Below the pieces are notes generated by a model. It was given only the letters and a program-made list of their open reading frames with translations. It searched no databases and had not been told where the DNA came from. Made by a program: the position numbers and the translations under genes. DNA of 64,000 bases from Sphingopyxis sp. (GTDB lineage: Bacteria > Pseudomonadota > Alphaproteobacteria > Sphingomonadales > Sphingomonadaceae), in contig NZ_JAEULM010000003.1 in NCBI RefSeq assembly GCF_016793825.1, forward strand, positions 1 through 64,000, given 5' to 3'. Shown one piece after another: positions 1-64,000 of the stretch; within the stretch, counting starts at the first letter, position 1; every line of letters begins with the position of its first letter.

Positions 1-158
1 AGCACCTCTATGAACTCCCGCTGTCGCTGGGGCGTCCAGCCGTCCGACCGGCGCTGGCGGGCGACGGGTAGCCATTCGTAATCATCGGGATTGAAGCCGT
101 GGGCGTCGCGCGCGGCGGGTGTGGCGTTTGGGGCGGGGAAGGGGGTCTGATCGGTCAT
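1..158 (-). CDS. N-terminal fragment of an unrecognised protein
   Basis: The reverse strand opens with ATG at 158 and stays open to the window edge, giving about 52 residues that begin MTDQTPFPAPNATPAARD and reach a Trp-Thr-Pro-Gln-Arg-Gln-Arg-Glu-Phe-Ile segment. I recall similar N-termini (a DGWTPxRQRxFIExL stretch leading into a helix-turn-helix-like region) in sphingomonad hypothetical proteins, but the rest of the gene lies outside the window, so no function is assigned. No clear Shine-Dalgarno sequence precedes the ATG. It lies downstream of, and on the same strand as, the reverse transcriptase, 185 nt away. Confidence 0.5.
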   Translation of the reverse strand, partial: MTDQTPFPAPNATPAARDAHGFNPDDYEWLPVARQRRSDGWTPQRQREFIEV

Positions 159-343
159 CTGTAAAGATTAACCGATTTGGTACGCTGTAGGACAATAGAA
201 TTTTTTGAGGCGTAGGGCGCTGATCAGTAACCCGTGGTCAGCATGTTGATTGCGGCCATGACTGTTTTGCCATGATGAATTGTAGAGGGGGTGACGCGAT
301 GGACGCAGCTAAAGTTGCTGGGTCGCGTCGAGGGACGGCCCGT

Positions 344-1543
344 CTATTCGATGCCAAGGAAACGGCGTTGTTTTTTATTGAGGGCGCTAAAATGCTGGCC
401 CAACGCTTCTTCAATTGCGCTGACCAGCGCCGCGCGTTTCATTGTTGAGACTTCATGCACCAGTTCAGTGTGATTTGCCGCGCCTTTGTATGCCTGCAGG
501 TACCCGGACGAGAGAGCATCAAGGAAACCGCCCAGCCTTGGTAGCGTGACCCTTTTTTGCAGAAGCGCATCGACTCTACCCAAACCTGCAATCTTTGCCC
601 CGATGTTCTGAACGCATTTGTCGCTTATTCGAAGTTCGTACTCTCCGGAATCCGAAAACGCTATTTCCATTCCAAGAAATTCGGCGGATTCCTCGGGTTT
701 ATAAACCTTAGTCTTAGAGTTTTTTGTTCCGATAGCGCCAATGGATAGACTTAGCTTTTCAAGCTCACCTCGAAGAAATTTGTCAAAGGAAGTGCATTCT
801 TCTTCGCAATCAAAAAAGGCAACTATATCATCAACATATCTTATTGCTCGGTATCCGTGCTTTTCGAGCGTTTTGTCCAAATCTCTAAGTATCAACCCGG
901 CAAAATATGGAGATAGGGGCATGCCTTGACGGACGCCTTTTCCAGGGACAATTCCAGATCGTCCAATAATATTCCTCCAATCAGGGTCAAATCCGTCTTC
1001 AATCTCCGTATGTACAAACGGGATTATCAACTTGTGGAGAGATCGATGCGGTATTATTCTAGATGAGAGATCGACAATAATATCTCTAGGTATATTGTCG
1101 AAAAACTTCTCAATGTCGGCTTTGTAAACCCACTTGTGCTTGTTTCGGAAACGAATTGACTGAATTCGCGCGTCACCAACGGTTCGATTGGAGTTTCTTA
1201 TGAGGCCGTAGCTGATTGAGTTGAGAAGGCCGCGTTTCTCAAGCGCTGGCCTTATTTCATTGAGAATCGCAAATTGAACAATTCGATCGGCGATGGTTGG
1301 GACGCAAATAATGCGATGCCCGCCGTTTTCTTTCGGCTTCGCGATAGCCAAAAGGCCCTTAGGTTTAAAGTTTCCTCGAATCCTTTCCCGGATTTGATAA
1401 AACTCAGAAGCAATATTCTCTTGAAATTTTTTGCCTGATTTTCGGTCTATACCGAAACAGGACTTTCTGAGGCGCCGTCCCTCATATCGCCAGACACTTT
1501 CGAGATTAGCCCTCGAAAATGCATTGTCCAAGGCGTTAGCCAT
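344..1543 (-). CDS. Stand-alone reverse transcriptase (group II-like, unassigned class)
   Basis: A 399-aa RNA-directed DNA polymerase. Visible motifs: an RT0-like entry GIDRKSGKKF (about 31-40), fingers with PTIADRIVQ (82-90), motif A KADIEKFFDNI with Asp143, the template-grip segment GVRQGMPLSP (203-212), and the catalytic YVDD at 236-239, followed by a KTKVY/FLGMEI segment as in group II-type enzymes. No maturase (GIIM-like) or HNH domain follows. The last ~90 residues are basic and unassigned. Base composition is clearly more AT-rich than the neighbours, which suggests transfer. It follows thiC on the same strand after a 278-nt hairpin-rich gap. Lone RTs with structured leaders occur among defence-associated RTs (DRT types), but the class cannot be assigned by eye. 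An 8-bp hairpin just upstream of the ATG may mask the start. Confidence 0.88.
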   Translation of the reverse strand: MANALDNAFSRANLESVWRYEGRRLRKSCFGIDRKSGKKFQENIASEFYQIRERIRGNFKPKGLLAIAKPKENGGHRIICVPTIADRIVQFAILNEIRPALEKRGLLNSISYGLIRNSNRTVGDARIQSIRFRNKHKWVYKADIEKFFDNIPRDIIVDLSSRIIPHRSLHKLIIPFVHTEIEDGFDPDWRNIIGRSGIVPGKGVRQGMPLSPYFAGLILRDLDKTLEKHGYRAIRYVDDIVAFFDCEEECTSFDKFLRGELEKLSLSIGAIGTKNSKTKVYKPEESAEFLGMEIAFSDSGEYELRISDKCVQNIGAKIAGLGRVDALLQKRVTLPRLGGFLDALSSGYLQAYKGAANHTELVHEVSTMKRAALVSAIEEALGQHFSALNKKQRRFLGIE

Positions 1544-1821
1544 CTAGTTGCCGCCAGCCTTACCTAATCGCCCCATGCTGGCGGGTATCTAGGAGCCGAG
1601 CCTCCGCATTCGGAGAACCGGCATTTGCCACGTGTACGAAGCTGCGGGATACGGCCACGAAGGCGCGTTTCGCCGAAACTTCGACCTGACTACAGAAAGC
1701 GGCTTTCCACTTCTGAAGGCAAACCCAAATGGGGGTCGTTAGCCGCCCATGAAGATGGGGTAATCATGGCAACTTTGCAAGCGGCCTCCAATACTGCCCG
1801 CAAACATTGCTCCCGAACTAC
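1544..1821 (-). ncRNA. Candidate structured RNA / leader of the reverse transcriptase
   Basis: The 278 nt between the thiC stop and the RT start hold at least five short perfect hairpins: 1551-1584 (8-bp CCGCCAGC/GCTGGCGG, ending 7 nt from the RT ATG), 1602-1615 (CTCCG/CGGAG, 4-nt loop), 1667-1679 (GTTTC/GAAAC), 1695-1707 (GAAAG/CTTTC) and 1746-1759 (CCCAT/ATGGG, loop GAAG). Some short hairpins are expected by chance, but the density and the position directly before a lone RT suggest an RT-partner RNA. The boundaries and the existence of a discrete transcript are inference. No convincing gene lies here; the weak plus-strand frame over 1625-1825 has no family resemblance. Confidence 0.35.
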
Positions 1822-3872
<2,051 letters not shown>

Positions 3873-4107
3873 GGCGGACGTTAGGGCGGGGCGGGACGAA
3901 TGTCCACATCTCGTCATTCCCGTGAACCCTGGTCCGGCTTGCGGCGCGATCATCGCGGCGCAATCGCCAAATGCGGGCAAGGAGCCGCCAGGATCTGGAG
4001 GGCAGACCCTCATCCGCGCCGAAAATTGCCAACCCGGATGGGCTTGCGGGTACAGGTGGCGGCCGCATCGCTTTTGAACGAGCAGGATATATGCCGAGTA
4101 TTTCGAG

Positions 4108-6603
4108 TTAAAAAACCTTCCGAATGCCGAAGCTGATGAGCCTGCCGGGCGGATCGAGATAGGCCGGTTGATAGTTTAGCGGGGTCGAACCTGTGCTGTC
4201 GCGGACCTGTGGGCGTCGATCGAACAGGTTGACGATGCCCAGGGTCGTTCGCGCGCCCCGGAGCCATTGCGGTGCATTGGCGCCGCCGAAGCGGTCGGCA
4301 AGGTTCACGAACAGGTTGACGTTCACCGTCGCCAGGTCGGAGAAGGCCAGATCGCCGCCGCCGCTCGGATTGCGTATTATGGATCCGCTTTGCCAATTGA
4401 GCGTGATGCGCGCGCCCAGGCCCTTTTTGAAAAAGCCCGCCTGCAATTCGAGTTCGTGTCGCCTCGGACCGCCGCGCAAGTCGATCGCCGCACCATCGAG
4501 CAGGTCGAGCTTGGGCAGGTCCCGGCGGACGAGGATTTCATCTTGCAGACGCCACATATGATAGAGGCTGACAAATAGTCGGCTTTTCATATTCTCGAAA
4601 CGTCGTGCCATTGCGCTGTTGGGCTGAACCATCGCGACCATGGTACCTGACGGAGCCGCCGCCCGTGCCTCCGCCTCGCTCGAATAGGTCCGTACAGGGG
4701 CGTTGCGCATCCACGGTTCTACCGCTCCCAAGGGGCGAACGAAGTTGACGCCCCAGCGCAACTGCTTTTGACGGGACCGTTCGAAATTGAGCGGCCTGCC
4801 GTCGATTTGTGCGAGTCGGCCATCGATACCGCGCGTGAAGCGTTCCGGAAACGCGACCTCAATTTCCGGGGTCACGATCGGAAAGGGGGCGATCGGGTGG
4901 TCGACCCCCGTCGTGACATAATCCACGCTCAGGGTCAGGTCGGTCGCGGCCAAAGGTTTTGCGTTGAGGCCTAGCCGCAGGACGTGGCGATCGTCGGAAC
5001 GCAGAGTGGGATTGCCGCCGAATGTTTGTATGACATCCACCACCTCGCGTCGGGCAAAATCAAAGATACGAACATTCGGGGTCACGACAAGCGGCGCTCC
5101 CAGTTGCTCCATAGCTGGTGCGCCTTGTTCGTCGGAAACGGAGGCAACAAAGTTGATCGCTTCGACCGGCGCCCAGTTGAGACCATAGCCGAAGGTGCGC
5201 AGCGTGCCGAAATCGGAAAGTTGTTCGATCTCGAGATTGGCGTTGACGGAAAGATTGCCCAGCCCGGAACCACGCTGCGCACGCCGCCGGGTGATCGGCA
5301 CGTCGAGATTCACTTGTACAGCGCCGCTGTCGCGGGAAATCTCTGCCCGCTCAACGCTACCATTTTGCGAGACGCTGTTGAAATCGCGCTGTTCGAGGCT
5401 TCCCCGGACGTTTGCCGATATTGGACCGGCAGGCAATTGCAGCACCGGACCGCTCACCAAAATATTGGCGCTCGCATGGCTGTCGGAGGATTGTGTCTTG
5501 TTTCGTTCAGCGGCGATGTCGGTGAAAACCTTCGTGCGCAGGCGATCATAATTTCCTGTGAAGGTCCAAAGCCATTTACCGATTCTACCGTGCAAGGTGG
5601 TTCCGATATGGGCGGTCCGTGTATCGGTCCGTTGGGCCAACGGTCCATTCGCGTCGCGCCCCACAAGGCCGTTGATATTGGTCGCCTCGAAACGGCCATG
5701 CAGCGTGGACGACACATCGTCCAGAACGTTTCCGCTGATCAGGCCGCTGAGTGCCAGCCGTTCTATTTCGGGTAGCAGCGTCCGAAATTCGCCCGCATCC
5801 GGCACGTCCTCGAACTGTGCCAGGTTCCGTTCGCTTTCGAGCAGCGATGTCGATCGATTATACTCTGCGCCAAAGTCGAACCGCGTATTTCCCCGGATAG
5901 CAAAATAATTGGCTTGCGCATTGTCAGTGTCGTATCCTCCGGCACTGGGGAGGATATGGCCAAGCTGGCCGAGGCGAGAGCTGAATCTCTCAAATGTTAC
6001 GATATTGACGACCTTCTGATTAGCCCGATATCCATATCGCAAGGCTAGTTCCTCCGGGAACACCTCCATTCGTTCGATCGCCTCGGCGGGGATTTCAGCG
6101 ATCTCGGTGAAACTCGATACACGCCGTCCATTCAGCAGCGTGACGGGGCGGCTGTCCGCCGCTCCGCGACCGCCGGCCACTTGTGATCCCAGTGCCTGGA
6201 TGAGTTCCCCGATAGTACCGGCACCATAGGCGTCGATGTCGAGAGCGTTGAGCGTCCGTTCCGGCGGGATGTCTCCAACGACCGCTCCCCGAGGTCGCTG
6301 CCCGGTAACGAGGATGCTCCCGTCATTTTCCTGCGGCGGCGCATCGACCGCCGACCCGGCCCGCCCGCCGGTTTCAGGGTCTGAGGCCAGCGGGGGAGTT
6401 TCCTTGAATTGCTCTTCCAGATCTCGCTGTATATCGGTCGGCAGCGGATCGCCGTCAGCATCCAGATACTGTCGCTGCGGCGTTTCCACAGGTTCGGAAG
6501 GGGCTTGATCGGTTGCCGCAGGCGGCTCGGCCAGACAGGCGAGCGGAGCTATCGTCGTACCCCCGGCGATCAGCGCCGCGGCCAATCTAAGTCCTGGATT
6601 CAT
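4108..6603 (-). CDS. TonB-dependent outer-membrane receptor, last gene of the peptide/peptidase cassette
   Basis: The 831-aa product starts at ATG 6603 with a good ribosome site (AAGGGA six bases upstream) and a signal peptide ending near ACLAEPP. A GTG at 6696 that overlaps the preceding stop (GTGA) would add 31 unlikely residues. After a low-complexity acidic linker comes a plug domain (ILVTGQRP, IGELIQALG, VTLLNGRRVSS, IPAEAIERMEVFP, YGYRANQKVVNIV) and a long beta-barrel ending GRLISFGIRKVF, with the terminal Phe usual for outer-membrane barrels. This receptor subtype is common in sphingomonads and its ligands are mostly unknown. Placement directly after a secreted metallopeptidase suggests uptake of, or signalling by, a peptide fragment (inference). 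Confidence 0.85.
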   Translation of the reverse strand: MNPGLRLAAALIAGGTTIAPLACLAEPPAATDQAPSEPVETPQRQYLDADGDPLPTDIQRDLEEQFKETPPLASDPETGGRAGSAVDAPPQENDGSILVTGQRPRGAVVGDIPPERTLNALDIDAYGAGTIGELIQALGSQVAGGRGAADSRPVTLLNGRRVSSFTEIAEIPAEAIERMEVFPEELALRYGYRANQKVVNIVTFERFSSRLGQLGHILPSAGGYDTDNAQANYFAIRGNTRFDFGAEYNRSTSLLESERNLAQFEDVPDAGEFRTLLPEIERLALSGLISGNVLDDVSSTLHGRFEATNINGLVGRDANGPLAQRTDTRTAHIGTTLHGRIGKWLWTFTGNYDRLRTKVFTDIAAERNKTQSSDSHASANILVSGPVLQLPAGPISANVRGSLEQRDFNSVSQNGSVERAEISRDSGAVQVNLDVPITRRRAQRGSGLGNLSVNANLEIEQLSDFGTLRTFGYGLNWAPVEAINFVASVSDEQGAPAMEQLGAPLVVTPNVRIFDFARREVVDVIQTFGGNPTLRSDDRHVLRLGLNAKPLAATDLTLSVDYVTTGVDHPIAPFPIVTPEIEVAFPERFTRGIDGRLAQIDGRPLNFERSRQKQLRWGVNFVRPLGAVEPWMRNAPVRTYSSEAEARAAAPSGTMVAMVQPNSAMARRFENMKSRLFVSLYHMWRLQDEILVRRDLPKLDLLDGAAIDLRGGPRRHELELQAGFFKKGLGARITLNWQSGSIIRNPSGGGDLAFSDLATVNVNLFVNLADRFGGANAPQWLRGARTTLGIVNLFDRRPQVRDSTGSTPLNYQPAYLDPPGRLISFGIRKVF

Positions 6604-6692
6604 CCAGTTCCCTTCAACGCCCGACACGTCCCGCCGACCGTTCTCGAGGGCCGCTTGGGCGGTAGAAGGAAGCGGCCTGCGGTTCGGTCTTC

Positions 6693-7556
6693 TCACCGGC
6701 TGGCGCCGCCGCCATAGTCGGGATCACAGGCGATCCAGGTCAGGAAGTCAGCGTTTAACGCGTCGATTCCGTTTTCCCGTTCCTCATACCCGGTCCGGGC
6801 AAGTATCCACTGGTCAAGATTTTCGCCATCGCGGAAAGCTGCCGCCAATTGGGCGATGATAGCAGCGCTCTTTGTTCGGATGACCAGGAAGTCATAAAAA
6901 GCTGTGGCCGTGGAATAGAATTGGAGCGTCTCGTTGGATCGGGCCTCAAATACGGGCGCCAATTGCCCGGATGATGCGGGAATCGATCCCGTCGCCATCT
7001 CGGGGTGAACCATCGTCAAGAACCTCTGCAAGGGGATAAGCTTCGCTTCTCTGGCATAACGCACCGCCGCGCGGCGCCGAATCGCCTTCAGGGCCTCCCC
7101 TTCAAATGCTACGGCCGCCATCTCATCGAGCCAGTCAGGCGCATCGCCCCCATATTGATCGCGCTTCGTGCTGGGCACGAGGTAACGGACAAACAGGTCA
7201 TGGCCAATTTCGTGCCGCAACAAATAGACAGGTGGGGGAAGCGTCCGATTGGTGGAGCTTTTTCTGAAAGTCCACACATAGACGGGCAGGCCGTCCGGAG
7301 ACCGATCGCCCCATCTGGATGTCGTATAGTCTGAATCGACGATGCCGAAGCGCGCGTCGGCAAGGTTCAGCACTGATCCCGCCGATCGATACGCGGCGTT
7401 CCCTTCTTCCGTTGCCGACTCAGCACTTTCTGCGTCGACATCCACGTAACCGAATGCGGTGCTTCTGATGAACGATTGCCCCGAATGAGATTCCATGACC
7501 GAACTCATCGGGGGCATCAGGAGCATTATGGCAGCGACTCTCGGGACGGACAGCAT
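6693..7556 (-). CDS. Secreted HExxH zinc metallopeptidase-like protein
   Basis: A 287-aa protein with a hydrophobic N-terminus (LSVPRVAAIMLLMPP) compatible with a signal peptide or membrane anchor. It carries LLRHEIGHD with the HEIGH zinc motif at 115-119 and a downstream DWLDEMAA (141-148), whose Glu145 could be the third zinc ligand, as in gluzincin/peptidase-MA-like enzymes. No closer family is recognised. It begins 3 nt after the preceding gene's stop and its own stop precedes the receptor start by 89 nt, so the genes look co-transcribed. The expected role is periplasmic or surface proteolysis; the substrate is unknown, but the small secreted peptide two genes upstream is a candidate. Confidence 0.7.
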   Translation of the reverse strand: MLSVPRVAAIMLLMPPMSSVMESHSGQSFIRSTAFGYVDVDAESAESATEEGNAAYRSAGSVLNLADARFGIVDSDYTTSRWGDRSPDGLPVYVWTFRKSSTNRTLPPPVYLLRHEIGHDLFVRYLVPSTKRDQYGGDAPDWLDEMAAVAFEGEALKAIRRRAAVRYAREAKLIPLQRFLTMVHPEMATGSIPASSGQLAPVFEARSNETLQFYSTATAFYDFLVIRTKSAAIIAQLAAAFRDGENLDQWILARTGYEERENGIDALNADFLTWIACDPDYGGGASR

Positions 7557-7559
7557 ATG

Positions 7560-8033
7560 TCAGGGTTGACGCGCCGCTGAAAATGGTACCGCCGCAATGC
7601 CATCGATAGTCGCGACCCCCGCCAAATTCCGGCTTTCAGCATCGATCGAAAGTGAAAAGCTGACCTTCGGATTGGACTCTATGCTAAACGATACGGATCG
7701 TTCGGAAATGGACAATTCGTTCAGCGGAAGCCAACTCTTGCCATCGGACCGCATATATTTCCCGGACCAGGCTCCGTTCTCATTTCTGAAATCAAAGGTC
7801 CAGTCTCTCTGAAGAAATTTCCCCGTCCACACCCCCTCCGTCGCACGTCCTTCAATATTCTGCACGGCAGCCCGATTTGGGAGCGCGGGTGTCGTGGAAG
7901 AGGGCGACATAATAACGGCTGAAAGAACCATCATTGCCAAAGAAAAAATCATGACATTTCCAATGTTCTCAAGTCGTGATGTACCCCAGGTCCGCTTGGG
8001 TCGGCTATCGCGCAGATATTGGAAGGTGCTCAC
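7560..8033 (-). CDS. Small secreted or anchored beta-rich (lipocalin-like) protein
   Basis: Up to 157 aa from a GTG at 8033 (GGAAGG about 10 nt upstream); an ATG at 7952 would give about 130 aa starting directly with the hydrophobic segment MIFSLAMMVLSAVIM. The mature part alternates short beta-strand-like stretches (GVWTGKF, WTFDFRN, GAWSGKYM, SFSIES, FSLSID, LAGVATIDG, VPFSA). I associate this pattern with a small beta-sandwich domain found N-terminal to secreted serine or alpha/beta hydrolases in sphingomonads, here without any catalytic domain. It sits between the secreted peptide gene and the metallopeptidase. It may bind a ligand or act as a chaperone; function unknown. Confidence 0.6.
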   Translation of the reverse strand: MSTFQYLRDSRPKRTWGTSRLENIGNVMIFSLAMMVLSAVIMSPSSTTPALPNRAAVQNIEGRATEGVWTGKFLQRDWTFDFRNENGAWSGKYMRSDGKSWLPLNELSISERSVSFSIESNPKVSFSLSIDAESRNLAGVATIDGIAAVPFSAARQP

Positions 8034-8075
8034 ATGGCAAGCACCTTCCGCGGAGAAGCCCGCTAAGTCATTGAT

Positions 8076-8249
8076 TTAGACGTGGCCGCCTTGGGGAAAG
8101 CACAAGACACCTTCCACCGGACCTTCTGGTGTGTCAACAATAACAGGAACACATACTGATTGCGTCGTTTTGGTTGCAAGCGGTTCCGCATGGGCGACCG
8201 GAACGATTGTAGAAATCAGTATAGCGGCCGAAAATAGAACACGCTTCAT
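8076..8249 (-). CDS. 57-aa secreted peptide with two cysteines
   Basis: The start at 8249 is chosen because an AGGAGT ribosome site lies eight bases upstream and a textbook signal peptide (MKRVLFSAAILISTIVPVAHA) follows; a frame running in from 8342 has no such support. Cleavage after AHA would leave a mature peptide of about 36 residues containing VCVPVIVDTPEGP and VLCFPQGGHV, with two cysteines 16 apart that could form one disulfide, and a GGHV end. No known family is recognised. It is the first gene of a four-gene minus-strand cassette with a secreted small protein, an HExxH peptidase and a TonB receptor. It could be a precursor processed by the peptidase, or a secreted factor (inference). 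Confidence 0.6.
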   Translation of the reverse strand: MKRVLFSAAILISTIVPVAHAEPLATKTTQSVCVPVIVDTPEGPVEGVLCFPQGGHV

Positions 8250-8488
8250 CGATTTTACTCCTGTTTCTGCAAATGGGTTGGAACACGAACCCGATAAAAA
8301 TCTATGAAAGTAAGCAGAGGAATCAAGATAAAGCTCGACCAATTTTGAGTATTTTAAGTCGATCTTGGATCAATATCTGCTGAACGAGCGCGCAAAACGA
8401 TTGAACGTATACCCGGGATTTCAGATCGCTACTTCCAGCGAGTTGCAACATTGTGTCTCCGGAAAAGCGGGAATGACGATGACAGCGA

Positions 8489-9979
8489 GTGGGTGACAGC
8501 GCGAATCCCGCCCGCTACCACCGGTTCATGGGGGATAATCCGATACAGCAAGTAACGCGGCGCGACTGGATGGTCGTGCTGGGGCTGGCATTGGCGCTGC
8601 GGCTAGCGTCGGCGTGGTTCGAGACCGTGCTGCACCCCGACGAGGTCTATCAATATCTCGAAGGCGCGTTTCGCACGACGCACGCCTATTCGGTGATGAC
8701 CTGGGAATATCGCGACGGGATGCGCGCGGACCTTTATCCGTGGCTGCTGTCGTGGCCGATGCGGCTGGGCGAATGGATCGCGCCGGACAGCCGGCTGCCG
8801 ATCCTGTTGCCGCGTATCGTGATGGCGCTGCTGTCGCTGGGGATCGTCGGGGCGGCGGGATGGCTGGGGGCGCGGGTGTCGCGCGCGCATTTCTGGACGG
8901 CCGGGCTGCTGGCCGCCTTCTGGACCGACCTTGTCGGCTTCGCGCCGCATCCGCTGACCGAACAGATGGCGGCGCTGCTGACGGTGCCGGCGATCGCCCT
9001 GCTGGCGCGGCGCGACTGGAGCGCGCGGGTGCTCGTCGCCATCGGCTTTGCGCTGGGGATGGCCTTCCTGTTCCGGCCGCATCTGGCGCCCGCGATCGGC
9101 GTGACGGCGCTATGGTACCTTTGGACGGTGCGCTTTGCGGGCTTCGTGCCTTTGCTCGGCGGCAGTTTGCTGGCGCTCGCGGTCGGCGCGGGCAGCGACA
9201 TGCTCGGCGGCGACTATCCCTTTGAATGGATGGTCAATAATTTCACCCGCAACATCGTCGACAACGTCTCCGCCCGCTACGGCGTCTCCGGCCCGCTGGG
9301 CTATGTGCGCGAAGTTTGGCAAGTTTGGTCCGTCTGGACATTCCCGATCCTCGCGCTCGCGGCGTGGGGGGCGCGGCGCTACCCGCTGCTGCTGATCTTT
9401 GCGGTGGCGAATATCGTCGTGCACAGCGCCATCGGTCACAAGGAATATCGCTTCCTCATCCCGTCGCTCAGCGCGTTCATCCTGCTGGCGGGGGTGGCGA
9501 CCGCGGACTTTGCCGCATGGTGGGCGAAGCAGCGCAATCTGAACGCCGAGGGGCGGTTGCGGTTGCTGGTCGTGGTTTGGCTGCTCGCGGCGGCGACGGT
9601 GGTGCCGGTGTACAAGGCGCGCGATACGTTCATCGTGACATCGTTTACCGCAAAGGCGATCGACGACGCGCGCGCGCGACCCGATCTCTGCGGCTTCGCG
9701 CTCGTCGGGCGCGAGTTCGACGGAACCTATGGCTATGCGCGGCTGCGGCGCGACGTGCCGATCTTCATCCGCGGCAAGGGCGATCCAAAGATCGATCCCG
9801 CCTTCTATAATTATGCGGTTGTCTGGAACGGCTTTGAGGCTGAGCTGTCGTCGGCGTTCGTCAAAAGGGCGTGCACTGACGGCGAACAGAAGCAGTGCGT
9901 CTATGAGCGCGCGGGCGGGTGCAGCGAGGCGTCCTCACCGTCCGAGATCAACCGCTATCTCGCCGAGCATGATATGTAG
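8489..9979 (+). CDS. GT22-family (Alg9/PIG-B-like) mannosyltransferase-like membrane protein
   Basis: A multi-pass membrane glycosyltransferase of up to 496 aa. The first luminal/periplasmic loop has HPDEVYQYLE, the acidic motif of GT22 (ALG9/ALG12/PIG-B) enzymes that use lipid-linked sugars, and the later HKEYRFLIPSL segment is the second GT22 signature. About nine to ten hydrophobic helices follow, then a soluble C-terminal tail. In bacteria such proteins are usually of unknown acceptor, perhaps envelope glycolipids. The start is uncertain: GTG 8489, or ATG 8528 giving MGDNPIQQV; neither has a strong ribosome site. It is transcribed away from the peptide cassette across a ~240-nt AT-rich divergent region. 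Confidence 0.82.
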   Translation: MGDSANPARYHRFMGDNPIQQVTRRDWMVVLGLALALRLASAWFETVLHPDEVYQYLEGAFRTTHAYSVMTWEYRDGMRADLYPWLLSWPMRLGEWIAPDSRLPILLPRIVMALLSLGIVGAAGWLGARVSRAHFWTAGLLAAFWTDLVGFAPHPLTEQMAALLTVPAIALLARRDWSARVLVAIGFALGMAFLFRPHLAPAIGVTALWYLWTVRFAGFVPLLGGSLLALAVGAGSDMLGGDYPFEWMVNNFTRNIVDNVSARYGVSGPLGYVREVWQVWSVWTFPILALAAWGARRYPLLLIFAVANIVVHSAIGHKEYRFLIPSLSAFILLAGVATADFAAWWAKQRNLNAEGRLRLLVVVWLLAAATVVPVYKARDTFIVTSFTAKAIDDARARPDLCGFALVGREFDGTYGYARLRRDVPIFIRGKGDPKIDPAFYNYAVVWNGFEAELSSAFVKRACTDGEQKQCVYERAGGCSEASSPSEINRYLAEHDM

Positions 9980-10057
9980 CCGCGCTGGACTCCCGTTGCC
10001 GCCGTGGCATAGTCGCCAGGCAAGATCCACGAGACGCGCGGGCGGCGGGAGAGCGAG

Positions 10058-11290
10058 ATGGCATCGGTGATGGACGAAGCGCGCGCGGTAAGCCCGGTCG
10101 ATGTCAGCGACATCGCGCTTTATGTCGAAGACCGGTGGCGCGAACCGTTCGCGTCGCTGCGCGCCACGATGCCGGTAAGCTGGTGCCCCGACAGCCCCTA
10201 TGGCGGATATTGGTCGGTCGCGAGCCACGCGCTGGTCCAGCAGGTCGAGCTCGATCCGGCGACCTTCTCCTCTTCGTGGGAGAATGGCAACATCGTCATC
10301 GCCGACCCCCCGCCGCAATCGAACTTGCCCAATTTCATCGCCGCCGACCCGCCGGTCCACACCGCGCAGCGGAAGGTGATCTCTCCCGCTTTCAGCCCGA
10401 GCCAGATGAGCGAACGCGAAAAGACGGTGAAACGACGGACGCGCGAACTGTTCGATGCGCTGCCGGTCGGCGAGACGTTCGACTGGGTCGAGAGCGTGTC
10501 GGTCCCGCTGACGATCGGAATGCTGTGCATCCTGTTCGATTTCCCGTGGGAGGAGCGCCACGACCTGAAGCGCTGGTCGGATTATGGCGGCAATGTTTCG
10601 CCCGAAACGGCCAGCGAGGAGTATCGCGCCGAATGGATGGCGCAGATGACCGCGATGCTGGCGCGGTTCGACGAGGAGTTCGCGAAGCGGAAGGCGCTGC
10701 CGCCGACCGACGACCTGCTGTCGCGCATGGTGCACAGCGACGCGATGGGCAGCCTCAACCCGATGGAGCGGCTGGCGAACATTGCGCTGCTGATCGTCGG
10801 CGGTAACGATACGACGCGCAATTCGATGAGCGGGCTGGTCGAGGCGCTGCACCGCTTTCCCGGCGAGCTGGACCGGCTGCGCGCCGACAAGGCGCTGATC
10901 CCCAACGCCGCGCAGGAAATCATCCGCTGGCAGTCGCCGGTGACGCATATGCGGCGCACCTGTACCGAGGATGTCGAACTGGGCGGGCAGACACTGCGCA
11001 AGGGCGAGAAGGTCATCCTCTGGTATATCTCGGCGAACCGGGACGAGAGTGTGTTTCCCGATGCCGAGCGGTTCGATGTCGGGCGCGATAATGCGCGGCG
11101 GCACGTCGCCTTCGGACATGGCATCCACCGTTGCGTCGGGGCGCGGCTGGCGGAAATCCAGCTTTGCACGCTGATCGAGGAGATCGTCGATCGCGGCATC
11201 CGCATTGAACCGCAGGGCCCGGCGGAGCGCCTACCGAGCCCCTTTCTGCATGGCTTCGTGCACATGCCGGTGCGGATCGTGGTGGACTGA
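10058..11290 (+). CDS. Cytochrome P450
   Basis: A 410-aa soluble class I bacterial P450. It has the I-helix oxygen-activation motif GGNDTTRNS, an ExxR-type K-helix (EIIRWQSPVTHMRRT), and the haem-ligand loop FGHGIHRCVGARLAE with Cys359 as thiolate ligand. Length and motif spacing are normal, and no fused reductase is present, so a ferredoxin and ferredoxin reductase must come from elsewhere; none is adjacent. The family resemblance is to CYP108/CYP111-like enzymes that hydroxylate terpenes or fatty acids, but the substrate cannot be read from the sequence. A small secreted DUF6265 gene follows after 74 nt on the same strand. Confidence 0.93.
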   Translation: MASVMDEARAVSPVDVSDIALYVEDRWREPFASLRATMPVSWCPDSPYGGYWSVASHALVQQVELDPATFSSSWENGNIVIADPPPQSNLPNFIAADPPVHTAQRKVISPAFSPSQMSEREKTVKRRTRELFDALPVGETFDWVESVSVPLTIGMLCILFDFPWEERHDLKRWSDYGGNVSPETASEEYRAEWMAQMTAMLARFDEEFAKRKALPPTDDLLSRMVHSDAMGSLNPMERLANIALLIVGGNDTTRNSMSGLVEALHRFPGELDRLRADKALIPNAAQEIIRWQSPVTHMRRTCTEDVELGGQTLRKGEKVILWYISANRDESVFPDAERFDVGRDNARRHVAFGHGIHRCVGARLAEIQLCTLIEEIVDRGIRIEPQGPAERLPSPFLHGFVHMPVRIVVD

Positions 11291-11364
11291 CAGGCACCTG
11301 CCGTCGGGAAGCGAGGGAAAGGCCGCGCTGGGGTGCCGTCGACAGCGGGTCGAAGAGGAACGGG

Positions 11365-11823
11365 ATGAAGAGGATCGCAACTTTGCTCGCGGCGGTGCTC
11401 CTGATTGCGGCGACGCCTGTGCCGACGGTGGCCGATCTTGCGTGGATGGCGGGAAGCTGGGTCGAGGAGGGAAGCGCGGGCGCGGTTGGCGGCCGCTGGA
11501 CCGAGGAATATTGGACGATCCCGCGCGGCGGCGTGATGCTGGGCGCGAGCCGGTCGAGGCGTGGCGCCGCGCTTGGGGAGTTCGAGTTCCTGCGGCTGCA
11601 GGTCGGTGAGGATGGCGTGGTCGCCTATGTGGCCCAACCCGGCGGCGGGACGCCGGTCGCTTTCCTGCTGGCCGATCAAGACGTCATGAGCGCGACCTTT
11701 GAAAATGCGGCGCACGACTATCCCCAGCGTATCCGTTACCAGCGCGACGGTGACGTCATGACGGCGACGATTTCGGCGATCGACGGATCGAAAGCGCGGT
11801 CCTGGGTGTATCGGCGCCGGTAG
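11365..11823 (+). CDS. DUF6265 family secreted protein
   Basis: 152 aa with a signal peptide (MKRIATLLAAVLLIAATP). The mature part starts LAWMAGSWVEE and continues with EEYWTIPRGGVMLGASR and FEFLRLQ, the conserved pattern of DUF6265, a small beta-barrel lipocalin-like family of unknown function found widely in secreted proteins of Alphaproteobacteria and Bacteroidetes. ATG 11365 is preceded by GAGGAACGGG. It lies 74 nt after the P450 and may be co-transcribed, though nothing shows a functional link. Confidence 0.8.
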   Translation: MKRIATLLAAVLLIAATPVPTVADLAWMAGSWVEEGSAGAVGGRWTEEYWTIPRGGVMLGASRSRRGAALGEFEFLRLQVGEDGVVAYVAQPGGGTPVAFLLADQDVMSATFENAAHDYPQRIRYQRDGDVMTATISAIDGSKARSWVYRRR

Positions 11824-11868
11824 GAAGCCCGTGGCGCCTTGCGCGCGTGATCTCGCGGCGGTGGTGGG

Positions 11869-12324
11869 TCAGCCTGTCTTTCGCGCCAGATAGACCCCCG
11901 CGATCATCAGCGCGATGCCGGCGATGCGCTTTGCATCGACCGCTGATCGCAGCGCCCCGAACAGCCCGAAATGGTCGATCGTCGCGGCGCTGACGAGTTG
12001 GCCCAGAAGCACGAAGAAGATCGCGTTGCCGACGCCGAAGCGCGGCGCGATGATCGTGACGGCGATGACGTAAAAGGCGACGAATGTGCCGCCAAGATAG
12101 AATTGGAAGGGGATGGTGCCGGTCAGCCGGACCTGACCGAGCGAACCGGTGGCAACGGCCCCCGCAACGGCGATAAGCAGCGCCAGAGCGAAGAGGATGA
12201 CCGATGCTGCCATCGGATGCCCGAGCCGCGTTCCAAGTCCGGCGTTGAGAGCCGCCAGAACCGGAATGCCGATCCCCGTCAGCAACATGACTGCCGCGAA
12301 AGCCGGCGCCTGTCCTGTTGTCAT
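11869..12324 (-). CDS. DMT-superfamily small transporter (YdcZ/DUF606-like)
   Basis: A 151-aa integral membrane protein of about five hydrophobic helices, starting MTTGQAPAFAAVMLLTGIG with a CAGGGGAAAACA ribosome region before ATG 12324. The glycine-rich start (IPVLAALNAGLGTRLGHPMAAS) and the final IAGIALMIAGVYLARKTG are typical of the single-domain YdcZ/DUF606 branch of the drug/metabolite transporter superfamily, which works as homo- or heterodimers. The substrate is unknown. It is the last gene of a minus-strand operon (PNPOx-like, VOC, NTF2-like, transporter) whose divergent LysR regulator lies upstream. Confidence 0.8.
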   Translation of the reverse strand: MTTGQAPAFAAVMLLTGIGIPVLAALNAGLGTRLGHPMAASVILFALALLIAVAGAVATGSLGQVRLTGTIPFQFYLGGTFVAFYVIAVTIIAPRFGVGNAIFFVLLGQLVSAATIDHFGLFGALRSAVDAKRIAGIALMIAGVYLARKTG

Positions 12325-12343
12325 TGTTTTCCCCTGGATGCTG

Positions 12344-12820
12344 TCAGAGCCCGAGGTCTTCGAGTCCCGGATGATCGTCAGGGCGTCGGTCGCCCTGCCC
12401 GTCGCGTGCCCAGTGCAGCAGACGATCGGTCTCTGCAATCGCGACGTCGTTGATGCTGGCGATTCGGCGTCGCATTTCGCCATTGTCGGCGAATTCCCAA
12501 TTTTCGTTGCCGTAGGAGCGCCACCAGCGCCCATCGTCGTCGTGCCATTCATAGGCGAAGCGCACCGCGATCCGGTTGCCGGCGAAGGCCCAGACATCCT
12601 TGACCAGTCGATAGTCATGCTCGCGCTGCCATTTTCCGGCCAGAAACGCGATGATGGCGGCGCGGCCGGTGATGAAATGCGCGCGGTTCCGCCACACACT
12701 GTCTTCCGTATAGCCGAGCGCCACGCGCGCCGGGTCGCGGCTGTTCCAGCCATCTTCGGCCAGGCGGACCTTCAGCCGCGCACTGTCGGCGTCGAAGGGC
12801 GGAAGAGGCGGCTTGGACAT
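12344..12820 (-). CDS. NTF2-like DUF1348 family protein
   Basis: 158 aa from ATG 12820 (GGAGCC nine bases upstream), preferred over an ATG seven codons earlier. The sequence matches the DUF1348/SnoaL-like NTF2 fold: [53 protein letters not shown]. These small alpha+beta proteins often act on small hydrophobic or reactive molecules, but the biochemistry is unassigned. It sits 13 nt after the VOC gene and 19 nt before the transporter in the same operon. Confidence 0.82.
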
Positions 12821-12833
12821 GCGATGGCTCCGG

Positions 12834-13268
12834 TCAGGCAAAGGGGGTGGCGAACTCGATGCGGATGCCGCCCGGCATCGCGCAGATGAAATGGTGCGTC
12901 GCCGCGCCGGGCCGAATCGGTTCGGGCGCGAATTCGATGATGGTGCCGGGGTGACGCTGGATGCGGTGGAACACCGTGTGTAGCGCCGCGAGATCGGCTA
13001 CGCCGAGCGCGAGATGGTGGAGGCCGACATGGGCCCGCCGATCGAATGGGGCCGCCGTCGCTGGATCGGCGACCTGCCAGAGCGTGAGCAGGGTCGTGCC
13101 GTCGGTCACGAAGATGGCGGGATAATCCGGACGCTCGGCCGCAACGCGATAGCCCAGCGCCTCGACGAAGAAGGCGCACGCTTCGGCGACGTCGCGGACG
13201 GCAAGCCCGACATGATGTGCGCCGAGGGTGAGCGGGGCGGTGGAGGATTCGGCCGGAGCTTCGGTCAT
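12834..13268 (-). CDS. VOC (glyoxalase/dioxygenase-fold) family protein
   Basis: 144 aa. The N-terminal module begins [20 protein letters not shown], with the usual metal-ligand His at the first strand, followed by a paired module containing [12 protein letters not shown] and ending [11 protein letters not shown] with a C-terminal Glu ligand. This is the standard vicinal-oxygen-chelate layout (glyoxalase I, extradiol dioxygenases, resistance proteins); which reaction cannot be told. The ATG overlaps the preceding gene's stop by 4 nt (ATGA), indicating translational coupling with the PNPOx-like gene. Confidence 0.88.
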
Positions 13269-13900
13269 GACGGGGAACCTGTATCTGGAGCGGCGCGCAG
13301 TGCGGCGATTTCGGCGCGCAACTGATTGAGTTCCGCCGCCATCGGCCGGATCACGGCAGCGATCTCCGCCTCGGTGAAGCGCGGCGTGATATGCTGCGAA
13401 CAATTCCATTCCCAGCCGATCACGTCGATGAACATCGCGCGTTCGGGCGTCGCGCGATATCCCTCCGGCATCAGCGCGGTGACCGCGGCGGGATCGTCGG
13501 CCAGTTCGACGCTGTGCGCATGCCCGACCAGTTTCAACCGATCGCGGTTCGGATAATCCATCAGGAACAGCGAGACGCGATCGTTCACCGACAGATTGGC
13601 GGTGCTGATAAACTGCCGGTTGCCGCGATAGTCGGCGAAACCAAGGCGATTGCCGCCGATATGGCGCAGAAAGCCCGGCGGACCGCCGCGGTGCTGCATA
13701 TAGGGCCAGCCACCAGCGGTAACGCTGGCCATGTAGAGGCTGTCGCGCAGCGCGATGAAGCCAAGCTCCCTGTCGGTCAGCGGGTCGGGGGAGCCGTCGG
13801 CGCCCGCGTCGAGTCTGGCATAGAGATCGCGTGATCCCCTCTGCTCCTGTGCGGCTTTTACGGCGTCATCGAAGAGAGTGCGCCTGTAATTCCGCGCCAT
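13265..13900 (-). CDS. Pyridoxamine 5'-phosphate oxidase-related FMN-binding protein
   Basis: 211 aa with a split-barrel flavin-binding fold. It shows SLYMASVTAGGWPYMQHRGGPPGF, the long-insert PNPOx-like signature, then NRLGFADYRGNRQ and RVSLFLMDYPNRDRLKLVGHA, and ends with a coiled-coil-like helix (AAELNQLRAEIAALRAA). Proteins of this subgroup are often annotated as pyridoxamine oxidase-like but probably reduce small substrates with F420 or FMN. It is first in a four-gene operon divergent from a LysR gene, so is a likely LysR target. Confidence 0.87.
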   Translation of the reverse strand: MARNYRRTLFDDAVKAAQEQRGSRDLYARLDAGADGSPDPLTDRELGFIALRDSLYMASVTAGGWPYMQHRGGPPGFLRHIGGNRLGFADYRGNRQFISTANLSVNDRVSLFLMDYPNRDRLKLVGHAHSVELADDPAAVTALMPEGYRATPERAMFIDVIGWEWNCSQHITPRFTEAEIAAVIRPMAAELNQLRAEIAALRAAPDTGSPS

Positions 13901-14048
13901 CGCTTTAGGCCTTTCATGCCAAAGCTGCGAACGAAGGAACCCGAGGGGGTGGGGGTGCTCCTTCGTTCGCCCGGCCCATTTAGATCGTTGCGCAAATGGT
14001 GATAATAGATGAAATGGAGATGATAATGTTCCGATAGGTGGAATAATA
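13901..14048. promoter_or_regulatory. Divergent promoter region between LysR gene and PNPOx/VOC operon
   Basis: A 148-nt AT-rich divergent spacer. It contains a perfect 8-bp palindrome TTGCGCAA at 13988-13995 and, closer to the LysR start, a run with repeated GATAAT/GATGAAAT elements that could hold -10 sequences in both directions. LysR regulators typically bind T-N11-A dyads in exactly such spacers and control the divergent gene. The assignment of the palindrome as the operator is inference. Confidence 0.4.
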
Positions 14049-14939
14049 ATGGATCATCTTCAGGCGATCGAGATGTTCGTTGCGGTGGCGGGTGAAGGCG
14101 GATTCGCGGCGGCGGCGCGCAAGTTGCGCATCTCTCCGCCGGCGGTGACGCGCGGTATCGCGGCCCTCGAGGCGCGGCTTGGCACCGCGCTGTTCCATCG
14201 GTCGACGCGCGCGGTCGCGCTGACCGATGCAGGGAGCGTCTTTCTCGGCGAGGCGCGGCGTCTGCTCGCCGGGCTGGCCGAGGCCGAGCGCGCGGTCCGC
14301 GGCGTGCAGGCCGAGCCGAGCGGGCAGCTTTTCCTTACCGCGCCGGTGATGTTCGGTCGGCTGCACGTCCTGCCGGTCGTCGATGCGCTGCTCACCGGGC
14401 ATCACGATCTGGCGGTGCGGATGATGCTGATCGATCGCAATGTCCGCATCGTCGAGGAGGGAATCGACGTGGCGGTTCGGATCGGGTCGCTCGCGGATTC
14501 GAGCCTGAAGGCGGTGCGGGTCGGTGCGGTGCGGCAGGTGCTGGTCGCAAGCCCGGCCTATATCGCGCGACGCGGCGCCCCCACGACCCTTGCCGAGCTG
14601 GCCGCGCACGACGTGATCGGCATGGAAGGACCGCGCACCGCGAACGAGTGGAGCTTTGCGAGCGGGCGCTGGCGCGCCGAGCGACGGCCGCGGCTGATCG
14701 TCAACACGGTCGATGCGACATTGGCCGCGGCGGAAGCCGGGCGTGGAATCGCCAACCTGCTGAGCTATCAGGTGGCCGATGCGCTTGATGGCGGGCGGCT
14801 CGTGTCGCTGCTCCCCGATGAAGCGCCGCCGCCGCTTCCGGTGCACCTGCTGTTCGAGCCGTTGCGTGCGGCGTTGCCCTCGGTGCGCCTGTTCGTCGAT
14901 GCCATGAAAGGCCGGATGCGGATGGCCGGGCTGGTCTGA
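14049..14939 (+). CDS. LysR-family transcriptional regulator
   Basis: 296 aa. The N-terminal winged helix-turn-helix is clear: MDHLQAIEMFVAVAGEGGFAAA start, AARKLRISPPAVTRGIAALEARLG recognition region and LFHRSTRAVALTDAG wing. The rest is a periplasmic-binding-protein-like effector domain of the CrgA/DmlR type. It is transcribed away from the PNPOx-VOC-NTF2-DMT operon, the classical arrangement for a LysR activator of the divergent genes. The inducer is unknown. It ends 3 nt before the convergent mipA-like gene's stop. Confidence 0.93.
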   Translation: MDHLQAIEMFVAVAGEGGFAAAARKLRISPPAVTRGIAALEARLGTALFHRSTRAVALTDAGSVFLGEARRLLAGLAEAERAVRGVQAEPSGQLFLTAPVMFGRLHVLPVVDALLTGHHDLAVRMMLIDRNVRIVEEGIDVAVRIGSLADSSLKAVRVGAVRQVLVASPAYIARRGAPTTLAELAAHDVIGMEGPRTANEWSFASGRWRAERRPRLIVNTVDATLAAAEAGRGIANLLSYQVADALDGGRLVSLLPDEAPPPLPVHLLFEPLRAALPSVRLFVDAMKGRMRMAGLV

Positions 14940-14942
14940 GCG

Positions 14943-15957
14943 TCAGAACTGGTAGGCGATACCGCCCCCGGCAAGCCACTGGCTGCGGCTGCCCGCGATG
15001 CCGACAATCGGCGAATCGCCATAGCGGCCGGTGAGCCGTCCATATTGGGCGCCGCCGATCAGCACGAAGCCCTTGCGCAGATCGCCCGACAGCCCATAGG
15101 CGCCCGCGACGCCGATCGTGTATTTCCCCGCCGTCGCCTTGCGCCCGGCGCCCGAATAGACAGGCAGGCCGCTGGCCGCGCTGCCGGCGGGATCGACATC
15201 GAAATAGTAGCGGCCGAACCCCTTGCCATAGACGTTCATCGACGCCGACATGCCGATGTAGGCGCGTTTCGACAGCGGCGTGCCATAGTCGATTGTCGGC
15301 GAGACGACCCAACTTCCGTGGCGGCCGGAGATGTCCTTCAGCGCCACGACGCGCAGGCCGACCTGATCATAGCCGCTGGTGACGACACCGGTGTGCGTGA
15401 TGCCCGCCGAAACGCCGGCCTCGACCGCCAGCTTCTTTTCGCCCAGCGCCTCGACCTGCGCGTCCTTGATGCGGCCCGTACGGTCGCTGCGCAGGTTGAT
15501 GATCGGGCCGAATTTGATGTCGGTCTTTTGCCCGCGTTTCTGCCGGATCAGGTCGACCTGGAAATTGGTGCCGCGCGTCGAGAAGGCGAAGCCCTTGAAC
15601 CGGCCCCGAAAATAGAAGGCGGGCAGGATGTTGCGTTCGTCCGAGCCATTGTAGCTGGGCACCGTGATCACGCCGCCGGCGACCGCGAAATAGTCGCGGG
15701 CCCATTTGCGGTCTTCGTCGTCATGCGGGCCCTGCGCGGGAAGGAGGATATTCTCGTCGATGTCGCCGCTGTCCTGGACGTACCGCGCAGGTGTTTCGCT
15801 GCTGCCGATCGCGATGGGACCGGTGCTCGCGGGAAGGTCGCGGGGCAGCGCGGTCTCTTCGGCAGCGGCGGGCGCGGCGGCGAAGATCGCAAGGGCGGCA
15901 GCGAGCGGAAGGGCACAGGCAAAACGGAAGAACGACGTCAAATCAGGCATATCCATC
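14943..15957 (-). CDS. MipA/OmpV family outer-membrane protein
   Basis: About 337 aa. The start is taken at ATG 15957 (MDMPDLTSFFRF), with GGGGGCAAG upstream; 15951 is an alternative. A signal peptide ends near AAPAAAEE. The mature protein has alternating amphipathic beta-strands (GGVITVPSYNGSDERNILPAFYFRGRF region) and ends WLAGGGIAYQF with the terminal Phe of outer-membrane barrels. MipA/OmpV proteins are structural scaffolds or porin-like proteins; MipA links murein synthase and hydrolase in E. coli, but that role cannot be assumed here. Confidence 0.85.
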
Positions 15958-16085
15958 CTATGTTCTTGCCCCCTCGGCGGGGGGTGTATGTGATTGCCGC
16001 GACAATGCAAAGACTTCGTCTTGCCGGAAAATGCTTTTCACTTCATCGTGACTTTCATGCACCAACAATCTTTTACCCTAGCGAT

Positions 16086-16337
16086 ATGCGCATACCGCCG
16101 CATTTGTTCCCGATGAGCCGCGTTCCGCGTCTTGCCGGCTATGTGCTGATGGCCGCCGCCGTGCTGATGGCCGTGCTAGCGCGGCGCGGGCTGGACAAAA
16201 TCGGGCCGGTGCCGTCGGTTGCGATCATCCTGCTGCTCGGGATGGTGGGGGTGATGCTGGTCTTCACCGACCTGATGGTGCGAGGGCTCTATGCCCGGAT
16301 CGATGCGGCCAAGGCCCACGAGGGAGAGGGCGAGTAG
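16086..16337 (+). CDS. Small two-helix membrane protein
   Basis: 83 aa from ATG 16086 ([19 protein letters not shown]). Two hydrophobic segments ([13 protein letters not shown] and [21 protein letters not shown]) flank a short basic loop, with a charged C-terminal tail. No family is recognised. It lies 47 nt upstream of dxs on the same strand, so could share its transcript. The longer in-frame extension upstream is antisense to the mipA-like gene and is not credible. Confidence 0.6.
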
Positions 16338-16384
16338 CCCCCTTTTCGTTCGACAGTTTCTGTGGTTACCAGTATGACGACGCG

Positions 16385-18313
16385 ATGACCGACCGTCCGC
16401 ATACGCCGCTGCTCGACACGGTGGATGTCCCCGCCGACCTCCGCAAGCTGAAGCCCGAAGACCTCCGTCAGTTCGCCGACGAACTGCGCGCCGAGATGAT
16501 TTCGGCCGTCGGAACCACCGGCGGCCACCTGGGCAGCGGGCTGGGCGTCGTCGAACTGACCGTCGCGCTGCATTATGTGTTCGACACGCCGCGCGACAAG
16601 ATCGTGTGGGACGTCGGGCATCAATGCTATCCGCACAAGATCATCACCGGGCGCCGCGACCGCATCCGCACCTTGCGCACCGGCGGCGGCCTGTCGGGCT
16701 TTACCAAGCGCAGCGAGAGCGAATATGATCCCTTTGGCGCGGCGCATTCGTCCACCTCGATCAGCGCCGCGCTGGGCTTTGCGGTGGCCAACAAGCTGAA
16801 GGACGAACCCGGCCGCGCGATCGCGGTGATCGGCGACGGATCGATGTCGGCGGGCATGGCCTATGAGGCGATGAACAATGCGCAGGCTGCGGGAAACCGC
16901 CTGATCGTGATACTCAACGACAATGACATGTCGATCGCGCCGCCGGTCGGCGGGTTGTCGGCCTATCTGGCGAAGCTGGTGTCATCGCGCCCGTTTCTGG
17001 AACTGCGCGAAATCGCGCGGCGCTTTGCGCGCAAACTGCCCGAGCCGCTCCACAAGGCGGCGCGCAAGACCGATGAGTTCGCGCGCGGCATGGCGATGGG
17101 CGGTACGCTGTTCGAGGAATTGGGCTTTTATTATGTTGGGCCGATCGACGGGCATAATCTGGAACACCTGATCCCGGTGCTGGAGAATGTCCGCGACAGC
17201 GACCATGGCCCGGTGCTGATTCACGCGGTGACGCAGAAGGGCAAGGGCTATGCCCCCGCCGAAGCCGCCGCCGACAAATATCATGGTGTCCAGAAGTTCG
17301 ACGTCATCACCGGCGAGCAGGCGAAGGCGCCGCCGGGGCCGCCGGCGTACCAGAATGTCTTTGGCGAGACGCTGGCGAAACTCGCGGACAGCGATCCGCG
17401 CATCGTCGCGATTACCGCGGCGATGCCGTCGGGAACAGGCGTCGACAAATTTGCCAAAGCGCATCCCGACCGCACCTTCGACGTCGGCATCGCCGAACAG
17501 CATGCGGTGACATTCGCGGCGGGCCTTGCCGCGCAGGGGATGCGGCCCTTTGCCGCCATCTATTCGACCTTTCTCCAGCGCGCCTATGATCAGGTCGTTC
17601 ACGATGTCGCGATCCAGAATCTGCCGGTGCGCTTTGCGATCGACCGCGCGGGGCTGGTCGGCGCCGACGGATCGACGCATGCGGGGTCGTTCGACGTCAC
17701 CTATCTTGCGACCCTGCCCAACATGGTCGTGATGGCGGCTGCCGACGAAGCGGAACTGGTCCATATGACCTATACCGCCGCCGAATATGACGATGGCCCG
17801 ATCGCTTTCCGCTATCCGCGCGGGAGCGGCACCGGGGTGGCGCTTCCCGCCGTTCCCGAAAAGCTGGCGATCGGCAAGGGGCGCGTCGTGCGGCAGGGCA
17901 AGACGGTCGCGATCTTCTCGCTCGGCACGCGGCTGGCCGAAGCGTTGAAAGCCGCCGATACGCTGGAGGCGCGGGGGCTTTCGACCAGCGTGATCGACTT
18001 GCGCTTTGCCAAGCCGCTCGACGAGGAACTGATCCGCAGAACGCTGGCCAGTCACGAAGTCTGCGTGACGATCGAGGAAGGTAGCATCGGCGGACTGGGC
18101 GCACATGTGCTGACGCTGGCGAGCGACGAAGGGCTGATCGACGCGGGGTTGAAACTGCGGACGATGCGGCTGCCCGATGTGTTTCAGGACCAGGATTCGC
18201 CACAGGCGCAATATGACGCCGCAGGCCTCAACGCCCCGCAGATCGTCGATTGCGTGCTGAAGGCGCTCCGCCACAACAGCGCGGGCGTGGAAGAGGCCGG
18301 CGCACGGGCGTGA
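16385..18313 (+). CDS. dxs: 1-deoxy-D-xylulose-5-phosphate synthase
   Basis: 642 aa, the usual length. This TPP- and Mg-dependent enzyme condenses pyruvate and glyceraldehyde 3-phosphate, the first step of the MEP isoprenoid pathway. Visible are the conserved [21 protein letters not shown] start of the TPP domain, [12 protein letters not shown], the TPP-binding [17 protein letters not shown] (GDG...N), the central [18 protein letters not shown] region with the catalytic Glu-Gln-His, and [15 protein letters not shown]. In sphingomonads this pathway also feeds carotenoid and quinone synthesis. The stop overlaps a possible 44-codon frame by one base. Confidence 0.98.
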
Positions 18314-18447
18314 TGGCTGATGATTCGGCGGCTAGCTGCGTCGGACTGTTTCTGCTGTTGTGGATCGTGATGGCCCGCCGCGGGCGAAGCGAGGCGGTGA
18401 TGCGCGCAGCATTGCGGCAGTTCCATCGGCACCGCGAAGCAAAATAG
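18313..18447 (+). CDS. Possible 44-aa membrane microprotein after dxs
   Basis: ATG 18313 shares a base with the dxs TGA stop, so the frame could be read by coupled re-initiation. The product starts [24 protein letters not shown], giving one hydrophobic helix followed by a strongly basic tail (RRGRSEAVMRAALRQFHRHREAK), a common look for small inner-membrane proteins. It ends just before the terminator. No family is recognised and the frame could be fortuitous. Confidence 0.35.
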   Translation: MADDSAASCVGLFLLLWIVMARRGRSEAVMRAALRQFHRHREAK

Positions 18448-18464
18448 CCTCATGCGACGGCATG

Positions 18465-18492
18465 AAAAAGGGCGGCCGCAGCCGCCCATTTT
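18465..18492. terminator. Bidirectional intrinsic terminator (dxs / DUF3035)
   Basis: A perfect 7-bp GC stem (GGGCGGC at 18470-18476, GCCGCCC at 18481-18487) with a 4-nt loop is flanked by AAAAA on the left and TTTT on the right. On the minus strand it ends in UUUUU directly after the DUF3035 gene, so it closes the long purE...DUF3035 run; on the plus strand it can end dxs transcripts. Confidence 0.85.
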
Positions 18493-18511
18493 CTTTGCCG
18501 GATCGGACGAC

Positions 18512-18931
18512 TTATGCGCCCGGGATGGCGGCGCTCGCGTCGCGGCCGTCGCCTTCGGGGGCGAAGATGATGTCGCGGGTGACCAGGCCTTTGTCGACGA
18601 CCTGCGTGTTCGGGCTGCCGACATTGCTGCGGATACCGGGATCGCCGCGTTGGCCGTCGGCGCTGCCGATGATCGCGTTTTCGGTCGCGCTCCGCGGGGC
18701 GGGGCCGCCGAAGAGGGCGCGCAGCGTCTGCTCGGCGGTCGATTCGCCGCCGGGGCGCGCGGCGCCGGGCGCCGGCGGGTTCAGCGAGAAATCGGGAGGC
18801 ACGACGAGCGGCGCCTGACGCGACACCGCGAATTCGTCGGGCCGGTCGCGGCTGAACAGATTGTTCGAGCCGCACGCCGAAAGCGTCGTCGCGAGAATCG
18901 AGGCGGCAAGAATGGCGGTGGTCCGGTTCAC
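18512..18931 (-). CDS. DUF3035 family lipoprotein
   Basis: 139 aa. The N-terminus MNRTTAILAASILATTLSACGSN is a lipoprotein signal with a Cys in a lipobox (LSAC). The mature part has FAVSRQAPLVVPPDFSLNPP, the hallmark of DUF3035, an alphaproteobacterial family of unknown function usually encoded next to lspA, as here. Processing by the signal peptidase encoded by the gene just upstream is expected. It is the last gene of the minus-strand run and is followed by a strong terminator. Confidence 0.9.
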   Translation of the reverse strand: MNRTTAILAASILATTLSACGSNNLFSRDRPDEFAVSRQAPLVVPPDFSLNPPAPGAARPGGESTAEQTLRALFGGPAPRSATENAIIGSADGQRGDPGIRSNVGSPNTQVVDKGLVTRDIIFAPEGDGRDASAAIPGA

Positions 18932-18958
18932 TAAACTAATACTCCCAATGCGCCCCGT

Positions 18959-19483
18959 TTACTCGGCGGACGGCGTACCATCCGCGGCTGGCGCCTTTTC
19001 GCTCAAGAGCAGCGCGCGCGCAACCAGCAAAAGCACGCCGATCGTGATGCAGGCATCGGCGACGTTGAAGATCATGAAAGGGCGAAAGCTGCCGAAATGG
19101 AGGTCGGCATAGTCGACGACATAGCCAAGGCGAACGCGATCGACGATATTGCCGAGCGCACCGCCGAGGATCAGCGCCAGCGCAACGACGTCGCCCTTCG
19201 CTTTTTCGCGCGTCATCCAGACCGCGACCGCGCCAGCGACGATCGCCGTCACCGCGACGATGATCCAGCGCGTCGTCGGCGACTGGTCGGAGAACATGGA
19301 CAGCGAAATGCCATAATTCTGCGCCCAGGTCAGGTTGAAGAACGACAGGATCTCGATCGAGCCATAGGGCTTGGTCTGCAGCGACAACGGGACGGTGACG
19401 ACCCATTTCGCCAGCTGGTCGAGAATGAAGGCGACGGCCGCGATGGCCAGACCGAAGCCGAGGTGGGGGGAGCGCTGACTCAT
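18959..19483 (-). CDS. lspA: Lipoprotein signal peptidase II
   Basis: 174 aa with four transmembrane helices. LspA is an aspartyl protease that removes the signal peptide from diacylated prolipoproteins in the inner membrane. The conserved patches are present: AFILDQLAKWVV, NYGISLSMF, GGALGNIVDRVRLGYVVDY with the first catalytic Asp, and FNVADACITIG with the second. The ATG overlaps the ileS stop by 4 nt, so translation is coupled. The ileS-lspA order is widely conserved. Confidence 0.97.
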   Translation of the reverse strand: MSQRSPHLGFGLAIAAVAFILDQLAKWVVTVPLSLQTKPYGSIEILSFFNLTWAQNYGISLSMFSDQSPTTRWIIVAVTAIVAGAVAVWMTREKAKGDVVALALILGGALGNIVDRVRLGYVVDYADLHFGSFRPFMIFNVADACITIGVLLLVARALLLSEKAPAADGTPSAE

Positions 19484-22437
19484 CGCTCGTCCAATACCGT
19501 CTCGCAGCGATTGCACAAGCTGCCGTCCTCGGCCACTTCGGGGAGGTGGCGCCAGCAGCGGCCGCATTTGTGGTTTTCGGTGCGCTTCACGTCCCAGTCG
19601 CCTTGGCGAACCGTCGAGGTGATGAAGATTTCCTCGAAGTCGACGTCGCCCGGATCGGTCGGCACCCACACCTCTGCTTCGAGACTGGAGCGGACGACCT
19701 TCTCACGCCGCAGCGGTTCGATGCGTTCGGTGACGAGCGCACGGGTATTGCGGATGAGCGCCCATTTCTCCTCCAGCCCGCGCGAAGCCTGATCGAGCGC
19801 GGGAAGCGACGGCCATTCGAGCAGATGCACGCTGGCCGCATCGGGATAGCGCGTCCCCCAAACCTCTTCGCTGGTGAACACCAGCACCGGCGCGGCGTAC
19901 CGGACCAGCGCGTGGAACAGCACGTCGAGGACGCTGCGATAGGCGCGGCGGGTGTCGGTGCCGAGTGGCGCGGCGGGGCCGAGGTCGCAGTAGAGGACAT
20001 CCTTGCGGATATCGAAATAGAAGGCCGACAGGTCCTCGTTGCAGAAATCGGCGAGCAGGCGGGTATATGTGTTATAGTCGAAGTCATCGACCGCCTGATG
20101 CATCTTCGCGTCGAGGTCGGCGAGCAGGCCGAGCATGTAACGCTCAAGCTCGGGCATCGCCGAAACGTCGGTGACACGTTCCTCTTCGCTGAAGCCGTCG
20201 AGCGCGCCGAGCAGATAGCGGAAGGTGTTCCTGAGCTTGCGATACTGGTCGGCGACGCCGGTCAGGATTTCCTTGCCGATGCGGTGATCCTCGGTGAAGT
20301 CCACGCTCAGCGCCCACAGGCGGAGGATGTCGGCGCCATAGTCGCGCATCAGGTCGATCGGGCTGATCGTGTTGCCCAAGGACTTCGACATCTTGAAGCC
20401 CTTGGCGTCCATGGTGAAACCGTGTGTCAGCACCGCCTTGTATGGTGCCTGTCCGCGCGTGCCGCAGCTTTCGAGCAGCGACGACTGGAACCAGCCGCGA
20501 TGCTGGTCGCTGCCCTCCAGATACAGGTCGGCGCTGTGGGTCGAGCCGTCATGGCGGACGAGCGCGGGCCATTTGCCGCTTTCGAGTACGAAAGCGTGGG
20601 TGCAGCCCGAATCGAACCAGACGTCAAGGATGTCGGTGATGCGCTCGAAATCGGCGGCGTTGTAATCTGGCCCAAGATAGTCCTGCGCGCGCGCGTCGCT
20701 CCATGCATCGACGCCCGATTCCTTCACCGCCGCGACGATACGGTCGTTGACCACGGGGTCATTCAGATACTGGCCGGTCTTGCGGTCGACGAAGAGCGTG
20801 ATCGGCACGCCCCACGCCCGCTGGCGGGACAGCACCCAGTCGGGGCGACCTTCGACCATCGATCCGATGCGGTTTCGGCCCTTGGCGGGGACAAAGCGCG
20901 TGTCATCGATCGCCTGCATCGCTGCCTGCCGGAGCGTCGGTGCGGCGTCGAGCGCCTCCTCGGCGGGGTTGATCGCGCCGCCTTCGCCTTCCCAGCGCTT
21001 TTCGCCGCGCGACTTGGGCTCGATATGCGTCATCACCTTGTCCATCGGCACGAACCATTGCCGGGTGCAGCGATAGATGACCTTGGCTTTCGAGCGCCAG
21101 CTATGGGGATAGCTGTGCTTGTAGTCGGCCGATGCCGCGAGTAGCGCGCCGGCTTCACGCAGGTCCGAACAGATCGGGCCGTCGGGGGCGTTGAACTTGG
21201 GGTTGATCACGCTGCCCTGACCGCCGAGCCAGCCCCAGTCGGCGCGATATTTGCCGTCGCCCTCGACCGCGAACACGGGGTCGAGCCCGTTCGCCTTGCA
21301 CAGGTCGAAGTCGTCCTCGCCATGGTCGGGCGCCATATGGACGAGGCCGGTGCCGCTGTCGGTTGTGACGAAATCGCCCGCAAGGAAGGGACGCGGCCGC
21401 GCGAAGAAGCCGCCGAGCGCGTGCATCGGGTGGCGGGCGATAGTGCCGGCGAGGTCGGCACCTTTGAAGGTCGCGATCAATTCTGGCAATTCGGCAACCG
21501 GATTTCCATCCGCGTCGACGCGATGGCCGCCGGCATCGCTGCCTGCGCCGATGGAGCGCTGTCCCGGCTGCCAACGCGTCATCGCTGCGGAAAACAGATC
21601 CGAAGCTACCAGATACTTGCGGCCGAAAATCGAAAAGACCAAATATTCAACCTCCGGCCCATAGGCTAAAGCCTGGTTGACCGGGATCGTCCACGGGGTC
21701 GTCGTCCAGATCACCGCATGCGCGCCCACCAGTTCGGCGATCGGGCTCTCGACGATCTCGAAGGCCACGTCGACTTGCGTCGAGACGATATCCTCATATT
21801 CGACTTCGGCTTCGGCGAGCGCGGTCTTTTCGACCGGCGACCACATCACCGGCTTGGCGCCGCGATAGAGCATGTCGTTCGCGGCGAATTTTAAGAGTTC
21901 GCGTACGATGGTGGCCTCGGCCTCATAGTCCATCGTGAGGTAGGGGTGGTCCCAGTCGCCGCCGATGCCGAGGCGCTTCAACTGCTCGCGCTGGGTGTCG
22001 ACCCAATGCTGGGCATAGGCGCGGCATTCGGCGCGGAATTCCTCGACCGGAACCTCGTCCTTGTTGAGCTTTTTCTTGCGATACTGCTCCTCGACCTTCC
22101 ACTCGATGGGGAGGCCGTGGCAGTCCCAGCCGGGGACGTAAGGTGCGTCGCGGCCTTTGAGCGTCTGGGTGCGGACGACCATGTCCTTCAGGATGTGGTT
22201 GAGCGCATGGCCGATATGCATGTCGCCATTGGCATAAGGCGGGCCGTCGTGGAGGATGAACTGGTCGCGGCCCTTGCGGGCCTCGCGAATCTGCCCCTCC
22301 AGGTTGCCTTCGAGCCATTTCGCCAGAATCAGCGGCTCCTTCTGCGGCAGTCCGGCCTTCATCGGGAAGTCGGTCTTGGGCAGGAAGACGGTGTCGCGAT
22401 AGTCGCGGGCTTCGGGCGCAGAGGTGCTGTCGGTCAT
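19480..22437 (-). CDS. ileS: Isoleucyl-tRNA synthetase
   Basis: 985 aa, class Ia synthetase that charges tRNA-Ile. The HIGH motif (GDMHIGHALNH, residues 74-77) and the KMSKSLGN motif are both intact. The editing domain WTTTPWTIPVNQAL and the C-terminal zinc finger (CGRCWRHLPE ... CNRC) mark the bacterial, mupirocin-sensitive type. It overlaps lspA by 4 nt and lies 142 nt after the GDPD-like gene. Confidence 0.98.
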   Translation of the reverse strand: MTDSTSAPEARDYRDTVFLPKTDFPMKAGLPQKEPLILAKWLEGNLEGQIREARKGRDQFILHDGPPYANGDMHIGHALNHILKDMVVRTQTLKGRDAPYVPGWDCHGLPIEWKVEEQYRKKKLNKDEVPVEEFRAECRAYAQHWVDTQREQLKRLGIGGDWDHPYLTMDYEAEATIVRELLKFAANDMLYRGAKPVMWSPVEKTALAEAEVEYEDIVSTQVDVAFEIVESPIAELVGAHAVIWTTTPWTIPVNQALAYGPEVEYLVFSIFGRKYLVASDLFSAAMTRWQPGQRSIGAGSDAGGHRVDADGNPVAELPELIATFKGADLAGTIARHPMHALGGFFARPRPFLAGDFVTTDSGTGLVHMAPDHGEDDFDLCKANGLDPVFAVEGDGKYRADWGWLGGQGSVINPKFNAPDGPICSDLREAGALLAASADYKHSYPHSWRSKAKVIYRCTRQWFVPMDKVMTHIEPKSRGEKRWEGEGGAINPAEEALDAAPTLRQAAMQAIDDTRFVPAKGRNRIGSMVEGRPDWVLSRQRAWGVPITLFVDRKTGQYLNDPVVNDRIVAAVKESGVDAWSDARAQDYLGPDYNAADFERITDILDVWFDSGCTHAFVLESGKWPALVRHDGSTHSADLYLEGSDQHRGWFQSSLLESCGTRGQAPYKAVLTHGFTMDAKGFKMSKSLGNTISPIDLMRDYGADILRLWALSVDFTEDHRIGKEILTGVADQYRKLRNTFRYLLGALDGFSEEERVTDVSAMPELERYMLGLLADLDAKMHQAVDDFDYNTYTRLLADFCNEDLSAFYFDIRKDVLYCDLGPAAPLGTDTRRAYRSVLDVLFHALVRYAAPVLVFTSEEVWGTRYPDAASVHLLEWPSLPALDQASRGLEEKWALIRNTRALVTERIEPLRREKVVRSSLEAEVWVPTDPGDVDFEEIFITSTVRQGDWDVKRTENHKCGRCWRHLPEVAEDGSLCNRCETVLDER

Positions 22438-22579
22438 GGTGCGCGGCGCTTAGCGCAGATTCGCGGCGGCGCAAAGGTCGCCGAGAAAAGAAGGGGAGCG
22501 GAGAAGCCGCCAATTGGCGCTCTTCTTCGCGGCTTCGCGCGAGCCAAAATCTCTGCGCGCCCTGCGTCTCTGTTCGAAT

Positions 22580-23632
22580 CTATTTCTGGCGTGGACGGAG
22601 CGCCGGGCCGAGGTTGTAGATGTCGTCGATCCAGACGTAACCGGTGAAGCTGGCGGGGATACGGGTCAGTTGCCGCACGTCGGTCAACCCCATGCCGTCC
22701 TTGTCGCCACCGCGCGGACCGACCAGCAGGACACGGGTCCCGTGCTTTGCGGCGCGGTCCTGCAGGCGGTCAGGCCAGCCCCAATACGCCCATTGATAGT
22801 CGAGCGGCACCATGATGGTCCTGCCGACGCAGCTTTGCGGATACCAGCCCGACCAGCCGAACTTGAGATAGTCCTTGGTGCAGCGCTTCGCGCTTTCGGG
22901 GTCCATCGTCCACGCCTTGGGCGCCCTGGCGCGGATAACCGGCATCAGCGGCGCCTTGCCGAAAAAGCCGAAGCGCGACTGGTTCGGGTCGATCCCCGCG
23001 CGTGCGAAGCTGGCGAGGACCAGTGCAGCCTCATTCGGATCGCGCGATTTGAAGTTGATCAGCAGAGAGGCGTGGCCAAGATCGTGCAGCACCTCGTCGA
23101 GGCTGGGCATCAGCCCGACCCCCGTGCCGCGCAGCGGGAAGGTCTTGCCGCCATCGGCGGTGTAGCCATAGCCGACGTCGAGCGCCTTCAGCTCGGCCAT
23201 GGTCCGGTCGCGAACGGGACCCTTGCCGTCGGTGCGACAATCGAGCCCCCAGTCGTGGAATATGGCGACCTGTCCGTCCTTCGTCCCCGCGACATCGAAC
23301 TTCACCATGCCCGCGTCGCGGCCGATCGCCGCCTTCATCGAGGGCAGAGTATTCTCGATATAGGGATGTTCGGGCGTGAAGATGCGCGTCGCGGTGCAGG
23401 TCGTGTCGGTGATTCCGCGATGGTCGAACAATTGCGATACGCCGCGATGTGCAATCAGGATGCGATGGCCCGCCGGGTCGGGCGCGAGCCAGCTTGCGTT
23501 GCTGAGCGTGAGCCAGGCGACGAGTACGGTGAAGAGCCAGAGGAGAATCCTGGTGCGCCCCTTCATCGCCTTTTTGGGTGGGCCGGTGAGCGCGGCGGCC
23601 CAATCGTCGCTGTCGCTGGTTTCGACCATCAT
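22580..23632 (-). CDS. Divergent glycerophosphodiester phosphodiesterase-family protein
   Basis: About 350 aa with one N-terminal membrane anchor (RILLWLFTVLVAWLTLS). The GDPD TIM-barrel signatures are recognisable: LIAHRGVSQ with the catalytic His-Arg, ENTLPSMKAAI and GTKDGQVAIFHDWGLD with the second catalytic His. However the metal-binding ExD (usually I-E-x-D-V) reads VKFDV and the later IExK reads INFKS, so both Glu ligands are replaced. The C-terminal half is long and unusual (WTMDPESAKRCTKDYLKF). It may hydrolyse a different phosphodiester, use another metal geometry, or be inactive. It lies between ribF (43 nt) and ileS. Confidence 0.75.
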   Translation of the reverse strand: MMVETSDSDDWAAALTGPPKKAMKGRTRILLWLFTVLVAWLTLSNASWLAPDPAGHRILIAHRGVSQLFDHRGITDTTCTATRIFTPEHPYIENTLPSMKAAIGRDAGMVKFDVAGTKDGQVAIFHDWGLDCRTDGKGPVRDRTMAELKALDVGYGYTADGGKTFPLRGTGVGLMPSLDEVLHDLGHASLLINFKSRDPNEAALVLASFARAGIDPNQSRFGFFGKAPLMPVIRARAPKAWTMDPESAKRCTKDYLKFGWSGWYPQSCVGRTIMVPLDYQWAYWGWPDRLQDRAAKHGTRVLLVGPRGGDKDGMGLTDVRQLTRIPASFTGYVWIDDIYNLGPALRPRQK

Positions 23633-23674
23633 CCCCCCTTTGTCGTGCCCGACCTGATCGGGGGTGACGACAAT

Positions 23675-24604
23675 CTATACAGTGGCCAATAACTCGCGAG
23701 CCACGTCACAATCCAATGCAATTTGAACCATTAAGGCGTCCATGCTGTCGAACTTCGCCTCGGGCCGGATGAAGGCGTGGAAGGCGATGTCGATTTCCTG
23801 CCCGTAGAGGTCTTCGGCAAAGTCAAAGAAATGGGGTTCGAGCAATTCCTTCGGCGGGTCGAAGCTGGGGCGGACGCCGAGATTCGCCGCGCCTTTCAAT
23901 ACCCGCCCATCCGGCAGGTGACCGGTGACGGCGTAGATGCCGTAGCGGGGGCGAAGATACTGGCCCATTTCCAGATTCGCGGTGGGAAAGCCGAGCAAAC
24001 GCCCGTTCTTGTCGCCGTGCTGGACGATATTGCGGACGGTGAAGGGGCGGGTCAGGAGGCGGGTCGCCGTGGCGCAATCGCCGGCGCGCAAGGCATCGCG
24101 AATGCGGCTCGACGAAATGACCGCGTCGGCATCGTCGACGGGGACGACCATTTCGGTAAAAAAGGCGAGCCGCCGGGCATGGTCGGCCAGCGTCACGACA
24201 TTGCCGCGCCGTCCTTTGCCAAAGACGAAATCAGCGCCGGTGACAACGCCCGCTGCACCATAAAGATCGAGAAGAAGTCCGGTGATGAAATCCTCCGCCG
24301 TCGTCCCGGCGAGCGTGGCGTCGAAGGGGAGGACGAGCATCGCGTCGGCGCCCGCGGCCGCGAACAATTCCTGTCGCTGGGCGAGCGTCGTCAGCCGGAA
24401 GGGTGGCAGGTCGGGCTTGAAGAAGCGGACGGGATGCGGGTCGAACGTCGCGACGATCGCGGGGCGCCCCTCGTCGCGCGCGTGGCGTACCGCGCGACCG
24501 ACGACGGTCTGGTGTCCGGCGTGAAAGCCGTCGAAATTGCCGAGCGCGATCACGCCGCCCCGCAATTCCCCGTCGATACGCCGATGGCCGTCGAGGCGGA
24601 TCAT
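23675..24604 (-). CDS. ribF: Bifunctional riboflavin kinase / FAD synthetase
   Basis: 309 aa. The N-terminal nucleotidyl-transferase half has LGNFDGFHAGHQTVV (HxGH-type motif) and a SSSRIRDAL segment; the C-terminal kinase half has HGDKNGRLLGFPTANL. The enzyme converts riboflavin to FMN and then FAD. The start overlaps the stop of the dipeptidase gene by 4 nt. The length is normal for the family. Confidence 0.97.
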   Translation of the reverse strand: MIRLDGHRRIDGELRGGVIALGNFDGFHAGHQTVVGRAVRHARDEGRPAIVATFDPHPVRFFKPDLPPFRLTTLAQRQELFAAAGADAMLVLPFDATLAGTTAEDFITGLLLDLYGAAGVVTGADFVFGKGRRGNVVTLADHARRLAFFTEMVVPVDDADAVISSSRIRDALRAGDCATATRLLTRPFTVRNIVQHGDKNGRLLGFPTANLEMGQYLRPRYGIYAVTGHLPDGRVLKGAANLGVRPSFDPPKELLEPHFFDFAEDLYGQEIDIAFHAFIRPEAKFDSMDALMVQIALDCDVARELLATV

Positions 24605-25848
24605 GGCGCTTTGGCGAGCGGGCGCGGCGCCGCTTTCAGGGGGGCGACCCCTGCGCGCAGCACGCGGATCGCGTTGCCGCCCATTGCGGCGCGAATCTCG
24701 TCGTCGGTGAAGCCTGCATCGATCAGCGCCTGTGTAACCTGCACCAGCTTCGACGTGTCGAAGCGCACGGTTGTGCCGCCGTCATAATCGCTGCCGAGCC
24801 CGACATATTGGATGCCGACGAGGTCGCGGACATGTTTCATCGCCTTTGCGATGCTGGCGGGCGAGGTATCGCAGACCGCGGCGTCCCAATATCCGATGCC
24901 GATCACCCCGCCGGTTGCGGCGACGCCGCGGATTTCTTCGTCGGTGAGGTTGCGGTTGACCTTGCAGGTCGCCTGCACTCCGCCGTGGCTGGAGACGACG
25001 GGGCGGCGCGCGATCTTGAAGATGTCGGCGACGCAGGTGTGGCTGCAATGCGCGATATCGACGATCATGCCGAGTTCTTCCATTCGCGGGACGACCTTGC
25101 GGCCAAGCGGCGTCAGGCCGTACTTCCTGAGCCCGTGCATCGATCCGGCGACGTCATTGTCGAAGAAATGCGCGAGCCCGGCCATGCGAAAGCCGGCGGC
25201 GTGAAGCTGGTCGAGGTTGCGAATATCGCCCTCAAGGTCCTGCAACCCCTCGATGCTGAGCATGACGCCGCGCGGTAACGGATGATCGGGCAGGAGGGCG
25301 TTCTTCGGATCGCGCAGCCGGGCCAGTTCCTCGATCCCGGCGGCGTCGGTTTCGAGAGTCCAAGTCGTCAGATTTCGATCTCGCAGCTCCGCTTCACGTC
25401 GTTCCGCCAAAGCGCGTTTCAGCTTTTCGGCGTGCCACAGCGAGCGTTCGAGGAGCGAGGTCCAGGTGCGCGGCGGCTGGAGCTGAGCGACGGTCAGCAG
25501 CGTGATATTGTCGGTATCACCACTGTTCGCGTCGTAATTCTGTCCCTTGGGCGTCTTGGTGACGCTCGAGAGTATCTGCAAGGCGACATTGCCCTCCTCG
25601 AGGCGCGGCAAATCGACATGACCGCGATCCGCGCGATCCAGGATGTCGCGCTGCCAGAGCAGGGTGTCGCTGTGCAGATCGACGATCGTCAGCGTCTTGT
25701 GCAGCGCCTTCGCATGGTCCGACACGGCCGGCAGCGGTTTGCCATCGATCTTGTTGAGGCTGCGCTCGGTCATTCCGGGCGCGAGGCCGAAGAAGGCGCC
25801 GGCCGCGATGGCGAGCAGGAGCGCGGCGCCGAGGACCCAACGCCGCAT
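24601..25848 (-). CDS. M19 membrane dipeptidase (renal dipeptidase family)
   Basis: 415 aa from ATG 25848, which shares one base with the folA stop. An N-terminal signal/anchor (RRWVLGAALLLAIAAGAFF) exports it. All binuclear zinc ligands of the M19 family are visible: IVDLHSDTL (HxD), LSIEGLQ (bridging Glu), DIAHCS and VSSHGG (His), and GLGSDYDGG (Asp). The family hydrolyses L-D and L-L dipeptides, so periplasmic peptide scavenging or peptidoglycan dipeptide turnover is likely. It overlaps ribF by 4 nt. Confidence 0.93.
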   Translation of the reverse strand: MRRWVLGAALLLAIAAGAFFGLAPGMTERSLNKIDGKPLPAVSDHAKALHKTLTIVDLHSDTLLWQRDILDRADRGHVDLPRLEEGNVALQILSSVTKTPKGQNYDANSGDTDNITLLTVAQLQPPRTWTSLLERSLWHAEKLKRALAERREAELRDRNLTTWTLETDAAGIEELARLRDPKNALLPDHPLPRGVMLSIEGLQDLEGDIRNLDQLHAAGFRMAGLAHFFDNDVAGSMHGLRKYGLTPLGRKVVPRMEELGMIVDIAHCSHTCVADIFKIARRPVVSSHGGVQATCKVNRNLTDEEIRGVAATGGVIGIGYWDAAVCDTSPASIAKAMKHVRDLVGIQYVGLGSDYDGGTTVRFDTSKLVQVTQALIDAGFTDDEIRAAMGGNAIRVLRAGVAPLKAAPRPLAKAP

Positions 25849-26342
25849 CAGCGTTTCCGAACCAGGCTGACGAAGCTGAAGGCGGGACGGACGGATTCCT
25901 CGGCGGGATAATCCTCGCGCGCGATCTCTTGCCATTCGTCGGGATCGGGAGCGGGAATCGAGGCGTCGCCGGCCGGCGACAGCGCGACTTCCGTCAGCTC
26001 GATCCGGTCGGCCAGCGGGACGAAGAGGCGATAGATTTCGGCGCCGCCGATCACCATCACCTGCGGTGCATTGGCCAGTTTCAGCGCGTCCTCGATGCTG
26101 GTGGCCGTTTCGGCCCCCTCGTCCTGCCAGCTTTCGTTACGGGTCAGGACGATATGGCGGCGGCCTTCGAGGATCGCGGGCAGGCTATCGAAGGTCTTGC
26201 GCCCCATGATCATCGGCCGTCCCATCGTCAGCTGCTTGAAGCGGCGGAGGTCGGCGGGCAGGTGCCAGGGCATCTTGCCGTCGGCGCCGATCACGCCATT
26301 GGCGGCGCGCGCGAGGATGAGCGTGATTTCGGGTCGATTCAT
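25848..26342 (-). CDS. folA: Dihydrofolate reductase
   Basis: 164 aa from ATG 26342 (MNRPEITLILARAANGVIG); the upstream in-frame extension runs inside purK and is rejected. It shows the DHFR signatures GVIGADGKMPWHLPADLRRFK with the active-site Asp, GRPMIMGRKTFDSLP and VIGGAEIYR. It reduces dihydrofolate with NADPH for one-carbon metabolism and is the trimethoprim target. It overlaps purK by 4 nt; thyA is not adjacent. Confidence 0.97.
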   Translation of the reverse strand: MNRPEITLILARAANGVIGADGKMPWHLPADLRRFKQLTMGRPMIMGRKTFDSLPAILEGRRHIVLTRNESWQDEGAETATSIEDALKLANAPQVMVIGGAEIYRLFVPLADRIELTEVALSPAGDASIPAPDPDEWQEIAREDYPAEESVRPAFSFVSLVRKR

Positions 26343-27424
26343 GCGGGAGAGGCTCCGGGCGCTGCACCCGCCCATGTGGCGTGACCGAGCTTGCGGCCTT
26401 CGCGGACTTCGGTCTTGCTGTAATGATGGACGTGGCATCGATCGTCGGCGAGCAGGTCGGGAACGATCGCGATGTCGGCGCCGATCAGGTTGCGCATGAC
26501 GACCGGCAGCGCGCGCGTCGCGGCGCTCCCCAGCGGCAGGCCGGCGATCGCGCGGATATGGTTTTCGAACTGGCTCGTGACCGCGCCCTCGATTGTCCAG
26601 TGGCCGCTGTTGTGGACGCGCGGGGCCATTTCGTTGAACACCGGACCCGCGTCGGTGGCGAAAAACTCGCCGGTGAGGACGCCGACATAGTCGAGCGCGT
26701 CGGCGATCTGCGCCATCATCGCGCGCGCTTCATCCTGCTGGTCGAGGATCGAACGTGGCGGCGGCAGGCTGGCGGTCGCGAGGATGCCACCTTCATGGAC
26801 GTTGACCGACGAATCCCAGAAACGAATCTCGCCATCGATGCCGCGGACGAGGATCACCGAAAATTCATGCTCGAAAGCAACAAAGCCTTCGAGGATCGCG
26901 GCATGTCCTCCGATCGTTTCCCATGCTCTGTCGGCATCTTGCGGACGCGCGATGCGCGCCTGGCCCTTGCCATCATAGCCCATGCGGACGGTCTTGAGGA
27001 TTGCCGGGGCGCCGATTTCGGCGAGGGCGGCATCGAGCGCGGCGCGGTCGGGTACCGGCGCGAAGGGCGCGGTTCTGCCGCCAAGATCGACGACGAAGCG
27101 CTTTTCCGCCAGCCGATCCTGGGCGATTTCCAGCCCCAGTGCGCCAGGGCGCACCGCGACATGCCCCGCCAGAAAGCGCACCGTATCGACGGGGACATTC
27201 TCGAACTCGAAGGTCACGACGTCGCAGGCGGCAGCGAAGGCGGCGAGCCGCGGCTCGTCGTCCCACGCTGCCTGGCTGTGGTGCGCGGTCACCTCGGCGG
27301 CGACGCTTTCCGCGTCGGGGGCATAGATGTGAACCTTGAAACCGAGCTGCGCCGCGGCAAGGCCGAGCATTCGCCCGAGTTGGCCGCCGCCCAGAATGCC
27401 GATGGTCGCGCCGGGCGGGAGCAA
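26339..27424 (-). CDS. purK: N5-carboxyaminoimidazole ribonucleotide synthase
   Basis: An ATP-grasp enzyme that carboxylates AIR to N5-CAIR in purine synthesis, paired with PurE. The family start GATIGILGGGQLGRMLGLAAAQLG is clear, as are AEKRFVVDLG, LKTVRMGYDGKGQ, EHEFSVILVRG, FNEMAPRVHNSGHWT and the Asn-Glu metal site. The start is assigned to TTG 27424 (361 aa), 4 nt after the purE stop, because an ATG at 27517 would add 31 basic residues that overlap purE and look like shadow sequence. This assignment is tentative. Confidence 0.95.
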   Translation of the reverse strand: MLPPGATIGILGGGQLGRMLGLAAAQLGFKVHIYAPDAESVAAEVTAHHSQAAWDDEPRLAAFAAACDVVTFEFENVPVDTVRFLAGHVAVRPGALGLEIAQDRLAEKRFVVDLGGRTAPFAPVPDRAALDAALAEIGAPAILKTVRMGYDGKGQARIARPQDADRAWETIGGHAAILEGFVAFEHEFSVILVRGIDGEIRFWDSSVNVHEGGILATASLPPPRSILDQQDEARAMMAQIADALDYVGVLTGEFFATDAGPVFNEMAPRVHNSGHWTIEGAVTSQFENHIRAIAGLPLGSAATRALPVVMRNLIGADIAIVPDLLADDRCHVHHYSKTEVREGRKLGHATWAGAAPGASPA

Positions 27425-27428
27425 GGGA

Positions 27429-27926
27429 TCAGCCCTCGCGGACCGGCGTGGGGGCGACCGCGTCGCTTTGCCGGTTGCGCCAGGCGTCGAGCTTTGTCGC
27501 CAGATCGGAGTTTTCATTGGCGAGCAAAGCTGCCGCGAACAGGCCGGCGTTCGTCGCGCCCGCCTTGCCGATCGCGAAGGTCGCGACCGGAATCCCGCCG
27601 GGCATCTGGACGATCGAATACAGGCTGTCGACGCCGTTCAGCGCCGCCGACTGGACCGGCACGCCGAGGACCGGAACGCGCGTCATCGAGGCCACCATCC
27701 CGGGCAGGTGCGCGGCGCCGCCGGCCCCCGCGATGATTGCCCGAAGGCCGCGGTCTGCCGCGCTTTTTGCGTAGTCGATGAGCCGATCGGGCGTGCGGTG
27801 CGCCGACACGATCCGTACCTCGTGCGCGATACCGAATTCCTCGAGGATCTGGACCGCGTGCGCCATCGTCGGCCAGTCCGACTGGCTGCCCATGATAACC
27901 CCGACGAGCGGCGTTCCGTCGCCCAT
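27429..27926 (-). CDS. purE: N5-carboxyaminoimidazole ribonucleotide mutase
   Basis: 165 aa, class I PurE, which moves the carboxyl of N5-CAIR to make CAIR. It has the signature [14 protein letters not shown] with the phosphate-binding Ser-Asp, [10 protein letters not shown] with the catalytic His, [12 protein letters not shown] and [22 protein letters not shown]. It is the first gene of the purE-purK-folA run; promoter elements must lie between 27927 and about 27990. Confidence 0.97.
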
Positions 27927-28119
27927 GATCCAACCCTCCTGCCCAGGCGATGAATCGCCGCCGCTATCCCCCTAAAGTCTGTCCCGCGTGCTGGCAACGC
28001 CGTGCGCGATTGTTCGCGGCGCGTTTACGGATTGGTATGAAGTCGCGGCTAACCTTCTGGCTGTATATCGTGCCGGCGTTCGTCGGCGGACCATTTTGGT
28101 ATGCACCGGGGACGAGGGA

Positions 28120-28764
28120 ATGGATAGCGTTGGGGGGGCAAGGATTGCGGTCGATCAGCTCGGCTTCGCATCCGTTGACTCCATCGAGGATCATCTGCGC
28201 GAGTTGCGCCGCGAACGCGATGCGCTGCGCCGGGAAAACCGCATCCTGAAGATCGCGGTGGCCGAGCTTGAGCGCGTGTCAGAGCGCGACACGCTGACCC
28301 CGTTGTTCAATCGCCGCTATTTCCTGACCGCGATCCACCAGCGCCTGGCGCGTTTCGAGCGCCACAGCGAAAGCGCCGCGGTGGTGTTCGTCGATGTCAA
28401 CCAGCTCAAGTTCATCAACGACAGCTTCGGTCACGCGGCGGGCGATTTCGCGCTGATGGAGATCGCCAAGCGGCTCGACGCCTCGATTCGGGCGACCGAC
28501 GTCGCGGCGCGCATCGGCGGCGACGAGTTCGGCCTGATTCTCGACCGGTCGAGCGAGGACGGTGCGCGGGTACAGGTCAACCGACTGGGCCATGTGTTGA
28601 GCAGCGAGCCCGCCATCTACGACGGCCATGCGATCACCCTGTCGGCCTGTTTCGGGATCGCGATGCTGCAGACCGGGATGACCGAATCGGACATCCTCGC
28701 CGCCGCCGACCGCGACATGTATCGCAGCAAGCAGCAGCAGCCGGGCCACGCCGGTCAACGGTGA
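28120..28764 (+). CDS. Diguanylate cyclase (GGDEF domain)
   Basis: About 214 aa from ATG 28120 (GAGGGA immediately upstream); an earlier in-frame start at 27988 is possible but the added residues look non-coding. A short N-terminal part with a predicted coiled coil (LRELRRERDALRRENRILKIAVAELE) leads into a full GGDEF domain: SERDTLTPLFNRRYF, VDVNQLKFINDSFGHAAGD and the active site ARIGGDEFGLIL. The catalytic GGDEF is intact, so c-di-GMP synthesis is expected. No inhibitory RxxD site is evident five residues before GGDEF. No sensor domain is fused, so control may come from dimerisation through the coiled coil. Confidence 0.92.
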   Translation: MDSVGGARIAVDQLGFASVDSIEDHLRELRRERDALRRENRILKIAVAELERVSERDTLTPLFNRRYFLTAIHQRLARFERHSESAAVVFVDVNQLKFINDSFGHAAGDFALMEIAKRLDASIRATDVAARIGGDEFGLILDRSSEDGARVQVNRLGHVLSSEPAIYDGHAITLSACFGIAMLQTGMTESDILAAADRDMYRSKQQQPGHAGQR

Positions 28765-28783
28765 GCAGGCGGCGGCTTCCCGC

Positions 28784-28798
28784 TTAAACGGCCGTTAA
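28784..28798 (+). promoter_or_regulatory. CtrA-type box (TTAA-N7-TTAA)
   Basis: TTAA at 28784-28787 and TTAA at 28795-28798 are separated by exactly seven bases, and the second half reads TTAACCAAT, close to the alphaproteobacterial CtrA consensus TTAA-N7-TTAAC. It lies 38 nt upstream of the ATG at 28837, where a CtrA-activated promoter would be expected. A chance TTAA pair at this spacing is uncommon in DNA this GC-rich. Binding has to be inferred. Confidence 0.55.
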
Positions 28799-28836
28799 CC
28801 AATAAGGCGCATCCTCACTTCAGGGACAGGGGGTGG

Positions 28837-29169
28837 ATGATGCGTACCCAGGGCGAACAGTATCTCGACATCCAGGACCGGATCACCGGACAGATCGGCG
28901 CGTTGGCCGAAGCCTTGCCGCACTGCGCGCTCGCGCAGATCGTACAGTCGATCGACGACATTCGCTGCCTCGCGCGCGATCACGGCTTTGCCGCGGTCGA
29001 AACGCTGGCCAGCCGGCTGGAGTCCACGGTGGCCGGCGGCGGCTATCGCGCGGCGATCCTGACCTATCTCGACGCGATGAGCGATGCCGTCGCCGCACCG
29101 CCGGGGCCGCTGCCCGCCGCCGCGCAGGAAGCGTGGCTCGCGTCGGTTGCGATGCGACTGGGGCATTGA
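28837..29169 (+). CDS. Small all-alpha protein under a CtrA-like box (degenerate HPt-like)
   Basis: 110 aa (MMRTQGEQYLDIQDRITGQ start). It is predicted to be mostly helical. The segment SIDDIRCLARDHGFAAVETLASRLE resembles in spacing the helix of histidine phosphotransfer domains (AHxLKG...G...LxxxAxxLE), but the phospho-accepting His is absent from its normal place. No family is confidently recognised. It follows the diguanylate cyclase by 72 nt and has its own CtrA-type promoter site, so a role in cell-cycle or motility signalling is plausible but unproven. Confidence 0.6.
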   Translation: MMRTQGEQYLDIQDRITGQIGALAEALPHCALAQIVQSIDDIRCLARDHGFAAVETLASRLESTVAGGGYRAAILTYLDAMSDAVAAPPGPLPAAAQEAWLASVAMRLGH

Positions 29170-29200
29170 CGCCAAAGCGTTGATATCACAGGCATTTGCC

Positions 29201-29761
29201 ATGGACGCTATCATGCTTGCCCTTGTCGCGGTCGGTCTGGCCAACGCCGACGGACGAACGGGGATTTTCCTGTCGAACCTGCTGAACGAGCGCCGCGACC
29301 GGCGGACGATGGTCGTGATCCTGTTTGGGGCCTTTCTGGTCAATGCGGCGATTGCAGCGGCGTTCGGAGCCGTTGCGAACCGGCTGATCGGGCAGGGCGT
29401 CGTCGCGCTCCTCGTCGCGGCCGCGTTGCTTTCGGCGGCGGTGGCGTTGCTGTGGCGCGAGCGCCTGCCGGCGGACACCGCGTCGGGCGCGGCTTCGCCG
29501 ATCGGGCTGGCCGGTCGTATGCTGGTCGCGCAGTTCGGCGACCGCAGCCATTTCCTGATCGGCGCGCTTGCCGCCACCAGCGGGGCGGGCGTCTGGGCCG
29601 CCGCGGGCGGGATGATCGGCTGGGTGCTAGCGATGGTGCCATTCCTGGCCTTTGGACCGGCGCTCGCCGAACAGCGCGCGGCGCGGCTGATTCGCTGGAT
29701 TGCGGCAGCGATCCTGACGCTGTGGGGCGCGAGGACGGCCATGGGGGCTTTTGGCTTATAG
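29201..29761 (+). CDS. GDT1/UPF0016-like membrane protein with altered motifs
   Basis: 186 aa, about six hydrophobic helices in two inverted halves. The second half has AQFGDRSHFLIGALAATSG, similar to the ExGD(K/R)(T/S) cation motif of the GDT1/TMEM165 family (Mn2+/Ca2+ transport). In the first half the equivalent reads LANADGRTGIFLSNLL, so the motif is degenerate and the usual Glu is missing. It may be a diverged metal transporter. ATG 29201 has no strong ribosome site; it lies 31 nt after the preceding gene. Confidence 0.65.
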   Translation: MDAIMLALVAVGLANADGRTGIFLSNLLNERRDRRTMVVILFGAFLVNAAIAAAFGAVANRLIGQGVVALLVAAALLSAAVALLWRERLPADTASGAASPIGLAGRMLVAQFGDRSHFLIGALAATSGAGVWAAAGGMIGWVLAMVPFLAFGPALAEQRAARLIRWIAAAILTLWGARTAMGAFGL

Positions 29762-29884
29762 AGTTTTTCGTTCGATCGCCGATTCTATCATCGTTTTTGT
29801 CGATGACAGCGAGCAAAGGGTTTCATGGGCATCGGCCCGGCATCGCCCTTACATGACGGGAGCACCAGAAGAAGGAGGCTCTCC

Positions 29885-30370
29885 ATGACCACGAACACCT
29901 TGCCGGCGAACACCCGACCCGCGAACAACCATCCGGCCGTGGCCGATGCGCTCAACGGGCTGCTTGCCGACAGCTTTGCGCTGTATCTCAAGACCAAGAA
30001 TTACCACTGGCACGTCCAGGGGCCGCGCTTTCGTGAGCTGCACTTGCTGTTCGACGAGCAGGCGACGCAGATTCTCGCCACGACCGACCTGATCGCCGAG
30101 CGGGTGCGCAAGAATGGCGCGCCGACGTTGCGATCGATCGGTGATGTGGCGCGGCGCCAGTCGATTCGCGACGATGATGCGGCCGCGGTCGACGCCGACG
30201 CGATGATCCGGACGCTTGCGGGCGACAACGGGACTCTGCTTGCGCAGCTTCGGGAGGTGAAGGCGACGGCCGAAAGCGATGGCGACATCGCGACGAGCGG
30301 CCTTGTCGATGGCTGGGCGGACGAGACGCAGCAGCGCATCTGGTTTCTGGAAGCCACGCTCGGCTATTGA
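29885..30370 (+). CDS. dps: Dps-family DNA-protecting ferritin
   Basis: 161 aa from ATG 29885, preceded by a strong AAGGAGG; an upstream ATG at 29825 is rejected. The ferroxidase signature of Dps proteins is clear: LKTKNYHWHVQGPRFRELHLLFDEQ with the His/His/Asp/Glu ligands. Dps forms a 12-mer shell that oxidises Fe2+ with H2O2 and shields DNA during oxidative or starvation stress. The flexible N-terminus (TTNTLPANTRPANNHP) has a repeat-like TLPANTRPANN. A terminator follows. Confidence 0.96.
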   Translation: MTTNTLPANTRPANNHPAVADALNGLLADSFALYLKTKNYHWHVQGPRFRELHLLFDEQATQILATTDLIAERVRKNGAPTLRSIGDVARRQSIRDDDAAAVDADAMIRTLAGDNGTLLAQLREVKATAESDGDIATSGLVDGWADETQQRIWFLEATLGY

Positions 30371-30420
30371 GCCGCGAAAGGCCTCCCTCCTCCCGAGAGG
30401 GGAGGCGAGGTTCGGACAGC

Positions 30421-30447
30421 AAAAAGGGCGCCTTGCGGCGCCCTTTT
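30421..30447. terminator. Bidirectional intrinsic terminator (dps / cold-shock gene)
   Basis: A perfect 7-bp stem (GGGCGCC 30426-30432, GGCGCCC 30437-30443) with loop TTGC is flanked by AAAAA and TTTT. It serves dps on the plus strand and the convergent cold-shock gene on the minus strand. Confidence 0.85.
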
Positions 30448-30468
30448 CCTTTCAGCGATGATGATCGC

Positions 30469-31257
30469 TTATTCCTGAACCGGCTGCAGGTTCACCGCGG
30501 CGAACTTGCCGCGATCATCGACCTCGATATCGAAAGCGACGCGGTCGCCTTCCTCGAGGCCCGCCATGCCGGCGCGCTGGACGGCGCTGATGTGGACGAA
30601 GGCATCGGCCTGTCCGTCATCCCGCGCGATGAAGCCGAAACCCTTCGTCGTGTTGAAGAATTTGACCGTACCCGACGTGCGTTCGCCGGTGAGCTGGCGC
30701 CGCCCGCGGGCGCCGCCCGGACGGTCGCCACCGGGGCCGCCGCGGTCGTCGCGCTGGCGCGGAGCGAAATCCTCGATCGGCATCGGTTCGCCTTCGATCT
30801 TCAGATCGATGGCCGAGACCTTGCCATTGCGTTCGACGAGCGTGAAGCCGAGCGGCTGGCCCGAAGCAAGACCCTGAAGCCCCGCCTGTTCGACGGCGCT
30901 GATGTGGACGAAAACATCTTCGCCGCCATCGTCGCGTGCGACGAAGCCGAAACCCTTGGACGGGTTGAAGAACTTCACCGTGCCATTGCCCTCGCCGACG
31001 ACCTGCGCCGGCATGCCGCCGCCACGTCCGCCGCCGAAGCCGCCACCACCGCCGCCGAAGCCGCCGCGGTCACCGCCACCGAAACCGCCACGATCGCGGT
31101 CGCCGCCGAAACCACCACGGTCGCCGAAGCCACCGCCGCGATTGCCGCCGCCATAGCTGTCGCCGCCATAGGGTGCGGGTTCAAAGCTGTCGAAATTGCC
31201 GAAATCGTCGCGCTTGCCGCGCCCCCGCTGGCCGCGGCGATCCTTGTTGAAACTCAT
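30469..31257 (-). CDS. Double cold-shock-domain protein with Gly/Arg-rich N-terminal tail
   Basis: 262 aa. Residues 1-80 are a low-complexity tail made of Gly with Arg, Asp, Phe and Tyr, including several RGGFGG units. Two cold-shock domains follow, each with RNP1 (KGFGFV and KGFGFI) and RNP2 (VFVHIS and AFVHIS), joined by a Gly/Arg/Asp-rich linker. Two fused CSDs are usual in Alphaproteobacteria; the eukaryote-like RGG tail is less common and suggests extra RNA contacts or condensate formation (inference). The 261-nt plus/minus spacer upstream (31258-31518) holds no gene and may include a long cold-shock 5' leader. The antisense reading frame across it is a shadow of Gly-rich codons. Confidence 0.92.
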   Translation of the reverse strand: MSFNKDRRGQRGRGKRDDFGNFDSFEPAPYGGDSYGGGNRGGGFGDRGGFGGDRDRGGFGGGDRGGFGGGGGGFGGGRGGGMPAQVVGEGNGTVKFFNPSKGFGFVARDDGGEDVFVHISAVEQAGLQGLASGQPLGFTLVERNGKVSAIDLKIEGEPMPIEDFAPRQRDDRGGPGGDRPGGARGRRQLTGERTSGTVKFFNTTKGFGFIARDDGQADAFVHISAVQRAGMAGLEEGDRVAFDIEVDDRGKFAAVNLQPVQE

Positions 31258-31518
31258 AGTCTAATAGTCGCTTTCGGTCGTCCACACCCCATTGAACCGG
31301 CTCCTTGCGCCGGACGGGGACGCAGTTCACCATGGGCACAGACTCGCCCTATGCCGCTAACGGCGCAACTTATAACCTAATTATCCACAGGCTGCGAACG
31401 GAAAATTCAAGAAAGTGAAGCAGAATTTTGCACGCTTTGCCGCGCCGCACGGCCGGTTGCGGCCGGCCGGTGAATCCAGTCATTGAGCGGCAAGGCGGCT
31501 TGGCCTAAGGCGGCTTAC

Positions 31519-32136
31519 ATGACAGTCCATTTCCACGAAGAAGACCTGCCCGAGGGCGCGGTCGGGCCGGGACCGGTCGCGATCGACACCGAGACGATGG
31601 GCCTGAACCCGCTGCGCGACCGGCTGTGCCTGGTCCAGATCAGCGACGGGTCGGGCGACGAGCATCTGGTGCGTTTCAAGCCCGGCAGCCGCTATGACGC
31701 GCCGGTGCTGAAGGCGATATTGTCTGATTCTAACAGGCTGAAATTGTTTCATTTTGCGCGGTTCGACATTGCCGCACTGCAGCAGGCGCTGGGCGTGGTG
31801 ACGGCGCCCGTCTATTGCACCAAGATCGCCTCGAAGCTGGTGCGGACCTATACCGACCGCCACGGGCTCAAGGAGCTGGTGCGCGAGCTTCTGGGTCAGG
31901 ATATCTCGAAACAGCAGCAGTCGAGCGATTGGGGCGCGGCCGATCTTTCGGACGCGCAGCGCGACTATGCGGCGAGTGACGTGCGCTTTCTGCATGCGAT
32001 GAAAACCGTGCTCGATGCGCGGCTCGCGCGCGAAGGGCGTACCGAATTGGCGCAGGCCTGTTTCGACTTTCTGCCGACCCGCGCGGCGCTCGACCTCGCG
32101 GGTTGGCCCGAGGTCGATATCTTCGCCCACAGCTGA
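31519..32136 (+). CDS. RNase D-like 3'-5' exonuclease
   Basis: 205 aa from ATG 31519. It is a DEDD exonuclease: Exo I VAIDTETMGL (Asp, Glu), Exo II FHFARFDIAALQ (Asp), Exo III YAASDVRFLHAM (Tyr...Asp). It lacks the HRDC domains of full-length RNase D, as is typical for the short alphaproteobacterial type. It lies directly before lptC-lptA, a conserved alphaproteobacterial order, so could share a promoter with the LPS-transport genes. Confidence 0.93.
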   Translation: MTVHFHEEDLPEGAVGPGPVAIDTETMGLNPLRDRLCLVQISDGSGDEHLVRFKPGSRYDAPVLKAILSDSNRLKLFHFARFDIAALQQALGVVTAPVYCTKIASKLVRTYTDRHGLKELVRELLGQDISKQQQSSDWGAADLSDAQRDYAASDVRFLHAMKTVLDARLAREGRTELAQACFDFLPTRAALDLAGWPEVDIFAHS

Positions 32137-32195
32137 GTCCAGCGATTCGTCGAAGATTTTGACGCCAACGGGTTTTGATGCCGGGGTTTTGTTGA

Positions 32196-32837
32196 ATGTC
32201 CGAACGCGCAGATCATGATCGCACGATGCGCCGGATGTGGGCGGCCAGCGGGTCGAGCCACGACCGCGTCGTGCGCATCCTGCGCTTCGGTCTGCCGCTG
32301 GTGATCGGTGTGATCGCGGCCATCCTCGTCTTTTCGCCCTTTGCCCAGCGAACCGAGATCAGCTTTCTCCTCGCCAAGGACAAGGTGGCGATGGCGCAGG
32401 AACGGATGAAGGTAACGCGCGCCGAATATCGCGGTCAGGATTCGAAGGGCCAGCCGTTCGCGCTGCTCGCGGGAAGCGCGGTCCAGAAAAGCTCGGCCGA
32501 ACCGATCGTGCGGATGAGCCAGCTTTCGGGCGCGATCAAGCTGAACGACGGTCCCGCGACGATCGCCGCGATCGAAGGACAGTATAATATGGACACCGAA
32601 CAAGTATCGGTTCCGGGGACGGTCAAGGTGCGCAGCGCGAGCGGATATCGGCTCGACGCGAGCAATGTCGCGATCGACCTGAAAAGTCGCAGCCTCGCCG
32701 GGACGGGCGGGGTGAGCGGCGCATTGAATATCGGGCAATTTTCGGCCAATCAGCTATCGGCCGATCTCGACCAGCGCGTCGTGCGCCTGCAGGGCAATGC
32801 CAAGCTCAGGATCAATCAGGGAGCGCTGAAGAAATGA
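32196..32837 (+). CDS. lptC: LPS export protein LptC
   Basis: 213 aa. One N-terminal transmembrane helix (FGLPLVIGVIAAILVFSPF) followed by a periplasmic beta-jellyroll domain (MAQERMKVTRAEYRGQDSKG..., LSGAIKLNDG). LptC joins the LptBFG extractor to the LptA bridge. It overlaps lptA by 4 nt (ATGA). In sphingomonads, which make glycosphingolipids instead of LPS, the Lpt bridge presumably moves other glycolipids (inference from group knowledge). Confidence 0.9.
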   Translation: MSERADHDRTMRRMWAASGSSHDRVVRILRFGLPLVIGVIAAILVFSPFAQRTEISFLLAKDKVAMAQERMKVTRAEYRGQDSKGQPFALLAGSAVQKSSAEPIVRMSQLSGAIKLNDGPATIAAIEGQYNMDTEQVSVPGTVKVRSASGYRLDASNVAIDLKSRSLAGTGGVSGALNIGQFSANQLSADLDQRVVRLQGNAKLRINQGALKK

Positions 32838-33409
32838 AGGGGCTTTGGACCATGAAGAGCATGGCGCTCGCGGGCGCGAGCTTTGCGCTCACCAGCCTGG
32901 CGATTCTCGCGACGGGATCCGGCGCGCCCGCGCAGGCGCAGGCCCTAGCCAACCATAACAGCAATGCTCCGGTCGATTTCGACGCGGGCAGCATCGAGGT
33001 GCAGGATCGCGCCGATCGCGTCGTGCTGGCGGGCGGCGTGAAGGTCACGCAGGCCGGAATGACCGTGACCTCGCAGCGCATGACCGTCGCCTATACGCGC
33101 GCCGGCGGCACCGACGTCAACCGGCTCGACGCGACCGGCGGCGTGACGGTGGTCAAGGGGAACGAGGTCGCGAAGGGCAATGTGGCAATCTATGACCTCG
33201 ACCGGCGGCTGATCACGATGGTCGGGAATGTCCAGTTGACGCAGGGCGCGAACCGTCTGAACGGCGGGCGGCTGGTGATCGACCTTAACAGCGGCAAGGC
33301 GACGGTCGATGGCCGCGGCGCCGCGCGCGGACCCGACGGCAATCCCGTGTCGGGCGGAACGGGCGGCCGCGTCACGGGCACCTTTTCGGTACCCGAAAGA
33401 AAGCAGTAA
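32834..33409 (+). CDS. lptA: LPS transport periplasmic protein LptA
   Basis: 191 aa with a signal peptide (MKSMALAGASFALTSLAILATG) and an OstA/LptA beta-jellyroll: VDFDAGSIEVQDRADRVVLAGGVKVTQ, MTVTSQRMTVAY, NRLDATGGVTVVKGNEVAKGNVAIYD. It forms the periplasmic bridge with LptC. Start at ATG 32834, overlapping lptC. The usual downstream lptB ATPase is not present here. Confidence 0.92.
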   Translation: MKGLWTMKSMALAGASFALTSLAILATGSGAPAQAQALANHNSNAPVDFDAGSIEVQDRADRVVLAGGVKVTQAGMTVTSQRMTVAYTRAGGTDVNRLDATGGVTVVKGNEVAKGNVAIYDLDRRLITMVGNVQLTQGANRLNGGRLVIDLNSGKATVDGRGAARGPDGNPVSGGTGGRVTGTFSVPERKQ

Positions 33410-33779
33410 CCCTAAAATTTAAGCTTTGCGAAAGGCCGCGCCGCGATCCTCGTCTTTGGGGACCAGACCCATTTGCGGTGCCGGGGGGCGGCCGCGCGAG
33501 CAAGGCGTCCCCATGCGATATTCCCCCCTGCTTCCCACCCGCCGTCCGGTCTTTGGCCGCCGCCAGCACGACGCCATTGCATCTTCCGAGCCGGCACCCG
33601 TCGAACCGACGCGCGAGGAGCGTCGCTTGCTCGACCGCATCATCAGTCATCTGGGGCAGTCCAAGGCGCGCTGAGCGATCCGCTGCGCGCGGACTGCCGG
33701 GATAAGGATATCTCTGTCGCCAAGGTCATTCAGGCGAAACGCTTGGCCTGCGCCCCGTCCGCTCCTACATGGGCGTTTC
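33410..33779. other. 370-nt gap between lptA and the Atm1 gene
   Basis: No recognised gene lies in this stretch. It contains one possible small frame (33513-33674) with an AAGGCG site upstream and, near 33700, a GATAAGGATATCTC stretch that could be the promoter area for the exporter gene. No terminator-like hairpin with a T-run is seen after lptA. Confidence 0.5.
33513..33674 (+). CDS. Possible 53-aa basic protein
   Basis: ATG 33513 opens a 53-codon frame (MRYSPLLPTRRPVFGRRQHD...) ending with a helix-like REERRLLDRIISHLGQSKAR. The Arg/Lys content is high. No family is recognised. An AAGGCG sequence lies about nine bases upstream. Frames of this length are common by chance in GC-rich DNA, so it is only a candidate. 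Confidence 0.3.
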   Translation: MRYSPLLPTRRPVFGRRQHDAIASSEPAPVEPTREERRLLDRIISHLGQSKAR

Positions 33780-35591
33780 ATGCCGCCCCAGACGCCCTCA
33801 TCGGGAACGACCCGCGAACCGCCGATCCTGGCGACGCTGAAGCGGTTCCTCCCCTATCTCTGGCCCGCGGGACAGACGGGGCACAAGGTCCGCATCGTCC
33901 TTGCCGCGCTGATCGTGCTCGCGTCGAAGGGCGTCCAGATCTCGATGGGCTTTCTCTATGGCGCCGCGATCGACCGGATGGCGCCGGGGATGGAAGCGGG
34001 CGCCGCGCTCGCGATCGGGCTGGTCGTCGCTTATGCCGGCGCGCGCTTTGCGGGGGTGCTGTTCGATAATCTTCGCAACGTGGTGTTCGAGCGCGTCGGG
34101 CAGGACGCGACCCGCGAACTGGCTATCGCGACCTTCACGCATCTGCACGCGCTGTCGCTGCGCTTTCACCTCGCACGGCGGACGGGTGAAGTGACCAAGG
34201 TGATCGAGCGGGGCACCAAGAGCATCGACACGATGCTGTATTTCCTGCTGTTCAACATCGCGCCCACGCTGATCGAACTGGTCGCGGTGATCGCGATCTT
34301 CTGGAGCAAATTCAGTGCGGGGCTGGCGGGCGCGACGGCGCTGATGGTGATCGTCTATATCATCTTCACGCGCACGGTGACCGACTGGCGCACCGCGCTC
34401 CGCACGCGGATGAACGACCTCGACACGCTGACCGTCGGGCGCAGCGTCGACAGCCTGCTCAATTACGAAACGGTCAAATATTTCGGCGCCGAAGACCGCG
34501 AAGCGGCGCGCTACCGCGACGTTGCCGATCAATATGCGCGCGCGGCGGTGAAGAGTGAGAACAGCCTGGCCTGGCTCAATGTCGGGCAGAGCTTCATCAC
34601 TAACGCCGCGATGGCCGGGGCGATGGCGTACACCGTCTGGGGCTGGTCGCAGGGCGAATACAAGGTCGGCGACGTCGTGCTGGTCAATACGTTGCTCGCA
34701 CAGCTTTTCCGCCCGCTCGATCTGCTCGGCATGGTCTATCGCACCATCCGGCAGGGACTGATCGACATGGAAGCGATGTTCCGCCTGATCGATACTCCGC
34801 CGGAGATTCGCGACATCCCGGATGCCTGGCCGCTGGTGGTGAGTGGCGGCGCGGTGGCGTTCGAGAGTGTCGTTTTCGGTTATGAACCCGACCGAACGAT
34901 CCTGAATGGCGTCAGCTTCGCGGCGGGGGCGGGCGAGACGCTGGCGATCGTCGGGCCGTCGGGGGCGGGCAAGTCGACGATCGCGCGGCTGCTCTATCGC
35001 TTCTACGATCCGCAGGGCGGACGGATCACGATCGACGGGCAGGATATCGCGCGGGTGACGCAGCAAAGCCTGCGCGCCGAGATCGGTATCGTCCCGCAGG
35101 ATACGGTGCTGTTCAACGATTCGATCGGCTATAACATCGCCTATGGCCGCGCCGATGCGAGCGCTGACGCGATCGCGGCTGCCGCCGAGGGGGCAGCGAT
35201 CGACGGCTTCATCGCGATGCTGCCGCAAGGGTATGAGACCGAGGTCGGCGAACGCGGGCTCAAGCTGTCGGGCGGCGAAAAGCAGCGGGTGGCGATCGCG
35301 CGCACCCTCCTCAAGAATCCGCCGATCCTGATCCTCGACGAAGCGACGAGCGCGCTCGACAGCCGCACGGAGGCGGCGATTCAGGATACGCTCGACCGCA
35401 TTGCCGAGCGCCGTACGACACTGGTCATCGCGCACCGTCTGTCGACGGTGGTGAACGCCGACCGGATTGTCGTGCTCGAAAAAGGGCGCGTCGCCGAGAC
35501 CGGGACGCACGACCAGCTTCTGGCGATGCACGGGCTCTACGCCGACATGTGGGCGCGCCAGCAGGCGGAGAAGGAAGAGGGGACGGTCTAA
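33780..35591 (+). CDS. Atm1/ABCB7-type ABC exporter
   Basis: 603 aa half-transporter: an N-terminal six-helix exporter domain (from about 25 to 320) and a C-terminal nucleotide-binding domain with Walker A GPSGAGKSTIARLLYRFYDP, signature LSGGEKQRVAIART, Walker B ILILDEATSALD and the switch His (IAHRLSTV). Homologues include NaAtm1 of Novosphingobium, which exports glutathione and glutathione-metal complexes, and mitochondrial Atm1, involved in Fe-S cluster export. A role in heavy-metal detoxification is likely. ATG 33780 is used. Confidence 0.93.
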   Translation: MPPQTPSSGTTREPPILATLKRFLPYLWPAGQTGHKVRIVLAALIVLASKGVQISMGFLYGAAIDRMAPGMEAGAALAIGLVVAYAGARFAGVLFDNLRNVVFERVGQDATRELAIATFTHLHALSLRFHLARRTGEVTKVIERGTKSIDTMLYFLLFNIAPTLIELVAVIAIFWSKFSAGLAGATALMVIVYIIFTRTVTDWRTALRTRMNDLDTLTVGRSVDSLLNYETVKYFGAEDREAARYRDVADQYARAAVKSENSLAWLNVGQSFITNAAMAGAMAYTVWGWSQGEYKVGDVVLVNTLLAQLFRPLDLLGMVYRTIRQGLIDMEAMFRLIDTPPEIRDIPDAWPLVVSGGAVAFESVVFGYEPDRTILNGVSFAAGAGETLAIVGPSGAGKSTIARLLYRFYDPQGGRITIDGQDIARVTQQSLRAEIGIVPQDTVLFNDSIGYNIAYGRADASADAIAAAAEGAAIDGFIAMLPQGYETEVGERGLKLSGGEKQRVAIARTLLKNPPILILDEATSALDSRTEAAIQDTLDRIAERRTTLVIAHRLSTVVNADRIVVLEKGRVAETGTHDQLLAMHGLYADMWARQQAEKEEGTV

Positions 35592-35700
35592 GAGACCGTT
35601 CTTTGCCCAGTCCGCCCTCACATTCAGCACCGGGCAACCAATCGCAACAAAATCACTTGGGTTGCTTGACCATGCGCGCCTGCGCCCTTTACGCTGCCCT

Positions 35701-37338
35701 ATGCCGCACGACACCACCCTGATCGGTACCTTGGTTGCCGGCCTTGGCGTTGCCTTCCTGATGGGGGCGCTCGCGCATCGTCTGCGGATTTCGCCGATCG
35801 CGGGCTATCTGCTCGCGGGCACCCTGGTCGGACCGTTCACCCCGGGGTTTGTCGCCGATACCGGGCTCGCGCTCCAACTCGCGGAAATCGGCGTGATCCT
35901 GCTGATGTTCGGGGTCGGGCTGCATTTTTCGCTGAAGGATCTGTTGTCGGTACGGCGCATCGCGGTGCCGGGTGCGATCGTACAGATTGCGGTGGCGACC
36001 GCACTCGGCACCGCGCTGGGGCTGTGGCTCGGCTGGCCCTTTGCCGGCAGCCTGATCTTTGGCCTCGCGCTGTCGGTCGCGAGCACGGTGGTGCTGTTGC
36101 GGGCGCTGCAGGCACGCGACATGGTCGAGACCGAGAAGGGGCGCATCGCGGTCGGATGGCTGATCGTCGAAGATCTGGCGATGGTGCTCGCGCTGGTGCT
36201 GTTGCCCGCGATGTTCGGGTCGCGCGGCGATGAAGGCGGCAGCGCCGGACTGTTTCAGTCGGCAGGGATCGTGCTGGTCAAGGTCGTCGGCTTCGTGGCC
36301 TTCATGCTCGTCGTGGCGCGGCGGATATTGCCCGCGGTGCTGCACTGGGTCGCGCATTCGGGTTCGCGCGAGCTGTTCCGCCTTGCCGTGCTGGCGATCG
36401 CGCTGGGGGTCGCGTTCGGCGCGGCGGTGGTATTCGACGTGAGCTTTGCGCTCGGTGCCTTCTTTGCCGGGATGATCCTGGGCGAGACGCAATTGAGCCG
36501 CCGCGCGGCGGAGGAGACGCTGCCGCTGCGCGACGCCTTCGCGGTGCTGTTCTTCGTGTCGGTGGGAATGTTGTTCGACCCGAAGGTGCTGGTCGAGCAG
36601 CCGCTGCCGTTGATCGCGACGGTGGCGATCATCGTCGTCGGCAAGTCGTTCGCGGCCTATGCGATCGTCCGCGCCTTCGGCCATCCGAACCAGACCGCGA
36701 TGACGATCGCGGTCAGCCTCGCGCAGATCGGCGAATTCTCGTTCATCCTCGCCGGACTCGGCGTCGGGCTGAAGGTGATGCCGTCCGAGGCGCGCGACCT
36801 GATCCTGGCAGGGTCGATCCTGTCGATCCTCCTCAACCCGATCCTCTTCACGCTGATGGTCCGTCGCATCCGGGCCGGGGAGGCGTCCGAAGCCGGCACC
36901 GATGTCGCCGCCGCCGCGGTCCCGGCGGGCCCCGGCGTGGTGCTGATCGGCTATGGCCGTGTCGGCAGCCATATCGGCGGCCTGATCTGCGGACGAGGTG
37001 AGCGGCTGACGGTGATCGAGGACCAGAAGGATATGGCCGCCGCGGCCGAAGCGGCGGGCGCGACCGTCATCATCGGCGATGCGACGAAGGAGAGCGTGTT
37101 GCGCAAAGCCGGGCTCGACACCGCTCGCACGCTGCTTGTCGCGATTCCCGAGGGGGCGGAAGCCGGCGCGATCGTCCGCCGCGCACGGGCGATCAACCCG
37201 AAGCTTGTCATCGTCGCGCGCGCGCATTCGGACGAGGAGGTCGCCGATCTGGCGCGGCGCGGCGCCGATCATGTCGTGATGGCCGAGCGCGAGACCGCCG
37301 CGCGAATGACGGAAAGAGCGATGCTGGCAGGGGCGTGA
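35701..37338 (+). CDS. CPA2-family cation/proton antiporter with TrkA-N domain (YbaL/Kef-like)
   Basis: 545 aa from ATG 35701. About twelve helices of the Na+/H+ exchanger fold (HRLRISPIAGYLLAGTLVGPFTPGF, LAEIGVILLMFGVGLHFSLKDL, YSTxx-like core) are followed by a cytosolic Rossmann TrkA-N domain starting VVLIGYGRVGSHIGG. The domain order matches YbaL/KefB. Such proteins are K+/H+ antiporters gated by nucleotides or glutathione adducts. The neighbouring Atm1-type exporter also deals with glutathione conjugates, which may not be a coincidence (inference). Confidence 0.93.
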   Translation: MPHDTTLIGTLVAGLGVAFLMGALAHRLRISPIAGYLLAGTLVGPFTPGFVADTGLALQLAEIGVILLMFGVGLHFSLKDLLSVRRIAVPGAIVQIAVATALGTALGLWLGWPFAGSLIFGLALSVASTVVLLRALQARDMVETEKGRIAVGWLIVEDLAMVLALVLLPAMFGSRGDEGGSAGLFQSAGIVLVKVVGFVAFMLVVARRILPAVLHWVAHSGSRELFRLAVLAIALGVAFGAAVVFDVSFALGAFFAGMILGETQLSRRAAEETLPLRDAFAVLFFVSVGMLFDPKVLVEQPLPLIATVAIIVVGKSFAAYAIVRAFGHPNQTAMTIAVSLAQIGEFSFILAGLGVGLKVMPSEARDLILAGSILSILLNPILFTLMVRRIRAGEASEAGTDVAAAAVPAGPGVVLIGYGRVGSHIGGLICGRGERLTVIEDQKDMAAAAEAAGATVIIGDATKESVLRKAGLDTARTLLVAIPEGAEAGAIVRRARAINPKLVIVARAHSDEEVADLARRGADHVVMAERETAARMTERAMLAGA

Positions 37339-37408
37339 TGCCATGTGCTGCCGGGGGTGACGGATAGGGCTTCCCCCGCTTCGCCATCTTCCCTATCGCG
37401 GCCTCGCA

Positions 37409-39184
37409 ATGTCCGCCGACACTCTCCTCCCGTTGCTCAAGTCTACCTTTGGTTTCGATGCCTTTCGCGGTCGCCAGGCAGAGGTTGTCGGCCGCGTGAT
37501 GGCCGGCGAGCGGACGCTGGCGGTGATGCCGACCGGCGCAGGCAAGTCGTTGACCTACCAGCTTCCCGCCGTGGCGCTGGACGGCTGTGTCGTCGTCGTG
37601 TCGCCGCTGATCGCGCTGATGCACGACCAGCTTCGCGGCGCGCGCGCGGCGGGTATTCGGGCGGCGAGCCTGACAAGCGTCGATGCCGACTGGGCCGACA
37701 CGCGGCAGGCCTATCGTGACGGCGGGCTCGACCTTCTCTATATCGCGCCGGAGCGCGCGACGGGTGAGGGGTTTCGTTCACTGATGGCGGCGCGCCGTCC
37801 GGCGCTGTTCGCGATCGACGAGGCGCATTGCGTGAGCGAATGGGGGCATGATTTCCGGCCCGACTATCGTCTGCTTCGCCCGCTGCTGGATGCGTTTCCC
37901 GATGTGCCCCGACTGGCGCTGACGGCGACCGCCGACAAGCATACGCGCGAGGATATTCTCGTCCAGCTTGGCATTCCGGCGGAAGGGCTGATACTCGCCG
38001 GCTTCGACCGGCCGAATATCCGCTATCGGGTGGGGCCGCGCGTATCGCCCGCGAGGCAGCTCACCGATTTCATCATCGCCAATCCGGGGCCGGGGATCGT
38101 CTATTGCCCGACCCGCGACGGGACCGAGCGGATGGCGGAGAAACTCGCGGCGGCGACGGGGCGCCGTGTGGCCGCCTATCACGCCGGGCTCGACCCCGAG
38201 CGCCGGGCGCAGGTGCAGCATGATTTCGTCGCGTCGGAGGACGGGATCGTCACCGCGACGGTCGCCTTCGGGATGGGGATCGACAAGCCCGATGTCCGCT
38301 TTGTCGCGCACGCCGGGCTGCCGAAATCGATCGAAAGCTATTATCAGGAAACGGGGCGCGCCGGGCGCGACGGCGACCCGGCCGAAGCGCTGATGCTGTG
38401 GGGGGCGGAGGATTTCGCGCGGGCGCGGATGCGGCTGGGCGAACTGCCCGACGCGCGGATCGCAGGCGAACGCGCGCGGTTGAACGCGCTCGCCGCGCTG
38501 GTGGAAACGGTCGAGTGTCGCCGCGCGCTGCTGCTGCGTCATTTTGGCGAAGTGCCGCCCGAACGCTGCGGCAATTGCGACAATTGCCTCGACCCGCCGC
38601 GTCAGGTCGATGCGACGGTGCTGGCGCAGAAACTGCTCTCTGCCGTCTATCGTACCGGGCAAAGCTATGGTGCGGGACATGTCGAAGCGGTGCTGACGGG
38701 GCGAAGCGATGAACGCATCGCCAGCCGGGGACATGACAAACTGTCGGTGTTCGGGATCGTCGAAGGCGAAGAGGCCCGGCTGATCAAACCGCTCGTCCGC
38801 ACCCTCGTCGCGCGCGAGGCACTGGAGACGACCGAGCATGGCGGGCTGATGTTCGGCCCCGCCGGGCGCGCGGTGATGAAGGGCGAGACGCCGGTGCTGA
38901 TGGCGGAACCGCCCGTGAAGCGCACGCAACGGGCTTCGCGTGGGGACCGCGCCGAAGCGAATCCGGTTGGCGATCCGCTGTTCGACGCGCTGCGCGCGAT
39001 GCGCCGCGAACTCGCCGCCGAGGCGCAGGTGCCGCCCTATGTCATATTTCACGATGCGGTGCTGCGCGCGATGGCGAACGAGCGGCCGGCGACACGCAGC
39101 GAACTGGGGACGATTCCTGGCGTCGGTGCCAGGAAGCTAGAAGCTTGGGGCGATGCGTTTCTGGACGTGATCCGGCAGCACTGA
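37409..39184 (+). CDS. recQ: ATP-dependent DNA helicase RecQ
   Basis: 591 aa. The SF2 helicase core has motif I PTGAGKSLTYQLPA, motif II AIDEAHCVSEWGHDFRPDY (DEAH) and motif VI QETGRAGRDG. The RQC zinc site includes CRRALLLRHFGEVPPERCGNCDNC, and a C-terminal HRDC domain follows (ALRAMRRELAAEAQVPPYVIF). RecQ unwinds recombination intermediates with 3'-5' polarity. The start is ATG 37409. Confidence 0.97.
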   Translation: MSADTLLPLLKSTFGFDAFRGRQAEVVGRVMAGERTLAVMPTGAGKSLTYQLPAVALDGCVVVVSPLIALMHDQLRGARAAGIRAASLTSVDADWADTRQAYRDGGLDLLYIAPERATGEGFRSLMAARRPALFAIDEAHCVSEWGHDFRPDYRLLRPLLDAFPDVPRLALTATADKHTREDILVQLGIPAEGLILAGFDRPNIRYRVGPRVSPARQLTDFIIANPGPGIVYCPTRDGTERMAEKLAAATGRRVAAYHAGLDPERRAQVQHDFVASEDGIVTATVAFGMGIDKPDVRFVAHAGLPKSIESYYQETGRAGRDGDPAEALMLWGAEDFARARMRLGELPDARIAGERARLNALAALVETVECRRALLLRHFGEVPPERCGNCDNCLDPPRQVDATVLAQKLLSAVYRTGQSYGAGHVEAVLTGRSDERIASRGHDKLSVFGIVEGEEARLIKPLVRTLVAREALETTEHGGLMFGPAGRAVMKGETPVLMAEPPVKRTQRASRGDRAEANPVGDPLFDALRAMRRELAAEAQVPPYVIFHDAVLRAMANERPATRSELGTIPGVGARKLEAWGDAFLDVIRQH

Positions 39185-39252
39185 TCGCCGGTATCGGCGC
39201 GACGACAAACCGCTGGTGGCGGGCTGCGCGATCCTGCGATAGCACCGCGCGC

Positions 39253-40311
39253 ATGGGAATTCTCGACACGATCGATCCAATGATTCGCGGGGGTGCGACC
39301 GCGCTGTTCCTGCTGTGGATCGCCCTGCTCTGGCGCGATCATCGCACCGTGCCGGCGGCGAGGGTCGCGATCGCGATGAACGTGGCGATCGTCGCCTATC
39401 TGCTGGCGCGGGTGCTGCATCCCGATGGACCGACACGCTTTCCCTATGTGATCGCCGACGCCCTGTCGGTGATGGTGCCGGCGCTGTTCTGGCTGTTCGC
39501 GCGATTGTGGTTCGATGACCAGCAACGCGTCGGCCGGCGAAGCTGGGTGCTGGTCGCGGCGTTCGGTACGCTGCCGCTGATCCAGATCGTGCTGATCGCG
39601 ACGACGGGCCATTTCAGTTTGCCGATCTGGGCCCTCGTGCGCGCGGGCATGTTCGGCTTTGCCATCGCGGGGATGTGGATCGCGTGGCGCGGCCGCGCGA
39701 ACGATTTGATCGAGGCGCGGCGCAGCTTTCGCCTCGGCGTCGTCGGCGCGATTGGCGGCTTTGTGATCTGGGTGAGCTTTCTCGAGATGTTCCACGATCG
39801 CGATATGGACCACGACCTCGCCCGCACGCTGACGCTCGCCGCGATTCTCATTGCCACGCTCATCGTGTCGGTGGGGTTGTACCGGTTCCGCTCCGCCGAA
39901 CTGTTCGCGGTGTCCGATGCGCCCGAAAAGTCGATCGAAGGATTGTCCCCGCCCTCGTCGCTGGCGCTCCGGCTGCACGCGGTCATGGCCGACGAGCGGG
40001 CTTATCGCGCCGAAGGTTTCTCGATCGCGGCGCTGGCGGCGCGGCTCGGCGAAGCTGAATATCGGGTACGGCGCGCGATCAACGGTGAAATGGGCTATCG
40101 CAATTTCACCGCCTTTCTGAATGGTTTTCGTCTCGACGAGGTTCGGTCGGCGCTGGCCGATCCGGCGCAGCGCGAGGTGCCGATCCTGACGATCGCGCTC
40201 GATGCCGGTTTCGGATCGCTGGGACCGTTCAACCGCGCCTTTCGCGATGCAGAGGGCATGACGCCGAGCGAATATCGTGCCGCGCGCCTCGCCGATTCCG
40301 AAATCGGCTAG
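39253..40311 (+). CDS. Membrane-anchored AraC-family regulator
   Basis: 352 aa from ATG 39253. About seven hydrophobic helices fill residues 10-220 (AIAMNVAIVAYLLARVL, ALSVMVPALFWLFARLWF and others), followed by a C-terminal AraC helix-turn-helix pair (FSIAALAARLGEAEYRVRRAIN, then ILTIALDAGFGSLGPFNRAFRDAEGMTPSEYR). Regulators of this kind sense a membrane-partitioning or extracellular ligand. It is followed within 75 nt by a sterol-desaturase-family gene, a likely target. Confidence 0.9.
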   Translation: MGILDTIDPMIRGGATALFLLWIALLWRDHRTVPAARVAIAMNVAIVAYLLARVLHPDGPTRFPYVIADALSVMVPALFWLFARLWFDDQQRVGRRSWVLVAAFGTLPLIQIVLIATTGHFSLPIWALVRAGMFGFAIAGMWIAWRGRANDLIEARRSFRLGVVGAIGGFVIWVSFLEMFHDRDMDHDLARTLTLAAILIATLIVSVGLYRFRSAELFAVSDAPEKSIEGLSPPSSLALRLHAVMADERAYRAEGFSIAALAARLGEAEYRVRRAINGEMGYRNFTAFLNGFRLDEVRSALADPAQREVPILTIALDAGFGSLGPFNRAFRDAEGMTPSEYRAARLADSEIG

Positions 40312-40385
40312 TCGATTTTCGACACCGGGGGGCCGGCGGCGCGGCAATCCGCTTGATGGGCACGATCCGCAACAAGGACGACGCC

Positions 40386-41198
40386 ATGATCGATCAGATT
40401 CCTCCCCTTGCCATCTTGCTGAAGCAAGGCCCCGCGATGTTCGCGTTCGATTTCGGCCGCTACCTGATCGCGGCGAGCGTCACGAGCGCCGTCGTCTGGG
40501 GGCTGCGCCGGTCGCGCATCGCGGCGCGCAAGATTCAGGCGCGCGAAGCGACCGCCGCCGACAAGCGCCGCGAGTTCCTGCAATCGCTCCAGACCGTCGG
40601 CGTCTATCTGTTCGTCGCGCTGTTCATCGTCTGGGGCGTCGATACGGGCGTGTTGCATCGGTTTCAGGGTAGTTACGGCTTTTGGGGCGATGCGGCGTTG
40701 CTCGCCGCGATCGTCGTCGCGCACGACGCCTATTTCTATTGGGTTCATCGCGCGATGCACCATCCGAAGCTGTTCAAGCATTTCCACCGCGCGCACCACC
40801 GGTCGATCACGCCGACCCCGTGGGCGGCCTATAGCTTCGCGATTCCCGAAGCGTTCATCATGATCCTGTTCGTCCCGATCTGGCTGTTCTTCGTCGCAAC
40901 ACCGGTGTGGGTCATGTTCCTGTGGATCAATTTCCAGATCATCCGTAACGCGATGGGGCATGCCGGGTTCGAACTGCATCCGCGCTGGTGGCTTTCAAGC
41001 CCCGCGACGCGCTGGATCAACACGACGACGCACCACGACCTGCACCATGCGGGCGGCTTCAACACCAACTATGGCCTCTATTTCACCTGGTGGGACAAGA
41101 TGATGGGGACCGAGCATCCCGACTATGCCGCGCGGTTTCACGAGGTCGTGTCGCGGCCGCCGGTCGAGGCCGGCGAGCGGGCGGGAGCAGCCGCCTGA
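40386..41198 (+). CDS. Sterol desaturase / fatty acid hydroxylase family protein
   Basis: 270 aa membrane di-iron enzyme. The three histidine clusters of the family are present: HRAMHH with preceding YWVHRA, HRAHHRS, and HHDLHHAGGFN. Four to five helices surround them. The family inserts hydroxyls or double bonds in sterols, carotenoids, sphingolipids or fatty acids; in sphingomonads, carotenoid or sphingolipid substrates are reasonable guesses. It is co-directional with the AraC-type membrane regulator. Confidence 0.9.
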   Translation: MIDQIPPLAILLKQGPAMFAFDFGRYLIAASVTSAVVWGLRRSRIAARKIQAREATAADKRREFLQSLQTVGVYLFVALFIVWGVDTGVLHRFQGSYGFWGDAALLAAIVVAHDAYFYWVHRAMHHPKLFKHFHRAHHRSITPTPWAAYSFAIPEAFIMILFVPIWLFFVATPVWVMFLWINFQIIRNAMGHAGFELHPRWWLSSPATRWINTTTHHDLHHAGGFNTNYGLYFTWWDKMMGTEHPDYAARFHEVVSRPPVEAGERAGAAA

Positions 41199-41269
41199 CG
41201 GCGGGCGCTTGACAGGCGCGGCGGCGGGAATAGGCAGCAGGTCGGGTCGCGATGAAGTTGGGAGATTTC

Positions 41270-41863
41270 ATGCGCACCTCGCCTGCCTGGCTTTTGCCGC
41301 TCGCCTTGCTCCTCGCCGCCGGTTCGTCGGCAGCGTTCGAGCCACCGCCCATTCCCGAAAAGGATCTGGCCTTCGGCGATGGCTGGACCTTTCAGTCGCG
41401 CGGCAACAATTGCACCGCGACGCGAATGCTCGGCAAGGATCTGACCCTGCGGCTTGCCTTCACCAATTTCGAGGATGGTTATGTCTGGCTGTCGGGCAAG
41501 AGGCTTCCCGCGATCGGCGATGATGAGGGCGCGAAACATGAGAAGGGCGCAGGATCGGTCGAGGACGCCGAGGGCAATTATGTCGATGCGCTCGATGGCG
41601 GCGTCACCTACGCAAGCTTTCCGGGTACCGCGATCTTCGTCGATGGCCATGTCGCCGCCCGTTTCGTCTATGGTGAGACCGCGGGTGGCAAGACGAGCTA
41701 CAAGCTCGGCCACCTCCAGTCGGCGGTCTGGCCTCGGCTCAAGGCGGGCAGGGAGATGCGGGTCAAGCTGCTCGGCAAGGAAGCCGCAGTGGTCCAGCTT
41801 TCCGCCGCGACCGGGCTTTGGGATGAGATGCAGGATTGCATCAGCCAATATCCGAACGGCTGA
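41270..41863 (+). CDS. Secreted protein of unknown function
   Basis: 197 aa from ATG 41270 (GGGAG six bases upstream), preferred over ATG 41252. A signal peptide (WLLPLALLLAAGSSAAF) precedes a mature region beginning EPPPIPEKDLAFGDGWTFQSRGNNCTATR, with regular beta-strand-like segments (TLRLAFTNFEDGYVWL, TYASFPGTAIFVDGH). Two Cys residues (in NNCTATR and DCISQYP) may form a disulfide. I do not recognise the family. Confidence 0.75.
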   Translation: MRTSPAWLLPLALLLAAGSSAAFEPPPIPEKDLAFGDGWTFQSRGNNCTATRMLGKDLTLRLAFTNFEDGYVWLSGKRLPAIGDDEGAKHEKGAGSVEDAEGNYVDALDGGVTYASFPGTAIFVDGHVAARFVYGETAGGKTSYKLGHLQSAVWPRLKAGREMRVKLLGKEAAVVQLSAATGLWDEMQDCISQYPNG

Positions 41864-41914
41864 ACCGCACCTTCACGCTTGTCAGCAAGCGGGCGGCGGG
41901 AGTAGATCGCTGGC

Positions 41915-42349
41915 ATGAGCGATTTCAGACCCCTGTCCGCCGACTTCAGCGTCGCCCCGCAGATCAGCATCGAGGATGTCGCCGAGGCCAAGGCTCAGGG
42001 CTTTGCGATGATCGTCAACAACCGGCCTGACGGCGAGGAGCCGGCGGCGCCGCAGGGACTCGACATCGGACAGGCCGCGGCCGCCGAAGGACTGGCCTAT
42101 GCCGCTATCCCGATCGGCCATGCGGGCTTCAGTCATCCGCAGATCGATGCGCTGGACACGCTGCTGGCCGATGCGACCGGGCCGATCCTTGCCTATTGCC
42201 GGTCGGGTACGCGCTCGACGCACCTTTGGGCGCTGGCGCAGGCGCGCGGTGGGAAGGACGTCGACGGGATCGTCGAAGCGGCAGCCAAAGCCGGCTATGA
42301 CCTCTCCGGGCTGCGACCGATGCTCGACGCGCTCGCGGGGGATCGATGA
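41915..42349 (+). CDS. TIGR01244 / DUF442 family sulfurtransferase-phosphatase-like protein
   Basis: 144 aa. The PTP-like fold of TIGR01244 is recognised: ISIEDVAEAKAQGFAMIVNNRPDGEEP near the start and an active-site loop YCRSGTRS with the catalytic Cys-x4-Arg. It is related to the Blh beta-lactamase-hydrolase-like proteins that act with SQR-type sulfide metabolism, but no such neighbour is visible. Its ATGA stop overlaps the next gene by 4 nt. Confidence 0.88.
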   Translation: MSDFRPLSADFSVAPQISIEDVAEAKAQGFAMIVNNRPDGEEPAAPQGLDIGQAAAAEGLAYAAIPIGHAGFSHPQIDALDTLLADATGPILAYCRSGTRSTHLWALAQARGGKDVDGIVEAAAKAGYDLSGLRPMLDALAGDR

Positions 42350-42753
42350 CCGCACAAGACCTGATCCAGCTTGGCATATCGCTCGTCGCGGTGCTTTTCG
42401 TCGCCTGGCTGGTCAAGCGCATGGGGCTGGGCGCCGATCCGCGCATTCAGGATGCCGAACATGCCATCCGGCTGGCCGAAGAGGCCGAAGCGGGATTCCG
42501 GGGCGTCGAGGTGGCCCGCGACCGCGCGGGCTTTTCCGCGATCGTACGCAATGGCGAGGGACGGATGATGCTGGTCCGTGCGCATGGCAATCATTTCGCG
42601 GCGCGGCCGGTCGATGCCGCTGTCGTTGGCCGGCTCGACAAGGATTTCCTGACGTTGACGATGCCGGAGAAGACGTTCGGCGCGGTGACGTTGCAACTGG
42701 GGAAGGACGCGGGGATGTGGGCGAGCCGGATGCGGGATCTCAACTGTGGATAA
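42346..42753 (+). CDS. Single-pass membrane protein of unknown function
   Basis: 135 aa. One N-terminal helix (DLIQLGISLVAVLFVAWLV) is followed by a soluble domain: IQDAEHAIRLAEEAEAGFRGVEVARDRAGFSAIVRNGEGRM, and LTLTMPEKTFGAVTLQLG. It starts with a 4-nt overlap to the sulfurtransferase-like gene and its end overlaps the GTG of the next sterol-desaturase-family gene by 8 nt, so all three are translationally linked. No family is recognised. Confidence 0.75.
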   Translation: MTAQDLIQLGISLVAVLFVAWLVKRMGLGADPRIQDAEHAIRLAEEAEAGFRGVEVARDRAGFSAIVRNGEGRMMLVRAHGNHFAARPVDAAVVGRLDKDFLTLTMPEKTFGAVTLQLGKDAGMWASRMRDLNCG

Positions 42754-43657
42754 ATTGCCCGACCCCGTCGTCTATGCGGTGCCCGCCTTCATCCTGCTGT
42801 TGATCGCGGAGATGGTGATCTCGCTGCGCGCCGACAAAAGTCGTTATGAGGCGCGCGATACGCTGACCTCGCTGATGCTCGGCACGGTCAGTCAGGTCGC
42901 GGGGGCGCTCGTCGGTGCGGCGGTGGTCGCGATGGCGGTGTGGGTCTACCAGTTCCGTCTGTTCGATATCGGTATCGATTTCCGGACCTGGTGGTGGGCG
43001 TGGATCCTCTGCTTTTTCCTCGACGATCTCGCCTATTATGTCTTTCACCGGAGCGCGCATCGCGTGCGCTGGTTCTGGGCGAGCCACGTCATCCACCACA
43101 GCTCGCAGCATTATAATCTCTCGACCGCGCTCCGGCAGACCTGGACCGGCTTTTTCAGCCTGACCTTCCTGTTCCGCCTGCCGCTGTTCCTGATCGGTTT
43201 TCCACCGGCGATGGTGTTCTTCTGCGCCGGCATCAACCTGATCTACCAGTTCTGGATCCATACAGAGGCGATCAAGCGGCTGCCCGCATGGTTCGAGGCG
43301 GTGATGAACACCCCATCGCACCACCGCGTTCACCATGGCGTGAATCCCCGCTACCTCGACGCGAACTATGCCGGTGTCTTCATCATCTGGGACAAGATGT
43401 TCGGCAGCTTCGTTCCGGAGCGCGACGACGAACCGGTCCGCTATGGCATCGTCAAGCAACTCGGCAGCTTCAACATCCTGTGGGCCGCGGTGCACGAGTG
43501 GGTGGGGATCGCGAAAGATGTGTGGCACGCGCCGTGGAAGCACAAGCTGTCCTATATGTGGCGCGAGCCCGGCTGGAGCCACGACGGCAGCCGCGCGACG
43601 AGTGCGATGATCAAGGACCGCTGGCGCGCGGGGCGGGCGGCAGAGCCGGCCGAATAG
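42746..43657 (+). CDS. Second sterol desaturase / alkylglycerol monooxygenase-like protein
   Basis: 303 aa from GTG 42746, which overlaps the preceding gene. It is a membrane di-iron protein with His clusters YYVFHRSAHRVRW, HVIHHSSQHYN and SHHRVHHGVNP. The long C-terminal part with FIIWDKMFGSF is typical of the alkylglycerol-monooxygenase-like branch. It is distinct in sequence from the 40386 enzyme, so two different lipid hydroxylases lie 1.5 kb apart. Confidence 0.9.
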   Translation: MDKLPDPVVYAVPAFILLLIAEMVISLRADKSRYEARDTLTSLMLGTVSQVAGALVGAAVVAMAVWVYQFRLFDIGIDFRTWWWAWILCFFLDDLAYYVFHRSAHRVRWFWASHVIHHSSQHYNLSTALRQTWTGFFSLTFLFRLPLFLIGFPPAMVFFCAGINLIYQFWIHTEAIKRLPAWFEAVMNTPSHHRVHHGVNPRYLDANYAGVFIIWDKMFGSFVPERDDEPVRYGIVKQLGSFNILWAAVHEWVGIAKDVWHAPWKHKLSYMWREPGWSHDGSRATSAMIKDRWRAGRAAEPAE

Positions 43658-43772
43658 CCCAGCCATCCGATGCGTAGAGCGCGATCGGGAATGGGTCTTG
43701 CTTCGCCACTTAATGACATTCATGTAAGCATCGGGACGACCGCCAGCAGGCGGCGCAAGGGAGAGTCGCGGC

Positions 43773-45362
43773 ATGGATCAGTTCGACATCATCGTCATCG
43801 GCGGGGGAAGCGCGGGAAGCGCGGCGGCGGGACGGCTTGCCGAGGATGGGTCGCGGATGGTCTGTCTGGTCGAGGCGGGCGGACGCAACGACAATATGCT
43901 GATCAAGACGCCGGGCTTCATGCCCTTCATCCCGGGTGCGTCGAACTACAAATATGAAACGGTGCCGCAGCCGGGCCTCAACGGCCGCACGGGGTACCAG
44001 CCGCGCGGGCGCGGGCTGGGGGGATCGAGCGCGATCAACGCGATGGTCTATATTCGCGGCCATGCCTTCGACTATGATCAATGGGCCTCGCTCGGCGCGA
44101 CGGGGTGGAGCTACGCCGACGTGCTGCCCTGGTTCAAGCGGGCCGAGGGCAATGAGCGGGGAGCCGACGATTTCCACGGCGCGGGCGGTCCGCTGAACGT
44201 CATGGATCAGCGCTGGCCGAATGTGACGAGCCGCCGCTTCATCGAAAGCGCCGCGGCGTTGCAGTTGCCGCGCACGCCCGATTTCAACGGGGCGAGCCAA
44301 GAGGGGTTCGGCCTCTATCAGGTAACGCAAAAGGGGGGCGAGCGCTGGTCGGCGGCGCGCGCCTATGTCGAGCCGCTGCGAGAGAAGCCGAACTTCGCGG
44401 TGCGCACCGGGGCGCTGGTCGAAAAGATCCTGGTCGAGAACGGCCGTGCAACGGGCGTGGTGATCCGCCGGGGGCGTGCCACCGAAACGCTGCGCGCGCG
44501 GGGCGGCGTGGTGCTGTCGGCCGGGGCGTTCAACAGCCCACAGATCCTGATGCTGTCGGGGATCGGCCCCGCCGCGCACCTGAAGGACAAGGGCATCGAC
44601 GTCGTTGCCGATCGCGGCGGCGTCGGTGCGAATCTGCAGGATCATATCGACTATGTGTCGAGCTGGGAAACCCGCTCGCGCGACCCGCTCGGCGACAGCC
44701 TTGGCGGTACATGGCGGATGGTGAAGGCGATCTTCGAACATCGCACCCGGCGCACCGGGATCATGACGACCTGCTTTGCCGAGGCCGGAGGATTCTGGAA
44801 ATCGCGCCCCGACCTGCCCGCGCCCGACATCCAGTATCATTTCGTCCCCGCGATGCTGGAGGATCATGGCCGCACCAAGGTGAAGGGCCATGGCTTTTCC
44901 TGCCACGCCTGCGTGCTGCGGCCCGAGAGCCGGGGGTCGGTTACGCTGGCGTCGCGCGATGCGGCGGCGCCGCCGGTTATCGATCCGGGCTTTCTGACCG
45001 ACGATCGCGACATGGATACACTGCGGGCCGGCGTGCGGATGATGCACCGCATCGCCGCCGCGCCGCCGCTGCGCGATTATGCCGGGGCCGACCGGCATCC
45101 GGTCGATATCGACGATGATGCAGCGCTGGATGCGCTGATTCGCAGCCGTGCCGACACCGTCTATCACCCCGTCGGCACGTGCCGGATGGGCAGCGATGGC
45201 GATGCCGTGGTCGACCCCGCGCTGAAGCTCAACGGCGTCGATGGATTGTGGGTCGCCGACGCCAGCGTGATGCCGCGGCTGGTGTCGGGCAACACCAATG
45301 CGCCGAGCATCATGATCGGCGAACGCGCCGCGGATTTCGTGAAGGCGGCGCTGGCGTCATAG
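43773..45362 (+). CDS. GMC-family FAD oxidoreductase (choline dehydrogenase-like)
   Basis: 529 aa. The N-terminal Rossmann FAD site is [23 protein letters not shown]-like ([18 protein letters not shown]), with the GMC signature [19 protein letters not shown] and the second signature [21 protein letters not shown]. The catalytic His and Asn are in [10 protein letters not shown] and [13 protein letters not shown]. It is a membrane-linked or soluble alcohol dehydrogenase; the exact substrate is unknown. A ribosome site AAGGGAGAG precedes ATG 43773. Confidence 0.95.
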
Positions 45363-45499
45363 CGGTCGGTCGCGGTCGGATCGGTGAGCTGGCGCACGAT
45401 TCGACGTCGCCTTGGTCGCCGCTGTGCGTTGCCCATGCTGCGCGATTGGCACATACGATACTGTAATATCTAAACTTTATCGCGGAAATATGCTGCGCA

Positions 45500-45533
45500 C
45501 AAAAAAAGAGGGCCGGAACTTTCGTCCCGGCCC
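45500..45533 (-). terminator. Intrinsic terminator for the TonB-receptor transcript
   Basis: On the minus strand a 10-bp stem (GGGCCGG core, 45510-45516 with 45527-45533) ends in a U-tract given by AAAAAAA at 45501-45507. It lies about 165 nt after the receptor stop, giving a long 3' untranslated region. Confidence 0.75.
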
Positions 45534-45654
45534 AGCCTTTCAGGCTCTCCCCTCCTGAAACTGTTGACGCAATGAATGCCACATTAATGTCATGTTGGGA
45601 AGGCCAAAATTGCGGCAGCCCCGCCCAAAATTTGTGCAGCAATTTGTGCAGCAT

Positions 45655-45691
45655 CGGGATCGGCTTCCGACATTGCGGGAAGCCGATCCCG
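45655..45691. repeat. 14-bp inverted repeat in receptor 3' UTR
   Basis: CGGGATCGGCTTCC at 45655-45668 is matched by its complement GGAAGCCGATCCCG at 45678-45691, with a 9-nt loop. It starts 8 nt after the receptor stop codon and has no T-tract, so it may protect the 3' end of the mRNA rather than terminate. Confidence 0.7.
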
Positions 45692-45698
45692 ACCGCGA

Positions 45699-48065
45699 TC
45701 AGAACGTCTTGCGCGCGGTAATGCCGAAGGTGCGTGGCTGGCCGACCGTGTAGCCGAGGCGCGCGCGCCCGCCGCGTTCGCGGTCGAACGACAGCAGGGC
45801 ATTCTCGTCGAACAGGTTGTTCACATAGGCGACCAGCGACAGGCCGTTATCGAAATCGACCCCGGCGCTGAGGTTCACCAACTGATAGTCGGGCAGTTGG
45901 AGGTCGACCGTCGTTGCGGCCCCCGCCGGGGCGCCGCCGAAGGGCAGGCCGTGGACGAAGGTGCGCGGATTATTCTCCTGATCCGCCGGCTGGGTATAGC
46001 GGGTGCCGACGTGCTGGACAGAAGCCGACACATAGGCCTTTGCCGTATCGCTGACCGGGAATTCATAACTGCCCGAGGCCGATAGCTGGAATTTCGGCAC
46101 CGAGGGCAGGCGGTTGCCATCGCGAATGCCGGTCGCGGTGACCAGCGCGCCGGGCAGGGTGGTGTCGAATTCGGCCTCGATGATGCTGCCCGACAGGTTG
46201 AAGTCGAGTCCTTCGGTGGGGTTCAACCCCAGTTCGAATTCAAGCCCCATCGAGTGCGCTTTCGGCACGTTGAAGACGATACGCGACGAGCAGCTTCCCG
46301 CATCGAGTGTCACCTGCAGGTTGCGGATATCGTTATAGAAACCAGCCGCGTTGAAGGTGAAACCGCGCCCCCCGGACTTCACGCCGAGTTCGTAGTTCCA
46401 CAGCGATTCGTCGTTATAGCTCTGGAAGCCGCCGAACAGCGCCGCGTCGGCGGGCGAGCAGAGCGGCAGGTTGAGCGGATCGTTGACCCCGCCGAGGCGG
46501 AAGCCCTTCGACGCCTGGGCATTGATCGTGACATCCTTCGCAACGTCGTAAGACAGGAGGAAGCGCGGGGTGAAGCCGCTCGACTTCGTGCTGTCGGTGC
46601 GGTTGTCGCCGTTTGCGAAGAGGCCGCCAGACTTGAAGCTGCGCGTTTCCTTGAAGTCGTAATAGCGCCCGCCCGCCGTTGCGGTGAAGGCATCGGTGAT
46701 GTCGTAGCTGACCTCGCCGAACAGCGCGAACTGCTTGATGTCGTAGGGCAGATACGCATTGTAGGGCGAATTGGCGGCGAAGCCGTTCGCGACCGCCGCC
46801 GATGTCCCGGCACCGAGCGTCGCGTCGGTCACCGCGTCATAGCCCGGCGTCGGCAGCGTCTGCGAATAGACGCGGTCGATCTTCGAATAGAAGGCACCGA
46901 GCACCCACTGGAACGGGCTGTCATTGTCCGACGCGATGCGCGCTTCCTGCGTCCAGGTTTTGAGATCGGTCGTATCGACAAGGTTCGACGGCAGCAGGAC
47001 GCCCGCGTCGGGGAAGCCAAGATCGACCGACACCGAACCGGTGAGCGCGCTGGCGTCGCGGCTGACGAGGATGTCGCGGTTGATATAGCTGGTCACCGAG
47101 GTGAGCTTTGCCCCGCCAAGGCCGATGTCGATCTTGAGGTCGGCGATAAGGGTTTCGTCCTTGAACCCTTCGCGCAGCAGCAGATATTGCTCGCGCTCGT
47201 CGAACGTCACCTTGGGCCGCGTGGTGGTGAACTCGTTGGCATAGAGATTGTAGATCTCCTGCCGGTTGAAGCCGTCGGCGGTCACCTTCTGATAGACGAT
47301 ACGCGGGGTGATCGACAGGTTTTCGCTGGGTTCGAACGTCAGCGCGAGGCGTCCGCCATAGCGTTCGCCGCTGTTGACGTCGTTGCCGCCCGCCGGGCCG
47401 ATCGCGTTGATGAAGCCGCCGTAGCGGGTGTAATAGCCGACCGCGCGCAGCGCCGCCTTCTCTCCCATCGGAACATTGATCGCGCCCTTTAGGTGGCCGC
47501 CGATATCGTCGCCGTCGACAAGGTTGAGGTTCGCCTCGACCGCCCCTTCGGTCACGCCGAGCTTGGGCTGGTTGGTGATGTAGCGGATCGTACCGCCGAC
47601 CGAACCCGATCCGAACAGCGTGCCCTGCGGACCGCGCAGCGTTTCGACGCGGTTGAGGTCGAACAGGTCGAGATCGGGGGTGAAGAGCGAAAGCGAGATC
47701 ACGCTTTCGTCGAGATAGACGCCGACCTGTTCCTTGACGCCCGGCTGGTCGCGGACGACCTGTCCCGCCGAAACGCCGCGCACCGACACCTGGCTTTGCC
47801 CCGGCCCGAGGTTCTGGACCGAAAGACCCGCGACGTTGCGCGACAGGTCTTCCAGCGTGACCGCGCCGGATTTCTGGATATCCTCGGCGGTCTGCGCGTT
47901 GATCGAGAAGGGAATGTCCTGAATGCTCGTGTCGCGCTTGGTCGCGGTGACGATGATGGCGTTGCCGTCATAGGTATCCGCCGGTGTTTCCTGTGCGGCG
48001 GCCGATGTTGTGATCGCGAGCGCGAGCGTTGAAAGCCCCGCCAGCAGGGCGATGCGAACTTGCAT
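45699..48065 (-). CDS. TonB-dependent receptor
   Basis: 788 aa with a signal peptide ending AAAQETPADT. The plug domain has the classic order: IIVTATKRDTSIQDIPFSI, VTLEDLSRNVAGLSVQNLG, VSVRGVSAG and RVETLRGPQGTLFGSGSVGGTIRYIT. The barrel ends GQPRTFGITARKTF. The type is the large sphingomonad CirA/FecA-like set that takes up siderophores, vitamins or oligosaccharides; no substrate clue is adjacent. ATG 48065 follows AGGAGGATAAT. Confidence 0.95.
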   Translation of the reverse strand: MQVRIALLAGLSTLALAITTSAAAQETPADTYDGNAIIVTATKRDTSIQDIPFSINAQTAEDIQKSGAVTLEDLSRNVAGLSVQNLGPGQSQVSVRGVSAGQVVRDQPGVKEQVGVYLDESVISLSLFTPDLDLFDLNRVETLRGPQGTLFGSGSVGGTIRYITNQPKLGVTEGAVEANLNLVDGDDIGGHLKGAINVPMGEKAALRAVGYYTRYGGFINAIGPAGGNDVNSGERYGGRLALTFEPSENLSITPRIVYQKVTADGFNRQEIYNLYANEFTTTRPKVTFDEREQYLLLREGFKDETLIADLKIDIGLGGAKLTSVTSYINRDILVSRDASALTGSVSVDLGFPDAGVLLPSNLVDTTDLKTWTQEARIASDNDSPFQWVLGAFYSKIDRVYSQTLPTPGYDAVTDATLGAGTSAAVANGFAANSPYNAYLPYDIKQFALFGEVSYDITDAFTATAGGRYYDFKETRSFKSGGLFANGDNRTDSTKSSGFTPRFLLSYDVAKDVTINAQASKGFRLGGVNDPLNLPLCSPADAALFGGFQSYNDESLWNYELGVKSGGRGFTFNAAGFYNDIRNLQVTLDAGSCSSRIVFNVPKAHSMGLEFELGLNPTEGLDFNLSGSIIEAEFDTTLPGALVTATGIRDGNRLPSVPKFQLSASGSYEFPVSDTAKAYVSASVQHVGTRYTQPADQENNPRTFVHGLPFGGAPAGAATTVDLQLPDYQLVNLSAGVDFDNGLSLVAYVNNLFDENALLSFDRERGGRARLGYTVGQPRTFGITARKTF

Positions 48066-48163
48066 ATTATCCTCCCAGTTGCGTGCGCGGGGCTATCTTG
48101 CCCCTACGGCAATCACTGCTGCGCCTTTGGGTCGCACAAGGCAATGGGGTGCGAATCGAACAT

Positions 48164-48197
48164 GAAAAAATGGCCGGGAGCTGTTGCATCCCGGCCA
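48164..48197 (-). terminator. Intrinsic terminator after amtB
   Basis: On the minus strand a 9-bp stem (TGGCCGGGA 48171-48179 with TCCCGGCCA 48189-48197) is followed by a U-tract from AAAAAA at 48165-48170. It ends the glnK-amtB transcript about 85 nt past the amtB stop and insulates the TonB receptor gene. Confidence 0.85.
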
Positions 48198-48280
48198 CAA
48201 GTGGTTCGCAGGAGGAACCTCGGTAGGACCCCGCCGCCTGTTGAAAGAGGAGAGAGAGCGGCGGCGGGTATCCTGTCTCG

Positions 48281-49621
48281 TCAGATGTTGTAGGCGCGCT
48301 CCCCATGTTCGCCGAGGTCGAGCCCTTCGCGTTCGACCTCTTCGCTGACACGGAGGCCGGTGAGTGCCTTGGCGATGGTGATGGCGATCACGGTGCCGAC
48401 GGTGGCCCAGACGATCGTCGCGGCGACGGCGGAAACCTGCGTCACGAGCTGCGGGCCGATGGCGAAATCCTCGCCGCCGGGGCCGCCGAGGCTCGGCGCA
48501 TAGACGATGCCGGTGCCGATTGCGCCGACGATGCCGCCGATGCCGTGGATGCCGAAGGCGTCGAGCGCGTCGTCATACCCGAGCTTCGGCTTGAGCGCTG
48601 TGACGGCATAGAAGCAGATCACCGAGGCGACGGCGCCGAGCACGATGGCGCCGAACGGACCCGAATTGCCCGCCGCCGGGGTGACCGCGACGAGGCCGGC
48701 GATGATGCCCGAGCAGAAGCCGAGCGCCGACGGTTTGTGGCCCGCGACCTTTTCGGCCAGCATCCAGAACAGCGCGGCGGAGGCAGTGGCGACGAAGGTG
48801 TTGATCATCGCAAGCGCGGCCGAGCCATTGGCCTCGAGCGCCGAGCCGGCGTTGAAGCCGAACCAGCCCACCCACAGGAGACCGGTGCCGACCATCGTCA
48901 GCGTCAGCGAGTGCGGTGCCATGATTTCCTTTTGATAGCCGATGCGCTTGCCGAGGATGATCGAGGCAACGAGCGCCGAGACGCCGGCGTTGATATGCAC
49001 CACGGTGCCGCCCGCGAAATCGAGCGCGCCCATTTCGAAGAACAGCCCGCCGGCCGCCCACACCATGTGTGCGATCGGGAAATAGACGATCGTCAGCCAG
49101 ATGATGCCGAAGACGATCGCCGCCGAGAATTTCATGCGTTCGACGGTCGCGCCGAGGACCAGCGCGAGCGTGATCGCGGCGAAGGTCATCTGGAAACTGA
49201 TGAACACATATTCGGGCAGCTTGAACCCGTCGCTGAATGTGTCGGCGAGGCTGTCGGGCGTCACGCCCGCCAGGAAGAACTTGCCCCAGGCGATGAAGGC
49301 ATTGCCTTCGGGGCCGAAGGCGAGGCCATAGCCGTAGACGACCCAGACGATCATTGCGAGGCACGCGAGCGCGCCGATCTGCGTCATCGTCGAGAGCATG
49401 TTCTTGGTGCGGGTCAGGCCGCCATAGAAGAGCGCGAGGCCCGGCAGGATCATCGCCAGCACCAGCACGGTCGAAGTCATCATCCAGGCAGTATCGCCCT
49501 TGTCGACCACGGGTGCGGGGGCCGGTGCGGCAACCGCTTCCTGTGCCCAGGCGGGCAGCGCGGCGAACAGCGCGAGGCCTGCGGCCCCGGCGCTCGCCGC
49601 CATCTTGTTTGCGAACGTCAT
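48281..49621 (-). CDS. amtB: Ammonium transporter AmtB
   Basis: 446 aa from ATG 49621 (GGGGGAACAT upstream); an ATG six codons earlier is rejected. A cleavable signal peptide (AGLALFAALPAWAQ) is followed by eleven helices with Amt signatures GDTAWMMTSTVLVLAMILPGLALFYGG, VVHINAGVSALVAS and GFCSGIIAGLVAVTPAAG. The twin pore His residues lie in the conserved context (VHINAG and the later FGIHGIGG). It starts 17 nt after glnK. Confidence 0.97.
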   Translation of the reverse strand: MTFANKMAASAGAAGLALFAALPAWAQEAVAAPAPAPVVDKGDTAWMMTSTVLVLAMILPGLALFYGGLTRTKNMLSTMTQIGALACLAMIVWVVYGYGLAFGPEGNAFIAWGKFFLAGVTPDSLADTFSDGFKLPEYVFISFQMTFAAITLALVLGATVERMKFSAAIVFGIIWLTIVYFPIAHMVWAAGGLFFEMGALDFAGGTVVHINAGVSALVASIILGKRIGYQKEIMAPHSLTLTMVGTGLLWVGWFGFNAGSALEANGSAALAMINTFVATASAALFWMLAEKVAGHKPSALGFCSGIIAGLVAVTPAAGNSGPFGAIVLGAVASVICFYAVTALKPKLGYDDALDAFGIHGIGGIVGAIGTGIVYAPSLGGPGGEDFAIGPQLVTQVSAVAATIVWATVGTVIAITIAKALTGLRVSEEVEREGLDLGEHGERAYNI

Positions 49622-49638
49622 ATGTTCCCCCTTCGTCA

Positions 49639-50094
<456 letters not shown>

Positions 50095-50142
50095 TCACGC
50101 GGCAGGCAGGTGAGGCACAGGATTGCCTAAAATTTGGGCGGA

Positions 50143-50158
50143 AGGGTCCTGACCCTAA
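50143..50158. repeat. AGGGTC-CT-GACCCT palindrome overlapping a stop codon
   Basis: A 6-bp inverted repeat AGGGTC/GACCCT with a 2-nt centre. The TAG stop of the EEP gene (50155-50157) lies inside it. A second copy with 7-bp arms is at 54342-54358, also over a stop codon. Confidence 0.6.
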
Positions 50159-50856
50159 GTATCGACCTTGGCGAACCGGGCCCAGATCGGGAGATGATCG
50201 GACGCGCGCGCGGCCAGAGCGCTCTGGTGAACGCCGGCGTCGATCGCCTCGAGGTCCGGCGACGCGAAAATGCGATCGAGTTTCGCGACCGGCCGGCGGC
50301 TGTGAAAGCTGTGGCCGGTATCGACAAGGCGGTGCCGGGCCCCAAAATCGGTCAGGCAACCGCCCGACGAGCGCCATTCGTTGCAGTCGCCCATCAGGAT
50401 CGTCGGCAGATCTTCGCCTTCGGCGACATGATGCAGGATCGCGCGTGCCTGTTGGCGCCGCCGCAGTCCCGAAATGTCGAGGTGCATGCCGACGACCCGC
50501 AACCGGGTGTCGCCGATGCGCAGGATCGCCGCGACCGCGCCGCGCGGTTCGAGCGTCGGCAGATGGAGGGCGTGGCTTTCCTCGACCTCCACTCCCTTGC
50601 GGACGAGGAGAGCGTTGCCGTGCCAGCCGATCGCAAAGGGCCGGCCATCCAGCAGATCGACCGGCACATAGTCGCTATGGTCTTCGAACATGTGGGGCGG
50701 GATCGCGCTGGCGCGGGTGCCGAACCGGCGATCGGCTTCCTGCAGCGCGATGATGTCGGCGTCGAGCTCCCGAAGCACCGACAGAACCCGGCCGGGGTCG
50801 CGGCGGCGATCGAGCCCGATGCCCTTGCGCATATTATAGCTGGCGACCTTGATCAT
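50155..50856 (-). CDS. Endonuclease/exonuclease/phosphatase family protein
   Basis: 233 aa with the EEP fold motifs: VASYNMRKGIGLDRRRDP (Asn metal site), LDADIIALQEADRRFG (Glu), LRVVGMHLDISGLRRRQQ, TILMGDCNEWRSSGG (Asp, Asn) and ARASDHLPIWARF (Asp-His). All catalytic residues are present. The family includes nucleases and phospholipid or inositol phosphatases; the small size and lack of signal suggest a cytosolic phosphodiesterase. Confidence 0.9.
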   Translation of the reverse strand: MIKVASYNMRKGIGLDRRRDPGRVLSVLRELDADIIALQEADRRFGTRASAIPPHMFEDHSDYVPVDLLDGRPFAIGWHGNALLVRKGVEVEESHALHLPTLEPRGAVAAILRIGDTRLRVVGMHLDISGLRRRQQARAILHHVAEGEDLPTILMGDCNEWRSSGGCLTDFGARHRLVDTGHSFHSRRPVAKLDRIFASPDLEAIDAGVHQSALAARASDHLPIWARFAKVDT

Positions 50857-50927
50857 GGGGGAGGGGACTGGCTTTCGGTAGGGGTCTTCAGGATCAGGAC
50901 GAATGAGCGGCGGGTTCGGTTGCGAGT

Positions 50928-51140
50928 CTAACCCGCGCCGAATTCGGCAATCAACGCGCGCGCGTCGTCCAGGTCTTCGTCGAGGACCATGACGCGGACG
51001 GGGATCAGCAACCCCACGCTTTCGGCGATATTCATCCCCGCGTCGAAACAGACCGCGTGAACGCCGGCGCTTTCGAGGCGGCCGCGCAGCAGCTCGGCCT
51101 CCCAGCCATTGGGCAGGCGGACGAGTTCGACGAGCGCCAT
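50928..51140 (-). CDS. DUF2007-type small protein
   Basis: 70 aa from ATG 51140 (MALVELVRLPNGWEAELLRG), which shares one base with the stop of the preceding PNPOx gene. The central ESAGVHAVCFDAGMNIAE and VRVMVLDEDLDDARALIAEF are typical of DUF2007 (PII-like fold, putative signal transducing). The earlier in-frame Met adds residues that run inside the previous gene and is rejected. Confidence 0.85.
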   Translation of the reverse strand: MALVELVRLPNGWEAELLRGRLESAGVHAVCFDAGMNIAESVGLLIPVRVMVLDEDLDDARALIAEFGAG

Positions 51141-51697
51141 CAGCCGGCGATGAACCGGTCGGTGGGGCGCGTCGGCAGGCCGTCGATGCTTTTCGTGCGG
51201 CCCTGAAGCTTTTCGACCCACAGCACGGGGTCGGCCTGGCGGTGATATTTTCGCAGCGTTTCGCGTTCGTGCTGCAATTCCATCATCGGCACGCCCCAGC
51301 CGCAGCTTGTCTGGACGCTTTCGACATCGATGACGAAAATCTGACGGGTGCCGGGCAGCAAGGTAAAATGGGCGGCAAGCGCGTCCCAGTCGCCATCCTG
51401 CGGCAACACCGCACGGCCGCGACCATAGATGCGCAGGATCAGGGCCGAGCGGTCAAAGGCGCAGAACATGATCGTGATCCGCCCGTCGGCCGCCAGATGG
51501 GCATGGGTCTCGTTTCCCGATCCGCCGAGATCGAGATAGGCGACCTGCGAGTCCGACAAGACCCTGAAGCTGTCGGTATAGCCTTTGGGCGACAGGTTGA
51601 TGCGACCTTCCGGGGCCGCCGTCGCGGTGAAATAGACCGGCTGCCTTTCGATGAAGGCGATGTGTTTGTCGGTCAGCGTTTCGGTGAATTCGGCCAT
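51140..51697 (-). CDS. Pyridoxamine 5'-phosphate oxidase family protein
   Basis: 185 aa. Split-barrel FMN domain: MAEFTETLTDKHIAFIERQPVYF start, TAAPEGRINLSPKGYTDSFRVL, VAYLDLGGSGNETHAHL and RITIMFCAFDRSALILRIYGRGR. It is distinct from the gene at 13265 but of the same broad superfamily. The C-terminal segment with KYHRQADPVLWVEKLQG is typical of the NADPH-independent subgroup. It is translationally coupled to the DUF2007 gene. Confidence 0.88.
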   Translation of the reverse strand: MAEFTETLTDKHIAFIERQPVYFTATAAPEGRINLSPKGYTDSFRVLSDSQVAYLDLGGSGNETHAHLAADGRITIMFCAFDRSALILRIYGRGRAVLPQDGDWDALAAHFTLLPGTRQIFVIDVESVQTSCGWGVPMMELQHERETLRKYHRQADPVLWVEKLQGRTKSIDGLPTRPTDRFIAG

Positions 51698-51725
51698 GGC
51701 GTCTGCTCTCCGTCGGGCGTGCCTA

Positions 51726-52301
51726 TCACCAATCCTTCCCCTCTTCTATTGCCGCCGCCTCGTCGGGGCGCGACGCGCGACCGAGGGCTGCGTTGCGGTG
51801 CGGGAAGCGGCCGAAACGATCGACGATGTCGAAATGCTTTTGCGCATATTCGAGCGACCGGGGGTCGGTGAGCCGGGCCATCAGGCGCAGCGATTCCCGC
51901 TGGTCGGCGATATCCTCGCTATGCTCGAAGGGCAGATAGGCGAACTGGCGATGTTCTTCGGGCAGGCTTTCGTCCCAACCGCGCTCGACCATCCCGCGCG
52001 CGATCGCGCGGGCCAGCTCATCGGTCGCAAAGGCATCGGCGTGGTTGCGGTAGATGTTGCGCGGCACCTGGTCGAACAGGATGACGGCGGCGAGCGCGGT
52101 GTCGGGATCGGTCAGAAAGGCGCTGGGCGGCAGCGCGCGCAGCGCATCGTGCCAGTCGCCCGCCAGCGCGCGGACCTCTTCGTCGAAACGGGGGCCGCCC
52201 CCATACCAGTCGTCGAAACCATGTTCGTCGAACCAGAAGAGGAGAAGCTGCCGGGCCCAGTCGGCCGGGGGTGCGGCCGGTGGTTCAAGATCGTCCGTCA
52301 T
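51726..52301 (-). CDS. DUF924 family protein
   Basis: 191 aa from ATG 52301. All-helical DUF924 signatures: LLLFWFDEHGFDDWYGGGPRFDEEV, ILFDQVPRNIYRNHADAFATDELA and FAYLPFEHSEDIADQRESLRLM. The family is TPR-like and of unknown function; it is common in Proteobacteria and algae. It lies 28 nt upstream of the PNPOx gene. Confidence 0.92.
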   Translation of the reverse strand: MTDDLEPPAAPPADWARQLLLFWFDEHGFDDWYGGGPRFDEEVRALAGDWHDALRALPPSAFLTDPDTALAAVILFDQVPRNIYRNHADAFATDELARAIARGMVERGWDESLPEEHRQFAYLPFEHSEDIADQRESLRLMARLTDPRSLEYAQKHFDIVDRFGRFPHRNAALGRASRPDEAAAIEEGKDW

Positions 52302-52421
52302 CGTGCGTCCTTCGTCTGTCGTGCCGCCGAACAGAATAGGGCCTCGCCCGTCGAAAGCGAGACCCATGCCGAGCCATTCCGATCGAAGTTCGGGGTCTCG
52401 TCCGGAAGGGCGAGGCCGTTT

Positions 52422-52823
52422 CTATTCTGCTTTCGGGCGACGATAGGGAACGAATTCGCCAAGCGAGACGAAGCCGCTGTAGAAATGGCTGGTGCGATCG
52501 TGCAACTGCACGGTGTCGATGCTGCAGAGCTGGCTGCCCGTCGTTTTGGTGACCAGAATGTCATCGTCGTCGAGCGATTCGGCCCCGCCGCGCGGACGGT
52601 TCACCCAGTAGGTATTGCCGGATTTGTAGACGATCGCCGTCCTGTCGATGATCTGCGAACTGCGCGCGCTCAAGAGCGAGATGCAATCCTGCGGTGCGCC
52701 GGCGACACGTCCGTCGAGCAGCTTGGCGAGCTGGTCTTCGGGTGCGAGCTTTTCGCGCGCCGAAGCCGACGGCGACGCTGCGATGGCCGCGGCGGCAAGA
52801 AGCGTGGGGACCAGGTGACGCAT
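52422..52823 (-). CDS. Small secreted protein of unknown function
   Basis: 133 aa from ATG 52823. A signal peptide (MRHLVPTLLAAAAIAASPSASA) precedes a mature region with QDCISLLSARSSQIIDRTAIVYKSGNTYWVNRPRGG and ends YSGFVSLGEFVPYRRPKAE. Two Cys residues (DCISLL, SQLCSID) could be bridged. I recall similar small proteins as hypothetical in sphingomonads, with no known function. Confidence 0.75.
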   Translation of the reverse strand: MRHLVPTLLAAAAIAASPSASAREKLAPEDQLAKLLDGRVAGAPQDCISLLSARSSQIIDRTAIVYKSGNTYWVNRPRGGAESLDDDDILVTKTTGSQLCSIDTVQLHDRTSHFYSGFVSLGEFVPYRRPKAE

Positions 52824-52905
52824 GGTTAGACTCCTGTCTGCAACATACCCTACCCGCTCCCCCTTTACACAAGTACGGGTGAACAGGGGCTGACTCGCGG
52901 ACGAA

Positions 52906-54117
52906 TCAGCAGGCCCCGTCGGGAAGCGGGATGCCGAGCGGACCTTTGCATTTCTTTTTCTTCGCCGGCTCGGCCGGCGTGCCGGCGCCGCCGCCGCTGG
53001 TCGAACCCATGCCGCCAAAGTCGGCGCCGATCAGCAGCATCGTGTGCGAGCGGAAACGCACTTTCGCCGTCCAGTCGATATTCCATACGGCATTGCCCGC
53101 GGGCTTCGGCGGATAGGAGAAATTGGCCTCGGGTCCGAAGGCGTTGAGGTTGCCCAGCATCATCTCGCCCGACGCCTTCTTGACCTCGGCGGGAATCTGG
53201 CAGCTCGTCTGCGACGGCGGCATCACGATCTTTTTCGTGATGAGGTTCGCCACGACCGACGGCGGCAGCCAGTCCCACAGCCCGCCGCCGAACTCCTTCG
53301 ACGCGCTGCTGGTCCACCAGACGATGTCGCCGCCCTTGTCCTGCCGGTCCATGCCGCCGATCGTCCAGGCGACATAGCCGGTTGCGTTCGGCACCGAATT
53401 CCAGCGGACCATCACCGACTGGTCGCCCTGGATCGCGGTCGATGCGGAAAGCCCCTGCATATAATCCTGCGCGAGGGTGAAATTGATATCCGACCCGATA
53501 TTGCTCGCGACGCGGTGGGCGCCGAGCAGCGACGAACCCGATCCGGGCTGCTTGCCGCCCTTGGCGTTCGGCCAGTCGACATAGGATTTGCTGTTCGCCT
53601 GACTGACTTCGCGAATCACCGGGACGGCGCTGGAAAACAGGTTGGGCGGGATCTGACCTGCCGCAACCTTGGCGAAATCGATGATCACCGGCTGCCCCGG
53701 ACCCGCTTTCGCGCCGCAACCCCAATAAAGGAGAAGGCGACCCTTCGGGCGTTCGAACTCGGTCGGATAGCTGCCTTCCTTGCGTTCGGGGGCGATCAGC
53801 GGCACCGATTTGCCGAGTTTCGCCTGCGGCAGGAAGAAATGATCGCCCTTGGGCGGCGGCGCGGTCGGACCCTGATCGGCGCCGAGGCGAAGATTGAGCA
53901 TATAGGCGACGCGGCTGCTGGGATCGCCGCCGAACGCCATGCCCAGCGCGCCGCCAAGACCACCCTTGCCGCCCGCCATCGCGGCGAACCCGGACATCGT
54001 CGCGACGTCCATTTCATAACGTTCCTTGGGGCCGCTGGTCTTTTGCGCCGAGCCGGGAACGGCGGCGAGCATCGAGGCGACAGCGGTGATGGAGACGAAA
54101 CGCAGGCTCGAACGCAT
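52906..54117 (-). CDS. Large secreted protein of unknown function
   Basis: 403 aa from ATG 54117 (GGGAGGATTTC upstream). Signal peptide LRFVSITAVASMLAAVPGSAQ, then a Gly/Ala-rich MSGFAAMAGGKGGLGGALGMAFGG stretch, a large beta-rich region (LLLYWGCGAKAGPGQPVIIDF, VMVRWNSVPNATGYVAWTIGG resembling a fibronectin-III-like strand) and a tail AKKKKCKGPLGIPLPDGAC. Two Cys lie at the very end. No family is recognised; it is probably a periplasmic or surface protein. Confidence 0.75.
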   Translation of the reverse strand: MRSSLRFVSITAVASMLAAVPGSAQKTSGPKERYEMDVATMSGFAAMAGGKGGLGGALGMAFGGDPSSRVAYMLNLRLGADQGPTAPPPKGDHFFLPQAKLGKSVPLIAPERKEGSYPTEFERPKGRLLLYWGCGAKAGPGQPVIIDFAKVAAGQIPPNLFSSAVPVIREVSQANSKSYVDWPNAKGGKQPGSGSSLLGAHRVASNIGSDINFTLAQDYMQGLSASTAIQGDQSVMVRWNSVPNATGYVAWTIGGMDRQDKGGDIVWWTSSASKEFGGGLWDWLPPSVVANLITKKIVMPPSQTSCQIPAEVKKASGEMMLGNLNAFGPEANFSYPPKPAGNAVWNIDWTAKVRFRSHTMLLIGADFGGMGSTSGGGAGTPAEPAKKKKCKGPLGIPLPDGAC

Positions 54118-54255
54118 GAAATCCTCCCTGTTGCGGGACATGTCCCCGCGGATGACGATGCGGCCCAATTCTTCTTCTGTTTGAAGGGGGTATAGGCGGG
54201 TGAAGCGCGTTCGCCAAGTGAGCAGGGTCACAGCCTCTCGTCATCGCGAGCGGAG

Positions 54256-54311
54256 CGAAGCAATCTCCGGCTATCGGCCCCGCGCGAGGCCGATAGCCGG
54301 AGATTGCTTCG
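54256..54311. repeat. 24-bp perfect inverted repeat (REP/MITE-like)
   Basis: A 24-bp stem (54256-54279 with 54288-54311) has an 8-nt loop CCGCGCGA. It lies between two minus-strand genes, 138 nt after the secreted gene's start and 45 nt before the tldD stop. Flanking sequences GTCATCGCGAGCGGAG and TCGCTACACTCCTCGCAAGGACG are imperfect complements too. Its GAAGCAATCTCC/GGAGATTGCTTC core is of the kind found many times in proteobacterial genomes as a non-autonomous repeat. Confidence 0.8.
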
Positions 54312-54341
54312 TCGCTACACTCCTCGCAAGGACGCCGCGGA

Positions 54342-54358
54342 TTAGGGTCCTGACCCTA
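54342..54358. repeat. TAGGGTC-CT-GACCCTA palindrome overlapping the tldD stop
   Basis: 7-bp arms TAGGGTC (54343-54349) and GACCCTA (54352-54358) with a 2-nt centre. The TAG stop of tldD (54356-54358) is part of the right arm, as in the copy at 50143-50158. Confidence 0.65.
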
Positions 54359-55798
54359 TGCCGTGCCGCCCACGGTCAACCCGCTGACCAGCAGGGTCGG
54401 CTGGCCGACGCCGGCGGGAACGCTTTGTCCGGCCTTGCCGCAAATGCCGATGCCTTCGTCGATCGCCATGTCGTTGCCGATGCCGGTGACCTTGGTCAGG
54501 ACGCTCGGTCCGTCGCCGATCAGCGTCGCGCCCTTGATCGAGTCGCCCAGCTTGCCATTCTCGATCTTGTACGCCTCGGTGCAGGAAAAGACGAACTTGC
54601 CCGACACGATGTCGACCTGTCCGCCGCCGAAACTCTTGGCGAAGATGCCATTTTTCACGCGGCCGAGCAGTTCGGCGGGATCGTCGGTGCCGCCGCGCAT
54701 GAAGGTGTTGGTCATGCGCGGCATCGGCGCGTGGGCGAAACTTTCGCGGCGGCCGTTGCCCGTCGGCTGGACCCCCATCAGCCGCGCGTTGAGCCGGTCC
54801 TGCATATAGGCCTTGAGGATGCCATCCTCGATCAGGACCGTCTCGCCCGTCGGTGTGCCCTCGTCGTCGATGCTCAGCGATCCGCGGCGTCCGCCGCCGA
54901 CCGGGCTTTCCATCGCGCCGTCGTCGACGACGGTGACGCCGGGCGCCGCAACGCGCTCCCCGATGCGGCCGGAGAAGGCACTGGTGCCCTTGCGGTTGAA
55001 ATCGCCCTCAAGACCGTGACCGACCGCTTCATGGAGCAGGACGCCGGGCCAGCCGGGGCCGAGCAGCACGGTGAACTCGCCCGCCGGGGCGTCGACCGCG
55101 CGCAGATTGACCAGCGCCTGGTTCAGCGCCTCGTCGATCGCGCGGTTCCACTGCGCCTCTTCGAACAGATGATCGTACATGTAACGGCCGCCAAGGCCGA
55201 AATAGCCGCTTTCGCGCCGACCGTTTTCTTCGACGACGATCGAGACGTTCAGGCGGACCAGCGGGCGGATATCGGTCGCGAGAAAGCCGTCGGCACGGAC
55301 GATTTCGACCACCGACCAGCTTCCGGCAAGCGCCACCGACACCTGGACGATGCGCGGGTCGCGGGCCCGCGCGGCCGCGTCGACCTTCTGGCAGAGCTCG
55401 ACTTTCTTGGCGAAGGGGACGAGATCGAGCGGGTTCGCCTCGTCGTAAAGATGGCGGTTGGTTCGCGGCGGCGGGCCGGCGGGGGCCTGCGTCGCGGGGT
55501 CGAGCAGCGCCAGCGCTTCGGCGGCGCGGCGGATCGCGCCGGCACTGACGTCGCTTGCGTGGGCAAAGCCCGTCATCTCGCCCGACACGGCGCGCAGGCC
55601 AAAGCCGGCATCGGTCGAATAGTCGGCGGTCTTGAGCCGCCCGTCGTCGAAGCCGAAGCTCTCGGTCGCGCGATATTGCAGGTAGAGCTCGCCGTCGTCA
55701 GCCTTGGCCAGCGCTTCGCGCGCCAGCTTCTGCGCCAGATCGGGGTCGAGCGCGTCGGCGCGATAGAGGAAGCGGCGGGGGTCGGTCGGGCTGTTCAT
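54356..55798 (-). CDS. tldD: Metalloprotease TldD
   Basis: 480 aa from ATG 55798. The zinc site HEAVGHGLEGDFNRKG (HExxxH) is intact, as are the TldD-family TSAFSGRIGERVAAPGVTVVDDG and GNGRRESFAHAPMPRMTNTFM. TldD pairs with TldE/PmbA to process peptides such as microcin B17 or the CcdA antitoxin; a pmbA gene is not seen in the window and is likely elsewhere. Confidence 0.96.
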   Translation of the reverse strand: MNSPTDPRRFLYRADALDPDLAQKLAREALAKADDGELYLQYRATESFGFDDGRLKTADYSTDAGFGLRAVSGEMTGFAHASDVSAGAIRRAAEALALLDPATQAPAGPPPRTNRHLYDEANPLDLVPFAKKVELCQKVDAAARARDPRIVQVSVALAGSWSVVEIVRADGFLATDIRPLVRLNVSIVVEENGRRESGYFGLGGRYMYDHLFEEAQWNRAIDEALNQALVNLRAVDAPAGEFTVLLGPGWPGVLLHEAVGHGLEGDFNRKGTSAFSGRIGERVAAPGVTVVDDGAMESPVGGGRRGSLSIDDEGTPTGETVLIEDGILKAYMQDRLNARLMGVQPTGNGRRESFAHAPMPRMTNTFMRGGTDDPAELLGRVKNGIFAKSFGGGQVDIVSGKFVFSCTEAYKIENGKLGDSIKGATLIGDGPSVLTKVTGIGNDMAIDEGIGICGKAGQSVPAGVGQPTLLVSGLTVGGTA

Positions 55799-55864
55799 GG
55801 CGCCGATATAGGCACGCCCGCGCGCTTGCGCAAACGGCACCGGCGCGTCTGCCGGAATCGCGGG

Positions 55865-56416
55865 CTAAAGATAATTGACGGTCAGCGCGAACGTCCCGCT
55901 GTAATCTCCCGGGGGCTGGTTCGCCGCGACGCCCAGCGTGCCGCCGATGTAATAGGTCTGGACGCCGCTGGGCAGCAGGGTGGCGCCCAGCAGGGCGATG
56001 CCGCCGCCGCTGGTGGTGGCCGCGCGCACCAGGCTGGCGGTCATCGTCGCACCGCCGCCCGCGCGGGTCAGCGTAACGCTGGTGTCGCCGCTGACGGTGA
56101 TGAGCAGGATACCGCCGGTGCCCTGAAACACCGCGCGCTGGGTGCCGGCTCCCACCGGGGTTACCCCGCCCGTCGTCGTCCGGACGCCGGTCACGGCGTC
56201 GATCGTCGCGGTGCCGGCGGTCGGCCCGGCGACGAGCGTGCCGAAATCGAGATCGTCCGATTTGACGAGCGTGTTGGGGCGCACGACCACCGATGTGGCG
56301 GTGCCGGTCTGGCTCGCGGCATAGGCCGGACTGCACGCAAGCGTGCCCGCCGCCGCAGCGGCGATAGCGAGGTGGCGGAGCGCCGCTCGCGAATAGCTGG
56401 TCCCTCGAATCCCCAC
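55865..56416 (-). CDS. DUF4402 domain protein (copy 1)
   Basis: 183 aa. A signal peptide (AALRHLAIAAAAAGTLACSPAYA) precedes a beta-rich DUF4402 region: VVVRPNTLVKSDDLDFGTLVAGPTAGTATID, RAVFQGTGGILLITVSGD and the conserved end GGTLGVAANQPPGDYSGTFALTVNYL. DUF4402 proteins are secreted, probably surface or pilus-like beta-sandwich subunits. A paralogue lies 0.4 kb upstream. Confidence 0.88.
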   Translation of the reverse strand: MGIRGTSYSRAALRHLAIAAAAAGTLACSPAYAASQTGTATSVVVRPNTLVKSDDLDFGTLVAGPTAGTATIDAVTGVRTTTGGVTPVGAGTQRAVFQGTGGILLITVSGDTSVTLTRAGGGATMTASLVRAATTSGGGIALLGATLLPSGVQTYYIGGTLGVAANQPPGDYSGTFALTVNYL

Positions 56417-56508
56417 GATTCTGCTCCTGTCTGGAACAGACCCATAAGGTCAGGCGATGAATCGATGATGCGCGGGGATGGTAAAGTCGCGCTTAACTTC
56501 TGCGCGGC

Positions 56509-56712
56509 TCAGGCGTGGTCCGCCACGCCGCCGGTCAGGATGAAGCGCCGGTCGCAATAGCCGCAATCGGCATAGCCCTGGTCGGGGTCGATCTCCAGCC
56601 ACACGCGCGGATGGCCGAGCGCGGCGTTGGCGAGCCCGTCGCCGGTGCCGTCGCAGGCAATGCGGGTCTTGGGCGTGCGGATCGTCTCGGGCTGGGGTGC
56701 GGGCTGGGTCAT
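56509..56712 (-). CDS. CHCC zinc-finger protein (NDUFS6-like)
   Basis: 67 aa from ATG 56712 (MTQPAPQPETIRTPKTRIAC). The four-ligand site C...H...C-x2-C is visible: RIACDGTGDG, ALGHPRVWLEI and YADCGYCDRRF. The family is the bacterial counterpart of the NDUFS6 zinc-finger subunit, usually stand-alone. It lies between the two DUF4402 genes, to which it has no apparent relation. Confidence 0.9.
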   Translation of the reverse strand: MTQPAPQPETIRTPKTRIACDGTGDGLANAALGHPRVWLEIDPDQGYADCGYCDRRFILTGGVADHA

Positions 56713-56754
56713 CGACGCGCCTTTAGCAAGCGTGATGGCCGCCCGCAATCGGTC

Positions 56755-57315
56755 TCAAAGATAGTTCAGCGTGATCGTGAAGGTGCCGGCATAGTCGCCC
56801 GGCACCTGGTTCGCCCCGACTTCGAGCGTCGCGCCGACCGGGAAATTATAATTTCCGGCCGAGGTCGCGATCGTGAAGCGGGTCGGGGTCGTCGACAATA
56901 TCGCCGTCGGGGTCGATCCGATCTCGAAATCGCGCACGCGCATCCGCACCCCCGGCCCGGTGATGAAGATCGAATTCGCGCCGAGCGAGATATTGACCTG
57001 GCGGTTCGGCGTGCCGAGCCCCGCGAAGCGCGCGGGTTCGCCGCCGTTGCCGGCGAGCGTGGCGCCGCCGGCACGGGTGCGTGTTCCGTCGGGCGCGATC
57101 CGCACCGTTCCGGCGGTTCCCGAAGCGATGATGTCGCCGAAGTCGAGGTCATTGACCTTGAAGAAGGAAAGCGGCCGCAGCACGATGGCGTCGGTCTGGG
57201 CCGGCGTGCTGGTCTGCGCGACGGCCGGCGATGCGATGGCGGCCGCGAACAGGGGCGCAAAGGCGATGAAGGCGCGCTGCACCGGCAGGGCGCGAAAGAT
57301 GTGGCTGGTCCTCAC
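56755..57315 (-). CDS. DUF4402 domain protein (copy 2)
   Basis: About 186 aa. The start is placed at GTG 57315 (GGGGGTGAT directly upstream), which gives a signal peptide ending AIASPAVAQTS; an ATG at 57366 would add unlikely residues. The DUF4402 features are LRPLSFFKVNDLDFGDIIASGTAGTVRIAP, VNISLGANSIFITG and the conserved end LEVGANQVPGDYAGTFTITLNYL. It is similar in layout but not identical to copy 1. Confidence 0.85.
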   Translation of the reverse strand: MRTSHIFRALPVQRAFIAFAPLFAAAIASPAVAQTSTPAQTDAIVLRPLSFFKVNDLDFGDIIASGTAGTVRIAPDGTRTRAGGATLAGNGGEPARFAGLGTPNRQVNISLGANSIFITGPGVRMRVRDFEIGSTPTAILSTTPTRFTIATSAGNYNFPVGATLEVGANQVPGDYAGTFTITLNYL

Positions 57316-57416
57316 ATCACCCCCAATAGCGGCGAGTTTCCAATTTAGCGTTAACGCCGCTCTCATCAGGAAATCGCGGCTTTCGCGTCCGCAACGTCGC
57401 GGCTATGGAGACGGCC

Positions 57417-58340
57417 ATGAGTGAAGCCGCCATCCGCATCGACGCCGTCTCCAAACTTTATGCCGGCGGCAAGCAGGCCCTCGACAATGTCAGTTTCGAC
57501 GTGCCGCGCGGCCAGATTTTCGGGCTGCTGGGGCCGAACGGTGCGGGCAAATCGACACTGATCAATATTCTTGCCGGGCTGGTCAACAAGACGAGCGGCG
57601 CGGCAAGCATCTGGGGCTTCGACATCGACGCCGATCCGCGCAATGCCAAATATTCGATCGGCATCGTCCCGCAGGAGATCGTCTTCGATCCCTTCTTTAC
57701 CCCGTTCGAGACGCTGGAGAATCAGGCCGGCCTTTATGGAGTGCCCAAGGACCGCCGCATTTCGGACGACCTGCTGGCCGCCGTGCATCTGTCGGACAAG
57801 CGCGATGCCTATGCCCGTACGCTGTCGGGCGGGATGAAGCGCCGCCTGCTGGTTGCAAAGGCGATGGTCCATTCGCCGCCGATCATCGTCCTCGATGAAC
57901 CCACCGCGGGCGTCGACATCGAACTCCGCCAGCAGCTCTGGGAATATGTGCAGTCCTTGAACGATCGCGGCGTTACCGTCGTGCTGACGACGCACTATCT
58001 GGAAGAGGCCGAGGAGCTTTGCGACCGTATCGCGATCATCAACCATGGCAAGCTCATTGCCAACAAGCCGACCCGCGAACTGGTCGACATGGCGCGCGAG
58101 AAGGTGGTGCTCGTGACGCTCGATGCCGATGTCACGGTGCTGCCGACGCACCCGGCGTTCGAGAAAGTCGAACGCGAGGGCGAACGCGGCCTTGCGATCA
58201 GCTACAACAAGGACCGCATGAACGCAGGCGAAGTCCTCGCGGCGGTGAATGCGATGGGGCACGGCATCGTCGACGTATCGACGCGCGAGGCCGATCTGGA
58301 AGATGTGTTCCTCAACCTGACGCGCGCGGCGAATGGGTGA
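57417..58340 (+). CDS. ABC transporter ATP-binding protein (YadG-like), orphan
   Basis: 307 aa from ATG 57417 (GGAG upstream); an ATG at 57405 adds four residues. It has the ATPase motifs Walker A LLGPNGAGKSTLINILAGLV, signature LSGGMKRRLLVAKAM, Walker B IIVLDEPTAGVD and the switch His THYLEEAEEL. Sequence and length match E. coli YadG, whose partner membrane protein YadH is encoded next to it. Here no permease follows; the DUF559 element is found instead. Function (drug or lipid export) is therefore uncertain. Confidence 0.93.
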   Translation: MSEAAIRIDAVSKLYAGGKQALDNVSFDVPRGQIFGLLGPNGAGKSTLINILAGLVNKTSGAASIWGFDIDADPRNAKYSIGIVPQEIVFDPFFTPFETLENQAGLYGVPKDRRISDDLLAAVHLSDKRDAYARTLSGGMKRRLLVAKAMVHSPPIIVLDEPTAGVDIELRQQLWEYVQSLNDRGVTVVLTTHYLEEAEELCDRIAIINHGKLIANKPTRELVDMAREKVVLVTLDADVTVLPTHPAFEKVEREGERGLAISYNKDRMNAGEVLAAVNAMGHGIVDVSTREADLEDVFLNLTRAANG

Positions 58341-58356
58341 AGGCGGCGCCTCTTCT

Positions 58357-58391
58357 CCCCTCCCGCAGGCGGGAGGGGCCGGGGGTGGGCC
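58357..58391. repeat. Left terminal repeat of DUF559 element
   Basis: A self-palindrome (arms CCCCTCCCGC and GCGGGAGGGG, centre AG) followed by CCGGGGGTGGGCC. It is the inverse of the repeat at 58741-58776. Confidence 0.8.
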
Positions 58392-58395
58392 TGTT

Positions 58396-58782
58396 GTGCG
58401 CAAATTCCGGCCACGCGAGACACAAAAGGCGCAAAAGCTTCGTCGCGAGGCCACTCCTCCCGAACGCTTGCTCTGGCGCGAGATCTCGAAGCGTCAGCTT
58501 GAAGGCTGGAAATTCAGCCGACAGATGCCGATCGGACCTTATGTAACCGATTTCCTATGCCGCGAAGCGAGGCTTGTCGTCGAGTTGGATGGCGTCTCCC
58601 ACGATGCGCGGCAGGAGGCGGATCGTCGCAGAGATGGCTATCTGCGCGTGCAAGGCTATCAGACGCTGCGTTTTGCCAATGCCGATGTCATGTCGAATCT
58701 GGAAGGTGTGTTGATGGCGATTCTTGCGGTGCTGAATTCGGGCCCACCCCCCACCCCCTCCCGCCTGCGGGAGGGGCGAAGC
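58396..58782 (+). CDS. DUF559 (PD-(D/E)xK, Vsr-like) endonuclease frame without its own stop
   Basis: From GTG 58396 the frame reads VRKFRPRETQKAQKLRREAT, then PPERLLWREISKRQL, WKFSRQMPIGPYVTDFLCRE, and LVVELDGVSHDARQE. The Asp of VTDF and the Glu-Leu-Asp of VVELD are the PD-(D/E)xK nuclease residues of DUF559 (very-short-patch-repair-like). About 129 residues run in frame through the right repeat and into nadB at 58783 with no stop between. Normally DUF559 proteins of ~110-130 aa end near this point. The gene may have lost its stop on insertion, or makes a fusion or read-through product with NadB. Confidence 0.75.
58741..58776. repeat. Right terminal repeat of DUF559 element
   Basis: Inverse copy of 58357-58391, again with the 22-nt palindrome at its outer end. 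Its GGGAGGGG (58769-58776) lies six bases from the nadB ATG and so serves as the ribosome binding site of nadB. Confidence 0.8.
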
Positions 58783-60369
58783 ATGACCGACACGACCCCT
58801 CACGACGTCATAATCGTCGGCTCGGGCGCGGCCGGCCTGACTGCCGCCATCGCGCTCGCCGATCATTGCCGGGTGCTGGTGCTTGCCAAGGGAGAACTCA
58901 CCGGCGGGTCGACCGCCTGGGCGCAGGGCGGGATCGCGGCGGTGCTCGACGCGGGCGACACGTTCGAAAATCATATCGAGGATACGATGGTCGCGGGCGC
59001 CGGGCTCAACCGGCGCGAGACGGTCGAGTTCGTGGTCGAGAATGCGCCGCACGCGATCGAGCGGCTGATCGAGATGGGCGTGCCCTTCAACAAGGAAGCC
59101 GAAGCGCTGCATTTGACGCGCGAGGGCGGGCATTCGCACCGCCGTATCGTCCATGTCGACGACGCAACCGGCTGGGCGGTGCAGGCGGCGCTTTTGAAGA
59201 CGGCGGAGGCGCATCCGAATATCACCCTGCTGCCGGGACAGGCGTGCATCGACCTGATCACCGGTCGGCATGAGCAACGCTATTCGGGCTCGGGCCGCGT
59301 CTGGGGCGTCTATGCGCTCGACGAGAAAAGCGGCGAGGTCCACGCGCATATCGGCCGCGCGACGATCCTTGCGAGCGGCGGGGCGGGGCGCGTCTATCAA
59401 TTCTCGACCGCGCCGCGCGGCGCGACCGGCGACGGCATCGCGATGGCGTGGCGCGCGGGCTGCCGCGTCTCGAACATGGAGATGATGCAGTTCCACCCGA
59501 CCTGCCTCTACAATCTGGAGGTCAAGAATTTCCTGATTACCGAGGCGGTACGCGGCGAGGGCGGCATCCTGAAACATCCGGTCACCGGACACCGTTACAT
59601 GCCCGATTACGACCCACGCGCCGAACTTGCGCCGCGCGATATCGTGGCGCGCGCGAACGACGATCAGATCAAGCGCTTCGGCCTCGATTTCGTCCATCTC
59701 GACATCAGCCACAAGGACCCGGATTTCGTCGCGGGCCATTTCCCGAATATCTATGAAAAGCTGCTGACGCTCGGCATCGACATGACAAAGCAGCCGATCC
59801 CGGTGGTGCCCGCACAGCATTATACCTGCGGCGGCGTCCTGATCGACCTCGACGGGCGGACCGACCTGCCGGGGCTGTACGCCGCCGGCGAATGCACCGA
59901 AAGCGGGCTCCACGGTGCGAACCGGCTGGCGTCCAATTCCCTGCTCGAATGTTTCGTGTTCGGCGAAGCGGCGGCGAAGGATATTATCGCGCGCTGGGAT
60001 CATCTCGACGCGCCGCCGGCGATTCGGCCGTGGGATGCCAGCCGCGTCACCGATTCGGATGAAGAGGTGGTGATCAAGCAGAACTGGACCGAGATCCGCC
60101 GCTTCATGTGGAACTATGTCGGCATCGTGCGCACGACGAAGCGGCTCGAGCGCGCGCAGCACCGCATCCAGATGATGACGCACGAGGTAGAGGACTATTA
60201 CGGCCACTTCCGCGTCACGACCGACCTCATCGAGCTGCGCAACCTGTTGCAATGCGCCGACCTGATCGTCCGCAGCGCGCTACACCGCAAGGAAAGCCGC
60301 GGGCTGCACTATACGCTCGACTATCCGAAGATGCTCGCCGAAGCGCGCGATACGGTGCTGGTGCCTTAG
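58783..60369 (+). CDS. nadB: L-aspartate oxidase
   Basis: 528 aa from ATG 58783 (MTDTTPHDVIIVGSGAAGL). A flavoprotein that oxidises L-aspartate to iminoaspartate, the first step of NAD synthesis. It has the FAD-binding IVGSGAAGLTAAIALA, GGSTAWAQGGIAAVLD, and the succinate-dehydrogenase-type active site (QFHPTCLYN, RGEGGILK, PAQHYTCGGVLIDLDGRTDLPGLYAAGECTESGLHGANRL). nadA and nadC are not adjacent. Translation start is embedded in the DUF559 element's repeat and the upstream nuclease frame is continuous with it. Confidence 0.96.
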   Translation: MTDTTPHDVIIVGSGAAGLTAAIALADHCRVLVLAKGELTGGSTAWAQGGIAAVLDAGDTFENHIEDTMVAGAGLNRRETVEFVVENAPHAIERLIEMGVPFNKEAEALHLTREGGHSHRRIVHVDDATGWAVQAALLKTAEAHPNITLLPGQACIDLITGRHEQRYSGSGRVWGVYALDEKSGEVHAHIGRATILASGGAGRVYQFSTAPRGATGDGIAMAWRAGCRVSNMEMMQFHPTCLYNLEVKNFLITEAVRGEGGILKHPVTGHRYMPDYDPRAELAPRDIVARANDDQIKRFGLDFVHLDISHKDPDFVAGHFPNIYEKLLTLGIDMTKQPIPVVPAQHYTCGGVLIDLDGRTDLPGLYAAGECTESGLHGANRLASNSLLECFVFGEAAAKDIIARWDHLDAPPAIRPWDASRVTDSDEEVVIKQNWTEIRRFMWNYVGIVRTTKRLERAQHRIQMMTHEVEDYYGHFRVTTDLIELRNLLQCADLIVRSALHRKESRGLHYTLDYPKMLAEARDTVLVP

Positions 60370-60614
60370 CCGCCGATCCCGAGTAGCCGCCCGACGAAGA
60401 TCAGCGCGATTCCACCGATGATCGAGGCGAAGCAGCCCGCGCGATGAAACTCGCCGCGTACGCCGCGGGTCGTGACCAGCCCCGCGAGCAGCGAACCGCC
60501 TATTCCGAGCAGCATCGTGGCTAGCCACCCCATCTGCACTGCACCCGGATAGAAGAAGCGCGCGAGTACGCCGATGACGAGGCCCGAGATGATCGCGCCG
60601 ATAATGTTGACCAC
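60366..60614 (-). CDS. GlsB/YeaQ/YmgE family stress-response membrane protein
   Basis: 82 aa, almost entirely hydrophobic with three helices and the typical glycine pattern (IIGAIISGLVIGVLARFFYPG, ATMLLGIGGSLLAGLV, IIGGIALIFVGRLLG). The family is induced by acid and envelope stress in enterobacteria; function unknown. It ends convergent with and overlapping nadB by 4 nt. Confidence 0.93.
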   Translation of the reverse strand: MVNIIGAIISGLVIGVLARFFYPGAVQMGWLATMLLGIGGSLLAGLVTTRGVRGEFHRAGCFASIIGGIALIFVGRLLGIGG

Positions 60615-60653
60615 GACAATGTCCTTTCGATCCGAGATGGTCGTCCCGTAAAG

Positions 60654-61370
60654 CTAGGGTGTGGGATGGTCGCTCGCAAGCGGTGGTGCTTCCGTATCCG
60701 CCGTCTCGCTTGCGAGGCTGCGAAAGAAGAGCGGCGCCGCAAAAAGGCCGAACAGAAAGCCGCCGAGATGCGCCTCCCACGCCACGCCGCCTTCGCGGCC
60801 CATCAGCAGGTTCGGCACGGTGAACATCAGGAAGAGCCATCCATTGTCGCGCACGAATTCCTTGGCGAGTCGCCAGCCATGATTGCGATCGATCGGGACG
60901 ATGTCCGTGCCGTCGACCGGCAGGCGGACCAATGCCCCAAACAGTCCGTATAGAGCGCCCGATGCGCCGATCATCGGCACCGTTCCGTGCGGATGGAGCA
61001 CAACGAACAGCGCTGCGCCGCAAACCCCTGACCCGACGAACAACAATAGGAAGGCTTTGGCGCCCCGAAACGGATGCCCGAGCCGAGCCAGCAGCCGAGG
61101 CGCGAGCGCGTAAAGCGCGAACATGTTCATCGCGATATGGACGATCGGACCATGCGCGGCCATGTGGAGCAGGATATTCTCATAGTGTCCGGCGGCGAGT
61201 GCCTTTGCGGAAACGCCCCATGCGCCGATCCTGTCGGCCGCAAACTGCTGGACCCAGATCGCCGACATGCCGACAATCATGAGCCAGGGGAGAATATAGG
61301 CATTCCGCGGCACCGGCCAGTTGAAACGCTGGCTGTTCTCGTCGGGTTCGGGATAGTCGTTGTAGCTCAC
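60654..61370 (-). CDS. Rhomboid-family intramembrane serine protease
   Basis: 238 aa, six or seven helices. The Ser-His dyad is visible: GASGALYGLFGALVR with the catalytic Ser (GxSG) and WEAHLGGFLFG with the His. HMAAHGPIVHIAMNMFALYAL is the L1/TM2 region. Soluble tails are short. The substrate cannot be inferred. It lies 10 nt from the amidohydrolase gene on the same strand. Confidence 0.93.
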   Translation of the reverse strand: MSYNDYPEPDENSQRFNWPVPRNAYILPWLMIVGMSAIWVQQFAADRIGAWGVSAKALAAGHYENILLHMAAHGPIVHIAMNMFALYALAPRLLARLGHPFRGAKAFLLLFVGSGVCGAALFVVLHPHGTVPMIGASGALYGLFGALVRLPVDGTDIVPIDRNHGWRLAKEFVRDNGWLFLMFTVPNLLMGREGGVAWEAHLGGFLFGLFAAPLFFRSLASETADTEAPPLASDHPTP

Positions 61371-61380
61371 GCGGAGCGCG

Positions 61381-62583
61381 TCATCCGAAGCCGTCGTTCA
61401 AGTAACGTTCGGCGAGCGCCGCGTGCAGCGCCGCGCCGCGGGCCATGACCTTTTCGTCGAGCACCATGTGGTTGCTGTGCAGCCCGCAGCACTGCCGCCA
61501 GTCGCTGCCCGCCTCGCTCGCGCCGAGCCAGAACATCGCGCCCGGCACCTTTTCGAGAACGTAGGAGAAATCCTCGGCGCCCATTACCGGATTGTCCATG
61601 GTCAGCCAGGCTTCCTCGCCAAAGGTCTGCTCGACGACAGTCTGGCCGAACGCGACCGCGCGCGCGTCGCAGATGGTGACCGGGAAACCCTCTTCGATCC
61701 GGACCTCGGCGGTGCAGCCATGCGCCTCGGCGATCGCGGGGGCGAGGCGTTTCAATTCGCGCGCGACCATCGCGCGGCGCTCGGGCGACAGGGTGCGGAT
61801 CGTTCCCAGCATCTCGGCGGTTTCGGGGATGATATTGTTCGTCGTTCCCGCCGCAATCTTTGCGACTGTCACCACCGCGGGGTCGAAGACCGAGATACGG
61901 CGCGTCACCATCGTCTGGATCGCGGTAACGATCGCGCAGGCGACGGGGATCGGATCGACCGCGTCGTGCGGCATCGATGCGTGGCCGCCAGCACCCTTGA
62001 CCGTGATCTCCAGCAGGTCGGACGAGGCAAGCAGCGGCCCCGCGCGCCCGGCGAAGATGCCATGCGGCGCATTGGGCATGATGTGGAGCGCAAAGGCGGC
62101 ATCGGGAAGCGGATCGATGATCCCATCCTCCAGCATGAAGCGCGCGCCATGGTGGCCCTCCTCGCCCGGCTGGAACATGAAGAGGACGGTCCCGGGCAAT
62201 CGGTCGCGCGCCGCGCAGAGCAGCTTCGCGGCGCCGACGAGCATCGCGACATGCGTATCGTGCCCGCACGCATGCATCGCCCCGCTGATCTCGGAGGTGA
62301 AATCGAGCCCCGTCTCTTCGAGCAGGGGCAGCGCGTCCATGTCGCCGCGCAGCAGCACGGTGCGCCCGTTGGCGGGCCCCCGCAGGATCGCGATCAGCCC
62401 GGTCGTCGAGGGTCCCTCGCGAAATTCGAGCGGCAGGCCTGCGAGCGCCGCCTTGATCTTCGCCAGAGTCTTGGGGTTCTGCAGCCCCAACTCCGGCTCG
62501 CGATGAATCGCGCGGCGAAGATCGACAAGATCGTCCAGCAGGGTTTCGGCCTCGGCGGGCCAGCTTTGGGTGAACTCGTTCAT
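61381..62583 (-). CDS. M20 family amidohydrolase (amidase/peptidase)
   Basis: 400 aa. It resembles the bacterial IAA-amino-acid hydrolase/hippurate hydrolase branch of M20D: LVDLRRAIHREPELGLQNPKT, GAMHACGHDTHVAMLVGAA (metal His-Asp), PGEEGHHGARFMLEDG and NPVMGAEDFSYVLEKVPGA. The di-metal site residues are present. Substrates are N-acyl amino acids or similar amides. It starts at ATG 62583, 16 nt after the HEPN-like gene stop. Confidence 0.93.
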   Translation of the reverse strand: MNEFTQSWPAEAETLLDDLVDLRRAIHREPELGLQNPKTLAKIKAALAGLPLEFREGPSTTGLIAILRGPANGRTVLLRGDMDALPLLEETGLDFTSEISGAMHACGHDTHVAMLVGAAKLLCAARDRLPGTVLFMFQPGEEGHHGARFMLEDGIIDPLPDAAFALHIMPNAPHGIFAGRAGPLLASSDLLEITVKGAGGHASMPHDAVDPIPVACAIVTAIQTMVTRRISVFDPAVVTVAKIAAGTTNNIIPETAEMLGTIRTLSPERRAMVARELKRLAPAIAEAHGCTAEVRIEEGFPVTICDARAVAFGQTVVEQTFGEEAWLTMDNPVMGAEDFSYVLEKVPGAMFWLGASEAGSDWRQCCGLHSNHMVLDEKVMARGAALHAALAERYLNDGFG

Positions 62584-62599
62584 GTCATTCCTCGCAATC

Positions 62600-63259
62600 T
62601 CATGGCGCGTAGATTTTTGAGTCCAGCCAATCCACTAGGGCTTCAACCTGCTCCAATGCTTCGAACAAATTTTCCTTTGAAACCTTCAAACGCGGCATCA
62701 GGAACCAAGACAAACTTCCTTCTTCTCTCGGCCAATCCTTCAGTTCGCTTTCGCTGGCAAAAAAAGGCGCCGGGTATTTCTTGAGTGTTTTGCCGTCGTG
62801 CACAACCTCCAAGGACGTCAAATCGGTTCTATGCTGCCCGCGATTTCGAGCCAGAATGATTTGCTCGATGATCCCTAGGTCCGCTGGGCATTCAGCCCAA
62901 TCCAACTCCAAAATCTCCCCCAGCACTTGTAGATTGGGGGCTAGGAAGCCGTTCTTGAAGGCGGTGCGTTCGTTTTGGAAACGAAAGCGCACAACCCGCT
63001 CCTGAAGGGTTAGGAAGTACAGCTTCAACGAATCGGAAAGTAGTGAGACGCAGGCAAGACCTTGAACCTGTTCCGCGGCAGCGGTATCCATCCATTCGTC
63101 AAGGTACGCTGGTTCGCCATCATTACTCCAAGGTGGATCATCGTAAGGCGGCAATTCGTCTTCGATGCACCGTCGAACCTCCACGAAAGCCGGAATCGCT
63201 GTGTTATAGTAGAAGCGGATGAAGTTAGTTCGCTTCTTCAGGAAATATCCGGCGTCCAC
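62600..63259 (-). CDS. HEPN-like protein, AT-richer than neighbours
   Basis: 219 aa from GTG 63259 (GGAAG eight bases upstream; GTG 63265 is an alternative). Predicted all-helical. The motif IILARNRGQHRTDL contains RNRGQH, which fits RNxxxH, the catalytic signature of HEPN-domain ribonucleases. A helix with VSLLSDSLKLYFLTLQ precedes it, as in other HEPN-type proteins. The gene has lower GC and different codon use from the flanking M20 and acyl-CoA dehydrogenase genes, which suggests recent acquisition. No antitoxin-like partner is adjacent. No family match is certain. Confidence 0.65.
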   Translation of the reverse strand: MDAGYFLKKRTNFIRFYYNTAIPAFVEVRRCIEDELPPYDDPPWSNDGEPAYLDEWMDTAAAEQVQGLACVSLLSDSLKLYFLTLQERVVRFRFQNERTAFKNGFLAPNLQVLGEILELDWAECPADLGIIEQIILARNRGQHRTDLTSLEVVHDGKTLKKYPAPFFASESELKDWPREEGSLSWFLMPRLKVSKENLFEALEQVEALVDWLDSKIYAP

Positions 63260-63276
63260 AATCACATCTTCCGCGC

Positions 63277-64000
63277 TTAGCGGCCCCCGAACAATTGCCG
63301 CCCCGCGAGGTCGAGCATGATTTCCTCGCTGCCGCCGCCGATCGCGTTGACGCGGACTTCGCGGTAGATGCGTTCGACCTTGCTGCCAGTGATATAGCTT
63401 GCCCCGCCCAGGATCTGCGCTGCCTCGCGGGCCACGGATTCGAGCATGCGGGTCGCTTGCACTTTCAGCATCGCGAAATCGGCGGGGCGGTCCTTGCCTT
63501 CGCGGACCTGCCAGGCGGCGAGATCGACCCACGCCTGCGTTGCCTCGATCTGGCGTTCCATGTCGGCGAGCTTGATGCGGATCGACTGGTGGCCGACGAG
63601 CGGACGCCCGAAGGTCTCGCGGTTTTGCGCCCATTCGGCGGCTTCGGCGAGCGCGACGCGGGCGTAGGCGCAGCAGCCCATCGCCATGCCGAGCCGTTCG
63701 CTGTTGAAATTGCGCATGATGCCAATGAAGCCGCCATTTTCGGGGCCGATCAGATTGTCTGCCGGGACACGGACGTCGCCGAAATGGATCGCGGCGGTGT
63801 CGCTGCAGCGCCAGCCCATCTTGTCGAGCCGCGTCCGCTCGACGCCGGGCGACGCCATGTCGATCAGCAGCAGCGAGATACCTCCCGCGCCGGGGCCGCC
63901 GGTGCGCACCGCGCAGGTCAGCCAGTCCGCGCGCATCCCGCTGGTGATGAACATCTTGCCGCCGTTGACGACATATGTGTCGCCATCGCGCACGGCCGTG
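63277..64000 (-). CDS. Acyl-CoA dehydrogenase, C-terminal part (truncated by window edge)
   Basis: About 241 residues of the C-terminal two-thirds are visible; the N-terminus lies beyond position 64000. Family signatures: YVVNGGKMFITSGMRADWLTCAVRT, LDKMGWRCSDTAAIHFGDVRVPADNLIG, FNSERLGMAMGCCAYARVALAEAAEWAQNRETFGRPLVGHQ, and IYREVRVNAIGGGSEEIMLDLAGRQL. These flavoproteins oxidise acyl-CoA thioesters. The final GGSEEIML has the Glu position typical of one catalytic-base subgroup. Confidence 0.95.
   Translation of the reverse strand, partial: TAVRDGDTYVVNGGKMFITSGMRADWLTCAVRTGGPGAGGISLLLIDMASPGVERTRLDKMGWRCSDTAAIHFGDVRVPADNLIGPENGGFIGIMRNFNSERLGMAMGCCAYARVALAEAAEWAQNRETFGRPLVGHQSIRIKLADMERQIEATQAWVDLAAWQVREGKDRPADFAMLKVQATRMLESVAREAAQILGGASYITGSKVERIYREVRVNAIGGGSEEIMLDLAGRQLFGGR

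Follow-up and report, generated by a model that had tools for sequence, protein, structure and literature searches.

A Sphingopyxis reverse transcriptase assigned to an unnamed clade with long direct repeats upstream of many of its members

Introduction

Two described reverse transcriptase (RT) systems come closest to the locus reported here. In DRT2 an RT and a noncoding RNA (ncRNA) make 120-bp tandem repeats in K. pneumoniae, and the units of its homologues are divisible by three, free of stop codons and biased towards hydrophobic residues, and encode the toxic protein Neo (PMC12039810). DRT10/UG17 consists of an RT, a SLATT protein and an ncRNA with an A-B-A' template, on which resetting relies on the homology between A and A' (PMC12632851). 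In the literature examined DRT2 is the one known system in which a gene exists only after reverse transcription, and the RT classification of PMC8934634 leaves a part of the RTs unclassified. Here we analyse an RT gene located in a 64,000-nt stretch of Sphingopyxis DNA (hereafter the window), which a preliminary description had tentatively assigned to an uncharacterised class of RTs accompanied by an RNA of their own.

Results

The RT gene occupies positions 344..1543 of the window on the minus strand, starts with ATG and encodes 399 aa, including the active-site residues D143 and YVDD (236-239), exactly as read earlier. RVT_1 is its sole Pfam family (E up to 0.1), so that the protein has neither a maturase nor an HNH domain, and VTG, which we take to be the retron RT motif, is absent from the whole protein; both points had been anticipated. 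The gene is also clearly poorer in GC than its surroundings, as the preliminary description had stated, with 0.457 (46%) vs 0.643 for thiC and 64% for the whole window, and GC3 values of 0.45 for the RT vs 0.85 for thiC. The source assembly is a 52-contig draft totalling 3.86 Mb, in which the window lies on contig C50 and the RT is the single RVT_1 match. The RT is preceded by 278 nt (1544-1821) and, farther upstream, by thiC, with a TPP riboswitch at 3766-3876. Downstream, the contig starts only 343 nt from the stop side of the RT. The claim that the RT stands alone can be kept for the upstream side and for its sister locus L035, where no partner gene follows the RT; the downstream side in the window is cut short by the contig end.

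The window RT reaches the cutoff of no NCBIfam model, and the same holds for the RTs of loci L036, L039 and L076. It scores 145.3 bits with TIGR04416 (group II intron RT, cutoff 300), 46.5 bits with the retron profile St85 (cutoff 235), 34.8 bits with the Drt2 profile (cutoff 390), and likewise far below the cutoff with Drt3a. Among the specific PADLOC models UG17 is the best match with 110.6 bits, vs 442.8 bits for the UG17 RT of L020, which is preceded by a 188-aa gene that looks SLATT-like. An AlphaFold2 model of the RT built from a seven-row alignment (mean pLDDT 74.8) has group II RTs as its top predicted matches among solved structures, with G2L4 in sixth place.

In a tree of 40 RTs ten rows, the window RT among them, form one clade (support 95/94), termed C1, within which the window RT groups with those of L035, L036 and L037 at 100/100. 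C1 lies apart from the group II, HEase-type, RT-Cas1 (two rows), DGR, DRT9 and DRT10 rows and from a second clade, C2; the group II rows do not form a single clade and the nearest neighbour group of C1 is weakly resolved. The labels DRT9, DRT10, UG9, RT-Cas1 and HEase-type derive from PADLOC profiles. The group II label is based on TIGR04416 scores above the cutoff for L006, L014 and L044 and was assigned by hand for L008 and L010, and the DGR label was assigned by hand from imperfect repeat pairs and the GNLTSQ motif, which we take as a mark of DGR-type RTs. L038, L040 and L069-L072, which are near-copies or have broken frames, stand outside the tree. The RT tree proposed in the preliminary description thus yields a separate C1 clade as far as group II, DGR and DRT9/DRT10 rows are concerned, whereas retron, Abi, G2L and DRT2 sequences were compared by profile score or fold only. 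Judged by profiles and tree, the window RT is a member of an unnamed RT clade.

Several known classes were considered and rejected. A group II intron RT is ruled out by the profile score below the cutoff, the missing intron RNA and the separate clade, DRT10/UG17 by the gap to the UG17 RT in profile score (110.6 vs 442.8), the lack of a SLATT gene and the tree, and a DGR by the mismatch pattern of the relatives' repeats (see below) and the separate tree position. As to CRISPR-associated RTs, the window RT falls outside the RT-Cas1 clade, which is represented by two rows.

In total, 16 C1 loci were compared (the window, L035-L042, L046, L069-L072, L076 and L077), ten being the tree rows and six near relatives found by BLAST or tblastn. 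A scan of genome contigs with one protein query returned L035 only, scans of viral contigs returned one C1 member (L046, cut off) and otherwise other RTs, and a 2001-base query from L042 had no match in E. coli genomes. The 2026 overview PMC13213688, with its table of DRT1-9, as far as it was covered, contains no system like C1, and searches of the open PMC literature for long direct repeats, concatemers and later DRT numbers revealed no description of a C1-type family among the matches listed.

The 278-nt leader had been described as rich in hairpins, and indeed several stem-loops are predicted in 1544-1755, whose fold of -88 kcal/mol (z -2.41) is matched by 3 of 200 dinucleotide shuffles. 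Its conserved part (1544..1796, minus strand, as are the other window features of the leader and RT; 253 nt) is the presumed RNA of the RT. This part contains a predicted 5' stem-loop (1729..1750), a predicted stem-loop at 1595..1622 that also appears in a consensus fold of five leaders, and a predicted terminal hairpin (1551..1584; 8 bp, loop of 18) that ends 7 nt before the RT ATG, confirming the hairpin noted earlier next to the start codon. Relatives have a similarly placed hairpin: in all ten C1 loci scored, the window included, a hairpin ends 4-30 nt before the RT start (L077 and five near-copies were excluded from this score), and equally strong hairpins occur in 0-24 of 200 shuffles, but in 48 of 200 for L036. 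In the consensus fold, whose five leaders represent two or three independent lineages, 11 of 40 pairs are changed on both sides; covariation contributes little (-0.44 kcal/mol), and one or two rows break many of the pairs. The preliminary interpretation is thus partly supported: an uncharacterised class of RTs with a dedicated RNA is backed by the separate clade, the lack of an NCBIfam model at cutoff, the low scores with specific PADLOC models, the conserved leader and the pairs changed on both sides, though the covariation remains small.

At the gathering score no Rfam family is found in the leader or around the RT ORF, so that a group II intron RNA (domain V) is absent, as stated previously. 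No direct repeat is present in the 1045 nt before and at the RT start of the window, in agreement with the earlier statement that a template/variable repeat pair is missing. A scan of 1500-1900 for σ70 promoters found nothing, and plasmids searched with the window leader gave no match.

Among 80 genomes of the genus one other carries the leader (G441, locus L035), and its RT is 88% identical to the window RT. The DNA similarity between the two loci comprises a common block of conserved leader and RT (343..1796, 88%), ending at the RT stop codon, and, separately, thiC. The RTs differ with dN 0.060 and dS 0.463 (dN/dS 0.129; thiC, 0.201), and the conserved leader differs at 20 of 253 nt, with 17 changes in the first 111 nt and 3 in the last 142 nt. 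As synonymous change in the RT amounts to ~34%, vs 3/142 in the RT-proximal leader, the leader is more conserved than the synonymous sites of the RT. The low dN/dS and the few leader changes imply that the RT and the adjoining RNA have been under selection since the genomes parted.

A feature of the relatives that is not visible from the window sequence alone is an open frame enclosed by two long direct repeats. Ten of the 16 C1 loci have a near-perfect direct repeat, A-B-A', upstream of the RT, A being 94-129 nt long and 97-100% identical between the copies (seven loci scored). Repeats are absent from five loci (the window, L035, L041, L072 and L077), two of which are complete plasmid records (L041 and L072), and L046 is undecidable as its sequence is cut off 153 nt upstream of the RT. 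The six distinct A-B periods (339, 342, 375, 378, 387 and 399) are all multiples of three (1/729 if independent), and in 7/7 scored loci an endless, stop-free sense frame runs through the concatenated units. In 2000 dinucleotide shuffles the frame is open 0 times for L069, 2 times for L042, 7 times for L039 and 33 times for L076, and in GC-rich units it is commonly open by chance (L037, 904; L038, 758; L036, 256), the antisense frame of the L036 unit being open, too. As the frame stops in the genome within ~26 codons past A2 (loci read by eye), it becomes long only when units are concatenated. All seven units contain a hydrophobic stretch, with best 19-aa hydropathies of 1.80-2.68 (uncontrolled values).

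Selection on the units was assessed for two pairs. Between L037 and L038 the unit has a dS of 0.14, vs 1.39 for the RT, a conservation in line with a functional RNA, perhaps with a coding role as well, and the unit dN/dS is 0.38, from 25 changes. For L042/L069 the dN/dS is 0.62 over the whole unit and 0.69 in B, where off-frame controls give 1.00 and 1.10; coding selection within the unit thus appears modest. Only L076 (2/200 shuffles) and L069 (5/200) have a predicted promoter towards the end of B that exceeds expectation; the best sites are ordinary in L036 (148/200), L039 (38/200) and L042 (54/200), and those of L037 (10/200) and L038 (9/200) lie elsewhere in B. The fold of the long L036 RNA barely exceeds that of shuffles (z -1.40, 9/100 as good).

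The five neighbour genes of four other C1 RTs have no Pfam family in common. On two Acinetobacter plasmids a shared ~240-aa protein follows the RT (L039, 7225-7956; L040, 7225-7944), which has no Pfam match in L039 and is a possible partner. In L069 (A. soli plasmid) and L070 (NZ_CP064203) the RT frames are interrupted, by a frameshift and an inversion, respectively, and the repeats are kept. The gene beside the C1 RT of L041 contains a tract (8041-8356) with self-matches at offsets of 30, 35 and 40, whose translation repeats DRTGQ and which therefore probably has a 5-base unit; it looks like a phase-variable tract.

The window leader aligns with the stretch before A1 of L036-L038 (weakly, around the 5' stem-loop), with one A and with the terminal hairpin, and lacks B. 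Its single A element (1592..1685, 94 nt), which includes the stem-loop at 1595..1622, is the counterpart of the repeat copy in L036 (94 nt), L037 (95 nt) and L038 (94 nt), with significance vs L036 only. Aligned with A2 plus hairpin of L036 the window leader scores 26.5, vs a maximum of 17 in 500 shuffles, whereas alignments with L037 and L038 alone are at chance level (40/500 and 51/500 shuffles). The B elements of L036 and L037 have no match in the window leader (441/500 and 388/500 shuffles). In the 94-nt A elements of the window and L036 the same frame is open, and 10 of 31 residues agree. This anatomy suggests that the window locus is a collapsed or short form of A-B-A'. The simplest reading is that B was lost when the two A copies recombined, as the window groups with the repeat-bearing L036 and L037. 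Since the RT and its RNA have been under selection, either the short form would be functional or B would have been lost only lately. The preliminary description had named as contrary outcomes unrelated leaders without covariation in homologous loci and placement inside a known group II or retron clade. Neither was observed: in the tree the RT lies outside the group II rows, and among the leaders of closer C1 loci that of L036 matches the window leader.

In the second clade, C2, repeats of ~119-138 nt with periods of 350-382 occur upstream of the RT in eight of 12 loci (L011, L012, L013, L015, L019, L021, L099 and L102); five of the 12 were assigned by profile rather than by tree, and L096-L098 were excluded as their genomes had already been counted. 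Seven of the eight C2 periods are not multiples of three. In 8/8 loci a frame of 111-142 aa begins at an ATG within B, runs through A into the start of B (uncontrolled count) and has a hydrophobic N-terminal part. As the genomic A2 precedes the RT and not B, only a concatemer or circle contains this permuted frame in full. By eye, the products of L011, L019 and L102 are related, as are those of L012 and L099. Each of the two RT clades thus seems to be paired with a scrambled gene, but of a different kind.

Discussion

Based on the clade, its repeats, periods and open frames, the conservation and the collapsed anatomy of the window, all of which are directly observed, we infer cDNA synthesis, template resetting, expression, toxicity and defence, and we lean towards a scheme in which C1 RTs copy their upstream RNA into tandem cDNA that forms an "endless" membrane-protein gene, the window being a form without B. 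The template RNA of the full form would be leader-A1-B-A2-hairpin, located directly upstream of the RT. The RT may start near A2 and then copy B and A1, whereupon the nascent DNA, ending in A sequence, might re-anneal to the other A copy and enter the next round, finally resulting in tandem (A-B)n DNA. Because A-B is a multiple of three and free of stops, the long open frame would be present only in this concatemer, where it may encode a protein of repeating membrane segments, and this product would arrest the infected cell in an abortive, DRT2-like defence. The window lacks B entirely and has a single A, precisely the product to be expected if A1 and A2 had recombined.

By analogy, the scheme would join homology-based resetting as in DRT10, extended to ~100 nt, with an endless frame as in DRT2. 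With DRT2 the repeat-bearing C1 relatives share a unit divisible by three, an endless frame and a hydrophobic bias. They differ in that the C1 units are 339-399 nt long vs 120 nt, are flanked by direct repeats of 94-129 nt vs short ACA motifs, and have their frame in the sense of the RT, whereas neo is read from the strand complementary to the ncRNA; the window, moreover, has no repeat pair and no endless-frame unit, in contrast to the seven scored relatives. The logic of an A-B-A' template is that of DRT10, and UG17 is the best specific PADLOC profile of the window RT; however, A has ~100 nt in C1 vs 2-4 nt in DRT10, and no SLATT gene lies beside the window RT, where thiC is found upstream, or in L035, where the unit lies between a small ORF and the 2'-5' RNA ligase-like gene. 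Group II RTs and G2L4 provide the closest solved folds for the window RT model, in line with the 145 bits for TIGR04416, but the RT stays under the cutoff of 300, lacks intron RNA and is placed outside the group II rows. As in DGRs, the RT of C1 relatives adjoins a pair of direct repeats; unlike in DGRs, the repeats are near-perfect, their few mismatches show no preference for A residues, and no target gene was seen.

A broader proposal, on which we find ourselves evenly divided, is that C1 and C2 both store an effector gene scrambled between direct repeats of ~100 nt, which becomes whole only after the RT has made tandem cDNA, as an endless gene in C1 and as a finite, permuted gene with a hydrophobic N-terminus in C2. 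If true, DRT2 would be joined by two more systems in which an RT assembles a gene. Should other lone RT clades use long direct repeats likewise, a general strategy would emerge, a testable product could be assigned to many RTs now called "unknown" or "group II-like", and such systems could be found by a simple rule, i.e. an RT preceded by two near-perfect repeats that enclose an open frame. The window would then represent a collapsed state, arisen naturally, in which the system is switched off, and its locus serves as a natural control without B.

Unlikely, yet the most serious alternative, is that the short form works as it stands, i.e. that the RT and its structured RNA of ~210 nt make repetitive DNA from a short template in the manner of DRT9 or DRT10, and that A-B-A' is cargo added in the relatives. 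Leaders without repeats occur in three branches of C1, namely window/L035, L041/L072 on complete plasmids, and L077; the leader of L041 is folded, too, if weakly (z -1.66, 15/200 shuffles as good), and the window leader and RT remain constrained. However, the window groups with the repeat-bearing L036 and L037 and its A matches the repeat of L036, so that loss of B fits better than original absence.

Improbable is an assembly artefact, in which a true A-B-A' has been collapsed by short-read assembly in both Sphingopyxis genomes. The two carrier genomes are themselves draft assemblies (52 and about 30 contigs) and a collapsed join would look identical to the observed one, but other drafts keep both copies (G262 with about 50 contigs, G315 with about 20, G370 with 9), each Sphingopyxis genome has a single leader match with no separate contig containing A, and the two complete plasmids L041 and L072 are repeat-less as well. 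Slightly less probable still is that the repeats serve DNA recombination, with A-B excised as a gene-carrying circle, one A left behind and the role of the RT limited to making or keeping the copies. The state of the window would be the scar of such an excision, with A alone in two genomes and A-B-A' in close relatives, and recombinase genes are located near the RT in L041 and L072 (annotated as DNA invertase and recombinase family) and in L038 (resolvase-like by eye). Yet L041 and L072 are without repeats, and no recombinase adjoins the RT in the other loci read; repeats that lack an RT are invisible here because the loci were sampled by RT. Least plausible of all is a decayed or domesticated group II-derived RT without RNA partner, whose leader controls translation as part of the mRNA, since, even though group II RTs, G2L4 among them, are the best solved-structure matches, the leader is more conserved than the synonymous sites of the RT, with pairs changed on both sides, and relatives carry repeats.

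The genomic setting is compatible with the role in defence that the tandem-cDNA scheme would assign to the RT. thiC is matched in 75 of 80 genomes of the genus, and in all 11 other Sphingopyxis loci compared (L081-L091; by eye) the 110 nt directly after the thiC stop differ from the window. The far side of the site is marked by a stretch at a 2'-5' RNA ligase-like gene in L035, L092, L093, L094 and L095. In L035 this gene comes directly after the RT and can be aligned with other thiC loci compared, and since it is common to them, no partner gene of the RT follows there. These comparisons indicate that the interval between thiC and the 2'-5' RNA ligase-like gene is a variable cargo site, of which a SocA/Panacea gene is one other occupant.

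Unusual thiC ends were noted in some genomes. L092 (1-845, G000:C15) is a second thiC 3' part in the same assembly, located at a contig edge, 92% identical and with SocA/Panacea cargo behind it, and is either a duplicated thiC end or mixed sequence. In G116 the terminal 87 nt of thiC occur once more (G116:C9:288180-288266) ~0.5 kb downstream, like an attachment repeat, and in G291 the last 94 nt of thiC (G291:C3:116685-116778) are found ~1.9 kb from the rest of the match.
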